In this document: piece after piece, positions 1-64,000 of the stretch
Numbering within the stretch: the stretch's first letter is position 1
Layout of the letters: each line of letters opens with the position of its first letter
DNA from: Artemia franciscana
Lineage: Eukaryota > Arthropoda > Branchiopoda > Anostraca > Artemiidae
Length of the DNA: 64,000 bases
Assembly (NCBI RefSeq): GCF_032884065.1
Contig: NC_088867.1
Span: 43,600,241 to 43,664,240 of the forward strand
Direction of reading: 5' to 3'
Program-made: the position numbers and the translations under genes
Notes under the pieces: model-generated
The model's database searches: none
What the model saw: only the letters and a program-made list of their open reading frames with translations
What the model was told of the DNA's origin: nothing

Positions 1-896
1 CACACTAAGATATAATTGTGCCAATTAAACTCAAATGAAAAATAGCTTTCAATATAATGGAATATAATCAGATCAATATAATGGAATATAATCGTGTCAA
101 TATAATAAAATATAATTGAATAATAGCGTGAAAACCTAGTAAATTACAAGGCTCTCTTTTCTCTTAAAAAAAGCTAAATTAATTTTAGGATATTGGGTTG
201 GGGGGGAAGGAAGTTCAAGGACAGGCTACGTGGTATAAACTTTCAATAGAAGAATTTGTCTTGGGAGAAGAGAATTTCAAGGAAAGGGGTCGCGGGATTT
301 TCTAGTATTATTTTAAAAATCAATGAAAAAAAACATGGAGGCTTTTTAAAACTGAATGTAAGGCACATCATTAAAACTTAATACGAACGGAAGTTATTAC
401 GCATATGACGGATTTACCTCCCCGTAATACCTCAATCTTTAAGCTTAAGTATTTTCAGTATATTTGGCTTGAGGGGTGAGAGATACAAGGAAGGGTGGGG
501 GATAATTTGAAAAAAATACAGATTTTTTTAAGGATCAGGAAGAACGCAATACTTAGTAGAATTATTATTTGTCACTAGACACCAAAAGGAATGGCTGCTG
601 ATAGTCTGGCACAAAATTGTTTAACTGGTAAATTACCAGGTTTTCACAATATTTTTCCAGTATATTCGAAAAACGACCGAATTCACACACTGTTTTACAA
701 GTATACTTGAAAAATAAGCACGTTCTCACAATCCAAAAGTTGAAAATACTATTTCAAATACTAAGAAAGCTCGCAAGTGTTCCAGATTCTTTCCTATGAT
801 TCTATATGTCTCCTGGAAATCAATTCCATGCGTAAAAGTCTAAAGAAAAAAGGTTTTTTGTTCATGTTTTAAACTTCAATGTTACTACACAGCAGC
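1..896. other. AT-rich gene-free stretch
   Basis: No coding region or RNA gene is visible. An imperfect ~30-bp tandem repeat built on AATATAATGGAATATAATC lies near 50-125. About 340-560 resembles one arm of the foldback family seen complete at 49950-51644 (TTACGCATATGA..., CCTCCCCGTAATACCTCA), followed by a G-rich run. Confidence 0.5.
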
Positions 897-2256
897 TAGT
901 AGTAGTAGTAGTACGTCAGTAGTAGTAGTACGTCAGTAGTAGTAGTAGTAGGTCATTTTTAGAACTTGCAGACCAATTAAATTTAAATTTTGAGAGAAGT
1001 CATCTCCAATTTTTCTAAGATAGTATAGAAGTGGTAGTAGTAGTGGGCCGGTAGAAGTAGTAGTATTAGGTCAGTAGTAGTAGTAGTAGGTCAGTAGTAG
1101 TAGTAGTAGGTCAGTAGTAGTAGTAGTAGTAGGTCAGTAGTAGTGGTAGTAGTAGGTCTATAGTAGTAGTAGTAGTAGGTCAGTAGCAGTAGTAGTAGGT
1201 CAGTAGTAGTAGTAGTAGGTCAGTAGTAGTAGTAGTAGTAGGTCAGTAGTAGTAGTAGTAGGTCAGTAGTAGTAGTAGTAGGTCAGTAGTAGTAGTAGTA
1301 GGTCAGTAGTAGTAGTAGTAGGTCAGTAGTAGAAGCTCAGTAGCAGTAGTAGTAGTAATAGGTTAGTAGTAGTAGTAGTAGGTCAGTAGTTGTAGTAGTA
1401 GTAGGTCAGTAGTTGTAATAGTAGGTCAGTAGTAGTAGTAGTAGGTCAGGTTAGTAGTAGTAGTAGGTCAGTAGTTGTAGTAGGTCAGTAGTAGTAGTAG
1501 GTCAGTAGTAGTAGTAGGTCAGTAGTAGTAGTAGGTCAGTAGTAGTAGTAGTAGGTCAGCAGCAGTAGTAGTAAGGAAATTTCCTAAGGAAATTTCTCCC
1601 CTTTCTTCACCCCCCTTCTTTCTTAATCCTCCCCCCGCCCCAACCTCACCCTTCTTCGTTAGTAGTAGTAGTAGTAGTACGTCAGTAGTAGTAGTAGTAC
1701 GTCAGTAGTAGTAGTAGTACCTCAGTAGTTGTAGTCGTAGGTCAGTAGTAGTAGTAGTAGGTCAGTAGTAGTAGTATTAGGTCAATAGCAGTAGTAGTAG
1801 GTCAGTAGCAGTAGTAGTAGGTCAGTAGCAGTAGCAGTAGTAGTAGGATAGTAGTAGTAGTAGTAAGGAAATTTCCTAAGGACAGTAGCAGTAGTAATAG
1901 GTCAGTAGCAGTAGCAGTAGCAGTAGGTTAGTAGTAGTAGTACATCAGTAGTAGTAGTAGGTCAGTAGTAGTAGTAGTAGGTCAGTAGTAGTAGTAGTAG
2001 GTCAGTAGTAGTAGTAGTAGGTCAGCAGCAGTAGTAGTAAGAAAATTTCCTAAGGAAATATCTCCCTTTCTTCACCCCCCTCCTTTCTTAATCCTCCCCC
2101 CCAACCACACCCATCTTCGTTGGTAGTAGTAGTAGTAGTAGTACGTCTGTAGTAGTAGTAGTACGTCAGTAGTAGTAGTAGTAGGTCAGTAGTAGTAGTA
2201 GTAGGTCAGTAGTAGTAGATCAGTAGTAGTAGGTCAGTAGTAGTAGTAGTAAGGAA
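897..2256. repeat. GTCA(GTA)n trinucleotide minisatellite
   Basis: Runs of four to six GTA/TAG triplets are punctuated by GTCA or CGTCA, giving a 15-18 bp higher unit such as GTAGTAGTAGTAGGTCA. There are three blocks, about 897-1573, 1661-2036 and 2125-2252, with interruptions at 1030-1060 and in the spacers between blocks. Frequent TAG codons exclude coding in one frame. The regular GTCA punctuation distinguishes it from a plain microsatellite. Confidence 0.9.
1574..1660. repeat. Spacer repeat inside the TAG array
   Basis: A segment beginning AAGGAAATTTCCTAAGG and continuing into a C-rich tract (CCCCTTTCTTCACCCCCC...) ends this block. It recurs at about 2038-2124 and 2252-2335, and as a short fragment at about 1865-1882. 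Each copy follows a TAG block, so the true repeating unit may be TAG block plus spacer. GGAAATTTCC is a 10-bp perfect palindrome. Confidence 0.8.
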
Positions 2257-2330
2257 ATTTCCTAAGGAAATTTCTCCTCTTTCTGCGCCCCCTCCTTTCT
2301 TATTCCCCCCCCCACCAAACCCTTCTCAGG

Positions 2331-2520
2331 GCCACAAAAAAAACCTTGTATTGTTGTGAATTTGTAGGCCAATTAAACTGAAATTTTGTGAAGGCAATTC
2401 CAGCTTTGTCGATTATTTAAATAAACTGAAAAGTATTTTTAGTATATTTGGTTTTTTTTTGGGGGGGGGGGTTTAAGAAAGGATAGGGCTAAGTGGAGGA
2501 GACCTCGCTCTTTAGGCTAA
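2331..2520. repeat. Dispersed repeat, related to 6645-6920
   Basis: The text GCCACAAAAAAAACCT..., then GAATTTGTAGGCCAATTAAA and AATAAACTGAAAAGTATTTTTAG, recurs with small changes at about 6700-6915. A weaker version lies near 966-1010. It ends in T-rich and G-rich runs. No coding capacity is visible. Confidence 0.7.
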
Positions 2521-2757
2521 ACATTAATGAACTATGACTTTTATTTGCAAAGCCTCTTTTAAGAAGATCAAGATCTCTGGATGAAAACGAACATAAAGCG
2601 GTACTCCTAGCAACTGATCGATGAATTACAGTCGTTTCGAAACGTATAATAAACGACAGTCAATTATAAACAAAGCTTTCGCTCTCAAAAGCAGTAAGTG
2701 TTATACAGTTGTCATGTTATGTTATACAGTTTCAGGACAACGGCCCACGAGTCAGTA

Positions 2758-2802
2758 ATTTCTACAATATGGAGTATAGAATTTCTACAATATGGAGTAT
2801 GG
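2758..2802. repeat. ~23-bp tandem duplication
   Basis: AATTTCTACAATATGGAGTA occurs twice in direct tandem, a local duplication of about 23 bp. Confidence 0.85.
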
Positions 2803-2965
2803 CGATATGCGCCATTAATAAAACCTAACAAAGACCCACAACGTGACTAAAATTTTGTTTCAAACTTGTTTGCAAAAAGAAACAGTCTTAATATTGAAAA
2901 ATTTATGATAGACTCAACTATTAAAAATCAATTAGCCTACAAAGAAAAATTACTTTTGTCTAGAC

Positions 2966-2992
2966 CAGTGTTTCTCAACCTTTTTTTTACCC
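2966..2992 (+). mobile_element. Possible solo hAT-type terminus
   Basis: CAGTGTTTCTCAACCTTTTT followed by a run containing ACCCATGAACCCC resembles the terminal inverted repeats of many hAT DNA transposons (CAGTGTTTCTCAA...). I found no matching opposite end nearby, so this would be a one-sided remnant. Resemblance is to a short motif only. Confidence 0.35.
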
Positions 2993-3109
2993 ATGAACCC
3001 CTTTTCCCTTCTTTTTATCTTGGTGGACCCCTTCATAGCTATTGGACATAAGAACAATTTTCTATTCTCCACTAATTTAGTTTTTAAGGTTTTAATTATC
3101 AGAGAAATA

Positions 3110-4556
3110 GTATACCCATCAAAAGTTACGAGCCTGAGAAAATTTGCCTCATTTTAGAAAATAGGGGGAAACGCCCCCTAAAAGCCATAAAATCTTAACG
3201 AAAATTACACCATCAGATTCAGCGTATCGAGAACCTGATTGTAGAAGTTTCAAGCTCTAAACTCGAAAAATGTGTAATTTCGCATTTTTTGCCAGAAGAC
3301 AAATCACAGATGCGTGTTTATTTGTTTTTATGGTTTTTTTCCCCAGGGGTGATCGTATCGACCTAGTGGTCCTAAAATGTCGCGCAAGGGCTCATTCTAG
3401 CGGAAAATTAAAAGTTCTAGTGGGATTTTAAGTGACCAAAAAATTGGAGGGCAACTAGGCCCCCTCCCATGCTCATTTTTTCCAAAGTCACCAGATCAAA
3501 ATTCTGAGATAGCCATTTTATTCACCATAGTCGAAAAACCAAATAACTTACGATTTACTCCCTCGCAGTTCCCGTGGAAGGGGTTGCAAGTTACAAACTT
3601 TGACCTGTGTTTACATATAGTAATGGTTACTGGGAAGTGTACGGACGTTTACAGGGGGATTTTTTTGATTTGGGAGGGAGAGTTGAGGGGGGGTTACGTG
3701 GGAAGATCTTTCCATGGAAAAACTTTTCAGTTGAAAAGACACTTTTAATGAAAGGGGCTTAAGATTTTTAAGCATTATTTAAAGAACAATGCAAAAATAA
3801 ACATGAAAAGTTTTTTTCTACTGAAAGTGAGGAGCAATATCAAAACTTAAAACAAGCAGACATTAGTACGCATATGAGGGGTTTACCTCCTCGTAATACC
3901 TAACTATTTACGCTAAGGTATTTTTAGTAATTTCAACTATTTATTCTACAGCCTTTGTGATTCAAGGGTCACTCTTGAGGAATTGGGACAGAATTTGAGC
4001 TTTCGTGTAAACAGCGAGGTATCGACGAAGGGTGGACCCCCTCATATACGCAATAAAAACATACGAATATAGAAGTTCGTTTAATTACGTATATTTTTTA
4101 CTAATTAAAATGTTCGTAAGAAATTTAAAGTTCTAGTTGCCTTTTTAAGTAATCAATAAATTGGAGGGCAACTAGGCTTCCTCCCTCGCTTCTTTTTCTC
4201 AGAATTTTCCGATTAAAACTATTAGAAAGCACTTTAGCCAACAAAAAAATAATATACAAATTTCGTTTTAATTATTTATATGCGGAGAGTCAAGATCAGA
4301 ACATGCATTAATTAAAAAACGTCCAGAAATTAAATAAAAAAAAGTTTTTTAAAAGAAAGTAAGGAGCGACATTAGAACTTAAAACGAACAGAAATTACTC
4401 CGCGCATGAAAGGGGCTTTTCCTCCTCAACGCCCCGCTCTTTATGCCACAGTTTTTTACTTTTTTAAGAAGTAGATTTAAGAGGAAGTCAAACTTTAGCG
4501 TAAAGAGCGGGGCGTTTAGGAGGAAAAGCCCCTTTCATATACGGAGTAATTTCCGT
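3110..4556 (+). repeat. Modular foldback repeat, copy A (truncated)
   Basis: This copy matches the reverse complement of 49950-51500 over most of its length, for example CAAAAGTTACGAGCCTGAGA near 3119 and TAAGGAGCGACATTA near 4361. It contains two foldback modules. In the first, CCTCCTCGTAATACCT...TTTACGCTAA is answered by GCGAGGTATCGACGA. In the second, AGGGGCTTTTCCTCCTC...GCCCCGCTCTTTA (about 4410-4443) is answered by TAAAGAGCGGGGCG...GGAGGAAAAGCCCCTTTCAT. The 5' palindromic end present in copies B and C is missing here. The right arm stops at about 4556, against the tandem array. No protein-coding capacity is seen, so it looks non-autonomous. Confidence 0.8.
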
Positions 4557-4559
4557 ATT

Positions 4560-6290
4560 TAATAAAGGGCCTGAAATGGCCCTAGGACCCTAGGGTTGCT
4601 TTAGGGGAAACTAGGACCACTCAAGGGGAGCCCTTAGGTAGTCCCAGGGAACTCAAAAAGGCCCTAGAGTGGTGCAATCTTTGAGGCATGTTAGACCTAG
4701 TCATGGTGCTAGAGGAAACCAGGACCTAGTTTCCCTAGTCTTAGTCTTAAGGGTACATAGGACCGATATAGGAGCACTTGAGTAGTGCCGGGGCCCCCAA
4801 AACTCCAAGGCACGGCAAATCTGGCTTCACCCATGAAATGGCACCTAGGACCACTCTAGGGGATTGAATGGTGTCGGGACCCACTACAATTCCCTAAAGT
4901 GGTCAGAGGGGGCCTGGAATGATCCTGGGGGCCTGGAATGATCCTAGGGCCCTGGGGTTGCATTTGGGAAAATTAGGATCACTCTAGGGGAACCCTCTGG
5001 AGGTCCCATGGCACTCAAAAAGGCCCTAGAGTGGGGCTGCATTTGAGGCATGTTAGTCCTAGTCCTGGGGCTAGGGTAACCGAGGACCAGTCCTAGTTCT
5101 AGTTTCCCTATTCCAAGTCCTAAGGGCACCTAGGCTTACTCCAGGAGCAGCTGAGCGGTTCTGGGGCCCCCATTTATTCCCTAAAGTGGTCAGAGGGGTC
5201 CTGGAATGTCCTTAGGGCCCTGGGGTTGCTTCAAGGGAATCTAGGATTGCTCTAGGGGAAACCTATGGCGGTCCCAGAGCACTCAAAAGGCCCTATAGTG
5301 GGGCAGCCTTTGAGGCATGTTAGTCCTAGTGCTGAATCTAGGGAAACCCAGGACCAGTTCTAGTCCTAGTTTCCCTAGTCCTAGTCTTAAGGGTACCTAG
5401 GACCGCTTTAAGTGCACTTGAGCGGTGCCGGGACCCCCAAAATTCCGAAAGGTGGTCACAGAGGGGCCTGAAATGGCCCTAGGACCCTAGGGTTGCTTTA
5501 GGGGAAGCTAGGACCACTCAAAAGGAGCCCTTTGGTGGTCCCAGGGAACTCAAAAAGGCCCTAGAGTGGTGCAGCCTTTGAGGCATGTTAGTCCTAGTCC
5601 TGGTGCTAGAGGAAACCAGGGTTTACTCCAGGAGCAGTTGAGCGGTTCTGGGGCCCCCACTAATTCCCTAAAGTGGTCAGGGGGGCCTGGAATGTCTTTA
5701 GGGCCCTGGGGTTGCTTAAAGGGAATCTAGGATTGCTCGAGGGGAAACCTTTGGCGGTCCCAGAGCACTCAAAAGGCCCTATAGTGGGGCAGCCTTTGAG
5801 GCATGTTAGTCCTAGTGCTGAATCTAGGGAACCCAGGACCAGTCCTAGTCCTAGTTTCCCTAGTCCTAGTCTTAGGGGTACCTAGGACCGCCTTAAGTGA
5901 ACTTGAGCGGTTCCGGGACCCCCAAAATTCCGAAAAGTGGTCCCAGAGAGGCCTGAAATGGCCCTAGGACCCTAGGGTTGCTTTAGGGGAAACTAGGACC
6001 ACTCAAGGGGAGCCCTTCGGTGGTCCCAGAGAACTCAAAAAGGCCCTAGAGTGGTGCAGCCTTTGAGGCATGTTAGTCCTAGTCCTGGTGCTAGAGGAAA
6101 CCAGGACCTAGTTTCCCTAGTCTTAGTCTTAAGGGTACATAGGACCGCTATAAGAGCACTTGAGTGGTGCCGGGGCCCCCAAAACTCCAAGGCAAGGCAA
6201 ATCTGGCTTCACCTTCACGAAAAAATGCCCCTCACGAAAGAATGGAGGGAGCTCTTTACAATAATACCTCGCTCTTTACAGGCTCTAGTT
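4560..6290. repeat. Tandem array, unit about 220-360 bp
   Basis: Degenerate units contain GGCCTGAAATGGCCCTAGGA or GGCCTGGAATG(A/T)CCT, then GTTGCTTTAGGGGAA, AGGACCACTCAAGG, GGTCCCAGGGAACTCAAAAA and TTTGAGGCATGTTAGTCCTA. Unit starts fall near 4567, 4929, 5200, 5466, 5685 and 5950. The array is rich in CCTAGG/CCCTAGGG-type near-palindromes and is clearly higher in G+C than its surroundings. Short ORFs in it are by-products of the repeat. Confidence 0.85.
6104..6280 (+). repeat. Duplicated segment A, copy 1
   Basis: This 177-bp segment from GGACCTAGTTTCCCTAGTC to ACCTCGCTCTTTACA reappears essentially unchanged at 6471-6647, a 367-bp offset. It is the terminal part of the preceding array plus a piece of foldback-family sequence. 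Confidence 0.9.
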
Positions 6291-6294
6291 CTGT

Positions 6295-6472
6295 AAATCC
6301 TGCTTAACAGCGTGGGAAACTACCACGAGGGAAAGTATTGGGAAAAAAAATATCCAATACAATACGATATCCAATATCGATACAATGAAATGTATCAGTC
6401 CATCATAGCCACTGTCACAGGCATAAAAAAATATAAAATATATTCTTAAGCAATGTACAGCAGCTGTGATGG
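6295..6472 (+). repeat. Duplicated segment B, copy 1
   Basis: The segment from AAATCCTGCTTAACAGCGTG to CAGCAGCTGTGATGGAC (about 178 bp) reappears at 7147-7325 with very few differences (one A-run length, one T/A). It sits between the two copies of segment A. Confidence 0.9.
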
Positions 6473-6647
6473 ACCTAGTTTCCCTAGTCTTAGTCTTAAG
6501 GGTACATAGGACCGCTATAAGAGCACTTGAGTGGTGCCGGGGCCCCCAAAACTCCAAGGCAAGGCAAATCTGGCTTCACCTTCACGAAAAAATGCCCCTC
6601 ACGAAAGAATGGAGGGAGCTCTTTACAATAATACCTCGCTCTTTACA
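6471..6647 (+). repeat. Duplicated segment A, copy 2
   Basis: Second copy of 6104-6280. The junction with segment B shares GGAC, a possible microhomology. Confidence 0.9.
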
Positions 6648-7146
6648 CTAAAGTGTTTTAGTGTATTTGCTTTGAGGGGGCAGTTAAGAAAGGAGGGGGA
6701 TTAGTGGAGGGCCACAAAAAAACCTAATAAAATAAAAAAGCTTTCATTTCCATTGAAAACTTTTGTAAAAATTGAAATTTGTGTAAAATAATGCTTCGGA
6801 TTTGGAAATAAATAAATAGGCTGAGAATTTGTAGGCCAATTAAAGTGAAATTTTGAGAGAAGGCAATTCCAGCTTTAACGGCTATTTCAATAAACTGAAA
6901 AGTATTTTTAATAGTTTTAGGTTCCCTGGGGCTTGATACTAAACACCTTACCTTGGAAAGAACTAAACATTTTAGCACCAATAAAATGAAAAATAAAACT
7001 AACCTTATTTAACAATGTTCAAAAATCAATTGAAACTTGAAAACTCTGGGCTCCACTTTATATTGGAAACAAAATCCTTTGTTTGCGTGTGAGACGCCCA
7101 TTTTGCGGATATACTTGAAGTTTAGATCAGTGATTGGTTGAAAACA

Positions 7147-7325
7147 AAATCCTGCTTAACAGCGTGGGAAACTACCACGAGGGAAAGTATTGGGAAAAAA
7201 AAATATCCAATACAATACGATATCCAATATCGATACAATGAAATGTTTCAGTCCATCATAGCCACTGTCACAGGCATAAAAAAATATAAAATATATTCTT
7301 AAGCAATGTACAGCAGCTGTGATGG
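7147..7325 (+). repeat. Duplicated segment B, copy 2
   Basis: Second copy of 6295-6472. It continues into flanking sequence that itself resembles 11750-11870 on the far side of the ~688-bp satellite. 6648-7146 between the copies holds the dispersed repeat also found at 2331-2520 and otherwise nothing recognisable. Confidence 0.9.
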
Positions 7326-7483
7326 ACTTCATAAGACTTCATTACTTCAAAAGCAAGATTTAATTCAAGCAAGGTTAGCACAGCACAGCACCACTTGAGT
7401 TTGAGATGGTATGTTTGAATATGATTTTCCCCTGGGTTGTAGGCTAAGAGGAAGGTCACTTATGCCTGATCCTGTCCCTACTT

Positions 7484-10400
7484 TTTTTACTTGGTTTTTA
7501 CTTTGGAAAGAGACCAAAAGTGAGATTGAATTTCTCATAGCTTGGAAGTTTGCCCTTCAGTCTGTTTAAAGAAAACAGATTCATATTTGAAGTTTAGTTC
7601 ATTTCAATCTTAGGGGTTGTCTACATTTTTGACACTTCATTAAATGGTTGTAAAGAAACACTTTTATTTATTTGTCTTGTTTGTTTCCAACCAGATTTTT
7701 TTTATATCTTTAAATTGATATACATTTTTTACAAGTTAATTAGTCATACCACAGTTCCATTTGCAAGTTCTGACCTGCTTTGTAACCCTGGTCTTAAAAT
7801 TGCATATAAATTTATTGAAGCTAGGAAACATAGAACTCCTCTCTGTTTAGAAGAAAATGGATGGACATCAAGTAGATTTTGATACATTAAAATGGATGGA
7901 CATCAAGCAGATTTTAATACATTAAAGTCCTAGGACCTACACTCTTGTCTATAGCCTACATCAACAATTCTTTGAAAAGGAAGGACCACATTACTGGCAT
8001 TTCATCCTTTGTACTTATGTTTAATGGGTTTAAAAGAAAGCTTTTATAGCTAAGTCAGAAGCCCATTAAAGGACCTGGTGGTTCTTTAGCCAGGAAGTTC
8101 ACATACATATGTAAAACCACACATATGCAATATTGAATTAAAAAAAGGGAATAGTTGTGGGAACTTACTGTTTTTACTTGGTTTTTACTTTGGAAAGAGA
8201 CCAAAAGTGAGATTGAATTTCTCATAGCTTGGAAGTTTGCCCTTCAGTCTGTTTAAAGAAAACAGATTCATATTTGAAGTTTAGTTCATTTCAATCTTAG
8301 GGGTTATCTACATTTTTGACACTTCATTAAATGGTTGTAAAGAAACACTTTTATATATTTGTCTTGTGTGTTTCCAACCAGATTTTTTTTTATATCTTTA
8401 AATTGATATACATTTTTTACAAGTTAATTAGTCATACCACAGTTCCATTTGCAAGTTCTGACCTGCTTTGTAACCCTGGTCTTAAAATTGCATATAAATT
8501 TATTGAAGCTAGGAAACATAGAACTCCTCTCTGTTTAGAAGAAAATGGATGGACATCAAGTAGATTTTGATACATTAAAATGGATGGACATCAAGCAGAT
8601 TTTAATACATTAAAGTCCTAGGACCTACACTCTTTTCTATAGCCTACATCAACAATTCTTTGAAAAGGAAGGACCACATTACTGGCATTTCATCCTTTGT
8701 ACTTATGTTTAATGGGTTTAAAAGAAAGCTTTTATGGCTAAGTTAGAAGCCCATTAAAGGACCTGGTGGTTCTTTAGCCAGGAAGTTCACATACATATGT
8801 AAAACCACACACATGCAATATTGAATTAAAAAAAGGGAATAGTTGTGGGAACTTACTGTTTTTACTTGGTTTTTACTTAGGAAAGAGACCAAAAGTGAGA
8901 TTGAATTTCTCATAGCTTGGAAGTTTGCCCTTCAGTCTGTTTAAAGAAAACAGATTCATATTTGAAGTTTAGTTCATTTCAATCTTAGGGGTTATCTACA
9001 TTTTTGACACTTCATTAAATGGTTGTAAAGAAACACTTTTATATATTTGTCTTGTTTGTTTCCAACCAGATTTTTTTTTTATATCTTTAAATTGATATAC
9101 ATTTTTTACAAGTTAATTAGTCATACCACAGTTTCATTTGCAAGTTCTGACCTGCTTTGTAACCCTGGTCTTAAAATTGCATATAAATTTATTGAAGCTA
9201 GGAAACATAGAACTCCTCTCTGTTTAGAAGAAAATGGATGGACATCAAGTAGATTTTGATACATTAAAATGGATGGACATCAAGCAGATTTTAATACATT
9301 AAAGTCCTAGGACCTACACTCTTTTCTATAGCCTACATCAACAATTCTTTGAAAAGGAAGGACCACATTACTGGCATTTCATCCTTTGTACTTATGTTTA
9401 ATGGGTTTAAAAGAAAGCTTTTATAGCTAAGTCAGAAGCCCATTAAAGGACCTGGTGGTTCTTTAGCCAGGAAGTTCACATACATATGTAAAACCACACA
9501 TATGCAATATTGAATTAAAAAAAGGGAATAGTTGTGGGAACTTACTGTTTTTACTTGGTTTTTACTTTGGAAAGAGACCAAAAGTGAGATTGAATTTCTC
9601 ATAGCTTGGAAGTTTGCCCTTCAGTCTGTTTAAAGAAAACAGATTCATATTTGAAGTTTAGTTCATTTCAATCTTAGGGGTTATCTACATTTTTGACACT
9701 TCATTAAATGGTTGTAAAGAAACACTTTTATATATTTGTCTTGTTTGTTTCCAACCAGATTTTTTTTTATATCTTTAAATTGATATACATTTTTTACAAG
9801 TTAATTAGTCATACCACAGTTCCATTTGCAAGTTCTGACCTGCTTTGTAACCCTGGTCTTAAAATTGCATATAAATTTATTGAAGCTAGGAAACATAGAA
9901 CTCCTCTCTGTTTAGAAGAAAATGGATGGACATCAAGTAGATTTTGATACATTAAAATGGATGGACATCAAGCAGATTTTAATACATTAAAGTCCTAGGA
10001 CCTACACTCTTTTCTATAGCCTACATCAACAATTCTTTGAAAAGGAAGGACCACATTACTGGCATTTCATCCTTTGTACTTATGTTTAATGGGTTTAAAA
10101 GAAAGCTTTTATGGCTAAGTCAGAAGCCCATTAAAGGACCTGGTGGTTCCTTAGCCAGGAAGTTCACATACATATGTAAAACCACACATATGCAATATTG
10201 AATTAAAAAAAGGGAATAGTTGTGGGAACTTACTGTTTTTACTTGGTTTTTACTTTGGAAAGAGACCAAAAGTGAGATTGAATTTCTCATAGCTTGGAAG
10301 TTTGCCCTTCAGTCTGTTTAAAGAAAACAGATTCATATTTGAAGTTTAGTTCATTTCAATCTTAGGGGTTATCTACATTTTTGACACTTCATTAAATGGT

Positions 10401-11735
10401 TGTAAAGAAACACTTTTATATATTTGTCTTGTTTGTTTCCAACCAGATTTTTTTTATATCTTTAAATTGATATACATTTTTTACAAGTTAATTAGTCATA
10501 CCACAGTTCCATTTGCAAGTTCTGACCTGCTTTGTAACCCTGGTCTTAAAATTGCATATAAATTTATTGAAGCTAGGAAACATAGAACTCTTCTCTGTTT
10601 AGAAGAAAATGGATGGACATCAAGTAGATTTTGATAGATTAAAATGGATGGACATCAAGCAGATTTTAATACATTAAAGTCCTAGGACCTACACTCTTTT
10701 CTATAGCCTACATCAACAATTCTTTGAAAAGGAAGGACCACATTACTGGCATTTCATCCTTTGTACTTATGTTTAATGGGTTTAAAAGAAAGCTTTTATG
10801 GCTAAGTCAGAAGCCCATTAAAGGACCTGGTGGTTCTTTAGCCAGGAAGTTCACATACATATGTAAAACCACACATATGCAATATTGAATTAAAAAAAGG
10901 GAATAGTTGTGGGAACTTACTGTTTTTACTTGGTTTTTACTTTGGAAAGAGACCAAAAGTGAGATTGAATTTCTCATAGCTTGGAAGTTTGCCCTTCAGT
11001 CTGTTTAAAGAAAACAGATTCATATTTGAAGTTTAGTTCATTTCAATCTTAGGGGTTATCTACATTTTTGACACTTCATTAAATGGTTGTAAAGAAACAC
11101 TTTTATATATTTGTCTTGTTTGTTTCCAACCAGATTTTTTTTATATCTTTAAATTGATATACATTTTTTACAAGTTAATTAGTCATACCACAGTTCCATT
11201 TGCAAGTTCTGACCTGCTTTGTAACCCTGGTCTTAAAATTGCATATAAATTTATTGAAGCTAGGAAACATAGAACTCCTCTCTGTTTAGAAGAAAATGGA
11301 TGGACATCAAGTAGATTTTGATACATTAAAATGGATGGACATCAAGCAGATTTTAATACATTAAAGTCCTAGGACCTACACTCTTTTCTATAGCCTACAT
11401 CAACAATTCTTTGAAAAGGAAGGACCACATTACTGGCATTTCATCCTTTGTACTTATGTTTAATGGGTTTAAAAGAAAGCTTTTATGGCTAAGTCAGAAG
11501 CCCATTAAAGGACCTGGTGGTTCTTTAGCCAGGAAGTTCACATACATATGTAAAACCACACATATGCAATATTGAATTAAAAAAAGGGAATAGTTATGGG
11601 AACCTACTGTTTTTACTTTGGAAAGAGACCAAAAGTGAGATTGAATTACTCATAGCTTGGAGGTTTACCCCTTCAGTCTGTTTAAAGAAAACAGATTCAT
11701 ATTTGAAGCTATGTTCATTTCAATCTTAGGGGTGA
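7484..11735 (+). repeat. Satellite array of ~688-bp units, about six copies
   Basis: A landmark, ATGGTTGTAAAGAAACAC, falls at 7644, 8331, 9019, 9708, 10396 and 11083, giving periods of 687-689 bp. The units are nearly identical. Differences are mostly lengths of one T-run and single bases. Each unit can encode a ~79-residue peptide beginning MVVKKHFYIFVL, but T-run length changes break it in several copies, so it is probably not a gene. The last unit degenerates from about 11600 and diverges at about 11735. Each unit contains an internal near-duplicate, TGGATGGACATCAAG(T/C)AGATTTT. Confidence 0.95.
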
Positions 11736-12015
11736 CAAATTAGTTGAAGAAATTTATCATTCCACAATAGCAGTTGTCACTGCTTGAAAAATATTAAAGC
11801 CATTTCGTAAGCAATGTACAGCAGCTATAATGGACTTCATTAGACTATTTCTTCAACAGCAAGATTTAATGTTAAATAGTCACCATCATACCTACAACTA
11901 CAAAAAAAATATGCAATTTGTATATGTGTGTGTGTGTGCATATGAGTGTTTTTTTTTTGCATATAAGTATATTTTCATATGTGGGTGTTTGCATATGTGC
12001 TTGTTTGCATAGGTT
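11736..12015. other. Flank of satellite, TG-rich tract
   Basis: 11750-11870 resembles 7255-7375 (AAGCAATGTACAGCAGCT..., GGACTTCATTAGAC), so both sides of the satellite share an older flank. 11920-12010 is TG/TTTG/CATATG-rich. No gene is seen. Confidence 0.6.
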
Positions 12016-12115
12016 NNNNNNNNNNNNNNNNNNNNNNNNNNNNNNNNNNNNNNNNNNNNNNNNNNNNNNNNNNNNNNNNNNNNNNNNNNNNNNNNNNNNN
12101 NNNNNNNNNNNNNNN
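12016..12115. other. Assembly gap, 100 N
   Basis: Exactly 100 N, a conventional placeholder of unknown true size. It lies between TG-rich sequence and the A-rich interior of a Helitron, a place where repeats would break assembly. Confidence 0.99.
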
Positions 12116-12757
12116 ACTAAAAAAGGTAAAAACTAAAAGAACTAAAAAAGAAAAAAATAAATGACGACACTCAAAGAGAAAGCGACCAGGACAAAAGGAA
12201 TGTTCGATTAGCAATCAACAAAGCACCGGGACACAGGGAGTATAAATGACGACCAGGACAAAACTAAAAAATCTAAAAATCTAAATAAACTAAAAAAGAA
12301 AAAAAAAGGAAAAAAATAAAGGAGAAAAACAAAACTAAAAAACGAATGTATATACAGACCGGTACACCGGGATACAAATGACGACCGGGACACAGGGAAT
12401 ATAAATGACGACCGGGAGACGACCGGGACACCGGGACAGGGAATGGTCGATTAGCAATCACCATCAACAAAGCTCAAGGGCAATCATTAGAATCATGAGG
12501 TATAGATCTGAATACAGATTGTTTTCCCATGGACCATTATATGTTGCATGTTCAAGAGTCGGTAAACCTGACAATCTATTTATATGCAAAGACAATGGGA
12601 CAGCAAAGAATGTTGTATATTCGCAAGTTTTACGTAGTTAAAACCATATATATATATCTATCTATATTCACAGGTGGGACATAGGGACACAACTACAATG
12701 GCGCGTAACTATTATGGCGCGTAACGACTTACGCGCGCGGGGGGGCTTGGGGGGGGG
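12116..12757 (+). mobile_element. Helitron 3' portion, truncated at both ends
   Basis: It contains the A-rich interior, the GACCGGGACACAGG minisatellite, and a decayed helicase tail (GCAATCACCATCAACAAAGC; the helicase frame reads [34 protein letters not shown]) ending at about 12641. The 3' subterminal text ATTCACAGGTGGGACATAGG and GGCGCGTAAC follows. It breaks off in a G-run at about 12757, before the terminal hairpins, and joins a helicase fragment directly. Confidence 0.8.
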
Positions 12758-13990
12758 CAAAATGATATAGCGTTGGCAATTGCGTCGTCCGGAATAGCCG
12801 CAACATTGCTGCCTGGTGGAAGAACTGCTCATTCCGCTTTGAAATTGCCTCTGAACTTGCATTCTACAGAAACTCCCACGTGCAATATTTCCAAATCATC
12901 TGGGATGGGTAAAGTATTGCAGCAATGCAAACTTATTATTTGGGATGAGTGCACAATGGCACACAAAAAATCGCTCGAGGCTCTGGATCAATGCTTGAAA
13001 GATTTGCGAGGGAAGTCGAAACCCTTTGGCAGCACATTAATATTGCTTGCGGGAGATTTCAGGCAAACATTACCTATAATACCTAGATCAACTCCTGCAG
13101 ACGAAATGAATGCTTGCCTGAAAAATTCTAATTTATGGGCAGACGTAAAAACATTAAAATTAACTACAAATATGCGTGTCCGATTGCAAAACGATGACTC
13201 TGGTCAAACATTTTCAGATCAATTGCTGGCAATGGGAAACGGAAAGCTCCCAGGAGACTCAATTTCAGGACGTATACAACTACCTGCTGATTTCTGTAAT
13301 TTAGTGACGTCCAAAAATGAATTGATTGAAAAAGTATTTCCGAATATTCTAAAAAATTATAAAAATAATAAATGGCTAAGTGAAAGAGCGATTCTCGCAC
13401 CCAAAAATATAGACGTCCACGAAATCAACAATATTGTTTTGACCAAGATTCGAGACAAGGCAGTCCTTTACAAGTCAGTCGACACAGTTTTGGAACCAAA
13501 TGAAGCGGTTAATTATCCATCTGAATTTTTAAATTCCATAGATCTTTCAGGGTTTCCACCACACGTGCTACAACTAAAAATAGGCGTACCAATAATACTT
13601 TTAAGAAATATAAACCCACCAAAGCTTTGCAATGGCACTCGATTTGCCGTAAAAAAAAACAATGGAAAACCTAATAGAGGCCACAATCTTGACAGGGCCT
13701 TTTGAGGGTGAGGCTGTTCTTATTCCTCGCATTCCCATGATTCCAACGGATCTGCCTTTTCAATTTAAAAGATTGCAATTCCCAATTCGATTAGCATTTG
13801 CAATCACCATTAACAAAGCTCAAGGTCAATCATTAGAAAAATGTGGTATAGATCTTAATACTAATTGTTTTTTCCCATGGACAATTGTACGTTGCATGTT
13901 CGAGGGTCGGTAAACCTGACAATGTATTTATATGCAGCGACAATTGGACAGCGAAGAATGTTGTATATTCGCAAGTTTTACGCAGTTAAT
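12758..13990 (+). pseudogene. Helitron PIF1-type helicase, 5'-truncated and frameshifted
   Basis: The frame ...DIALAIASSGIAATLLPGG is the segment just after the Walker A loop in Helitron Rep/Hel helicases. Then come a Walker B-like IIWDECTM (about 12942), LLAGDFRQTLPI (motif III, about 13050), LTTNMRV (about 13160), ERAILAPKN, GVPIILLRNINPPKLCNGTR and FAITINKAQGQSLEKCGIDL (motif VI). Walker A and the whole Rep nuclease part are absent, because the sequence starts at a junction with a Helitron 3' tail. An extra A in the run near 13650 shifts the frame, and a longer T-run near 13868 shifts it again. It cannot encode a working helicase. The C-terminal part is repeated immediately downstream. Confidence 0.9.
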
Positions 13991-13997
13991 TTGTATT

Positions 13998-14496
13998 TGG
14001 GAACCAAATGAAGCGGTTAATTATCCATCTGAATTTTTAAATTCCATAGATCCTTCAGGGTTTCCACCACACGTGCTACAACTAAAAATAGGCGTACCAA
14101 TAATACTTTTAAGAAATATCAACCCACCAAAGCTTTGCAATGGTACGCGACTTGCCGTAAAAAAAACAATGGAAAACCTAATAGAGGCCACAATCTTGAC
14201 AGGGCCTTATGAGGGCAAGGCTGTTCTTATTCCTCGCATTCCCATGATTCCAACGGATCTGCTTTTTCAATTTAAAAGATTGCAATTCCCAATTCGATTA
14301 GCATTTGCAACCACCATCAACAAAGCTCAAGGGCAATCACTAGAAAAATGTGGTATAGATCTTAATACAGATTGCTTTACCAATGTACAATTGTATGTTG
14401 CATCTTTGAGGGTCGGTAAACCTGACAATCTATTTATACGCACAGACAATGGGACAGCGAAGACTGTTGTATATTCACAAGTTTTACGTAGTTAAT
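13998..14496 (+). pseudogene. Tandem duplicate of Helitron helicase C-terminus
   Basis: From EPNEAVNYPSEF to VVYSQVLRS-stop, this ~500-bp block repeats 13491-13990. The frame stays open through both runs that are shifted in the first copy, including GVPIILLRNINPPKLCNGTR and TTINKAQGQSLEKCGIDL (first residue T, where the first copy has I). Its first bases join the end of copy 1 at TTTGTATTTGG|GAACC. Lacking motifs I-IV, it has no helicase function by itself. The open frame suggests it is younger or closer to the parent gene. Confidence 0.85.
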
Positions 14497-14522
14497 TTGT
14501 ATTGTATCTATCTATCTATCTA

Positions 14523-14847
14523 TCTATATAAAAACGAGTTGTGTGTATGCATGTTTGTTTGTTTGTAAAAAGAGCGTTTGCATATGACGTCATTATTAGT
14601 ACATACGGCTTTGTATATGGACAGACAATGGGAAAGCCAAGAATGTTGTATATTCGCAATTTTTACGTAGTTTGAAACACATATATAAATCTATCTATAT
14701 TCACAGGTGGGACACAGGGACACAACTACAATGGCGCGTAACTAATATGGCGCGTAACGACTTACGCGCGCAGGGGGGCTTGGGGGGGCGCGAAGCGCCC
14801 CACCAACTAGGTGTTGGGGTGGCGCGAAGCGCCACCCCAAGAGCTAG
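14523..14847 (+). mobile_element. Short non-autonomous Helitron (~325 bp)
   Basis: The 5' end TCTATATAAAAACGAGTTGT differs from the other local elements (AAAAATAAGTTGTCTGT). The 3' end is the shared type: GGCGCGTAAC repeats, a hairpin GGGGCGCGAAGCGCCCC, a second hairpin TTGGGGTGGCGC-GAA-GCGCCACCCCAA at 14814-14840, then GAGCTAG with CTAG at 14844-14847 and T following. TC start, hairpin, CTRR and an A|T target are Helitron hallmarks. It is almost entirely termini, with one helicase-tail scrap (GACAATGGGAAAGCCAAGAA). Confidence 0.8.
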
Positions 14848-14865
14848 TATATCTATATATATCTA

Positions 14866-16824
14866 TCTATATATATAAAAATAAGTTGTCTGTGGATGGA
14901 TGGATGTGTCAGGTGACGTCACCTGAAAAAAACTGGATTAGGTGACGTCAAAACTGAAAAAACTAAAAAAAGGCAAAAACTACAAAAAAAACTAATAAAA
15001 AAAATAAAAAAGCTAAAAAACTAAAAAAACTATAAAGGTAAAAACCAATAAAAAACTAAAAAAAAAACTGAAAAAACTAAAAAAAGGCAAAAACTACAAA
15101 AAAAACCTAAAAACTAATAAAAAAAAGTAAAAAAGCTAAAAAACTAAAAAACTAAAAAAACTAAAAAAAGGTAAAAAACTAAAAAAAATGAAAAATAAAA
15201 AAAAACTAAAAAAAAGGAAAAAACTGAAAAATAAGCTAAAATAAAGGTAAAAACCAATAAAAAACTAAAAAAAAAAAGGAAAAAAACTAATAAATGACGA
15301 CACTCAAAGAGAAAGCGACCAGGACAAAAGGAATGTTCGATTAGCAATCAACAAAGCACCGGGACACAGGGAGTATAAATGACGACCAGGACATAAGTAA
15401 AAAAAAAAAAACTATCTATATATATAAAAATAAGTTGTCTGTGGATCTGTGGATCGTGGATCAGGTGACGTCACCTGAAAAAACTGGATCAGGTGACGTC
15501 AAAACTGAAAAAACTAAAAAAAGGCAAAAACTACAAAAAAAACTAAAAACTAATAAAAAAAATAAAAAAGCTAAAAAACTAAAAAAACTAAAAAAAGGCA
15601 AAAACTACAAAAAAACTAAAAACTAATAAAAAAAATAAAAAAGCTAAAAAACTAAAAAAACTAAAAAAACTAAAAAAAGGTAAAAAACTAAAAAAACTAA
15701 AAACTAAAAAAAAAACTAAAAAAGGTAAAAACTAAAAGAACTAAAAAAGAAAAAAATAAATGACGACACTCAAAGAGAAAGCGACCAGGACAAAAGGAAT
15801 GTTTGATTAGCAATCAACAAAGCACCGGGACACAGGGAGTATAAATGACGACCAGGACACAAGTAAAAAAAAAAAATTAACAAAACTAAAAAGAAGGTAA
15901 AAACTACAAAAAAACTAAAAAGAAAAAAAAAACTAAAAACTAATAAAAAAACTAAAAAATCTAAAAATCTAAATAAACTAAAAAAGAAAAAAAAAAGGAA
16001 AAAAATAAAGGAGAAAACAAAACTAAAAAACGAATGTATATACAGACCGGTACACCGGGATACAAATGACGACCGGGACACAGGGAATATAAATAACGAC
16101 CGGGACACAGGGACACAACTACAACGGGGACACCGGGGGAAACAGGGGGATATAAATGACGACCGGGACAAAAAAACTAAAAAGAAAAAAAAACTAAAAA
16201 CTAATAAAAAAAACTAAAAAATCTAAAAATCTAAATAAGCTAAAAAAGAAAAAAAAAGGAAAAAAATAAAGGAGAAAAACAAAACTAAAAAACGAATGTA
16301 TATACAGACCGGGACACCGGGATACAAATGACGACCGGGACCCGGGACACAGGGAATATAAATGACGACCGGGACACAGGGACACAACTACAACGGGGAC
16401 ACCGGGGGAAACAGGGGGATGTAAATGACGACCGGGACACCGGGACAGGGAATGGTCGATTAGCAATCACCATCAACAAAGCTCAAGGGCAATCATTAGA
16501 ATCATGAGGTATAGATCTGAATACAGATTGTTTTCCCATGGACCATTATATGTTGCATGTTCAAGAGTCGGTAAACCTGACAATCTATTTATATGCAAAG
16601 ACAATGGGACAGCAAAGAATGTTGTATATTCGCAAGTTTTACGTAGTTAAAACCATATATATATATCTATCTATATTCACAGGTGGGACATAGGGACACA
16701 ACTACAATGGCGCGTAACTATTATGGCGCGTAACGACTTACGCGCGCGGGGGGGCTTGGGGGGGGCGCGAAGCGCCCCCACCAACTAGGTGTGGGGTGGC
16801 GCGAAGCGCCACCCCAACAGCTAG
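14866..16824 (+). mobile_element. Non-autonomous Helitron with two 5' ends
   Basis: The 5' end TCTATATATATAAAAATAAG is at 14866, and the same terminus begins again at 15415 after the text GACCAGGACATAAGT plus an A-run. The interior is CTAAAAAAAGGCAAAAACTA-type A-rich repeat, then GACCGGGACAC minisatellite, then a decayed helicase tail (about 16445-16650). The 3' hairpin is at 16792-16816, with CTAG at 16821-16824 followed by T. Each 5' end carries the palindrome CAGGTGACGTCACCTG (14910-14925, 15462-15477). It is either one element with a duplicated 5' end, or a truncated element abutting a complete one. Confidence 0.85.
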
Positions 16825-18215
16825 TATATATATAAAAATAAGTTGTCTGTCTGTGGATCTGTGGATCAGGTGACGTCATGTTTCTGTGTCGGCTGACGTC
16901 ATGAAATTAGTTGTCGTCATTTTTGTTATGACGATGCTTAGTATATTGTAAAACACATTAATTTGGTTAATAATATACCATTTAAAACGCCAAAATGAAC
17001 ATGCTGGAGTAGTCACTCGGTGAGAGAGGGTGTCAGAACGGAGAATGAAGGTCCCAGGTTCAAATCCTGGCTAGGCTAAAAAAGGTAAAAAACTAAAAAC
17101 TAAAAAAAAAACTGAAAAAACTAAAAAAAGGCAAAAACTACAAAAAAAACTAAAAACTAATAAAAAAAAATAAAAAGGCTAAAAAACTAAAAAAACTAAA
17201 AAACTAAAAAAACTAAAAAAAGGTAATAAAAAAACTAAAAAAAGGAAAAAACTGAAAAATAGAAGAGAAAAAGAAAACTAATAAAATTAAGAATAAAAAT
17301 AAAAAAAGATAAAAACTAAAAAAAAAAGTAAAAAGAAAAAACGAAAAAAAACTAAAAAAGCTAAAAAAAAAGGTAAAAACCAATAAAAAACTAAAAAGAA
17401 GAAAAGGAAAAAAACTAAAAAAAATTTTCATCTAAAAAACTAAAAAAAACTAAAAAAGGTAAGAACTAAAAAAGAAAAAAATAAATGACGACACTCAAAG
17501 AGAAAGCGACCGGGACAAAAGGAATGTTCGATTAGCAATCAACAAAGCACCGGGACACAGGGAGTATAAATGACGACCAGGACATAAGTAAAAAAAAAAA
17601 CTAAAAAAACTAAAAGAAGGTAAAAACTACAAAAAAACTAAAAAGAAAAAAAAAACTAAAAACTAATAAAAAAAACTAAAAAATCTAAAAATCTAAATAA
17701 ACTAAAAAAGAAAAAAAAATAAAAAAGGAAAAAAATAAAGGAGAAAAACAAAACTAAAAAACGAATGTATATACAGACCGGGACACCGGGATACAAATGA
17801 CGACCGGGACACAGGGAATATAAATGACCATACATAAGCCATAATGACCAGGACATAAGTAAAAAATATAAATGACGACCGGGACACAGGGACACAACTA
17901 CAACGGGGACGCCGGGGGGCACAGGGGGATATAAATGACGACCGGGCCAGGGAATAGTCGATTAGCAATCACCATCAACAAAGCTCAAGGGCAATCATTA
18001 GAATCATGAGGTATAGATCTGAATACGGATTGTTTTCCCATGGACCATTATATGTTGCATGTTCAAGAGTCGGTAAACCTGACAATCTATTTATATGCAC
18101 AGACAATGGGACAGCAAAGAATGTTGTATATTCGCAAGTTTTACGTAGTTAAAAACATATATATAATATATCTATCTATATTCACAGGTGGGACATAGGG
18201 ACACAACTACAATAT
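16825..18215 (+). mobile_element. Helitron, 3' end lost
   Basis: It starts directly after the preceding CTAG as TATATATATAAAAATAAG, without a clear TC, then GTTGTCTGTCTGTGGATC and two TGACGTCA sites. It includes a tRNA-like segment near 17005-17078, the A-rich and minisatellite interior, and a helicase tail at about 17945-18150. The 3' text stops at ACACAACTACAA and runs into (AT)n, so the terminal hairpins and CTAG are missing. Confidence 0.75.
17005..17078 (+). ncRNA. tRNA-like segment with Pol III B-box (SINE head?)
   Basis: 17054-17070 forms a perfect T-arm: CCAGG-TTCAAAT-CCTGG. GGTTCAAATCC closely fits the B-box consensus GGTTCGANTCC. A possible A-box, TAGTCACTCGG, lies about 35 nt upstream. 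The acceptor and anticodon arms do not pair convincingly, so it is not a functional tRNA. The poly-A-rich run right after it fits a tRNA-derived SINE fragment captured by the Helitron. Confidence 0.4.
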
Positions 18216-18221
18216 ATATAG

Positions 18222-18249
<28 letters not shown>
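18216..18249. repeat. (AT)n microsatellite
   Basis: Short (TA)n tract joining the truncated end of one Helitron to the TC start of the next. Confidence 0.9.
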
Positions 18250-18252
<3 letters not shown>

Positions 18253-19817
18253 ATATATATAAAAATAAGTTGTCTGTGGATGGATGGATGGATGGATGTG
18301 TGGATGGATGTGTCAGGTGACGTCACCTGAAAAAACTGGATCAGGTGACGTCAAAACTGAAAAAACTAAAAAAAGGCAAAAACTACAAAAAAAAACTAAA
18401 AACTAATAAAAAAAATAAAAAAGCTAAAAAACTAAAAAAACTATAAAGGTAAAAACCAATAAAAAACTAAAAAAAAAACTGAAAAAACTAAAAAAAGGCA
18501 AAAACTACAAAAAAAAACTAAAAACTAATAAAAAAAGTAAAAAGCTAAAAAACTAAAAAAACTAAAAAAACTAAAAAAAGGTAAAAAACTAAAAAAAATA
18601 AAAAATAAAAAAAAAACTAAAAAAAAAGGAAAAAAACTGAAAAATAAGCTAAAATAAAGGTAAAAACCAATAAAAAACTAAAAAAAAAAGGAAAAAACTA
18701 ATAAATGACGACACTCAAAGAGAAAGCGACCAGGACAAAAAACTAAAAAAAAAGGCAAAAACTACAAAAAAACTAAAAACTAATAAAAAAAATAAAAAAG
18801 CTAAAAAACTAAAAAAACTAAAAAAAGGTAAAAAACTAAAAAAACTAAAAACTAAAAAAAAACTAAAAAAGGTAAAAACTAAAAGAACTAAAAAAGAAAA
18901 AAATAAATGACGACACTCAAAGAGAAAGCGACCAGGACAAAAGGAATGTTCGATTAGCAATCAACAAAGCACCGGGACACAGGGAGTATAAATGACGACC
19001 AGGACACAAGTAAAAAAAAAAATTAACAAAACTAAAAAGAAGGTAAAAACTACAAAAAAACTAAAAAGAAAAAAAAACTAAAAACTAATAAAAAAACTAA
19101 AAAATCTAAAAATCTAAATAAACTAAAAAAGAAAAAAAAAGGAAAAAAATAAAGGAGAAAAACAAAACTAAAAAACGAATGTATATACAGACCGGTACAC
19201 CGGGATACAAATGACGACCGGGACACAGGGAATATAAATAACGACCGGGACACAGGGACACAACTACAACGGGGACACCGGGGGAAACAGGGGGATATAA
19301 ATGACGACCGGGACAAAAAAACTAAAAAGAAATAAAAACTAAAAACTAATAAAAAAAACTAAAAAATCTAAAAATCTAAATAAGCTAAAAAAGAAAAAAA
19401 AAGGAAAAAAATAAAGGAGAAAAACAAAACTAAAAAACGAATGTATATACAGACCGGGACACCGGGATACAAATGATGACCGGGACCCGGGACACAGGGA
19501 ATATAAATGACGACCGGGACACAGGGACACAACTACAACGGGGACACCGGGGGAAACAGGGGGATAACCTGACAATCTATTTATATGCAAAGACAATGGG
19601 ACAGCAAAGAATGTTGTATATTCGCAAGTTTTACGTAGTTAAAACCATATATATATATATATCTATATTCACAGGTGGGACATAGGGACACAACTACAAT
19701 GGCGCGTAACTATTATGGCGCGTAACGACTTGCGCGCGCGGGGGGGCTTGGGGGGGGCGCGAAGCGCCCCCACCAACTAGGTGTTGGGGTGGCGCGAAGC
19801 GCCACCCCAACAGCTAG
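18250..19817 (+). mobile_element. Complete non-autonomous Helitron (1568 bp)
   Basis: TCTATATATATAAAAATAAG at 18250, GGATG tandem, palindrome CAGGTGACGTCACCTG at 18314-18329, A-rich interior, GACCGGGACAC minisatellite, a short helicase tail (about 19566-19645), hairpin at 19784-19810, and CTAG at 19814-19817 followed by T. It is nearly identical to 22646-24214, including internal rearrangements such as the CAGGACAAAAAACTAAAAA junction near 18733. That suggests very recent copying. No transposase is encoded. Confidence 0.9.
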
Positions 19818-20044
<227 letters not shown>

Positions 20045-20544
20045 GAAAAGGGCAAGATAATTTGTTCTAAAAACTGGCATACTAAGCTTTTCTGGTCTAA
20101 AAAATGGATCAAGATAGATCATGACTTCTCGGGAAAGTTGTCTCTCCCTCCCAACGCCCTTAATATTTTTTATTAAATTCTCTACAAGAAAAAAAGAACT
20201 AGAAAAACTGTTAAAATGAAGTTTGGCGATTGGACAAGGATTAGTGGCTATCAATCGTGTTATTACTGTACTGAAACTTTCCAATCTCGATTAATTTGAC
20301 ATCATGCTTGATCTATTATAGCTGGATATAGAAAAGAATGAACCCCAGTGAATCAGGTAGTATATTCACTAAAATATGACATAATAGGCAACATTACATC
20401 ATCTTATATATGACGATGCTGTTTTCGATGCAACCATGAACCGTGTTGTGTCATCATGACCAAACTGATCTTAACCGTTATTTTTTTCCTCTGCTAGTTT
20501 CTCAATATATTAAAATTGGCCTTATTATGTTTTTAATCTTCCAG

Positions 20545-20687
20545 AGAAATTTTGGGAGTTTCCTTCTTCTGATGTCCATGTAGAGCATCTCCTAAAAACT
20601 AAGCCACTACAAATTTGGAAGCCACATCTTAAGTTGGCTCCTTCTCATTTTGCCTGGCTCACAACATCTGTGATTGTCTGCGGAAAG
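20545..20687 (+). CDS. VPS18 homologue, internal exon (partial gene)
   Basis: A 3' splice site TTTTTAATCTTCCAG precedes 20545 and a 5' splice site AAG|GTGAAT follows 20687. Two bases complete a split codon, then 47 codons stay open, from KFWEFPSSDV to HFAWLTTSVIVCGK. From memory this resembles the Vps18/Pep3/deep-orange N-terminal region, where animal proteins have a REFPS-type block and, some 20 residues later, an AP..FAW block. VPS18 is a core subunit of the HOPS and CORVET tethering complexes, which act in late endosome, lysosome and vacuole fusion. The exon ends in phase 0. The next exon (30475) continues the same protein region after a 9.8-kb, Helitron-filled intron. Preceding exons were not found in the window. 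The identification rests on both exons together. Confidence 0.7.
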
Positions 20688-22597
20688 GTGAATTTTTCTT
20701 TCATCTTTATTGTTCAGAATATTTTTTTTTTCGTTGGTATAAAAAATGATTAGGAGCGTGTTAAGTTCCGATCACAAAAAAATGTATTTCACGAACAAAA
20801 AAAAAATGCAACCAAAATTTATTTAAACCTTAACCTTAGATTATGTCACATTATACTACTCGTAATAATTTCCTGACGAAAATAAAATCTATTTATATAT
20901 AAAATTTGTTTATTACTTATATTTTTTCCTCTTTGACTTCAACTTCCTTTTGACTTCAGCATCCCTCTTAAAACGTTGGAGATCCTCTTTTTTGATAAAC
21001 TGGATGTACATAGTTCTCTTCGATTTAGTATAACATACCCCTGGACATTCTCCGAAGTTTCACCTTAATCCCTTTAGTCTTTTCGTAAACCCCAAGAATC
21101 AAATATTTTCCTTTTCCTACTGATAAATCCTGAATTTAACAATGGGCAAATTGCAAATTTTGCAATCCCTGTTCTGGGGTTTTTGTGGGCATGACATCCC
21201 TTGAAGTATAGCTATTAGACCTTTTGATTGGTTTGAACAAAATGACAATTTCGAAAATATGATCAGGAAAAGGTGCCTAAATGGAAAAGGTAGGGTGTGG
21301 GGTTGGTTGTCCTCCAATCTATTCTCAACCCCCCCCCCCCAACCTCAACATATCTTGAGAGTTTCGGCCTAACACCATCAGCCGCTCCATATATATTTTC
21401 AAGCCAGAAATCGATCGTCATTTGCTGCCTCTTAAAAGGTACACTTAAATCCCCTTGATACTTGGTATATTCCAATAAGTACTAGTCCATAGCCATTTAA
21501 GGCTATGGACTAGTTTATGCATTAAGATGCCCCAGAACAGTAAAAAATAGATGGGTCACCCCTGGCTACACATATGGTACTTTGTTTGAGCCACTTGTCT
21601 GTGGACCTATTGCCGCAGAGTAATCTTGCTTTCATATCTGCTTTCAAGTTTGAAAGGGATATTTAGTACCACTCTCCGATTTCAAATTGATACACTGTTG
21701 TTCGATCTGGTTTAAATGTTCATTGATATCATAACTAATTATTTTTGATGTTCAGAAATGGCAGTTGCAGGCCAGAATAATTTCCTATATATTATGGTTG
21801 ACTGTTGAGTTATGCTCTTTGACAGATATTTTCTAGTTTTGAATGGGGTTTCGTCAAAGATTATAACGGTACGGCCAAATTAAAAGGGTACATATGAGAA
21901 TTTTTCAAAGTCTTGCATAAGAACAAAAATGGAAGTTCCCACGTTCTTTTTTATTGCCGGAACAGTTTTTCTTGGAGGTCTCATAAAAATATGTAAAAAT
22001 TACTACAGGTAGGATATACAATTGCTTTCAGATAAACTTCCTTGATATTTTATAGAAAGTGGTTGAGGGAGATGAATAAAACTTCGATTTCAACTCCTGA
22101 AAATATCTGTAAGGTTCATGCAAAAAGTTCAACCAAGTTCAATATTCGGAAAGTTTGTCAAAAAAGTGACTTCAGTGACTTTGCCATCAGAACTTAAAAT
22201 CAATATTTTCCTCATAGAAGTGTCTTATTTAGCTTAGTTTTTTGAGCTATCGGTTATGAAATATGTTTTACCTAAACAGCCAAATAAAATCGTAGTTGAA
22301 ATTGTGACAAATAGCTGAAGACCCAACAGAAGAAACACCGTCATCTAATAACACATTAAAAAAAAAAAAATCTCAAGTTTCCCTTTTGGGCTCTGAGAAT
22401 GTTTAAATAGCCAATATCAGACAATCCAAAAGGATTTTTGCTGTTTTTTTTTTTTCTAAAATTAGGGTTTACAGCCCACGATTGAATTTATCTATAGGTC
22501 TGATACGTTTTATTCTACCTTGTTCGGTAATTAAACATATTTAGATGTTTTTGTTTTTTCTCCCCTATACGATATATTTCCTTACGCGATATAAACA
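20688..22597 (+). other. VPS18 intron, non-Helitron part
   Basis: AT-rich, with no coding region or known repeat recognised. It contains a perfect hairpin at 21481-21514 (separate entry). Together with 22598-30474 this is one phase-0 intron of 9787 bp. Confidence 0.6.
21481..21514. other. Perfect 14-bp hairpin
   Basis: ACTAGTCCATAGCC, loop ATTTAA, then GGCTATGGACTAGT. The stem is perfect and the loop is 6 nt. No transposon end or tRNA context is seen around it. It could be a recent snap-back insertion or a structural signal. Confidence 0.9.
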
Positions 22598-22645
22598 CAG
22601 TATATATATATATATATATATAATATAAATATATATATATATATA
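22598..22645. repeat. (AT)n microsatellite
   Basis: (TA)n tract with an AATATAAAT interruption directly before the TC start of the next Helitron. Confidence 0.9.
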
Positions 22646-24213
22646 TCTATATATATAAAAATAAGTTGTCTGTGGATGGATGGATGGATGGATGTGTGGA
22701 TGGATGTGTCAGGTGACGTCACCTGAAAAAACTGGATTAGGTGACGTCAAAACTGAAAAAACTAAAAAAAGGCAAAAACTACAAAAAAAAACTAAAAACT
22801 AATAAAAAAAATAAAAAAGCTAAAAAACTAAAAAAACTATAAAGGTAAAAACCAATAAAAAACTAAAAAAAAAACTGAAAAAACTAAAAAAAGGCAAAAA
22901 CTACAAAAAAAAACTAAAAACTAATAAAAAAAGTAAAAAAGCTAAAAAACTAAAAAAACTAAAAAAACTAAAAAAAGGTAAAAACTAAAAAAAATAAAAA
23001 ATAAAAAAAAAACTAAAAAAAAGGAAAAAACTGAAAAATAAGCTAAAATAAAGGTAAAAACCAATAAAAAACTAAAAAAAAAAGGAAAAAACTAATAAAT
23101 GACGACACTCAAAGAGAAAGCGACCAGGACAAAAAACTAAAAAAAAAGGCAAAAACTACAAAAAAACTAAAAACTAATAAAAAAAATAAAAAAGCTAAAA
23201 AACTAAAAAAACTAAAAAAAGGTAAAAAACTAAAAAAACTAAAAACTAAAAAAAAACTAAAAAAGGTAAAAACTAAAAGAACTAAAAAAGAAAAAAATAA
23301 ATGACGACACTCAAAGAGAAAGCGACCAGGACAAAAGGAATGTTCGATTAGCAATCAACAAAGCACCGGGACACAGGGAGTATAAATGACGACCAGGACA
23401 CAAGTAAAAAAAAAAATTAACAAAACTAAAAAGAAGGTAAAAACTACAAAAAAACTAAAAAGAAAAAAAAACTAAAAACTAATAAAAAAACTAAAAAATC
23501 TAAAAATCTAAATAAACTAAAAAAGAAAAAAAAAGGAAAAAAATAAAGGAGAAAAACAAAACTAAAAAACGAATGTATATACAGACCGGTACACCGGGAT
23601 ACAAATGACGACCGGGACACAGGGAATATAAATAACGACCGGGACACAGGGACACAACTACAACGGGGACACCGGGGGAAACAGGGGGATATAAATGACG
23701 ACCGGGACAAAAAAACTAAAAAGAAATAAAAACTAAAACTAATAAAAAAAACTAAAAAATCTAAAAATCTAAATAAGCTAAAAAAGAAAAAAAAGGAAAA
23801 AAATAAAGGAGAAAAACAAAACTAAAAAACGAATGTATATACAGACCGGGACACCGGGATACAAATGATGACCGGGACCCGGGACACAGGGAATATAAAT
23901 GACGACCGGGACACAGGGACACAACTACAACGGGGACACCGGGGGAAACAGGGGGATAACCTGACAATCTATTTATATGCAAAGACAATGGGACAGCAAA
24001 GAATGTTGTATATTCGCAAGTTTTACGTAGTTAAAACCATATATATATATATATATATCTATATTCACAGGTGGGACATAGGGACACAACTACAATGGCG
24101 CGTAACTATTATGGCGCGTAACGACTTACGCGCGCGGGGGGGCTTGGGGGGGGCGCGAAGCGCCCCCCACCAACTAGGTGTTGGGGTGGCGCGAAGCGCC
24201 ACCCCAACAGCTA

Positions 24214-24214
<1 letters not shown>
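22646..24214 (+). mobile_element. Complete non-autonomous Helitron (1569 bp), near twin of 18250-19817
   Basis: Same termini, same interior order and same internal junctions as the upstream twin. Palindrome at 22710-22725, hairpin at 24181-24207, CTAG at 24211-24214 followed by T. It lies inside the VPS18 intron on the gene's coding strand. Differences from the twin are mostly A-run lengths and the (TA)n length in the 3' subterminal region (about 24040-24060). Confidence 0.9.
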
Positions 24215-27065
<2,851 letters not shown>

Positions 27066-28662
27066 TATATATATATAAATAAGTTGTCTGTGTGTTATGT
27101 CTGTCGAGTGACGTCATGTCTTCATGAAGTTAGTTGTCGTCATGTTTGTTTTGGCGATGAGGTCATTAAAGTTACTTAAGAAATTCGTTCAAAGACAAAT
27201 TTTTAATTGTAAGAAGATCGTGGACGGAAAAATGTTTAATTGTAAAATGACCGAAGAACCTACAATGGCAACAGCCGAGGAAGCTGCTCAAAGAGTCTAT
27301 GCCAAAAAATTTGCTGCTGCTAGAGAAAATAAGAAAAGAAAGCGCGCCGAGGAATCACAAGAACAGCAAGAAAACAGGCTTGCGGCTGATAGAGAAAGTA
27401 AGAACAGAAAGCGTGCCGAGGAATCACAAGAGCAACGTGAAAACAGGCTTGTGGCTTCAAGAGATAATGCCAGATTAGGAATGTGCAATTTCCGTCAACG
27501 AAGGCGTGTCGAGGAAACTAGACTTGCTGCTAAAAGAGAAAGTGAAAAAAGAAGGCGTGCCGAGGAATCACAAGAGCAACGTGAAAACAGGCTTGCGGCT
27601 TCAAGAGATAATGCCAAAAGAAAGCGTGCCGAGGAATCACAAGAGCAACGTGAAAATTATCGCATGGCATTCAGGTACAGCCCAGTCGATGATTATAGTA
27701 TATGTGTTCAAATTGGGACTATGTCTAAAATTTGTCCCTACTGCAAGGCCTTGAAATTTAATGGTGAAACAATGGGAAGGTGTTGCGCCTCAGGAAAAGT
27801 TTAAACTTTCTAAACTGGCTGCACCCCCAGAGTCATTGAAGACTTTGCTTGCTGGAACTGCGTCAAAATCTAAGCGTTTTTTTTTTTATCAAAAATCAGA
27901 AAATATAACTCATGTTTCCAAATGACGTCGTTTGGCGTATTAATACAAAAGAAGAAAAAAAAACTAAAAAAGGTAAAAACCACAAAAAAACTAAAAAGAA
28001 AATACTAAAAAACTAAAAAAGCTAAAAAACTAAAAAAAAATAAAAAAAGGTAAAAAACTAAAAACTAAAAAAGAAAAAAACTAAAAAAACAACTAAAAAA
28101 AGGTAAAAACTAAAAAGAAAAAAAACTAAAATTAATAAAAAAAAACTAAAAAAACTAAAAAATTAAAAAGAAAAAAAAGAAAAAAAATTGAAAAATAAAG
28201 GAGAAAAAGAAAACTATAGACCGGGACACAGGGAATATAAATGACGACCGGGACACTCAAAGAGAAATCACAAACTGGGACACAAATAACGACCGGGAGA
28301 TATAAATGATGACCGGGACACTCAAAGATAAATTACAGACCGGGACACAGGGAATATAAAATGACAACCGGGACGCTCAAAGAGAAATTACAGACTGGGA
28401 CATTGGGACACAAATGACGACCATGATACTGGGAATATAAATGACGACCGGGACACAGGGAATGTTCGATTAGCAATCACCATCAACAAAGCTCAAGGGC
28501 AATCATTAGAACAATCAGGTATAGATCTGAATACGGATTGTTTTTCCCATGGACAATTTTATGTTGCATGTTCAAGAGTCAGTAAACCTGACAATCTATT
28601 TATATGCACAGACAATGGGATATCGAAGAACGTTGTATATTCGCAAGTTTTACGTAATTAAA
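27066..28662 (+). mobile_element. Helitron carrying a Rep/Hel N-terminal fragment, 3' end lost
   Basis: It follows the preceding CTAG directly, as TATATATATATAAATAAGTTG with no clear TC. It carries a TGACGTCA site near 27111, the N-terminal coding fragment at 27124-27804 and its frameshifted continuation to about 27950. The A-rich and minisatellite interior and the helicase tail (about 28465-28662) follow. It ends in (AT)n without the hairpins and CTAG. It appears to be an internally deleted autonomous element: N-terminus and C-terminal tail kept, the core lost. Confidence 0.8.
27124..27804 (+). pseudogene. Helitron Rep/Hel N-terminal region (charged repeats plus zinc-finger-like part)
   Basis: 226 codons. 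The likely original start is the ATG at 27247 (MTEEPTMATAEEAAQRVYAKK), which is shared with 28906. Four to five degenerate ~23-residue repeats, RESKKRKRAEESQEQRENRL, form a basic/acidic helical stretch. They are followed by YRMAFRYSPVDDY and CPYCKALKFNGE...GRCCASGKV, a CxxC...CC pattern typical of the front of Helitron replicases. A stop follows GKV. In another frame the protein continues as LSKLAAPPESLKTLLAG and NSCFQMTSFG to about 27940, so one frameshift breaks it. The Rep HUH nuclease and helicase are missing. It was probably a DNA-binding front end of the transposase. Confidence 0.8.
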
Positions 28663-28692
28663 AACATATATATATATATATATAGAGATATT

Positions 28693-28741
<49 letters not shown>
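28663..28741. repeat. (AT)n microsatellite
   Basis: (TA)n with GAGATATTT and TGTA interruptions, between a 3'-truncated Helitron and the next TC. Confidence 0.9.
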
Positions 28742-29779
28742 TCTATATATATAAAAATAAGTTGTCTGTCTGTCTGTGTGTCAGGTGACGTCATGTTTCT
28801 GTGTCGACTAACGTCATGAAGTTAGTTGTCGTCATTTTTGCTGTGACGGTGACGTCATTAATGGTATTTAAGACATGCGTTCACGGAAAAATGTTTAATT
28901 GTAAAATGACTGAAGAACCTACAATGGCAACAGCCGAGGAAGCTGCTCAAAGAGTCTATGCCAAAAAACTTGCTGTTGATAGAGAAAGTAAGAAAAGACA
29001 GCGTGCCGAGGAATCACAAGAACAGCAAGAAAACAGGCTTGCAGCTGATAGAGAAAGTAAGAAAAGAAAGCATGCCGAGGAATCACAAGAACAGCAAGAA
29101 AACAGGCTTGCGGCTAAAGAACGCAAAACCGCGCAGTTAGATGAAAATCCACCTGGAAAGCGAGAGTCAAAACATATCAAAACTGAAAATGATAGTGATG
29201 ATGATTGGGTTTGGGATTTTGACTTGGATAAGGTCATCAATGCCTACCAGATTTAAGTTAAAAAACATGGTTCGGCGATATGTACTTCATAGTGACGCTG
29301 AAAAATAAAGAAGAAAAAAAACTGAAAAAATGTAAAAAACTAAAAAGAAAAAACACTCAAAGATAAATTACAGACGGGACACAAATGACAACCGACACAG
29401 AGGGAATATAAATGACGACCGGGAACCTCAAAGAAAAATTACAGACTGGGACACCCGGACACAAATCACGACCGGGAATATAAATGACGACCGGGACACA
29501 GGGACACAACTACAACGGGGACGCCGGGGGCACAGGCGGGAGTTGACGACTGAGACACAGGGATTGTTTGAATAGAAATTACAGACCGGGACACAAATGA
29601 CGACCGGGACACTGGGACACAGGAAATATAAATGACGACCGGGACACTCAAAGAGAAATTACAAACTGGGACACCAGGACACAAATGACGACCGGGACAC
29701 AGGGAATATAAATGCCATTTATATGCACAGACAATGGGACAGCGAAGAATGTTGTATATTCGCATGTTTTACGTAGTTA
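28742..29779 (+). mobile_element. Helitron carrying a second N-terminal-type ORF, 3' end lost
   Basis: TCTATATATATAAAAATAAG at 28742, GTCTGTCTGTCTGTGTGTCA, two CRE-like sites, the ORF at 28801-29256, and GACCGGGACAC minisatellite with CTCAAAGA(G)AAATTACAGAC units. A scrap of helicase tail (about 29705-29779) precedes (AT)n. The hairpins and CTAG are absent. Confidence 0.75.
28906..29256 (+). CDS. Helitron-borne ORF with charged repeats and an acidic tail
   Basis: 116 codons from ATG 28906 (MTEEPTMATAEEAAQRVYAKK). The frame is open upstream to 28801, with MKLVVV at about 28816. About three RESKKRKRAEESQEQQENRL repeats are followed not by the zinc-finger-like part but by ENPPGKRESKHIKTE and an acidic end, NDSDDDWVWDFDLDKVINAY, then stop. 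The repeats match the Helitron replicase front end at 27247. The C-terminus is different and I do not recognise it. The intact frame suggests a recent insertion or some selection. It could be an accessory nuclear protein of the Helitron or a truncation fused to captured sequence. Confidence 0.55.
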   Translation: MTEEPTMATAEEAAQRVYAKKLAVDRESKKRQRAEESQEQQENRLAADRESKKRKHAEESQEQQENRLAAKERKTAQLDENPPGKRESKHIKTENDSDDDWVWDFDLDKVINAYQI

Positions 29780-29801
29780 AAAATATATATTTATATCTAT
29801 A

Positions 29802-29865
<64 letters not shown>
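29780..29865. repeat. (AT)n microsatellite
   Basis: (TA)n with TTTATATCTATATC at its start. It closes the Helitron chain. 29866-30474 is unique AT-rich intron. Confidence 0.95.
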
Positions 29866-29866
<1 letters not shown>

Positions 29867-30474
29867 CTTCAGAAATGGCACAGATCAAAGCGCACGGAAA
29901 AGGAAACTCTGTCTGCATCTCAACAATAGATTCAGTTGTTACTTGGCATTCAATGCGATAAACATTCGTTATTACGCATGCGCGAAGGCGGAATCATGAA
30001 GAAAGGTCTAGACTGATGTGTGCCAAAAATCTTTAATGAAGAGTATAAGACTTTTCGCAACTATTTATATATATTTACACTGTGTATATAAAGTAACGCT
30101 GCAGGAATATTTAAAACATTATTTCCTAAGTTTCTTAACTAATAGTCCACGCTTCTTGTCATACTTAAAAGGGATGATGCACACTTTATGAAAAAACTTC
30201 TAGGTTTTGAGCCTCTTGAATTTACAGTTCCAGAAAAAAAAATTTTGTACATGCACTGTATGCATTACCTGCTTTCAGCATAATGCAAACAAAAATAATA
30301 CACCAACACTTATGCGATATTTTGTTATAGACGATGCTCACTGCCATCTTTTTTGCAGAACTAAGAAAATTCTCAGAATGTACTACCGTTGTCATTAGGC
30401 TGCTTATCTTTTCATATTTTAATATGAGAAAATATATAGAAGATTTTTCAGAGTAAACTGTTATTTACTTGCAG

Positions 30475-30684
30475 ATCGATGTTTCTTCAGACCACTCAGA
30501 ATCTGTTGTACAAAATCGCAAATCAATTCATTTTGAAAGTTTCGCTGCCGATTCTGCAGGTAAACCCTTAGTCCCACGTGCGATTGGACTTACGGAATTT
30601 CACCTTGTTCTCCTATATTCGGATAGAGTCGTCGCTGTTTGTATCCTGAACGAACAGCCTGTTTATGAAACTACATTCCGCGAA
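30475..30684 (+). CDS. VPS18 homologue, next exon (partial gene)
   Basis: 3' splice site TTATTTACTTGCAG before 30475, 5' splice site GAA|GTAAGT after 30684. 70 codons in one frame, phase 0 at both ends. The first part (IDVSSDHSESVVQNRKSI) is hydrophilic. The second reads PLVPRAIGLTEFHLVLLYSD, RVVAVCILNEQPVYETTF. The block (A)LT(E/Q)FH.LLLY.DRV.AVC.LN.Q.V is what I recall as characteristic of Vps18/Pep3/deep orange, in the N-terminal beta-propeller region. It continues directly from the exon at 20545-20687. The following exons (clathrin-heavy-chain-like repeat and RING) were not found downstream in this window, so the next intron is long or the assembly is broken. Confidence 0.8.
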
Positions 30685-32747
30685 GTAAGTTTGATTTTCA
30701 CTGTCAGTAAGCTTCCTGTAAATGTAGGTGAACCTTTTTTTCAAAATGTGTCAGAAAATCAATGAAATTTTCGCTCAATAGGAATAAGATCTTTCCTCAG
30801 TCTGAAATGGTGAAAGGTCTTCTAATGAACAATCCTACGTCTGATATTTGCTGGAAACACTGGATTGAACATTCGAAAAGAGTGGGAAACTCATAAGTCA
30901 AGTTACTTAAGTTGATCTCTGTAATAAAAAAAACTGAGAGCATCTAGTGCTACATAGGAAAATCATAAAATTAATTATAAAAGCTGAATTAAAAGTATTT
31001 TCTGCAGTCTCTTCTGTTACTCTCTCCTTTTCTGCTTTGTATTTGGCAAATGATAAACGAGTCTCAAAAACCTCAATAGAACCTCCTGTAAAAAGAACGC
31101 AATACTCCATGCCTATCTACCTTAGTTCCGCCCTAGGATGGATGATAGACTATCTATCAACAAGTGAAATGAATCATTTTTAATCCTGAAAAAGGTTATG
31201 CCTATTTTGTCTCTCATTGAGACTATCTGTATTGTCTTTACTCCAATAAGTCAGGGATCTTAAGGTTTTCATCACTTTCACAAAGTTGACTTTAATTTTA
31301 AATTCTCTGTTGATTTTTGAAATAAAATCAACTTGGTGGAAGTGATGGAAGATTGTGTAAAAATTATTCAGTTCATTTGTTGACAGATAGTCTGATTTTT
31401 ATGGGTTTTGTTTTTCAAAAAAGTGATGAAAAACTTGAGAGGCATGGCTAATAAAGCCGAGATTTTCCAATGCTGCTGGCTATACTTAACTGGCAGCTGT
31501 ACTAGTGCTGGAGCCTTTTAGAGCTGGAATTGAATATTTGCCGTCCTATTTCATCACGTTTCTCAGATCAACTATCTCACCCTTCCAAAGTATTTTGATT
31601 TGTGACTTCGATGATAATCTGAGGTTACATTATACTAATATTCTTATTATCAAATTTATAGCATATACATATCTATAACCTATTTCATTGACAATCTGGA
31701 TCTTTCGTTTTGATTGCTAATTGGAAATCTTGTTACTACTATCCTGATGACCGTTTGTAATCCAACATTGAATTATTGAATTGTCAATGAAAAGACGTTT
31801 TGGGAATAATTTCAAAGTTAGCTGTTTCTTTTCTGTATAAATTATTATTTTTGAATTGAGGTTAAACTCAACAAAATAAAAAGAAAACATAGAGAAACAG
31901 TCAAACAATGAAAATTCAGTGGCCAAAAAGTGAAAAAAAAATTGAAATTTAGTGAACAAAAATGAAAAAATTAAAGTAAACAAAAACTAAAAAGAAAAAT
32001 TTAAGAGAACGAAACAGTTTTAAAATAAAATCTAGCGAACAAAAAATGAAAATGTAAATTATCTCAGTTAAAAAAAAAAAACGACTTGCTCTGCAAAAAA
32101 TAAAAAATGATAATTTGCTCATTAGAAAATGAAAAAAAGTGAGAGTATACTCCTAAAAATTAAAAGTTTATTCAGCCAAAAATGAAAAAGTCAAGTTTTT
32201 CAGCAAAACTGAAAAAGTGAAAATTTATTCTGCAAAAAAACGAAAAATTGAAGGATTTTCTCAGCAAATTATATAATTTAGCAAAAGTTACCAAAAAGTC
32301 TAGATGTTGCTTTTCTGCATGAATGATTAACTTTGAAGTTAATCATTTTCAAAGTTCTACAAAATAGAGATCACTTATAACAATCACCAGAGGGAGGCAA
32401 CGAAATCCCTGAAAAATAGACGGCTGACTCTTTTATTGCTCTCAACTGATTATTATTCTATCACTTAACATAAAAAATGTTAAGAATAATCGTAGAAAAC
32501 CATGGTTTTCAGGTATCAATAGACCAAAGCTTGATCAAACGTGATAAAAGTTTGATCACGTTTTATCAAACGTGATAAAAAGTGATATTGATGCCCTTGT
32601 TACTTTAATATGTTTTTGATGTGTAGTTTATCAAGCATGTTGTTAAGCAGGTTAACATGTATCAACAAGTTAATGTCGCGTATTTTTAAGTTAATTTTAA
32701 GTTAGCTGAGAAATTTTGATTATTTATTTGCACGGTTTAATTTGGTT
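30685..32747. other. No recognised gene; A-rich degenerate repeat
   Basis: This is probably the next VPS18 intron. 31890-32270 is a degenerate tandem of roughly 30-40 bp, built from GCAAAA-ATGAAAAAGTG and AAATTTA. 32533-32581 holds two direct copies of ATCAAACGTGATAAAA around an inverted TGATCACGTTTTATC. Nothing else is recognisable. Confidence 0.55.
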
Positions 32748-32847
32748 NNNNNNNNNNNNNNNNNNNNNNNNNNNNNNNNNNNNNNNNNNNNNNNNNNNNN
32801 NNNNNNNNNNNNNNNNNNNNNNNNNNNNNNNNNNNNNNNNNNNNNNN
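32748..32847. other. Assembly gap, 100 N
   Basis: Exactly 100 N. It interrupts the endonuclease frame of a non-LTR element, just after SDISDHFPAIS. Confidence 0.99.
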
Positions 32848-33701
32848 TCTTATATTGGGATATAGCGGGAAAATGATCAGAAATATCACTAACCAGCACC
32901 AAATTATCTAAGACATCTAGTGACGAAAAAATATTATCGATAAGAGACGCTTGTCTTTCTGTAACTCGGGTTGGTATACAAACTGAGGGTAGTGTTCCCG
33001 AAGAGAGAATCATTGACAAAAGATCAATAGTTGCAGCAGAATTTTGATCCAGCAGGTTGAGGTTAAAATCATCCATAAGGATTAGGTCATAGGGATGTTT
33101 TTGGACTGAGTCCAAAACTTCTTCAGAATTTTCAAAAACGAAGGAATAGATCCACTGGGGGACCTATAAACCAAACCCACAACTAAATACTTACGCATTG
33201 ATTTAATCTCAATAAATAGGGATTCAAAGATTCCTTCCTTATTTCTGCTCAAACCATATCGGACATCTGTTTCCTATTCAACCTCTCCATTGTATATCCT
33301 GGAATATCTAGAAGGATATCCTTTGTTGAATCCAGGAAAGTTTCACATAATCCTATAACATCAGGAGTTCCATCACTAACGATCCGTTTCAGCTCATCAA
33401 AAGACGAGCAGAGTCCCTGAATGTTAAGATGGAACACAGAGAAAATATCATCTCGTTTAGAGGAGGCAGAACCATTTAATTGCGAAACATACTTACTTTT
33501 AAAAGCCGAATTAGAATCATTATTCATCTGATTTCTACTTCCAATTGAATTATTAATAATATTTTCAAAATCTAAAGGATTATTTTGTAAATAATGTAAA
33601 CGATCCCCCAAGGAGTTGATACCAGCCTGGCCACTACTCATGGTGGATGGCAGTTCCGCCCCACGACCAAGCCCACCAGACCACAGGTATAAGGAAAACA
33701 T
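32848..33701 (-). pseudogene. Non-LTR retrotransposon ORF2, APE-type endonuclease part
   Basis: Read from 33701 downward: FSVFHLNIQGLCSSFDELKR (first catalytic block, N), PDVIGLCETFL (E), YGLSRNKEGIFESLFIEIK and LVVGLVYRSPSG in a second frame, then YDLILMDDFNLNLL (usually GDFN), PTRVTERQASLIDNIFSS and VLVSDISDHFPAI (SDH). This is the complete endonuclease domain order of CR1/L2/Jockey-type LINEs. There is a frame change near 33120-33140, another near 33245, and an internal deletion between QMSDMV and YGLSRN. The reverse transcriptase would lie beyond the gap. It is not visible there, so it is deleted or unassembled. Confidence 0.8.
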
Positions 33702-34199
33702 ATAAGGAAAGAAGAGTAAAAAATAATATAATCAATGTATTGATAAATAATGATAGTAAAATCAAGGTAAGAATAAATAAGAAAAAAGGGAAAGAGAAGA
33801 AAAAAGAAACAAGAAAAATCTAAGAAATAAACAAATAATCAGCACTGGTAATATAAACCATTCATTCATAAACATAATAATAATATCACCTAAACCATTA
33901 TCATACATTAACCTGACACCAAGGAGTACTCCTCCCCATGCCTCTCCCATTGAAAAGTAAAAGCACCAAAACTCACAGTAAATGGGTTTGTTCTAATACT
34001 ATAATGTTGGTGCAAAAAAAAACAAATAGCAATACAATAAAAAAGACGCAATATTTGCTGTAGCAGAAGATACCATTATATAAGTCACTATTACTGCATC
34101 GGACCAAACTAACTCAACAAATAATTCAAGCAATACTTTTTTCTTATCAAAACACAAAAAGTGTCCGGGCTTCCACAAACTCACTAAACAAAAAAAGAA

Positions 34200-35094
34200 A
34201 AAAAAATTATTCAGTCATGTAATCCAGTCCATAGAATTGCCTCGGCCATTTCCTTGCCTTCGCTGTCGTTGTGTTTGAATCAGGCTACTAATATCTGGTG
34301 GGATTTCATCAAACAAAAACATTTCCACTGGCCCTTCCTTAAGGCGACGAATACATAGAGATGGCGGCATGGATCTCGCATTCCAAGTTTCAAAACCTGT
34401 TTTTTTACGAATACTGGTTCGGATAGCTAAAGTTTTTTTCGAACTTCTCGAACAGACGGGGGAGAATCATCGGATAGAAAAACATTCTGATTGCTTATGA
34501 TAATTTTTCCACGATGATTTTGAGCCTGTTTTAGAACTGCCACTTTCAGCTCCCTGTTCTCCATGATAACCTTTATCAGCTTTTTTTCAGGCTTAACATC
34601 AGCTATCGTGTATTTGGGTACCTCATGGATTCCAATGCATGACCAAAATTATACTATCGAAAATCGCCTTAGCGTTTACAGTATCAATCGCTGTCACGTT
34701 CCATACTAGAATATTTTAATCAGTTTCTTTACTTTCCAGCTTCATCATTGTATGTCTTAGGCTAGATAACTGCGATTTCTGTAAAGAATTTTCATCAACC
34801 AGCACAGAAATGTGGTTCTTCAAATAATTGGTTTCTACCTCAAGGCTGATCACTTTAGGCATAATACCTTCCACCTCCAATTTCGATTCCAATACAGATT
34901 CTTCGATCTTAGAAATCCTTTGATCTAATCCTTTAAAAATTAAAATTCAGCTCATTTAACGTAGTTGAATTTTCTTTAACAGTCTGTAAAACTAGACTCA
35001 AACTATCAGCTAGTGATTTCAATAAGATTCCTTCCTTAGGACTGGATGTGAGAAAAAACTCGTCAGACTTTTCCTTCTTCCTCTTTCCTCCCAT
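34200..35094 (-). pseudogene. Non-LTR retrotransposon ORF1
   Basis: It starts MGGKRKKEKSDEFFLTSSPK at 35094, then LADSLSLVLQTVKENSTTLN. After a frameshift in an A-run near 34935, it continues LDQRISKIEESVLESKLEVE and LEVETNYLKNHISVLVDENS, a coiled coil. A late segment reads GFETWNARSMPPSLCIRRLK and EGPVEMFLFDEIPPDI. Coiled coil followed by a basic C-terminal part is the ORF1 layout of many arthropod LINEs. It lies directly upstream of the endonuclease on the same strand, so both belong to one decayed element. 33702-34199 between them is low-complexity with no clear domain. Confidence 0.65.
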
Positions 35095-35206
35095 TATACA
35101 AAATAGTAATTGAACTCCAAGAAAAAATAGACTACAGAAATATACTACCACACAAAACTCCTTTAATTACTCACTTTGCGTAATATTGGCATCTGAATCT
35201 ATCAAA

Positions 35207-36214
35207 CAGTTCGTGGTAACGAACTGTAGTAAGGAGCGACCCGGCTCAATAGCAACCGAAACTCTAAAAAATGGAATTTTTGGAATCATTCAAATCCAAA
35301 AAATGGAATCTAAAAAATGGAAAAATAGAGAATTTCAATGAAGAGTTTCATTGAGAGTTTCGGCATTATTTTCTAGCGTTATTTGAAAAAAACAATGAAA
35401 AAATAAATATGAAAAGTTTTTTCTACTGGAAGTAAGGAGCAGCATTAAAAAAATTTACAAAAAATTTACGCATATGAGGGTTCAACCTCCTCGTTATACC
35501 TCACTCTTTACGCTAAAGTATTTTTTGTAATTTCAACTATTTATTCTACGGCCTTTGTGATTCAGAGGTCATTCTTAAAGAATTGGGACAAAATCTAAGC
35601 TTTAGTGTAAAGAGCGAGGTATCGACGAGGTTTGAACCCCCTCATATACGCAATAAAAACATACGAATATAGAAGTTCGTTACGTAAGTTAATTCGTAAG
35701 TTACGTATATTTTTACCAATGAAAACGTTTGTAAAAAGTTAAAAGTTCTAGTTGCTTTTTTAAGTAATCAAAAACTTGGAGGGCAACTAGGCCTCCTCCC
35801 TCACTTCTTTTTTCTCAAAATCGTCTGATTAATTGCAATTAATTAATATGCAAATTTCGTTTCAATTATTTATGTGCGGAGAGCCAAGATCAAAACATGC
35901 ATTAATTCAAAAACGTCCAGAAATTAAATAAAAAAAAACAAGTTTTCTAAATGAAAGTAAGGAGCAACATTAAAACTTAAAACAAACAGAAATTACTCCG
36001 TATATGAAAGGGGCTTTTCCTCCTCAACGCCCCGCTCTTTACGCTAAAGTTTCTTACTGTTTTAAAAATAGAGTTAAGAGAAAGAGTCAAACTATAGCGT
36101 AAAGAGCGGGCGTTGAGGAGGAAAAGCCCCTTTCATATACGGAATGATTTCTTTTCGTTTTAATGTCGCTCCTTACTTTCATTTAAAAAAAACTTGTTTT
36201 TTTAATTTAATCCA
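35207..36214 (+). repeat. Modular foldback repeat, copy B (internally deleted)
   Basis: It begins with the palindrome CAGTTCGTGGTAACGAACTG (35207-35226) and then TAGTAAGGAGCGAC, and ends near the T-rich text after 36170. Compared with copy C (49950-51644), the first ~700 bp of the interior is missing. Two foldback modules remain. Module 1: GGTTCAACCTCCTCGTTATA...TTTACGCTAAAGTA, answered by TAGTGTAAAGAGCGAGGTAT. Module 2: AAAGGGGCTTTTCCTCCTC...CCCGCTCTTTACGC, answered by GCGTAAAGAGCGGG...GGAGGAAAAGCCCCTTT. Confidence 0.85.
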
Positions 36215-36639
36215 AAAAAAAATCGACAGCAAATTAACCTTACTGAACACTAAATGAACGGTCCGACGCAAAGTAGGAGTATTTTCCTCGAATGCATTCT
36301 TGTTTTATCAAAACTTTGTGAGAGTAAATCCGGTTTAAGATGTTCACTGAATGAATGCTATATGTGAACTGATTTAATCACTTTGTTCTGTTTTGTTTGA
36401 GTAAATTTATCATCTCACTTCATTCTATTTGTCAGTCCTGGTTGAACTTCGTTGAAGTAAGGATGCCAGGGCTGTTTAAAAAAAATTATAAAACGGTATT
36501 AATTTTAATTCTCATATTTTAATGTAAGTTTATTTATATTTTTTTTCTCTCTCTTTTTTTCGTATTGTGCTGAAGACGGCCCTTGGACATAAGGTTGAAA
36601 TATTCACAGGATGGATTTCCACTGTCTTGAAAAGATTTT

Positions 36640-38530
36640 CCCTATTGTTTCTATTTTGTGTTTGTTTGAAACGGTAAATCTTGGAAAACGCTTGGAGTGG
36701 AGATATCGGGATGAAACTTGGTGGGAAGAATAAGCACAAGTCCTAGATACGTGATTGGCATAACCAGACTGAATGCACTCTCTTTGAGGGAGTGGGGGGT
36801 GTTAATTCGGAAAAATTAGAAAAATTTAGGTATTTTTAACTTACGAACGGGTGAACGGATCATAATGAAATTTGATATTTAGAAGGAATTCGTGTCTCAG
36901 AGCTCTTATTTTAAATCTCAACCAGATCTGGTTACATTGGGGGGAGTGGAATGGAGAAACCGGAAATCTTGGAAAACACTTAGAGTGGAGAGATCGGGGT
37001 GAAACTTGGTGGGTAGAATAAGCAAATGTTTTAGATACGTGATTGACGTAACCGGACTTGATCTGCTCTCTTTGGGGGAGTTAGGGGGTCCAGTTATTTG
37101 GCGAGTTTGGTGCTTCTGGACGTGATAGGACGATAAAAATTGGTAGGCGTGTCAGGGACCTGCACAAATTGACTTGATAAAGTCGTTTCCCCGATTTGAC
37201 CATCTTGGGGGCTGACGGGAGAGGAAAAATTAGAGAGAATGAGGTATTTTTAGTGTACTGATGGGTGGTCGGATCTTAATGAATTTTGATATTTAGAAGG
37301 ACCTCGTGTCTCAGAGCTCTCATTTTAAATCCTGACCGGTATTAAGCCTCTGAATTTCCTTTTAAATCAATATCTCGATTCTTAGAATTTTGTTAGAGCT
37401 CATGCCAAAGGCTCTTAGCTCTTATTTTATTAATTTTCTAATATTTATTCCAGTGTGTTATACTCTGTACAGATTTAATTACGGAATATTCCATTTGGTT
37501 TAAGTAGTAATCTTATATTAAGGCTGTATAACCAATATTTTCCCTCATTTAAATCGACTATAGATAAGCATAAAAAATAATAGGCACTGAAATTAAGGTT
37601 GTAAGATTCCTTTGTATTTAACTCTTCTTCTTTATGCAAATAACCCTTCTACCGCTTTTTCTTCTTAATATGAAACTCTTCTTGTTTATACAAAAAAACC
37701 TTTGACTGCTTTTTATTCTCCAAATGAAACTCTTCTTCTTTATTAAAAGAAAACCTTCTACTGCTTCTTCCCCCTTATATGGAACGCTTTTTATGGCGCT
37801 TGGTATTCACCTTGGTACTGGACGGTTAATTCGGAAAAATTGGAAAAAATGAGGTCTTTTTAACTTACGAACGGGTGATCTGATCTTAATGAAACTTGAT
37901 AGTTAGAAGTATATCGTGTCTTAGAGCTCTTATTTTAAATCCTGACCGTATCCGGTGACATTGAGGCGAGTTGTAGGAGGAAACCGGAAAACTTGGGAAA
38001 CGCTTAGAGTGGAGAGATCGTAAGGATACTTGGTGGACAGGATAAGCAAAAGTCCTAGATACATGATTGACATTCCTGGACCAGATTGGCTCTCTTTGGA
38101 GGAGTTGTAGGGGGGGGGGTATTTCGGAAAAATTAGAAAAAATGAGGTATTTCTAACTTCGAATTGGTGATCAGATCTTAATGAAATTTGATATTTAGAA
38201 GGATCTCGTGTCTTAGAGTTCTTATTTTAAATCCTAGCCGGATCCGGTGACATAGAGGGGAGTTAGAGGAGGAAAACGAAAATCTTAGAATACTCTTAGA
38301 GTGTACAGATCGGGATGAAACTTGGTGGGAAGAATAATCACATGTCCTAGATAATTTGTTGACATAAAGGGATCGGATCCACACTCTTTGAGGGAGGGAA
38401 TTCGCTAGTTTGGGAAGTTCCAGATAAGCTAGGACAATGAAAGTTGGCAGGCGCATCAAGGACTAGACCATACTAAATTAGACATAGTCTCTTCCCCGAT
38501 TCGACCATCTGGGGGAGCGAGCGAACAAGA
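36640..38530 (+). repeat. ~290-bp repeat family, four degenerate units
   Basis: A landmark, GATGAAACTTGGTGGGAAGAATAAG, lies near 36710, 37000, 38020 and 38315. Other landmarks are TTTTTAACTTACGAACGGGTG, ATGAAATTTGATATTTAGAAG and GTCTCAGAGCTCTTATTTTA. The same family occurs inverted at 61935-63400. Spacing within pairs is about 290 bp. A ~20-residue conserved protein is not evident. Confidence 0.85.
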
Positions 38531-41500
38531 TAGTTGACAAGAATTTTATTTGCCGACAAAACAAAAGATTGTTCTTCGTAAGTATGGCCTGTGATATAGG
38601 GTGATGATTCTCTCTTAGGGTACGAGAGAATCTCTTCGAGAGATCAGGGAGCTCCCAAAGTGGCTAAATCGCTCAAATGATAATCCGTTTGAGCTGTTTT
38701 TTAGTGTTTTCCTAGCAAGTATGCTAGAACCGTTCTAGGGATTGCCCTTTCCTGAACTTTAAATAGAAAAAAACAAAATTCATACTTTTTGGAGATTTTG
38801 ACCTGACAAAAGTTTAATCAAAGCTAAATATATCTATCGTCAAACCAGAACATGACAAGTTAAATGGCTTTTCAATAATTTCCAGAAAAGTGTGTGTCAG
38901 CTTTTAGTCTTCTGTCATTTATTCAGGTCACTTCTCCAAGCTCTGAAAGTTATGACAAGACCACCCAAAGCATGGACGAAACAGGGTGATCCTTTAAGGC
39001 AAAATATTTCCTTCATTACATATACTCCGCTTTTCCCAGAATTTTTTCTAACTGTAAGAAAAAAATGGGATTAATTGTCTTTTTAAGCAAAAGTTTCGAT
39101 TTTTACCAAAATGATTTAAATTTTGCACTTCAAAAGTTTAACAAAACTTTTTAATAAATGTTCATTTAGTTTTCAGAATTTATTTTAAGGAAAATTTGCC
39201 CTCAGCAGTTAGTTTCTAAGCTCTGTTGTCTTAGTTATATATAAGTTAAATATGAGTGTAGCTGCCTCACGGGGGAAATAAGATCGCTTAACTTTAAAGA
39301 ATTAAAGTACTTGTTGATTTTTTGAAACCTTTCCTTGAATAAATTACCTATGTGTATAGAGTATGGTACTAAATTCTATACATTGGAGGCTAGCTACCAT
39401 CCACTCGAGAACATTGGTTAGACAAAATACACCTCGTCGTTCTTGTTATACCTTGTAAATCAACTAAAAAATCTTTCCAGCAAAAAGGGAGACTTGGACC
39501 ACTGAATCATATTATGACCATTACCCTTATGCGGGGCCGTATCTGAAACCTTTCTCAAGGGGAGAGGTTACTACAACGAAGAAAAGGGTGTTTACTCCTG
39601 TTAAAATTTGTTTAAAGGTTTGAAATGAGGATTTTTTTAGTCTGAATTCTTATGGTTAATTTTTGAGGCCTAGAGACATTTCGGGGAGGCTGAATCAGCT
39701 ATTCCCTCCTTCCTAGACACAACGTTTCCCCTAGGTCAAAATACTGTAAAACCTATTTTCTGGGTCTGATGCTTGTTTAGTTTCTGTTTTTTAATGTTTG
39801 ATCCACCTTGAGAAGGTCTTAACTTTCTTTTTGTACGTTTATTCATCCTTTTTTTTGCTGCAAAACTACAAAAACTTAAATATAGATATTTGAAATCTCT
39901 GAATTTCAGTTCTTATTTAAGGTACGTGTGAGCAGCCCTGCTTAAGGCCTTTACATCTGAAACCAGGAGAGCCAGCAAAGCCAGTCTGCACTTTTTGTAT
40001 ATCCAGCTTAAAAAGATTGGTAAGTACAGTATCTTCTATTCCGTAGTCACCAAACTGATTGGTGTACCGACTTCCTAAATATTAAGTTATGTAGTAGCAC
40101 TGCGCTAGGCTCCACTGCAAACACACTGGGAACCCTGTCTGGTGAATCTAAGCTACTTACGTGCCTAAAATATATTTGACGGCTGGGAATGATTTAAAGC
40201 TACCCGTATGCATTTGGCATTGACAAAGTATTGGTTCTGGATAGAATTAAATACCCCGTTAGGAGGTGTAATAGATAAGGATCAGGAATGTGGCGGATTC
40301 AGCCGAACGGTGGTACCCTGGGCGCCTCAATATTTTTTCTGGTGCCATCATTCCTTTTTTTTTTTCTGTTTTTACTCTTTTCTTAGAGTAAATTTGTCAC
40401 TTTGGTCAACTATTAACACCTTTGTCTTATTGCCCCCTACCTCCTTGAGATTTTGTTCATTGGCACACTTGTCACATTGGGCCTCTCCTAATATCTTAAT
40501 GCCAAGAATCGTAACATATATACTGCCTGGCTTTCACTACACTGTAAAATTATTCGGACATCTTTTTTATGCGCTCCTAGCATTATTTATAATGATACAT
40601 TCAAAAATTGACCTAAACAATCAACATTAAAGGATATCAAATTGTGTCCTTGATTTGGTTGGAAATAGATCTTTAACACATCAAAAAACTAAAGCAGCAA
40701 GAAGGAAGGTCTTTCTGGGGGAGGAGGAAGGGCCAAACTATTTTTTCCTGATTTGCAAAACCATACAATTAAGCGCTTTTGGATTGCATAAATAAGAGAC
40801 ATTTTGTATTGTGACTCTCTAATCCTAAATAAGGTGGATATTTTTGAAATAGAATCCTGGCTAGAATTAAGTCCCAAAAATAAATTCATGTCTGCCGGGA
40901 ACAATTTGAGGGAGGGAATCCTGTGTATATTCTCTTGCTAGTCTCATTTACTAGTTTCATTTCGATTCGATTTATTTATTTAGCAATCATTTAGTAAGAT
41001 TTTCCTACTCTTTCCTAAACTCATGAAAACTTCTTTTGTTTCTTGTTAGTGTTGCTATGTTAGTGTTAGACCTGTTGCTATACCGTTTGGGTAACTTCCC
41101 AGTCCACTTGTTAGTGTAGACCTGTTGCTATGCCGTTTGGGTAACTTCCCAGTCCACGCACTGTGATGTGTCCCGTTTCTGACCGAATTTTTCTATGGCT
41201 AAGGCTTATGTTATTTATACTGTGGCTAAAGTTCTGGTTACGTTACAGTAAAAATTTACAGTATGGCGAAGGTTCATGTTCTTTGTGAAACATTTGTTAA
41301 GAACCTACAGCTGTAACTTTATGCTGTTGCATTCAGTAGTTTGTGACCTAGCCATAAACCAAGTGCAATTTTGATTCCGGTTAGTTTTTTTTTTTGTATG
41401 TTGTCAGCGTATTTTTCGATCCGGGCAAGATACCCAGCATATTTCAAAAAAAAAAATAATTCAGTGGAAGGATAAAGCCAAATTTTACCTATTGAATGCC

Positions 41501-42037
41501 TTCCAAACTGTCCCCATAAGTTGAATAAGTAGAAAAAGAATCTCTTAAACTCATGAAAACAGCTTTTGTTTCTTGTTAGTTGGCGGGAGTTTTTTTGTGT
41601 GTGTCTATTTCTTTTTTCCCATTTTTAAGAAAACTTATGCTATCAATTGTGGTTTAAAATACTTTTACATATAAATGATAAATATATTGCCCACTTTACG
41701 TAACAACTTATACCTGAAATGTAAGTTTATAAACACATGTTTTTTTTTGTTTTTTTTTTAGCAACCAAAAGGTCAGTTAATTTGCATGGAGATACATTTT
41801 AAATCACATAAAGTTCTTTTACATTTAATTTGAAACTTGAGAATGTCTAAGATCAGTGCCAAATATGTTACAATTGCTATACAAACTGTAAAATGACAGT
41901 AATAACGATCTGAAATGGGCTGGCAAAACATCTCTGAGACAAGTGTGTCGCCAGTTTGTGACCCATCTCACTAGGGTAGTATAGAGTAACAAGGAATTTG
42001 GCTGCCCTGCACAATATTTATGCAGCCCTTGATAATG
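38531..42037. other. No recognised gene
   Basis: AT-rich single-copy-looking DNA. A 51-52-bp tandem duplication (AGACCTGTTGCTATACCGTT...CAGTCCAC) lies at about 41055-41158. AAACTCATGAAAAC...TCTTTTGTTTCTTGTTAGT occurs at about 41020 and 41548. A splice-like segment at 38926-38986 was considered and rejected. Confidence 0.5.
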
Positions 42038-43247
<1,210 letters not shown>

Positions 43248-43689
43248 GAGTGTAGCTCCAGCATTTTTTTTTCGGTGGAAGTCGAGTCCATGTCCGGAGA
43301 CTATACAATATTTTCTTATGCAAATTATCGAGGGGTATTGCCTCCCTCTCCCTCTTCGCCAAACGATGCCACTGTACATATATACTCTATTGAAACAGGC
43401 AATAATCGTGTATTTATGTATGTAATTTTTTTTTTCAAAAATGGCTCCATTTTTTTATTTGCAAAATTGACATCCTGGGATTTTCCGGTCCGAAAAAAAC
43501 CTTCTAGATCCGTCACATATTTGAAAAAATGAAAAATGACGCTTTGGTTAGAAAACATGGGACAGCGATCATCGGAACGAGTAAAAAACTAGACCTACGT
43601 TGCCCGGGCAACGTGAAGTGTTGAGGCAACCTTTGTCCGGCTTCGCCGGTTTGCGAAAGCAACACTTTGGTTTTGTTTCTTTGCTATCG

Positions 43690-44250
43690 ATCAGTAATCA
43701 CATGATCAAAGGCTATCCCTCAGCGTTGAAAAAACAACAATAAAATAGTATCGAAAGAGGGAACTAAATTGACTTTGCAGCCAGTTGAACTTTATCCTTT
43801 TTAATCGTAGACATCGTGACGGATGAAAACTCGGAACAATATCTTACATAATCTAATTGGTATTATAAAGCTATCCCTAACTTTTCAGGATCAAAATACC
43901 ATAGATGACATTCTATTAATTATTTATAAAACTATCTCATTATTTTACATTCTCGAATGTAACATTTACATTTACATTTACATTATCGAAGTTTTTAAAC
44001 GGTTTGTTCAAACAAAGAACACAATCAGTTTTCACATGACTAAAGGCTATTCATCAGCGTTGAAAAAACAACAACTACAAAATAATATCGAAAGAAGGAA
44101 CTAAATCGACTTTGCAGCCAGTTAAACTTTATCCTTTTCAATCGTAGACATCGTGACGGATGAAAACTTGGAACAATATCTTATATAATCTAGTTGGTAT
44201 TATAAAGCTATCCGTAACTTTTCAGGATTAAAATACCATAGGCGACACTA
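43690..44250. repeat. Two-copy tandem repeat inside the Helentron-like element
   Basis: About 43697-43915 (ACATGATCAAAGGCTATCCC, CAGCGTTGAAAAAACAACAA, GCAGCCAGTTGAACTTTATC, ACATCGTGACGGATGAAAAC) recurs at about 44034-44250 with about 10% change, a period near 337 bp. The intervening segment has ATTTACATTTACATT. Confidence 0.85.
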
Positions 44251-44359
44251 ATTATTGCGAAAACTACCCCATTGTTTTGCGTTATCGTTTTTACCCGCTG
44301 CGTAAAGACTTCATTCTATCAGATTTAAAGAGATAGACTACAATGTGCACCAATTTGCA

Positions 44360-44960
44360 CAAATTTCTAGCCCAAAGTGAACAGATTCTTACTTCCAAGT
44401 CCCTCTCCCGTAATAGACATCAAGTTCACCGGAAACAAATAAATGGGTACACCAATTAGCAAAAGTTGCATACCCCTCATCGCTGAAGATGATTGTAGCC
44501 CAACAGAAGATTATTATTTACAAGTCCCCTACATGTCTTACCACTGGAACCAAATTGGATTAACCATCAAATACACCGGAAACAAATAATAGGTACACCA
44601 ACTAGCAAAAGTGGCAAACCCCTCATTGCCGAAGATGATTATGAGCTAACAGCCGTTTCTCGCCCAAAGTGAACCGATTCTTACTTATAAGTCCCTCTCC
44701 CATGATAGGCATCAAGTTCACCGGAAACAAAATAAATGGGTACACCAACTAGCATAGTTGCAAACCCCTCATCGCTAAGGTTGATTGTAGCCTACCAGCA
44801 GATTATTACTTACAAGTCCCCTACATGTCTTACCACTGGAACCAAATTGGATTTACCATCAAATACACTGGAAACAAATAATAGATACACCAACTAGCAA
44901 AAGTTGCTAACCACTCATTGCCTAAGGTGATTATTACCTAACAGCCAACTGTTGCTTACA
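44360..44960. repeat. ~150-160-bp tandem repeats inside the Helentron-like element
   Basis: Four to five degenerate units share TTACAAGTCCC(C/T), TCACCGGAAACAAATAA, GGTACACCAACTAGC, AAACCCCTCATTGC and GATGATTAT. Alternate units are more alike than neighbours, giving a higher-order period near 310 bp. Confidence 0.85.
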
Positions 44961-45887
44961 AGTCCTTTATATGTCTCACAATTTGTATCGCCCTAGATTT
45001 CTTTTCAGTGTGTACCTTACTACTGAAGTTGTCAACCCCTTGAAACTTTAACTGGTATACCTCATGAAGGAATTTTTGTACCACAAAATGGATGTCATAT
45101 ACTTTGATCAGCTCATCAAGAGCTATCGATTGCCATCGAAAAAAAATTCTATCTGTCTTAGTTCAAAAGTTGATTTTTTTTGCCGTAGGCCAACTTTCTA
45201 ACGTCACCACTTAGAAAGGAGCAAAGGATAAGTTCCAATTTCTTTAGCAATGAGAGGACTTTTAAAGTTTATTAGGCACATCTGATACCATTTCTCTACT
45301 GCAATCCCAAGTCCGAAAAACCGAATGATAAACTCAGCTGAAATCACGAACGGAAATGGATAGAAACAATAGATGGCAGCACTTGCGGACCCGTGGGAAA
45401 ACGCCGCATTTTTGCTTCTGTAAGTTTTTCTATTTATCACTTAAGAAAGATATATTGGCTGTGGGGCCGAGTAACTGCCGTATATATTTAACACTTATTT
45501 TAGTCCATCTTCAATTTGAAAGTGGTGCCTGCCTGCTTGCCTGCTAGAACGGAGCTTTTCACTCGAAAGCAGAAACATGCTTTGATGAGACGAAAGTTTG
45601 GCTGCACAACTTCACATACTCCTCTCTGATATAGGCTATATAACTCCACTTCACTTTGCACACCATAGGCTCTGGCTCGTGGACAAGCAAAACTATCCTT
45701 TTTGGCCCCAGGCAAGAGCTCTGCGGAGCTTCCAAAATGTAATGTCATATTCATCAATCCGACCTGAGGTCCACACTTCCGTAAAAACCGCAAAGGATCG
45801 ACCCTTAATAGTTTCCAGGAATAAGCTGAGATCGGACACAACGGAAAAAAAAAACAGGACAAAACCAAAGTGTTGCTCTCGCAACAC

Positions 45888-46835
45888 AATGAAAGTGTAG
45901 AATAAGGAATTTTACGATTAGAAGACATGTGACAACAAGAGTCAGAACGCATTAAAAATGAAAGTGAAGAATATAAAATTATGCAAATAAAACATACGAC
46001 AGCGAGTATCAGAACGAATCAAAATGAAAATGAAAAAGAAATAAATACTGAGTTAGAAGAACAACGTTGATGTACTTTATAGACCCCGATAAAGCTGCTG
46101 AAAAACTCCTTTAAGTCTATATCCTTTATTCTATATCCTTTAAATTATGGGATGCCTCGTAACGTAATGGATCTCTTGGAAGAAATATTGCGAGAAACAA
46201 ACAACTATCCCAAAGGTTACAAGAAAATAAGAGATATGGAAGATGATGAAAATCAACATGCTGCTTCACTGGAACAACAGCCTCCAAACGGGCAGCTCAT
46301 TTTCTCCGAGCCAGGTTGTGTTGATTATAGACGGTTCTATCTCCTGCATGTAATGAAGTATGCACCGTACTTACTTTTAATGCTGCTCATAGTTTCCCGT
46401 CAAATGAGATGGTTGTAAGACAATGTTACTAAAATGAAGCACCGATGTTACCTAAGTATGGGTTACAAAATATGGATCAGTTGTCGCGGTCCCTTGCAAA
46501 TTCAAGCTTGTCATTTCAAGGGAGAATTCTAATTGCTAAAAGTGATTTCCGACAGTGTTTACTAGTTCAACTCTGAAGCAATCGCATTGAAACATTTGAA
46601 TTGTCAATAAAAAAAGTCATCTTTGGAAGTATTTCAAATATTTTTCCTTAGAAAAAAAATATGCGGGACGATACCGAGCCGGAAGCATTTGTAAAGTATG
46701 TCCTGGGCCTGAGAAACGGATATCTTCCCAAAAGTGACTTCAGTGAAATTGAATTACCGAAAGATATAATTTCCAGTGCTATTTCAATTGAGGAAGTATT
46801 TAGAGACTGTTTGCCAGACCAAAATTTCGATTAAT
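45888..46835 (+). pseudogene. Older Helitron Rep/Hel remnant, interrupted and internally deleted
   Basis: Upstream, 43551-43588 (RKHGTAIIGTS-like text) and 45888-46060 hold the SER-IKNESEEYK-type charged front repeats. Next, DVLYRPR/FIDPDKAAEKLL-like text and an open stretch from ATG 46152, MPRNVMDLLEEILRETNNYP, KGYKKIRDMEDDEN, fit the region before the Rep domain of Helitron replicases. At 46661-46832, MRDDTEPEAFVKYVLGLRNG, YLPKSDFSEIELPKDI and SIEEVFRDCLPD match the helicase segment that follows the TTNMR motif (compare 13170-13340). The Rep nuclease and helicase motifs I-III are deleted. It differs strongly from the 12.7-kb helicase, so it is a second Helitron lineage. Confidence 0.65.
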
Positions 46836-47081
46836 GAAAGATCGTGTTGTATATATTGTTTTGTCTTCTTTAAAACTGCCATATAGACATTTTTGGCCCA
46901 GGAAAGATCTAAATAGGTGACAAATTTAAGAAAGAATTCCCATTATGCCCAGGATGGTTGTATCTAACCTATTGTGACGCCACGACATCAAGAAGAATTT
47001 CACATCGTCCATGGTTAGAAGACAAGCGACAATGAGAATCAATTTATTAAAGCCTGCCGCGTAGCCATTCTGGTCTATAGG

Positions 47082-47084
<3 letters not shown>

Positions 47085-47154
<70 letters not shown>
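47085..47154. repeat. (AT)n microsatellite
   Basis: About 70 bp of (TA)n after GGTCTATAGGTAT. Confidence 0.95.
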
Positions 47155-47157
<3 letters not shown>

Positions 47158-47382
47158 AAAATATATAGAAGAAAAAATTGCGAAAAGATATAGAAAAAGA
47201 CATAGAAAATCTAAGAATTTTTAGAAAAACGAAAAAGGCAGTTGAAAAGGGCCAGAGAGAGGGATTTTTTTTAATAATTCTTTATTTACAATAAATGAGA
47301 ACATTTGATCAAAGTACTAAAGATTTTACTCAAAGAAAAAAACCTAAAAAAATTAAATATCACGGTGTAAAGTAAACAACTT

Positions 47383-47457
47383 CCTTGCGACAGCCGGAAT
47401 TGAACCTCAGACCTGTTGCTTTCCAGGCAAGGTTGAATCCACTGTGCTGCTACAAGG
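47383..47457 (-). ncRNA. tRNA-derived SINE head (tRNA-Ser-like)
   Basis: Read on the minus strand: CCTTG...CAAGG pair as an acceptor-like stem, and the A-box-like TAGCAGCACAGTGGA is followed by a TTGC-CTGGAAA-GCAA anticodon arm whose loop would place GGA (Ser). The B-box is GGTTCAATTCC. The T-stem is poorly paired and there is no long variable arm, so a working tRNA is unlikely. A degraded tRNA-derived SINE or tRNA pseudogene fits better. The A/T-rich text following on the minus strand (to about 47270) may be its body and tail. Confidence 0.55.
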
Positions 47458-49945
47458 TATTTTATATGAATATTCAAAGTATAGTTCATGAGAGATAAGT
47501 GGCTCGTCTGTGATAGAAAATGACATCATAGCCTAGAAAAGTAACTGTCACTGCAAAGATGATGTTATACAATCATCGGGTCCATCTTTCTCAACGCCTG
47601 TTAGGAACGTTATCAGTGAATGTTCCCTCTAAAACGCCGAATCACCCAAATTCCAAACAATTATTTGTCTACGTTTATTTTTTCCCATGTTTTCAGCTAG
47701 ATCTTGACGGTAATTTTACAAAATTTTCCTTTCTTCTTTGTTTATAAGAAAAAACGTGATCGTGGTATGTACTTTGTGGTGCTAAACACAATATATTCTA
47801 TCCAGGGTAGTCATTCGATCATTCAAGACTTTTCTTAAATGACCTCTGAGTAATAAATTTTTGAAGGAGGTACAACATATATACATTGTTCAATTGGGAA
47901 TAAGGAGGAAAATTTGACCCCAGAGCTCAGCTTTGGGCCTTTCTGTTCTAGATGCTCAAAATCATAAAGAATTATGAATATTTCTATAGAAATAGTATTG
48001 GAAGTTGGAACGGCCACATACTGGTATTTATTCTAACATACTGTTGCTAAATACCAAACCCGAACTGATGATTAATTGTATCAGAAATGCACAAACACAA
48101 AGAATGGATAGCAGGATTCTGAATTCCACGGCTCTGCAATGTTTTTTCTCAGTATCTTTACACAACCCTGACTTCAGTAAAGTATGATACGTCTACCTCT
48201 CTACAGAAATGTATCTATAAAACCTCTGTTTTTAATGGATCATTTATATATTTTGTGGCCCTGGATGCCATATACACTGGAGCCGTATACACGTATCAAG
48301 GTATTGCAGTAAAAACCTGTTTAGGTCTTTTGAGTGTTATCATTGGTGATTATTAGGGGATGTTTAACGAATCGTGAAATGGTTCAAAATATTTTTTTGT
48401 TTAGAAGAAATTATTTATGAGCGGTTGAATGATTTTGACGTATAGGAATATGATTCACCCTAATAGTCTCCAAATTACCTTTTAGTATCTATTTAATCGC
48501 CTTAATTAAACTGTCACCTGTTAGTCTAAATAGGCAGTGGTAGGTAGCTCCAATATGTTTTCTACATAGCTTCCCACTGTGGATAATACCACCCTCCAGA
48601 AAACGTTTAAGAGTCTTAATGGGGCAGTAAGAATTTGAATAAGTGTCAACGTATTCTAAATTCTTAAGAACCTTAACACTTCGGTCATTTATTTTATTGG
48701 CTGAGAAGTTTTGGGTTTCAAAGACAGTATATGGAAAAAAAAAAATTCTAGATGGAAGTGGCAAGCCTAAAAGATTGAAAGCCTACGTGAAAAGGTATTT
48801 TCCTAATAAAAAGATCGACATGCCTGATTTTTTGAAAAGATCTCTTTATAATATTAGGCAATTGATATTAGTTCCAGAATTTTAGATATATATATACATA
48901 TATTTTTTAGCGTTCGAGCAAGCTTGAAGAAATGCCACCCCGCTACACAGAGCCAAGCACAGCAACAAGTTTTCAGACAATCCTTTCTTCATCTTCTTCC
49001 CCAAGCTTTATTGATTCAGTCACTGATTTCTCCTTTACACATTTGTCGAATAACAATTACCCCATTAATTTTTCTAATGTATATTTTAAATAATTTCTTT
49101 AATATTATTTTGGGAGTTACTTTTCTGACAGAGTGCCTAGTTTAAATAGAGAATTATTGTCAAAAGTATTTCTATAGTTTTTGATTGTTATGTTTTACGA
49201 GAATAAAATGAGCGATTAATTATTTTCTCTATTTTTTTTTTCTCCAAGGATGAATAGCAGGCAGACGATTTCAGCCAAAAGACAATCTTATAAATATAAT
49301 TAGCATTTTAGTTTTTCATGGTCTTTGTAACATAGTAGGATATAAAAAGTAATGTGCTTAAAATATCTGAACCTGCCTTACGCCTCCCTACCCTTTTTTA
49401 TAGAACAAAATTTGTAAAGCAACTGGTTCGATAATGTTCTTTAAATATTTTTTTGTTTTGTGAGAATATGCAAATAGTGACATATCACTTTCTAGAAACA
49501 TTGGCAGGAGGATGATTAACAAACTACGAAAACATTTTTATTGATGTTTAGTAAATTATATATATATTATTTCATCTTTTTATGAAAAGGAGAATAATTC
49601 CCCTTATGCATCGGCTGCTTGATTGTTGTATTAGTGGCAACCAAAATCTGGTGAAGATGACAATCAATCTTCAGACCCCAGAATCAGAGAGCATTCAAAG
49701 AACAACATCTAAAGTCTCGCCAGTAGAACCAAGTTACCCCAAAAAATTATTACGCTAAGCAACAGAAGACAATCACCTCTCATCAACCTTTTGCTTAAAC
49801 CTTGTTTTGACCATCTCTCGCAAAATCACTGAAAAGGTTGGATTATCGTATTATCTCAGTCTGTTTTGGGGGTGAGGATCCATCTTTCCTTGAGTACTAT
49901 TGAGCAATGCTTATGTTTAATGTGTCATCTCTTATAAAATTAAAT
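47458..49945. other. Mostly unrecognised AT-rich DNA
   Basis: No confident gene. One protein-like plus-strand stretch is listed separately at 48728-48885. On the opposite strand 48492-48700 is also open and protein-like (SVKVLKNLEYVDTYSNSYCP, IKTLKRFLEGGIIHSGKL), but I recognise neither. Confidence 0.4.
48728..48885 (+). CDS. Unrecognised lysine-rich reading frame, possible last exon
   Basis: After CAAAGACAG the frame reads YMEKKKILDGSGKPKRLKAY, VKRYFPNKKIDMPDFLKRSL, YNIRQLILVPEF, then stop. Composition is protein-like. The pattern PxxLK...R.......LP/D.LK..L faintly recalls a SOCS box, but too few positions fit to name it. The frame is open upstream to 48643. It could be a real terminal exon, a captured fragment or chance. 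Confidence 0.25.
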
Positions 49946-49949
49946 AAAA

Positions 49950-51644
49950 GAAACACGTTTTTTGAAATGAAAGTAAGGAGCGACATTAAAACTTAAAACG
50001 AACAGAAATTACTCCGTATATGAAAGGGGCTTTTCCTCCTCGACACCCCGCTCCTTGCGCTAAAGTCTTATTCTTTCTTGCAACTCTACTTTTTAAAACA
50101 ATAAAAAACTATAGCGTAAAGAGCGGGGCGTCGAGGAGGAAAAGCCCCTTTCATACACGGAGTAATTTCTGTTCGTTTTAAGTTTTAATGTCGCTCCTTA
50201 CTTTTTTTTCAAAAAACTTGTTTTTTTTTATTTAATTTCTGAAAGTTTTTGAATTAATGCATGTCTGATTTTGGCTCTCCGTACATAAATTATTAAAATA
50301 AAATTTGCATATTATTTCTTTTTTTGGCTAAATGGCTTTCTCTTAGTTTTGATCAGACGATTTTGAGAAATAAGGGGTGGGGAAGGAGGCCTAGTTGCCC
50401 TCCAATTTTTCGGTTACTTAAAAAGGCAACTAGAACTTTTAATTTTTAACGAACGTTTTTATTAGTAAAAAATGTACGTAACTTAAGAATTAACTTACGT
50501 AGCGAACTTCTATATTCGTATATTTATTATGTATATGAGGTGGTTTGTTCCCTCGTTAATAACTCGCTCTTTAAACTAAAGCTTAAATTTTGTCCCAATT
50601 CTTTAAGAATGACCTCTGAATTCCAAAGGCCGTAGAATAAATAGTTGAAATTAATAAAAATGCTTTAGCGTAAAGAGCGAGGTATTTTGAAGGAGAAGAA
50701 CTCCTTGCGTAATAATCTCTGTTCGTTTTAGTTTTAATGCTTCTCCTTACTTTCAATTGAAAAAACTTTTTCATGTTTATATTTTCATTGTCTTTTTTTT
50801 AATAGTAATGCTAGAAAATCCTGCGCCCTTTTCATTGAATTTCTCTTCCCCCGTGAAATATTCCTCCAAGGGAAGATCCTCCCATATAGCCCCCTCCCCT
50901 GAACCCCACACCCAAACCAAAAAAATCCCCCTGAAAACGTCGGTGCTCTTCCCAGTAACCATTACTGTATGTAAGCATTGGTCAAAGTTTGTAACTTGCA
51001 GTCCCTCCCCCAGGGACTGTGGGGGGGGGGGGGGTATGTCATTCCCAAAGACATAGTTATTATGGTTTTCGACTATGCGGAACAAAATGGCTATCTCAAA
51101 ATTTTGATCCGTTGACTTTGGGAAAAAAGAGTGTGGGAGGGGGCCTAGGTGCCCTCCAATTTTTTTGATCACTTAAAAAGGGCGCTAGAACTTTTCATTT
51201 CCGTTAGAATGAGCCCTCTTGTAACACTTTAGGACCACTTGGTCGATATGATGACCCCTGGGAAAAAAAAACAAACAAACAAACAAATAAACACGCACCC
51301 GTGATTTGTCTTCTGGCAAAAAATACGAAATTCCATATTTTTGTAGATTGGACCTTGAAATTTTTTCTATAGGGTTCTCTGATACGCTGAATGCGATGGT
51401 GTGATTTTCGTTAAGATCCTATGACTTTTAGGGGATGTTCCCCCTATTTTCCAAAATAAGGCAAATTTTCTCAGGCTCGTAACTTTTGATGACAAAGACT
51501 AAATTTGATGAAAATTATATATTTAAAATCAGCATAAAAATCCGATTCCTTTGATACATCTTTTAGCATCGAAATTCCGTTTCTTAGAGTTTCGTTTACT
51601 ATTGAGCCGAGTCGCTCCTTACTACAGTTCGTTACCACGAACTG
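49950..51644 (-). repeat. Modular foldback repeat, copy C (most complete)
   Basis: Read on the minus strand it starts with CAGTTCGTGGTAACGAACTG (51625-51644), then TAGTAAGGAGCGAC, the region shared with 3110-3830 (AACTTTTGATG..., GCTCGTAACT on plus), and two foldback modules. The last module at about 49974-50207 is nearly perfect: GTAAGGAGCGACATTAAAAC...GGGGCTTTTCCTCCTCGACA...GCTAAAG, a ~55-nt loop, then the reverse complement through GTCGCTCCTTAC, arms of about 95 bp. It contains a G-run at about 51010. No ORF of transposase type is seen. Confidence 0.85.
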
Positions 51645-53389
51645 TTTGATACGATCGGTTATGCTGTGAAAATGTTTACAGATTAATATCAAACACATTT
51701 TTTCAAAGGAAGGTGTTTGACCCTTTTTCAGTAGACGCTCTTTCGAAAACGTTGGAAGATCTGAAATCAATCGATTATTTTTCTGTGTTTGATTTGTTTT
51801 AACTTTCATGTTACTGGCTCACTCTTAATCAAGGAATTTTTCTGGTAGAAATTTTTCTAAGTCTCTGTCATAGAGATTTACAATTATAGTATAACCATTC
51901 AATATAGATGTATTTAAGTAAAATGCGCTTTTGAGTGCATAAATGAGCATTTGCAATATTCTTAATTTGGATATTATGTCTTCTAAATTCTATATCGTCG
52001 TCCTTGTATAGCCGTTGTAAAATATTTCTGGAATAGTTTGCGCTTCAGACAAAATGATAGATAAAACAAGTTGTATATATCTTTGAACTCTTCAAGAGCC
52101 CATCATTCACTTAATAATCTTAGAGAAAAATGTCAAAAAACTCTTTTAGTCATAGTTCAATATCGAAAATCTTATAATTTTGTGGCATTGTCTCGCTTTT
52201 GACTGAAAATCAATTAGAAAAATTTTAACAAACAAGTTTTCATAGGAACTTGAGGAGCCAAAATAAAAGCAAGGACGAATATATATAAGGTTTTATTACA
52301 ATTTTCAGTTAAAATGAGCAGAAACTCCTATTGATGAATAAATGAAACTCAAACAAACAGAAATTATTATGAATTTTCGGGTCAAATACAAAGACCAGAT
52401 ACTTAGATAGGTGAATATCTAATGAGGGAAGCGGGCTTCTATATATTAATTATTTTTTCCCGAGGCCAATTCGTACGGGAGGGGGGTTGTCGAAGAAATT
52501 TCTAATGGGGTCACTCAATTGAAAACTGAAAGTTCTGCTGCACTTTTTAGAGTAAAAAATGATCAACCTGCCCCCCTGGTGCTGTTTAGATGACATCTCT
52601 AAATACTGATAATAACTTTGAGATTGCCACTTTGCTCCCTCCAGGGATGAAACAACCCTTACAACTCCAGGGGCAAAGCCTGTAAATTATGCAAGTTGCC
52701 CATTGCTTGTATATAATGTCTACTGTTTAGGAAAGAGAAAATGTTTGATGATTGATGTATCAAAAAAGACTAAGGATATTAAGGTGAAACTTCAGTGGAT
52801 TTCAAGTGCGACGAAGAGCTAAATCAAAAGACACTATATACATACAGATTATAAAAATGACGTATCTGCAACATCTTAGCAACAGTTAAGGGCAATAAGT
52901 TGAAATTTTCAGGGCTACTACCGCTAATATCTACTGTTTAGGAAAAAGGAAATGTTTGATGATTATGTATCGAAAAAGACTAAGGATATTAAGGTGAAAC
53001 TTCAGTGGATTTCAAGTGTGACGAAGGGCTAAATCAAAAGACACTATATACATACAGACTATCGAAAGGACGTATCTGCAGTATCTTAGCAACAGTTAAG
53101 GGCAATAATTTGAAATTTTCAGGGCTACTGCTGCTACTATAACTGCTACTCCTTTTACTTCTACTACTACTTTAGGTGTCACTAGCCAAAACCTTTTTGT
53201 GGGCTGCAGCCAATAGAATGCATGAGTTTGTCTTCCTCCTTGGAAAGCTGAAGGAAAGAGAGGGGAAAGGGACTATTGATTCTTGGCTATAGTGGAACTA
53301 CAATCAGCTTAAGCGTTTTATTATCCGTAGTCAGAGCTGCTCTGATCGGTCCACCTTCAGCTGCCTTTTTTTGCGTCAGTCGCTGAATA
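51645..53389. repeat. Gene-free, with a ~215-bp tandem duplication
   Basis: 52711-52926 and 52927-53140 are direct copies: CTACTGTTTAGGAAA, TGTTTGATGATT, AAAAAGACTAAGGATATTAA, GTGAAACTTCAGTGGATTTC, GACGTATCTGCA, AACAGTTAAGGGCAATAA, TTTTCAGGGCTACT. The second ends in a (CTA/CTG)-rich run (53128-53172) that is the complement of the TAG minisatellite at 897-2256. The rest of the stretch shows nothing. Confidence 0.8.
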
Positions 53390-56290
53390 GATTAAGTGCA
53401 CTGTCACCTATAAATTTTGATAATTCCACAATTAGATTTTACTCTTTTTTTGTTGATAATTTCTTCAACCGCATCAGCCTGCCATAATGTAAAAAAATGT
53501 AAACGATCAAAAATGGGGTTTTTTAGGCCAAACGAGAATACTAAATAAACAAACAAAGTGAATGTTTCGAGAGGACAAGAGCCTCTCTTCTTTAGTGTGA
53601 AACTAAATGATATATTCAATGAAAGTGCCGAAGAAAAAACAAGCGTGAAAAATCTATGTGAAAGAAACGAAAAACCAATAAAAAAACAAAAGATTAAAAG
53701 ATGAATAAAACTCAATAAAAACCAAAAGTTACAAGAATTAAAACCGAATACCTAACAACCATGAAGTGAGTCATTCGTCATTATCCACAATTTGCAGAGA
53801 ATCCAAAAAAAATATGAGCTGTCATCGATGGATACTAGCGAACAACTGAGAAATAAAAGAAAACAGTCATTCAATCAAAACAAAACGAACCAGCAATTAA
53901 ATAAGTTTGAGAACTATGTCATCTGATTTCTGATTCTAATAATTACATTCCTTGCAGTCACCATTTGCGACCTAACGGGTTGTTGACGTGTTTGATTATA
54001 TGATTGGGAAGGTGGATCAATGTTTATTTTAGGGACAATTAAAGTATCGGCTTCTCTTTTGAGAAAACCAAAATATGACTCATTTATTCTTAAATCACCG
54101 GAATCTCTGTTCAAAGCTAAACATAAATGTTGTTATTTAAAATTTCAACAGCTTCCCTGTGTGCTGGACAGTACCTTTATTATATGAAATTAAACTAGCT
54201 TGGTTAAATACAATATGTTCCGGGTGATCAAAGATGTGCCCTGCAAGGGTAAAGTCTAAATTTCTTGTTTTTTCCGCTTTTTAAGGGTGTTATTAGTTGA
54301 GATAGAATGGTGAGTTAATCTATCTGTAACCCGTTGGTCAGTTCTTCCGATGGGCCAGAGACCACACGAGCATGGAATTCTGTAGACACCAGAGTTTTCA
54401 CCTTTCGGGATAGGATCTTTACCTTGATAAATTTGTGAACTAATAGTTGTACTAGGTCAAATATTTAACTGGGAATTTTACTGGGCTTAAGTGCAAATAT
54501 TTTTTTTTTTATCTTTGGAAATGTGTCCTGAAACCCCTTTTACGTACTAGAGACCAAGGTAGACGGAATTATCCATTTGATTTGTGTTAACTGTGTAGCT
54601 ATCTGATAACTTTTTGATACGTGTTTCAATTACTGAATTTATTAAACTAATTGGATAACCATTCCCAAACAAAACATCCCTAAGGTGGTCGAGCTCAATC
54701 TGTGGTGGTTGAGTCTAGAAAACGTGGTGAACAAATTTGCAATACTCTATCGACTAGAGAAGTGGCCATTCCTCTTTTAACGCAGGAAAATGATTTGAGG
54801 AATAATTTAAGTAACGGTCACTATGCGTAGGTTTTCTATATACCCCACACTCGAAACATTTCGGTGCACCAGAACATCCAAAAATATACTCCATATTCGA
54901 AACATTTCGGTGCACCAAAACATCCAAGAAAGGAAAACGCCTATCTGCCTCTGATTCCTGAGAAAATTTGAGGTTTGGATCCAAGGAGTTAAGCAAGTAG
55001 AGGAAAGACCTAAAAGATTCTTCACCATGCTCCATCAATAAAAAACATCTTCTTTGCAACGAACCCAAAACTCCGGTCTACAAAGACTTTGAAGTAGCCC
55101 TTTCTTCAAGGTCCTCCATGAAGGTATCAGCCTCTATTGGTGAAAGGGTGAAAGGGTAATATTTCTGTTTTTAAAAAATTCTCGATGATGGAAATAAAAA
55201 GAAGTTCTGCTGCAGAGGGCTGTAAGTGAAAGAAGTGTCTGATTCGGAAGTGTAGATTTTTCAGATATAGATGGGTTAGAAGTGAGTTTTTACTAAAAAA
55301 TCGGTTCGGCCTTTTGGGGATCACAATTGGTATACCATGAATCCGCATTAAAACTTCCAGTTCTTGTAGTTGGTTTAACTGAAACCTGCTTTACCTTTGA
55401 AATGAAATCAGCAGGATTTTTAACAAAGGATTTTTGAGCCTGAATTAGTGGGTGAAGTACAACTGAAGAGAATTTTCCTATTTTTTGTTGCAGAAGAATT
55501 AAATGAGGAAACAATAGGTCGAAGTGACTTACCTCGCTTATGAATTTTAGGAAGACCATAAAAACGAGGGGATGTGCTGCCTCGTGGGTAGAACCTTTTC
55601 TACAATTGATATACGATCTCACCTTTTCTTTTTTGATAAAAAACTCTTTTTGGACTTCATGAAAAAAAATTTCTGTGGAATTGGTAGCTAATTGTTGCAG
55701 AATCATTTAACATCTCTCTCTATTTTTGGTCATAATTTTTTGAATCCAATATACAACAGTACTGCCTTTATCTGCTTTGGTAGTAATCTGGAATGATCTT
55801 TATGTAATGAGTGTAAGACTGATTGTTCATTTTTACTATTTTTTTTTTTTAATTTTGGATCGTGAACAAAAGGCGAATCCAATCAGGTTTCAGCAAAATT
55901 TTCTCTGGTCTCGGAAATCTCACCAACCTCCACACGAGAGTCATAAAGCGCCCCTTCTGTGTTCGTGATAATTTTCCTACAAAGTACTTTTGAGTGGGCT
56001 AGTGAAAATTTCAATCCTTTTGACAGAACCTGATTTTTCTTTGTTGTAAGGGCTTTGGAGCTGAGATTTATCACAGCAGGATCATGAGATATTTTTTGGA
56101 GAAATTTCAGAAAAAGTCTTTGTCTAGAAATGCTAAAATCATGCTGAAAAGAATTTTCAGCAAGAGCCTTAATTTGGTGAAAATCACCATAAGAAAGCGT
56201 GCATAACATTATTTCGCTCCAGCCTGAAAATATCCTGATTCAACCGGTAGCGCTTTCTTTTGCAAGCAATACCCTATACGTTCTGTCAAT
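53390..56290 (-). mobile_element. Penelope-like element, near full length, inactivated
   Basis: Order on the minus strand: an N-terminal part, YGDFHQIKALAENSFQHDFS (from about 56200); RT text FKFISEVSHFDLLFPHLI and IGKFSSVVLHPLIQAQKSFV, KNPADFIS (about 55560-55400); a possible catalytic block KVFVDRSFGFVAKK (about 55080), where YVDD would be expected; then LNSLDPNLKFSQE, FPFLDVLVHRN, ECGVYRKPTHSDRYLNYSSN (about 54990-54800), DHLRDVLFGNGYPISLINSV, and the GIY-YIG endonuclease part GENSGVYRIPCSCGLW..GRTDQR (about 54400-54330). The C-terminal tail is at 54114-53914. Frame changes and stops occur throughout. A ~54-bp duplication repeats the FLDVLVHRNVS segment at 54845-54925. The untranslated tail extends to about 53390, as judged from copy 2. 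Confidence 0.85.
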
Positions 56291-56406
56291 TGCTGTTTGT
56301 TGTGTGTGTTTAAGTGAAGTGTAGGTCGCATTGACTTTGGTAAAATATGTTTTTTTTTACAATTATGGAGAAAACACTATTGATTAATCAAACTAGCCTT
56401 TTTTTT

Positions 56407-56455
56407 CTTGCAGGAGACATGAATATAGTAAATAGGAGACATGAATATAGTAAAT
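56407..56455. repeat. 22-bp tandem duplication
   Basis: AGGAGACATGAATATAGTAA occurs twice in direct tandem in the spacer between the two Penelope-like copies. Confidence 0.85.
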
Positions 56456-56559
56456 ACTCCCCATAAGAATGACGAATATAATTCCTTAAATACAGTTCTG
56501 AACAAAACCTTAAAAAAAGATTTTTATTCAGTTTTTGTAGGTTTGTTCTCCACTTTTCC

Positions 56560-57860
56560 TTGGTTCAGAGCTCGACCACCTTAGGGATGTTTTATTTGGG
56601 AACTGTTATCCAATTAGTTTAATAAATTCTGTAATTGAAAAACCTATAAAAAAGTTATCAGATAGTGACGCAGTTAACACACACCAACAGTTAACAGTTA
56701 ACACAAGGGAAGATCCCGTTTAACTTGGTCTCTTGTACGTAAAAGGGGTTTCAAAATATATTTCCAAAGATCTAAAGAAAAAGAAACTTACACTTATTAT
56801 AGACCCAGTAAAACTATCAGTTCCAAAATATTTCAAGGTAACGACCCTATCCTGAAGGGTGAATACTCTGGTGTCTTCAGAATTCCATGCTCGTGTGGTC
56901 TTTGGTACATTGGAAGAACTGACCAATGACTTAAGGATAGATTAAATCAGCACTGTACCTTAATTAACAATATCCTTAAAAAGCGGAAAAACAAATTTTT
57001 CGACTCTACCTTTACAGAACATCTTTGATCACCCGGAACATACTATATTATTCAACCAAGCTAGTTTGATTTTGCATGACAAACGTTTTGTCCAGCATTA
57101 TATTGAAGCATTTGAAATTTTTAAATGCCAGAACTTACGTCTAGCTTTGAACAGAGATTCTGGTGATTTAAGAATAAATAAGTCATGTTCCAGTTTTGTC
57201 AAAAGAGAAGCCGATACTTTAGTAACCCCTAAAATGAACCTTGAACCACCTTCCCAATCATATAATCAAATACGTCAACAACCCCTTAGGTCTCAAAGGG
57301 TGTCTGCAAGGAATGCAATTATTAAAATCAGAAATCAGATGACATAGTTCTCAAACTTATTTAATTGCTGGGTCGTTTTGTTTTAAGTGAATGAGTGTTT
57401 TATTTTATTTCTCAGTTGTTCGCTATTATCCGTCACTGGCAGTTCACATTTTTCTGGATTTTGTGTAAATTGCGGATATTGGCGAATGAATCACTTTGTG
57501 GTTGTTAAGTATTTGGTTTTGATTCTTGTAATTTTTGGCTTTTATTGAATTTTAATCATCCTTTAGTTTTTTGTTTTTTTCATTGTTTTTTTTTTTAAAT
57601 TGACTTTTCGCGTTTGTTTTGTTGGTTTTTTCTTCAGTACATTTCTTCAGTATATTATTTTGTTTCGCGTTGAAGAAGAGAGGTGGTTTTCTTCTCGAAA
57701 TATTTGCCTTGTTTGTTTATTCATTATTCTCATTTGGCTTTGAAAAACCCCGCTTTTGATAGTTTCCATTTTTATATCTTTTTTTTGCTTTGTTTAATTT
57801 CCCCGGACAATTTTGAGACGGGTATAAAAATTAGTGATAATTTAAAGAAAATTTTGCCAT
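56560..57860 (+). mobile_element. Penelope-like element, 5'-truncated, opposite orientation
   Basis: It starts at GAGCTCGACCACCTTAGGGA (protein DHLRDVLFGNCYPISLINSV) and runs through the GIY-YIG endonuclease GVFRIPCSCGLWYIGRTDQ (about 56870-56930) and HPEHTILFNQASLILHDKRF. An open 3' stretch at 57066-57347 ends NAIIKIRNQMT, then stop. Stops (after RTDQ) and frameshifts disrupt the rest. The 3' untranslated part (57355-57860) aligns inverted with 53400-53920. Compared with the other copy it retains YIG where that copy reads PIG. Confidence 0.85.
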
Positions 57861-59358
57861 CTTGACAAAGAAGCAAATTTTAACGGTCTAGCCTTGTCAA
57901 GAAAAAATTTGAATTGATTGTGGTCAAATCAAATGTAAATTGTGTTCATACCCTGAGCCAGGATCTAAAATGCAGGAGAGGTTCTATTACTATAAAAGCG
58001 GATAAGAGAGTGGATTAGACCCTTTATTGAAATGTATTAGTTTCTTGATTGATGCATTGAGTCGAAGAAATATAATTTTTTGTGTCATGCTTGAAACCGA
58101 AAAGGATTTTGATTCTTTCAGGTCAATTTTTCGTTGTGTAACTTGGCCGATCTTCGGTGGTGGAAATAATTCTCGATTCTGAGATTTATTTGAAATCCTG
58201 TTTATGCCATGATATTAGAATTGGTTATGAGCACTTTTGGATCGTTGCTGACAGTAAAGATGTAAACGTTATCAGTGTTTATCCCGTGAATAAAAGTAAA
58301 TGTAATTCGCAGGTTTCAAAATTTCCATTCTTTCAGAGTAACCTTGAATATCCTAGGGATAAATTTTACTTTTTCCCAGTTAAATGTGCAAATTTTGGGT
58401 TAAAGGACCATGCATCTTTTAGTTTCTGCTGCCTTTTGATTTGCAAGTACTAGAATCCGAAGTGTTAGCTTTTATGACCGTTTGCTAATTTCCCTGTTGT
58501 CTTTCGATTGGAAATGAGTTCCTAGAAAAATAGAAGCTTTTTGCAATATTTCGCCAGCTAATAGGACTTTTTTTTTCTAGCGAGAACAACATCTCCTTCA
58601 GTATTTTTTACAATTTCTAATCAGTTATTTCCTGGATGTACTGCTTATTCTGTTACTGCTTTACCTGCTGACGGACACCGTTCATTAGAGTTAGTTATTT
58701 TATTACGTAACATTTTTGAATTTCATTTGATTTCATTTAATATTTGTTTTATTGTTTGTTTTATATTTAATTGTTTTTGATTAATTACTATCTTCCACTA
58801 GATTTTTAGAACTAATCAGTCAGATTTCAAAATGCGTATTGAAAATTTAGCACTTCTATTCACATGATATCATATTAATTAAATATACAAACGTTGAGCG
58901 ATTTGCATTGCAAGGTTGTAGCATTTGGCTGAATTCGTTATTTTTCACCGACCAGCGACATCTTAGATTTTTTATTTGGGTAATAGGAGCCCTTGGGGTT
59001 TCGTTTTCTTGTACTGAAATAGTTCCTTCTCATTTAACAATGCCATTTTAAGCAAAGATTCGTAGGACTTTAATTTTTTCATTCCTCTGTTTGGTTGCAT
59101 GAGATGAGACGTAAAAACTAGGTGATAAGCATTTTATAACATTTCAAACTTCTTTTTTCTCCTTAAATTAAGAGAGTATGCTTTGAATATTTTAAGCTCC
59201 TACTCGCTTTCCCTCTAAGCACTCGTAATATATCCTTGGAAAATATTTAAATAATTTAAGACAAACTTTAGGCGGTAAATGATAAGAGCGAGTGTCCTAG
59301 TAAAAAAAAAGAGCTAAATATTATTCATGTGACAGTAATCGATTTCCTTTTCCTTGAA
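57861..59358. other. No recognised gene
   Basis: AT- and T-rich sequence. An open frame at 58157-58453 has ordinary composition but matches nothing I know. No repeats are recognised. Confidence 0.5.
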
Positions 59359-59886
<528 letters not shown>

Positions 59887-61934
59887 CTACATGCTAATCT
59901 CAGATAGGGTTACAAAGAAACGACTAGATTTCGAACTAGAATGGTCAGAGAAGCTGTTACTAGGGAGGAAAAACGACCAAAGCTGACTAGGCTTAAACTA
60001 CAGTCAACTGAAGTGCAAGGTTCCAAGCTATCAATAGTCAACTAAGATAATTTTTGTTCAGAACGCACCCCTTGTAAAATAGCGCTTGATTTTCACTAAG
60101 TATGACTTGCAATTTATATTTTTCCTTCCATTGAAACAATTTTTGAGAGAAACAAGAATATTGCATTTGAAACATCAGCCATGATAAAATAGGAAAAAGT
60201 ATAATTTTTTTTTCTGCAACGTTTGTTAATTACAATGTGTTTTACACTTGCCTGGTGGAGGATAATAAACTAGTGACATCTACAGCAATTATACTAATTT
60301 CTTATAGAGCTCTGATTCCAGCGTGATGTTTAAAATTTCCATGCATGCTATTCAGCAGAAGCCAAATCATTTTGTAAGGTAATTCTTTTCTGTGTTTCAA
60401 TTAAAAGTAATAAAGGACTGTGTGGGTTTGAAAACCCTCTTTTTTGTAACTTTTTAATTTTGAGCTTTGTGGGCTGACGTTGGTATTACCCAGTCAGTGC
60501 TCACTTGGTTCCAACTGAAGCTTTCACCCCCTCCCTCCATTCAGCTTATTACAGGCATTTTTCCAATGATTAAAGTTTCAATATTTTCACAAGGTGAATT
60601 TTGAGGAAACCAAGCATGCACAATTGTACCTCAAGCTTTAAATGGCCATAGTCTACTACAATATCAACCTTTAGGCTATATCAATGGCACCTAGGCTACA
60701 CAAAATAGGTGCAGTCTGTCAAGTAAACCTAAGTATCCATTATGATAAAGGTCTAGAGTAAGGCTACTGAGAAGGAAACTTGAACACATCTTTTTTCATA
60801 GGCAAATGTACTGAATAATTATACCTAACACATTTTGACCACAGATTCACTTTGACAATGGCAATGAATCCATCACTGACATAGATAGAGATAGTATACA
60901 GGGAAAAGATACATGGGACTATACATTAGCAGTTTCAGGCCTCATAATCTAGGGAGGGTGGCAAGTTATACCACAGGGTATGAAAATATAAAATAAAAAG
61001 AATTTAATTTTGCTGTCAGGAAAACTGGGGAGGGGGGCAGCTATCCCCTGGCATAGAACCACCATTGGGACTATGTTGATCAATTTACTGTAGAAGAGCT
61101 GAACAGTAAAATCAAATGCTTTATAATTGACAAAAAGCCCATAAGAGGGAAAGGCAGAAAAAAAGAATGAGTCAAGTCAAAAAAAAGTAGAAAAAATCAA
61201 AACTGATTATTAATGAGAAATTTGAAATTCCAGTAGGCTAGCTGAGCTTGAAATATCCAGATGTATCTAAAAGATTTCCATGTTTTAGGCTGGCAAATTA
61301 TCTGAAAGAATTACAGAAAGAAAAGAAGTTAGAGTTTGACATCTCATCTGAAAGATAGCAACGTTTTTCAAAAATAAAGAGGCTTTCATAAAGACTTTAG
61401 AACCAAAACAAGTAAGTAGACTAAATGTAGAAACAAGAGAAGACAAGAAGTACTAAGAGGCATTATGAAGGGAGTACTGCTTTAATAATACAGAAGAATG
61501 CATATTAGATAACATAAGCATACATATTGAAATTATGATAATTAGTGCAGAAAGACAGGAAAGATTCATTTATAAGCTTTGAAAAATTTATTCAATTCTA
61601 TTGATATTTTAAAGTAATTCCCCCCTCCTTAGTTGTGAGGATGTCTAGTAGATAATGTATTGTTCATAAATATAGTAAATAGTCATTACAGTGTCCAAAG
61701 CTATTCCTTGGGCTGGTGTTGCCCAGGACAAAATTAATTACAGCACCATCCTCCTGACTCAAATATAAGCCAAAAATTTGATCAAAATAGGCAATCCCTC
61801 TGCCATATCCCCCTCAATTCATGCCTCTCAAGCTATGGTGCCTGGGTCTGCTGGCCCAGTTGCTCTCTCCCTTTGAATGGCTCTGACAGTGTCATAAATG
61901 AAAGATATATAGGCAAGTAAAGAAATATAGCCCA
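59887..61934. other. No recognised gene
   Basis: AT-rich, with many stops in all frames. No repeat or RNA motif is recognised. Confidence 0.5.
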
Positions 61935-63400
61935 GTAACAGAAGAAATGTGTCTACAACATACTGACAAGAATGCATCAGTATCTATCAATCATGTATCT
62001 AGGACTTATGCTTATTCTTCCCACCAAGTTACATCCCAATCTCTCCACTCTAAGCATTTTCAAGATTTTAGGTTTCTCCCTCCAGCTCCCCCCAATATCA
62101 CCAGATCCAGTCAGGATTTAAAAGAAGAGCTCTGAGCTATGAGGTCCTTCTAAATATAAAATTTCTTTAAGATGTGATAATCTGTTTGTAAGTTAAAAAT
62201 ACCTCTTTTTTAATTTTCTAGATTAACCCCCCTCATTCTAAACTCCCCCAAAAGGAGCAGATCCCTTCCAATTATGTCAATCATGTATATAGGAATTGTG
62301 CTTATTCTTCCCACCAAGTTTTGTCTGATCTCTCCACTCTAAGCATTTTCCAAGATTTCCGTCTCCCCCCTCCACCACCAATGTCCCTGGATCCAATCCA
62401 AATTGAAAATGGAGCATCTGAAACATGAGAGATTTCTATATATCAGGTTTCATGAAGATCCAATTGCCTATTCATAAGATAAACATATCTCAATTTTCAT
62501 GATTTCCCCTCCCTCCAACCTCCTCTCCAGATGGCAAAATCAGGGAACAACTATTATCAAGTTAATTTGTGCTAGGTCCTTGACACGCATACCAATATTC
62601 ATTGTCCAAGCATGCTTAGAAGCACTAAACTTGCCAAAGCACTGGACCCTCCCCACCATCTGCCCCACAGAGAGCAGATCTGGGCTGGTTATGTCAATCA
62701 TGTATCTAAGACTTGTGCTTATTCTTCTCACCAAGTTCAATCCCAATCTCTCCACTCTGAGCATTTTCCAAGATTTTAGGTATCCCCATCCTGCTCCCCC
62801 CAATTTCGCCAGATCTGGTCAGGATTTAAAAGAAGAGCTTTGAGTTATGAGGTCCTTCTAAATATAACATTTCTTTAAGATGTGATCATCTGTTTGTAAG
62901 TTAAAAATACCTCTTTTTTGAATTTTCCATATTAACCCCCTCCCTCCCAACTCCCCCAAAGAGTGAATCCCTTCCGGTTATGCCAATCATGTATATAGGA
63001 CTTGTGCTTATTCTTTTCACCAAGTTTTGTCTGATCTCTCCACTCTGAGCATTTTCCAAGATTTCCAGTTTCCCCCTCCATCTCACCCTAATGTCACCAG
63101 ATCAAATCAGGATTTAAAGTAAAGTTTTGACACAAGATCCTTCTATATATTAAGTTTCATTAAGATCTGATCACCTGTTTGTAAGTTAAAAATATCTCGT
63201 TTTGTCTAATTTTTCTGAATTAACCATTCCTCCCCTCCTTCCTCCCTCCCAGATGGTCAATTGGGCAAAGCGACTATTTCTAATTTAATGTGGTCTGGTC
63301 CATCATACAGGTGCCAATACATCATACATTTAACTGGAAGTGCCCAAACTGGCAAAACCAGGACCAACAGACTGACAGACAGAAATTGCCATACAAAATC
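61935..63400 (-). repeat. ~290-bp repeat family, inverted relative to 36640-38530
   Basis: Landmarks on plus are CTTATTCTTCCCACCAAGTT, CAATCTCTCCACTCTAAGCA, TCCTTCTAAATATAAAATTT and TTGTAAGTTAAAAATACCTC, near 62010, 62302, 62717 and 63008. These are the complements of the landmarks at 36640-38530. It ends with AACAGACTGACAGACAG. Short ORFs such as 62499-62843 are repeat by-products. Confidence 0.88.
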
Positions 63401-63904
63401 TATTTGAAGTCATACATGGGTCGATTGTTTAGGAACCAAAACCTGATTTTATGCTTAAGTTTTATATAAAATACCTAAGAGACAAAATGGAGTACAGAGG
63501 ACTGATATATGTGACAGCAGGTCAATCATAATTAACTGAGATGGAAACTATTGAACATTGTAATATTAGAATATCATTTAGTGCAAAAATGACAACACCA
63601 AGAGTTTTTCTTGAATTGGCAAGTAGATGTTTGAAGCTTAAAAGTAGAAGGGACACAGCAACAGTAAAGTTTTCAAGTAAGATAAACAGCTGACAAATCA
63701 GCTCTAATTAAATCTAGAATGACTAAAGAGGGAAAACTATGGTTCCAAGTAGAATGTCAGTTGACATCAGTGTTGAGGATATCTAACCTGGAAAAAAACC
63801 CCTAGGGGAGAGCAATCCCACTGCAGTGACGAACTGATTTGAAAAGTGAGATTAGGCAATTTCTAATATAAAGAGTTCCTTAATATGACAAAAGAAATGT
63901 ATAT

Positions 63905-64000
63905 TATGACTCAGTGGATATTTGTACAGATGCCTCTAAAGTGAATAGTAAAGTATGTGCAGCATTTGTCATTCCTTCCCAGAAGATTGTGAAACTATTT
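63905..64000 (+). pseudogene. Retrotransposon RNase H fragment, cut by window edge
   Basis: The frame DSVDICTDASKVNSKVCAAF, VIPSQKIVKLF fits the start of the RNase H domain of Jockey/I-type non-LTR elements (xIYTDGSK....G.AF.IP), with TDAS for TDGS and the first catalytic Asp in TD. Upstream text (63560-63700, MTTPRVFLELASRCLKLKS) may be its preceding linker, but stops intervene. Confidence 0.45.

Follow-up and report, generated by a model that had tools for sequence, protein, structure and literature searches.

A 2,301-bp element at 43589-45889 on the minus strand of the 64,000-nt stretch of DNA analysed here (the window) is very probably one copy of a high-copy, non-autonomous rolling-circle family with the architecture of HINEs, inserted into a decayed Helitron gene. 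The element has the form 5'-TT...CTAG-3', and its limits rest on 21 aligned left ends and 15 aligned right ends, on a phase test on the flanks and on head-to-tail junctions found elsewhere in the genome. Rolling-circle transposition appears well supported by the structure of the family, and was favoured over cut-and-paste because of exact CTAG/TTGTG junctions in a four-copy array, in a dimer and where a second copy starts for 20-23 nt. We infer the enzyme, the strand intermediate and the use of hairpins as terminators.

Read 5' to 3' on the minus strand, the element consists of TT, a terminal hairpin within a subterminal inverted repeat (subTIR), a unique stretch, two kinds of tandem repeat, the second subTIR, further hairpins and CTAG. 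The 5' terminus (45870-45889, minus strand), aligned in 15 copies, comprises TT and the hairpin GTGTTGC-GAGA-GCAACAC, and the 5' subTIR, 29 nt by family alignment, occupies 45859-45887 (minus strand). Folding of the minus strand gave hairpins at both ends, with a z-score of -3.72 for the 5' zone (1/200 shuffles as good) and -3.06 for the 3' zone (2/200). The unique stretch (44985-45858, minus strand) is common to the family, being present whole or in part in 15/15 copies of the nhmmer layout, and is without a Pfam domain. A short (TGCC)n microsatellite lies between the 5' end and the tandem arrays, at 45526-45544 (TRF: period 4, 4.8 copies, score 31). The first array (B, about 44340-44979, minus strand) was delimited by TRF, repeat comparison and family layout and is composed of ~146-bp units with a 292-bp higher-order period. 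The second (A, 43690-44287, minus strand), delimited by repeat comparison and family layout, holds about 1.8 copies of a ~335-bp unit. These are followed on the minus strand by the 3' subTIR (43651-43676), which in the family alignment is 7 nt shorter than in 20/20 other copies, the hairpin CCGGC-GAA-GCCGG (43637-43649, from folding), the 18-bp palindrome ACGTTGCCCGGGCAACGT (43597-43614, from sequence and folding) and the terminal CTAG (43589-43592). A Pfam search of the element in six frames yielded no domain, and the 64-kb window holds no further copy of the family; a weak look-alike at 57479-57527 was judged by eye to be a chance resemblance.

The original prediction, made from the letters of the window, had described a minus-strand 3' end of CTAG with an 18-bp palindrome, inverted repeats at 43651-43676 and 45859-45884, and an interior of two tandem-repeat kinds with no gene, and all of these were recovered. 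The two repeats have 25/26 identities, and 26-mer matches reached at most 19/26 when both end zones were dinucleotide-shuffled 200 times. Their predicted length of 26 bp is real in the window, but the repeat of the family is 29 nt, enclosing the 26 bp, and is itself palindromic; 26 bp were seen because the 3' repeat of the window is without 7 nt that the 20 other copies have. The left end at 43589 was correctly placed, whereas the right end was moved from 45887 to 45889, since the terminal AA (5'-TT on the minus strand) is found in 14/15 right ends and once per head-to-tail junction.

The insertion target is a series of 69-bp (23-codon) repeats, as defined by repeat comparison and phase test, of which part forms the left side at 43557-43588 (plus strand) and which goes on at the right side at 45890-46060 (plus strand). 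An empty site had been said to be readable in these flanks, and joining them at 43586/45888 does restore the repeat phase. When the net insert is taken as 2301, 48/69 positions of the joined unit match the next one, compared with 41 or fewer for the 18 other lengths tried (2292-2310). The joined flanks translate to MGQRSSERVK-NESVE*GILRLED beside M*QQESERIKNESEEYKIMQIKH. A complete Helitron protein of the same genome (L041) has comparable 23-aa repeats at its N-terminus, and a decayed PIF1-like match lies to the right of the target repeats at about 46430-46730 (E 3.3e-5, 24.0 bits against a Pfam cut-off of 25.9). Because of the resemblance to the L041 N-terminus and the PIF1-like match, the host site is most likely a remnant of an older Helitron gene, in line with the nesting that had been proposed. 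Repeats of 23 aa of this kind also occur at 27112-27801 of the window, where a Pfam STPRs match was below cut-off (25.7 against 27 bits).

The left end of the element was used to search a 1.27-Gb assembly. The best 40 of 2109 candidates were scored, one being the window and the other 39 having 91-93% identity; in 40/40 of the scored matches the alignment begins at query base 1 or 2. Since 43589 was also where the query started, the boundary rests on the comparison of flanks between copies. Stretches of 7 kb were taken around 20 of the 39 other scored loci, giving 21 left ends with the window. A right end was present in 14/20 copies and in the window (15 right ends), 1.3-4.1 kb from the left end; in 6/20 copies no recognisable 5' end was found within 6 kb. 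Across the aligned ends the flanks vary between copies and the termini are constant, the other copies terminating at the equivalents of 43589 and ~45889, as the prediction of coincident ends had required. Related host repeats surround L026, L031 and L033. One layout is shared by 15/15 two-ended copies, running from the 5' end through the unique stretch (incomplete in L021), the 146-bp units and the 335-bp units to the 3' end; the three longest of these copies (3.9-4.1 kb) have additional internal DNA. The longest stop-free frame is 87-168 aa across the 15 copies.

Allowing up to 2 mismatches, a 35-nt pattern of the 5' end matched 1,824 places of the genome and a 37-nt pattern of the 3' end matched 1,029, with 0 matches for each reversed control. 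These counts are lower bounds for ends, since copies such as those of L042 have one mismatch too many for the 3' pattern. The family is interspersed in the genome in well over a thousand copies. Viral contigs searched with the subTIR pattern gave 0 matches, and a text search of the literature with three end strings of the family returned 8 papers that, going by their listing, were taken as unrelated.

In element orientation the aligned copies start with TTGTGTTGCGAGAGCAACACTTTGGTTTTGT; at the other end the 29-nt repeat recurs as its reverse complement, followed by two hairpins and GTAGGTCTAG. TTGTG is found at 14/15 right ends, and the 5'-TC of canonical Helitrons is absent as a family terminus. 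CTAG is present in 19/21 left ends and the 18-bp palindrome is exact in 15/21. The 29-nt repeat, with its internal hairpin, is located at both family ends; it is exact in 5/15 5' ends and 7/21 3' ends and altered in the remaining copies. The subTIR is 2 nt from the 5' end and the palindrome 8 nt from the 3' terminus, while the 3' subTIR is 66 nt from the 3' end in the family and 62 nt in the window copy. The termini are not inverted repeats of each other (CTAGAC... against TTGTGT...). At the right end of L021 the 5' terminus of the element is directly duplicated over 17 bp, with TTGCTCTCGCAACACAA occurring twice on the plus strand.

The base preceding TTGTG is A in 12/15 copies (flank background of A 0.30). 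CTAG is followed by T in 21/21 copies, with a second T in 19/21. Empty sites were obtained by setting L031 against two paralogues within its own stretch and L026 against L039, both being ungapped at the join. L047 was compared with L050 and L051, the junction reading TTAA/TTTCTG in L047 and L050 and CTAA/TTTCTG in L051. The comparison of L029 with L022 was not clean, with a 2-nt gap close to the join. The paralogous sites show that insertion is between A and T and requires no target duplication. A duplication that would signal cut-and-paste was looked for at the empty sites, and none was found beyond a TT that could belong to either element or target. This TT is either the 5' terminus of the element or a 2-bp duplication, and empty sites alone cannot separate the two. 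A terminal TT is favoured, without proof, by the head-to-tail junctions and by L023 and L029, in which the left flank is GA and the right end AA (a point mutation could also explain this). The T-rich or TT target of HINEs is seen here, but, with A before the element in 12/15 copies, A^T fits at least as well. By eye, L026, L031, L033 and L047 are inserted at similar points of apparently one host repeat, with TTTCTG adjoining, and L050 and L051 are uninterrupted copies of that repeat. The TTTCTG-bearing repeat is a possible hot target.

The junction pattern CTAG/TTGTG was found at 6 places of the genome, all with 0 mismatches where 3 were allowed, and the control gave 0. Head-to-tail junctions are rare (6 against 1,824 5' ends), and the six places are at four loci and are probably three events. 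L042 is four copies in a row and contains three of the six junctions. In the aligned parts, likeness among copies 1-3 of L042 is 98.9-99.3%, and between them and copy 4 it is 88-90%; copies 2 and 3 are about 79-97% alike to the 15 other two-ended copies. The junction of units 3 and 4, which are only 88% alike, may be a separate insertion. L045 is a dimer in which shared blocks are 95.9-97.6% alike. In L046 and L047, CTAG is followed by 20-23 nt of the element's own 5' end and then by host repeat. The downstream stretches of these two loci are 98.2% alike and are on one chromosome, and the pair is best read as one event that was duplicated on that chromosome. When the stretch beyond the junction was searched, the best 40 of 2907 candidates were scored, of which 2 were these loci and 38/38 others aligned only from query base 23-33. 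In the simplest reading, a second round would have begun at this locus and halted just after the 5' hairpin. The downstream sequence of L046/L047 was also considered as the 5' end of a partner and was rejected, being host repeat with no Pfam domain in six frames (L047). Two further candidates for tandems were rejected for lack of a head-to-tail junction: L043, with two close 5' ends, consists of separate copies, and L044, with two close 3' ends, has its 3' end duplicated along with the flank. In the parts of the two papers at hand, Helraiser circles have exact 3'-to-5' junctions of the same kind (PMC4778049) and bypassed termination is given as the cause of tandem Helitron arrays (PMC4067079).

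In the proposed mechanism the CTAG/TT boundary would be nicked by a Rep-helicase whose gene lies elsewhere, and one strand starting 5'-TTGTG would be peeled off. Peeling would end at the 3' subterminal repeat, palindrome and CTAG, with the hairpins as putative terminators, and the copy, circular or linear, would then go into an A^T site without target duplication. Now and then termination would fail and a second round begin, giving a head-to-tail multimer or a second copy only a few nucleotides long. The arrays of tandem repeats would be carried along inside the element, the family revealing a route for the dispersal of satellite-like repeats. End recognition and termination become testable in a family of more than 1,000 copies whose ends are mapped exactly and for which there are several empty sites as well as head-to-tail multimers.

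The structural marks of HINEs are present in the family, namely a palindromic subTIR, a 3' palindrome, a T-rich target and no coding capacity, with the 3' subTIR slightly further from the end. The HINE-type architecture and orientation proposed for the window were borne out in the ends, the non-coding tandem-repeat core and the nested insertion. HINE-Mo of Metaseiulus, as given in the available text of PMC4067079, is alike in having a palindromic subTIR 2-4 nt from the 5' end, a T-rich target that is left unchanged and a 3' palindrome, there about 8-35 bp from the end. It differs in a subTIR of 12-15 bp (29 nt here) and a 3' subTIR 38-60 bp from the end (66 nt here, 62 in the window copy), and a Helentron partner is known for some of its families. 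Cg_HINE/Pearl of bivalves, compared by description and not by sequence from part of PMC7492417, is alike in having a subTIR with an adjoining inverted repeat, a microsatellite, satellite-like arrays and a 3' subTIR with palindrome; it has 11-12 bp subTIRs and a TT target, against 29 nt, CTAG and A^T here. Array units there are 138-181 bp, two consecutive array kinds are present in two Cg_HINEs, and the partners of the satellite-carrying Pacific oyster HINEs are left open in that text. Helitron2-type elements of Fusarium are described with hairpins and asymmetric inverted repeats in the portion of PMC5148889 available.

The 5'-TT, CTAG-3' and A^T target are of the Helitron/proto-Helentron type, and the ends are those expected of a proto-Helentron. 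According to the accessible sections of PMC4067079, proto-Helentron-Pi of Phytophthora infestans likewise has 5'-TT, 3'-CTAG, A/T insertion and no target duplication, and the Phytophthora proto-Helentron has no endonuclease. It is autonomous and about 14 kb, in contrast to the non-autonomous family here, the likeness being one of descriptions rather than sequences. CTAG-ended elements of Crassostrea gigas (PMC7992393, text in part) share the CTAG 3' end, 3' hairpin, A^T target (86% there) and subTIRs, and begin with 5'-TC instead of 5'-TT, again as described and not as aligned. In that text subTIRs are reported in 257/751 CTAG-ended elements, which are called possible Helitron-Helentron intermediates. 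The present family is a new family of a known kind; its essential combination is already in print for the oyster, there with 5'-TC, and it is set apart by descriptions, not sequences. The reading of CTAG as a Helitron-type end was right in the type of end but missed that CTAG with 5'-TT and A^T differs from published Helentrons and fits the proto-Helentron. Of the Helentron/HINE-like assignment the HINE part holds; a Helentron replicase was not found in a limited search, and membership among endonuclease-bearing Helentrons is unproven.

Derivation from a strict Helentron, whose partner would encode Rep, helicase and endonuclease, is a possibility of some weight, though we lean away from it. 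The structural HINE features listed in the available text of PMC4067079 are all present except that the 3' subTIR is slightly further from the end, but the same text gives CTAG and A^T for the endonuclease-less proto-Helentron and not for Helentrons, and no endonuclease-bearing partner was found in a limited search. More tentatively, the family could be a living Helitron-Helentron intermediate in an animal, combining paired subterminal hairpins of Helentron type and CTAG/A^T chemistry of Helitron type with a Rep-helicase that has no endonuclease. The 5' hairpin, also contained in the 3' subterminal repeat, might then be a second stop signal, which would explain why the second round at L046/L047 ended after 20-23 nt.

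It is unlikely that the family is a derivative of canonical Helitrons, mobilised by the abundant L041-type Helitron and not by a Helentron/Helitron2 enzyme. In a search for Helitron_like_N (PF14214) the best 150 of 7436 candidates scored 197-205 bits, mostly about 201 and nearly equal; Helitron_like_N is abundant in the genome, and Helitron-type CTAG/T ends are present in the window. The family has the 3'-CTRR with upstream hairpin and the A^T target of canonical Helitrons, its palindrome being 8 nt from the terminus, compared with about 11 for the canonical hairpin in the part of PMC4067079 available. Against this, the hairpins at both ends, the subterminal repeats and the 5'-TT in place of TC are non-canonical. 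L041, one of the best 150 of 7436, has a 1688-aa frame with the motif VEWQKRGLPHAH, a canonical GLPH; Leu in this motif is a mark of canonical Helitrons in the same partial text (PMC4067079). As an autonomous partner L041 was rejected, having other ends and sharing only short chance words with the ends of the family. A replicase sharing the family ends was not found, L041 being the sole candidate examined of the best 150 of 7436 Helitron_like_N matches, and viral contigs searched with the L041 Rep region gave no confirmed relative.

The canonical autonomous Helitron is itself very abundant; the L041 frame has N-terminal 23-aa repeats, and one listed place has a 2091-aa frame. The window contains an L041-type region at 12725-14495; identity to L041 is 97.5% over 12759-14004. 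A hairpin followed by CTAG and, directly after it, TATATA or TATATC marks Helitron-type 3' ends at 14844, 16821, 19814, 24211 and 27062 (plus strand) of the window. The Helitron with these CTAG/TATATA or CTAG/TATATC ends seems to sit in (AT)n microsatellites.

It is highly improbable that the family is MITE-like and moves by cut and paste, duplicating a 2-bp TT at the target and using the subterminal repeats as its inverted repeats. TT does flank most copies on both sides, and a duplication is one way to read the TT between head-to-tail units. Against this, the two ends differ and the very termini are not inverted repeats, no duplication was seen beyond the ambiguous TT, and the left flank of L023 and L029 is GA against AA on the right (a point mutation also being possible). 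Likeness among units 1-3 of L042 is about 99%, compared with roughly 79-97% between units 2 and 3 and the 15 other two-ended copies, and targeted re-insertion does not yield only 20-23 nt of a second 5' end, as at L046/L047.

Elsewhere in the window, a frame at 32720-33163 (minus strand), which we take to resemble a LINE endonuclease, is broken by a stretch of X; the window contains 200 N. A mir-210 match at 7236-7332 (minus strand) scored 51.2 bits, just over the Rfam gathering score of 50, which suggests a bilaterian animal; a tandem array of ~688-bp period is found close by, at about 7650-11400.
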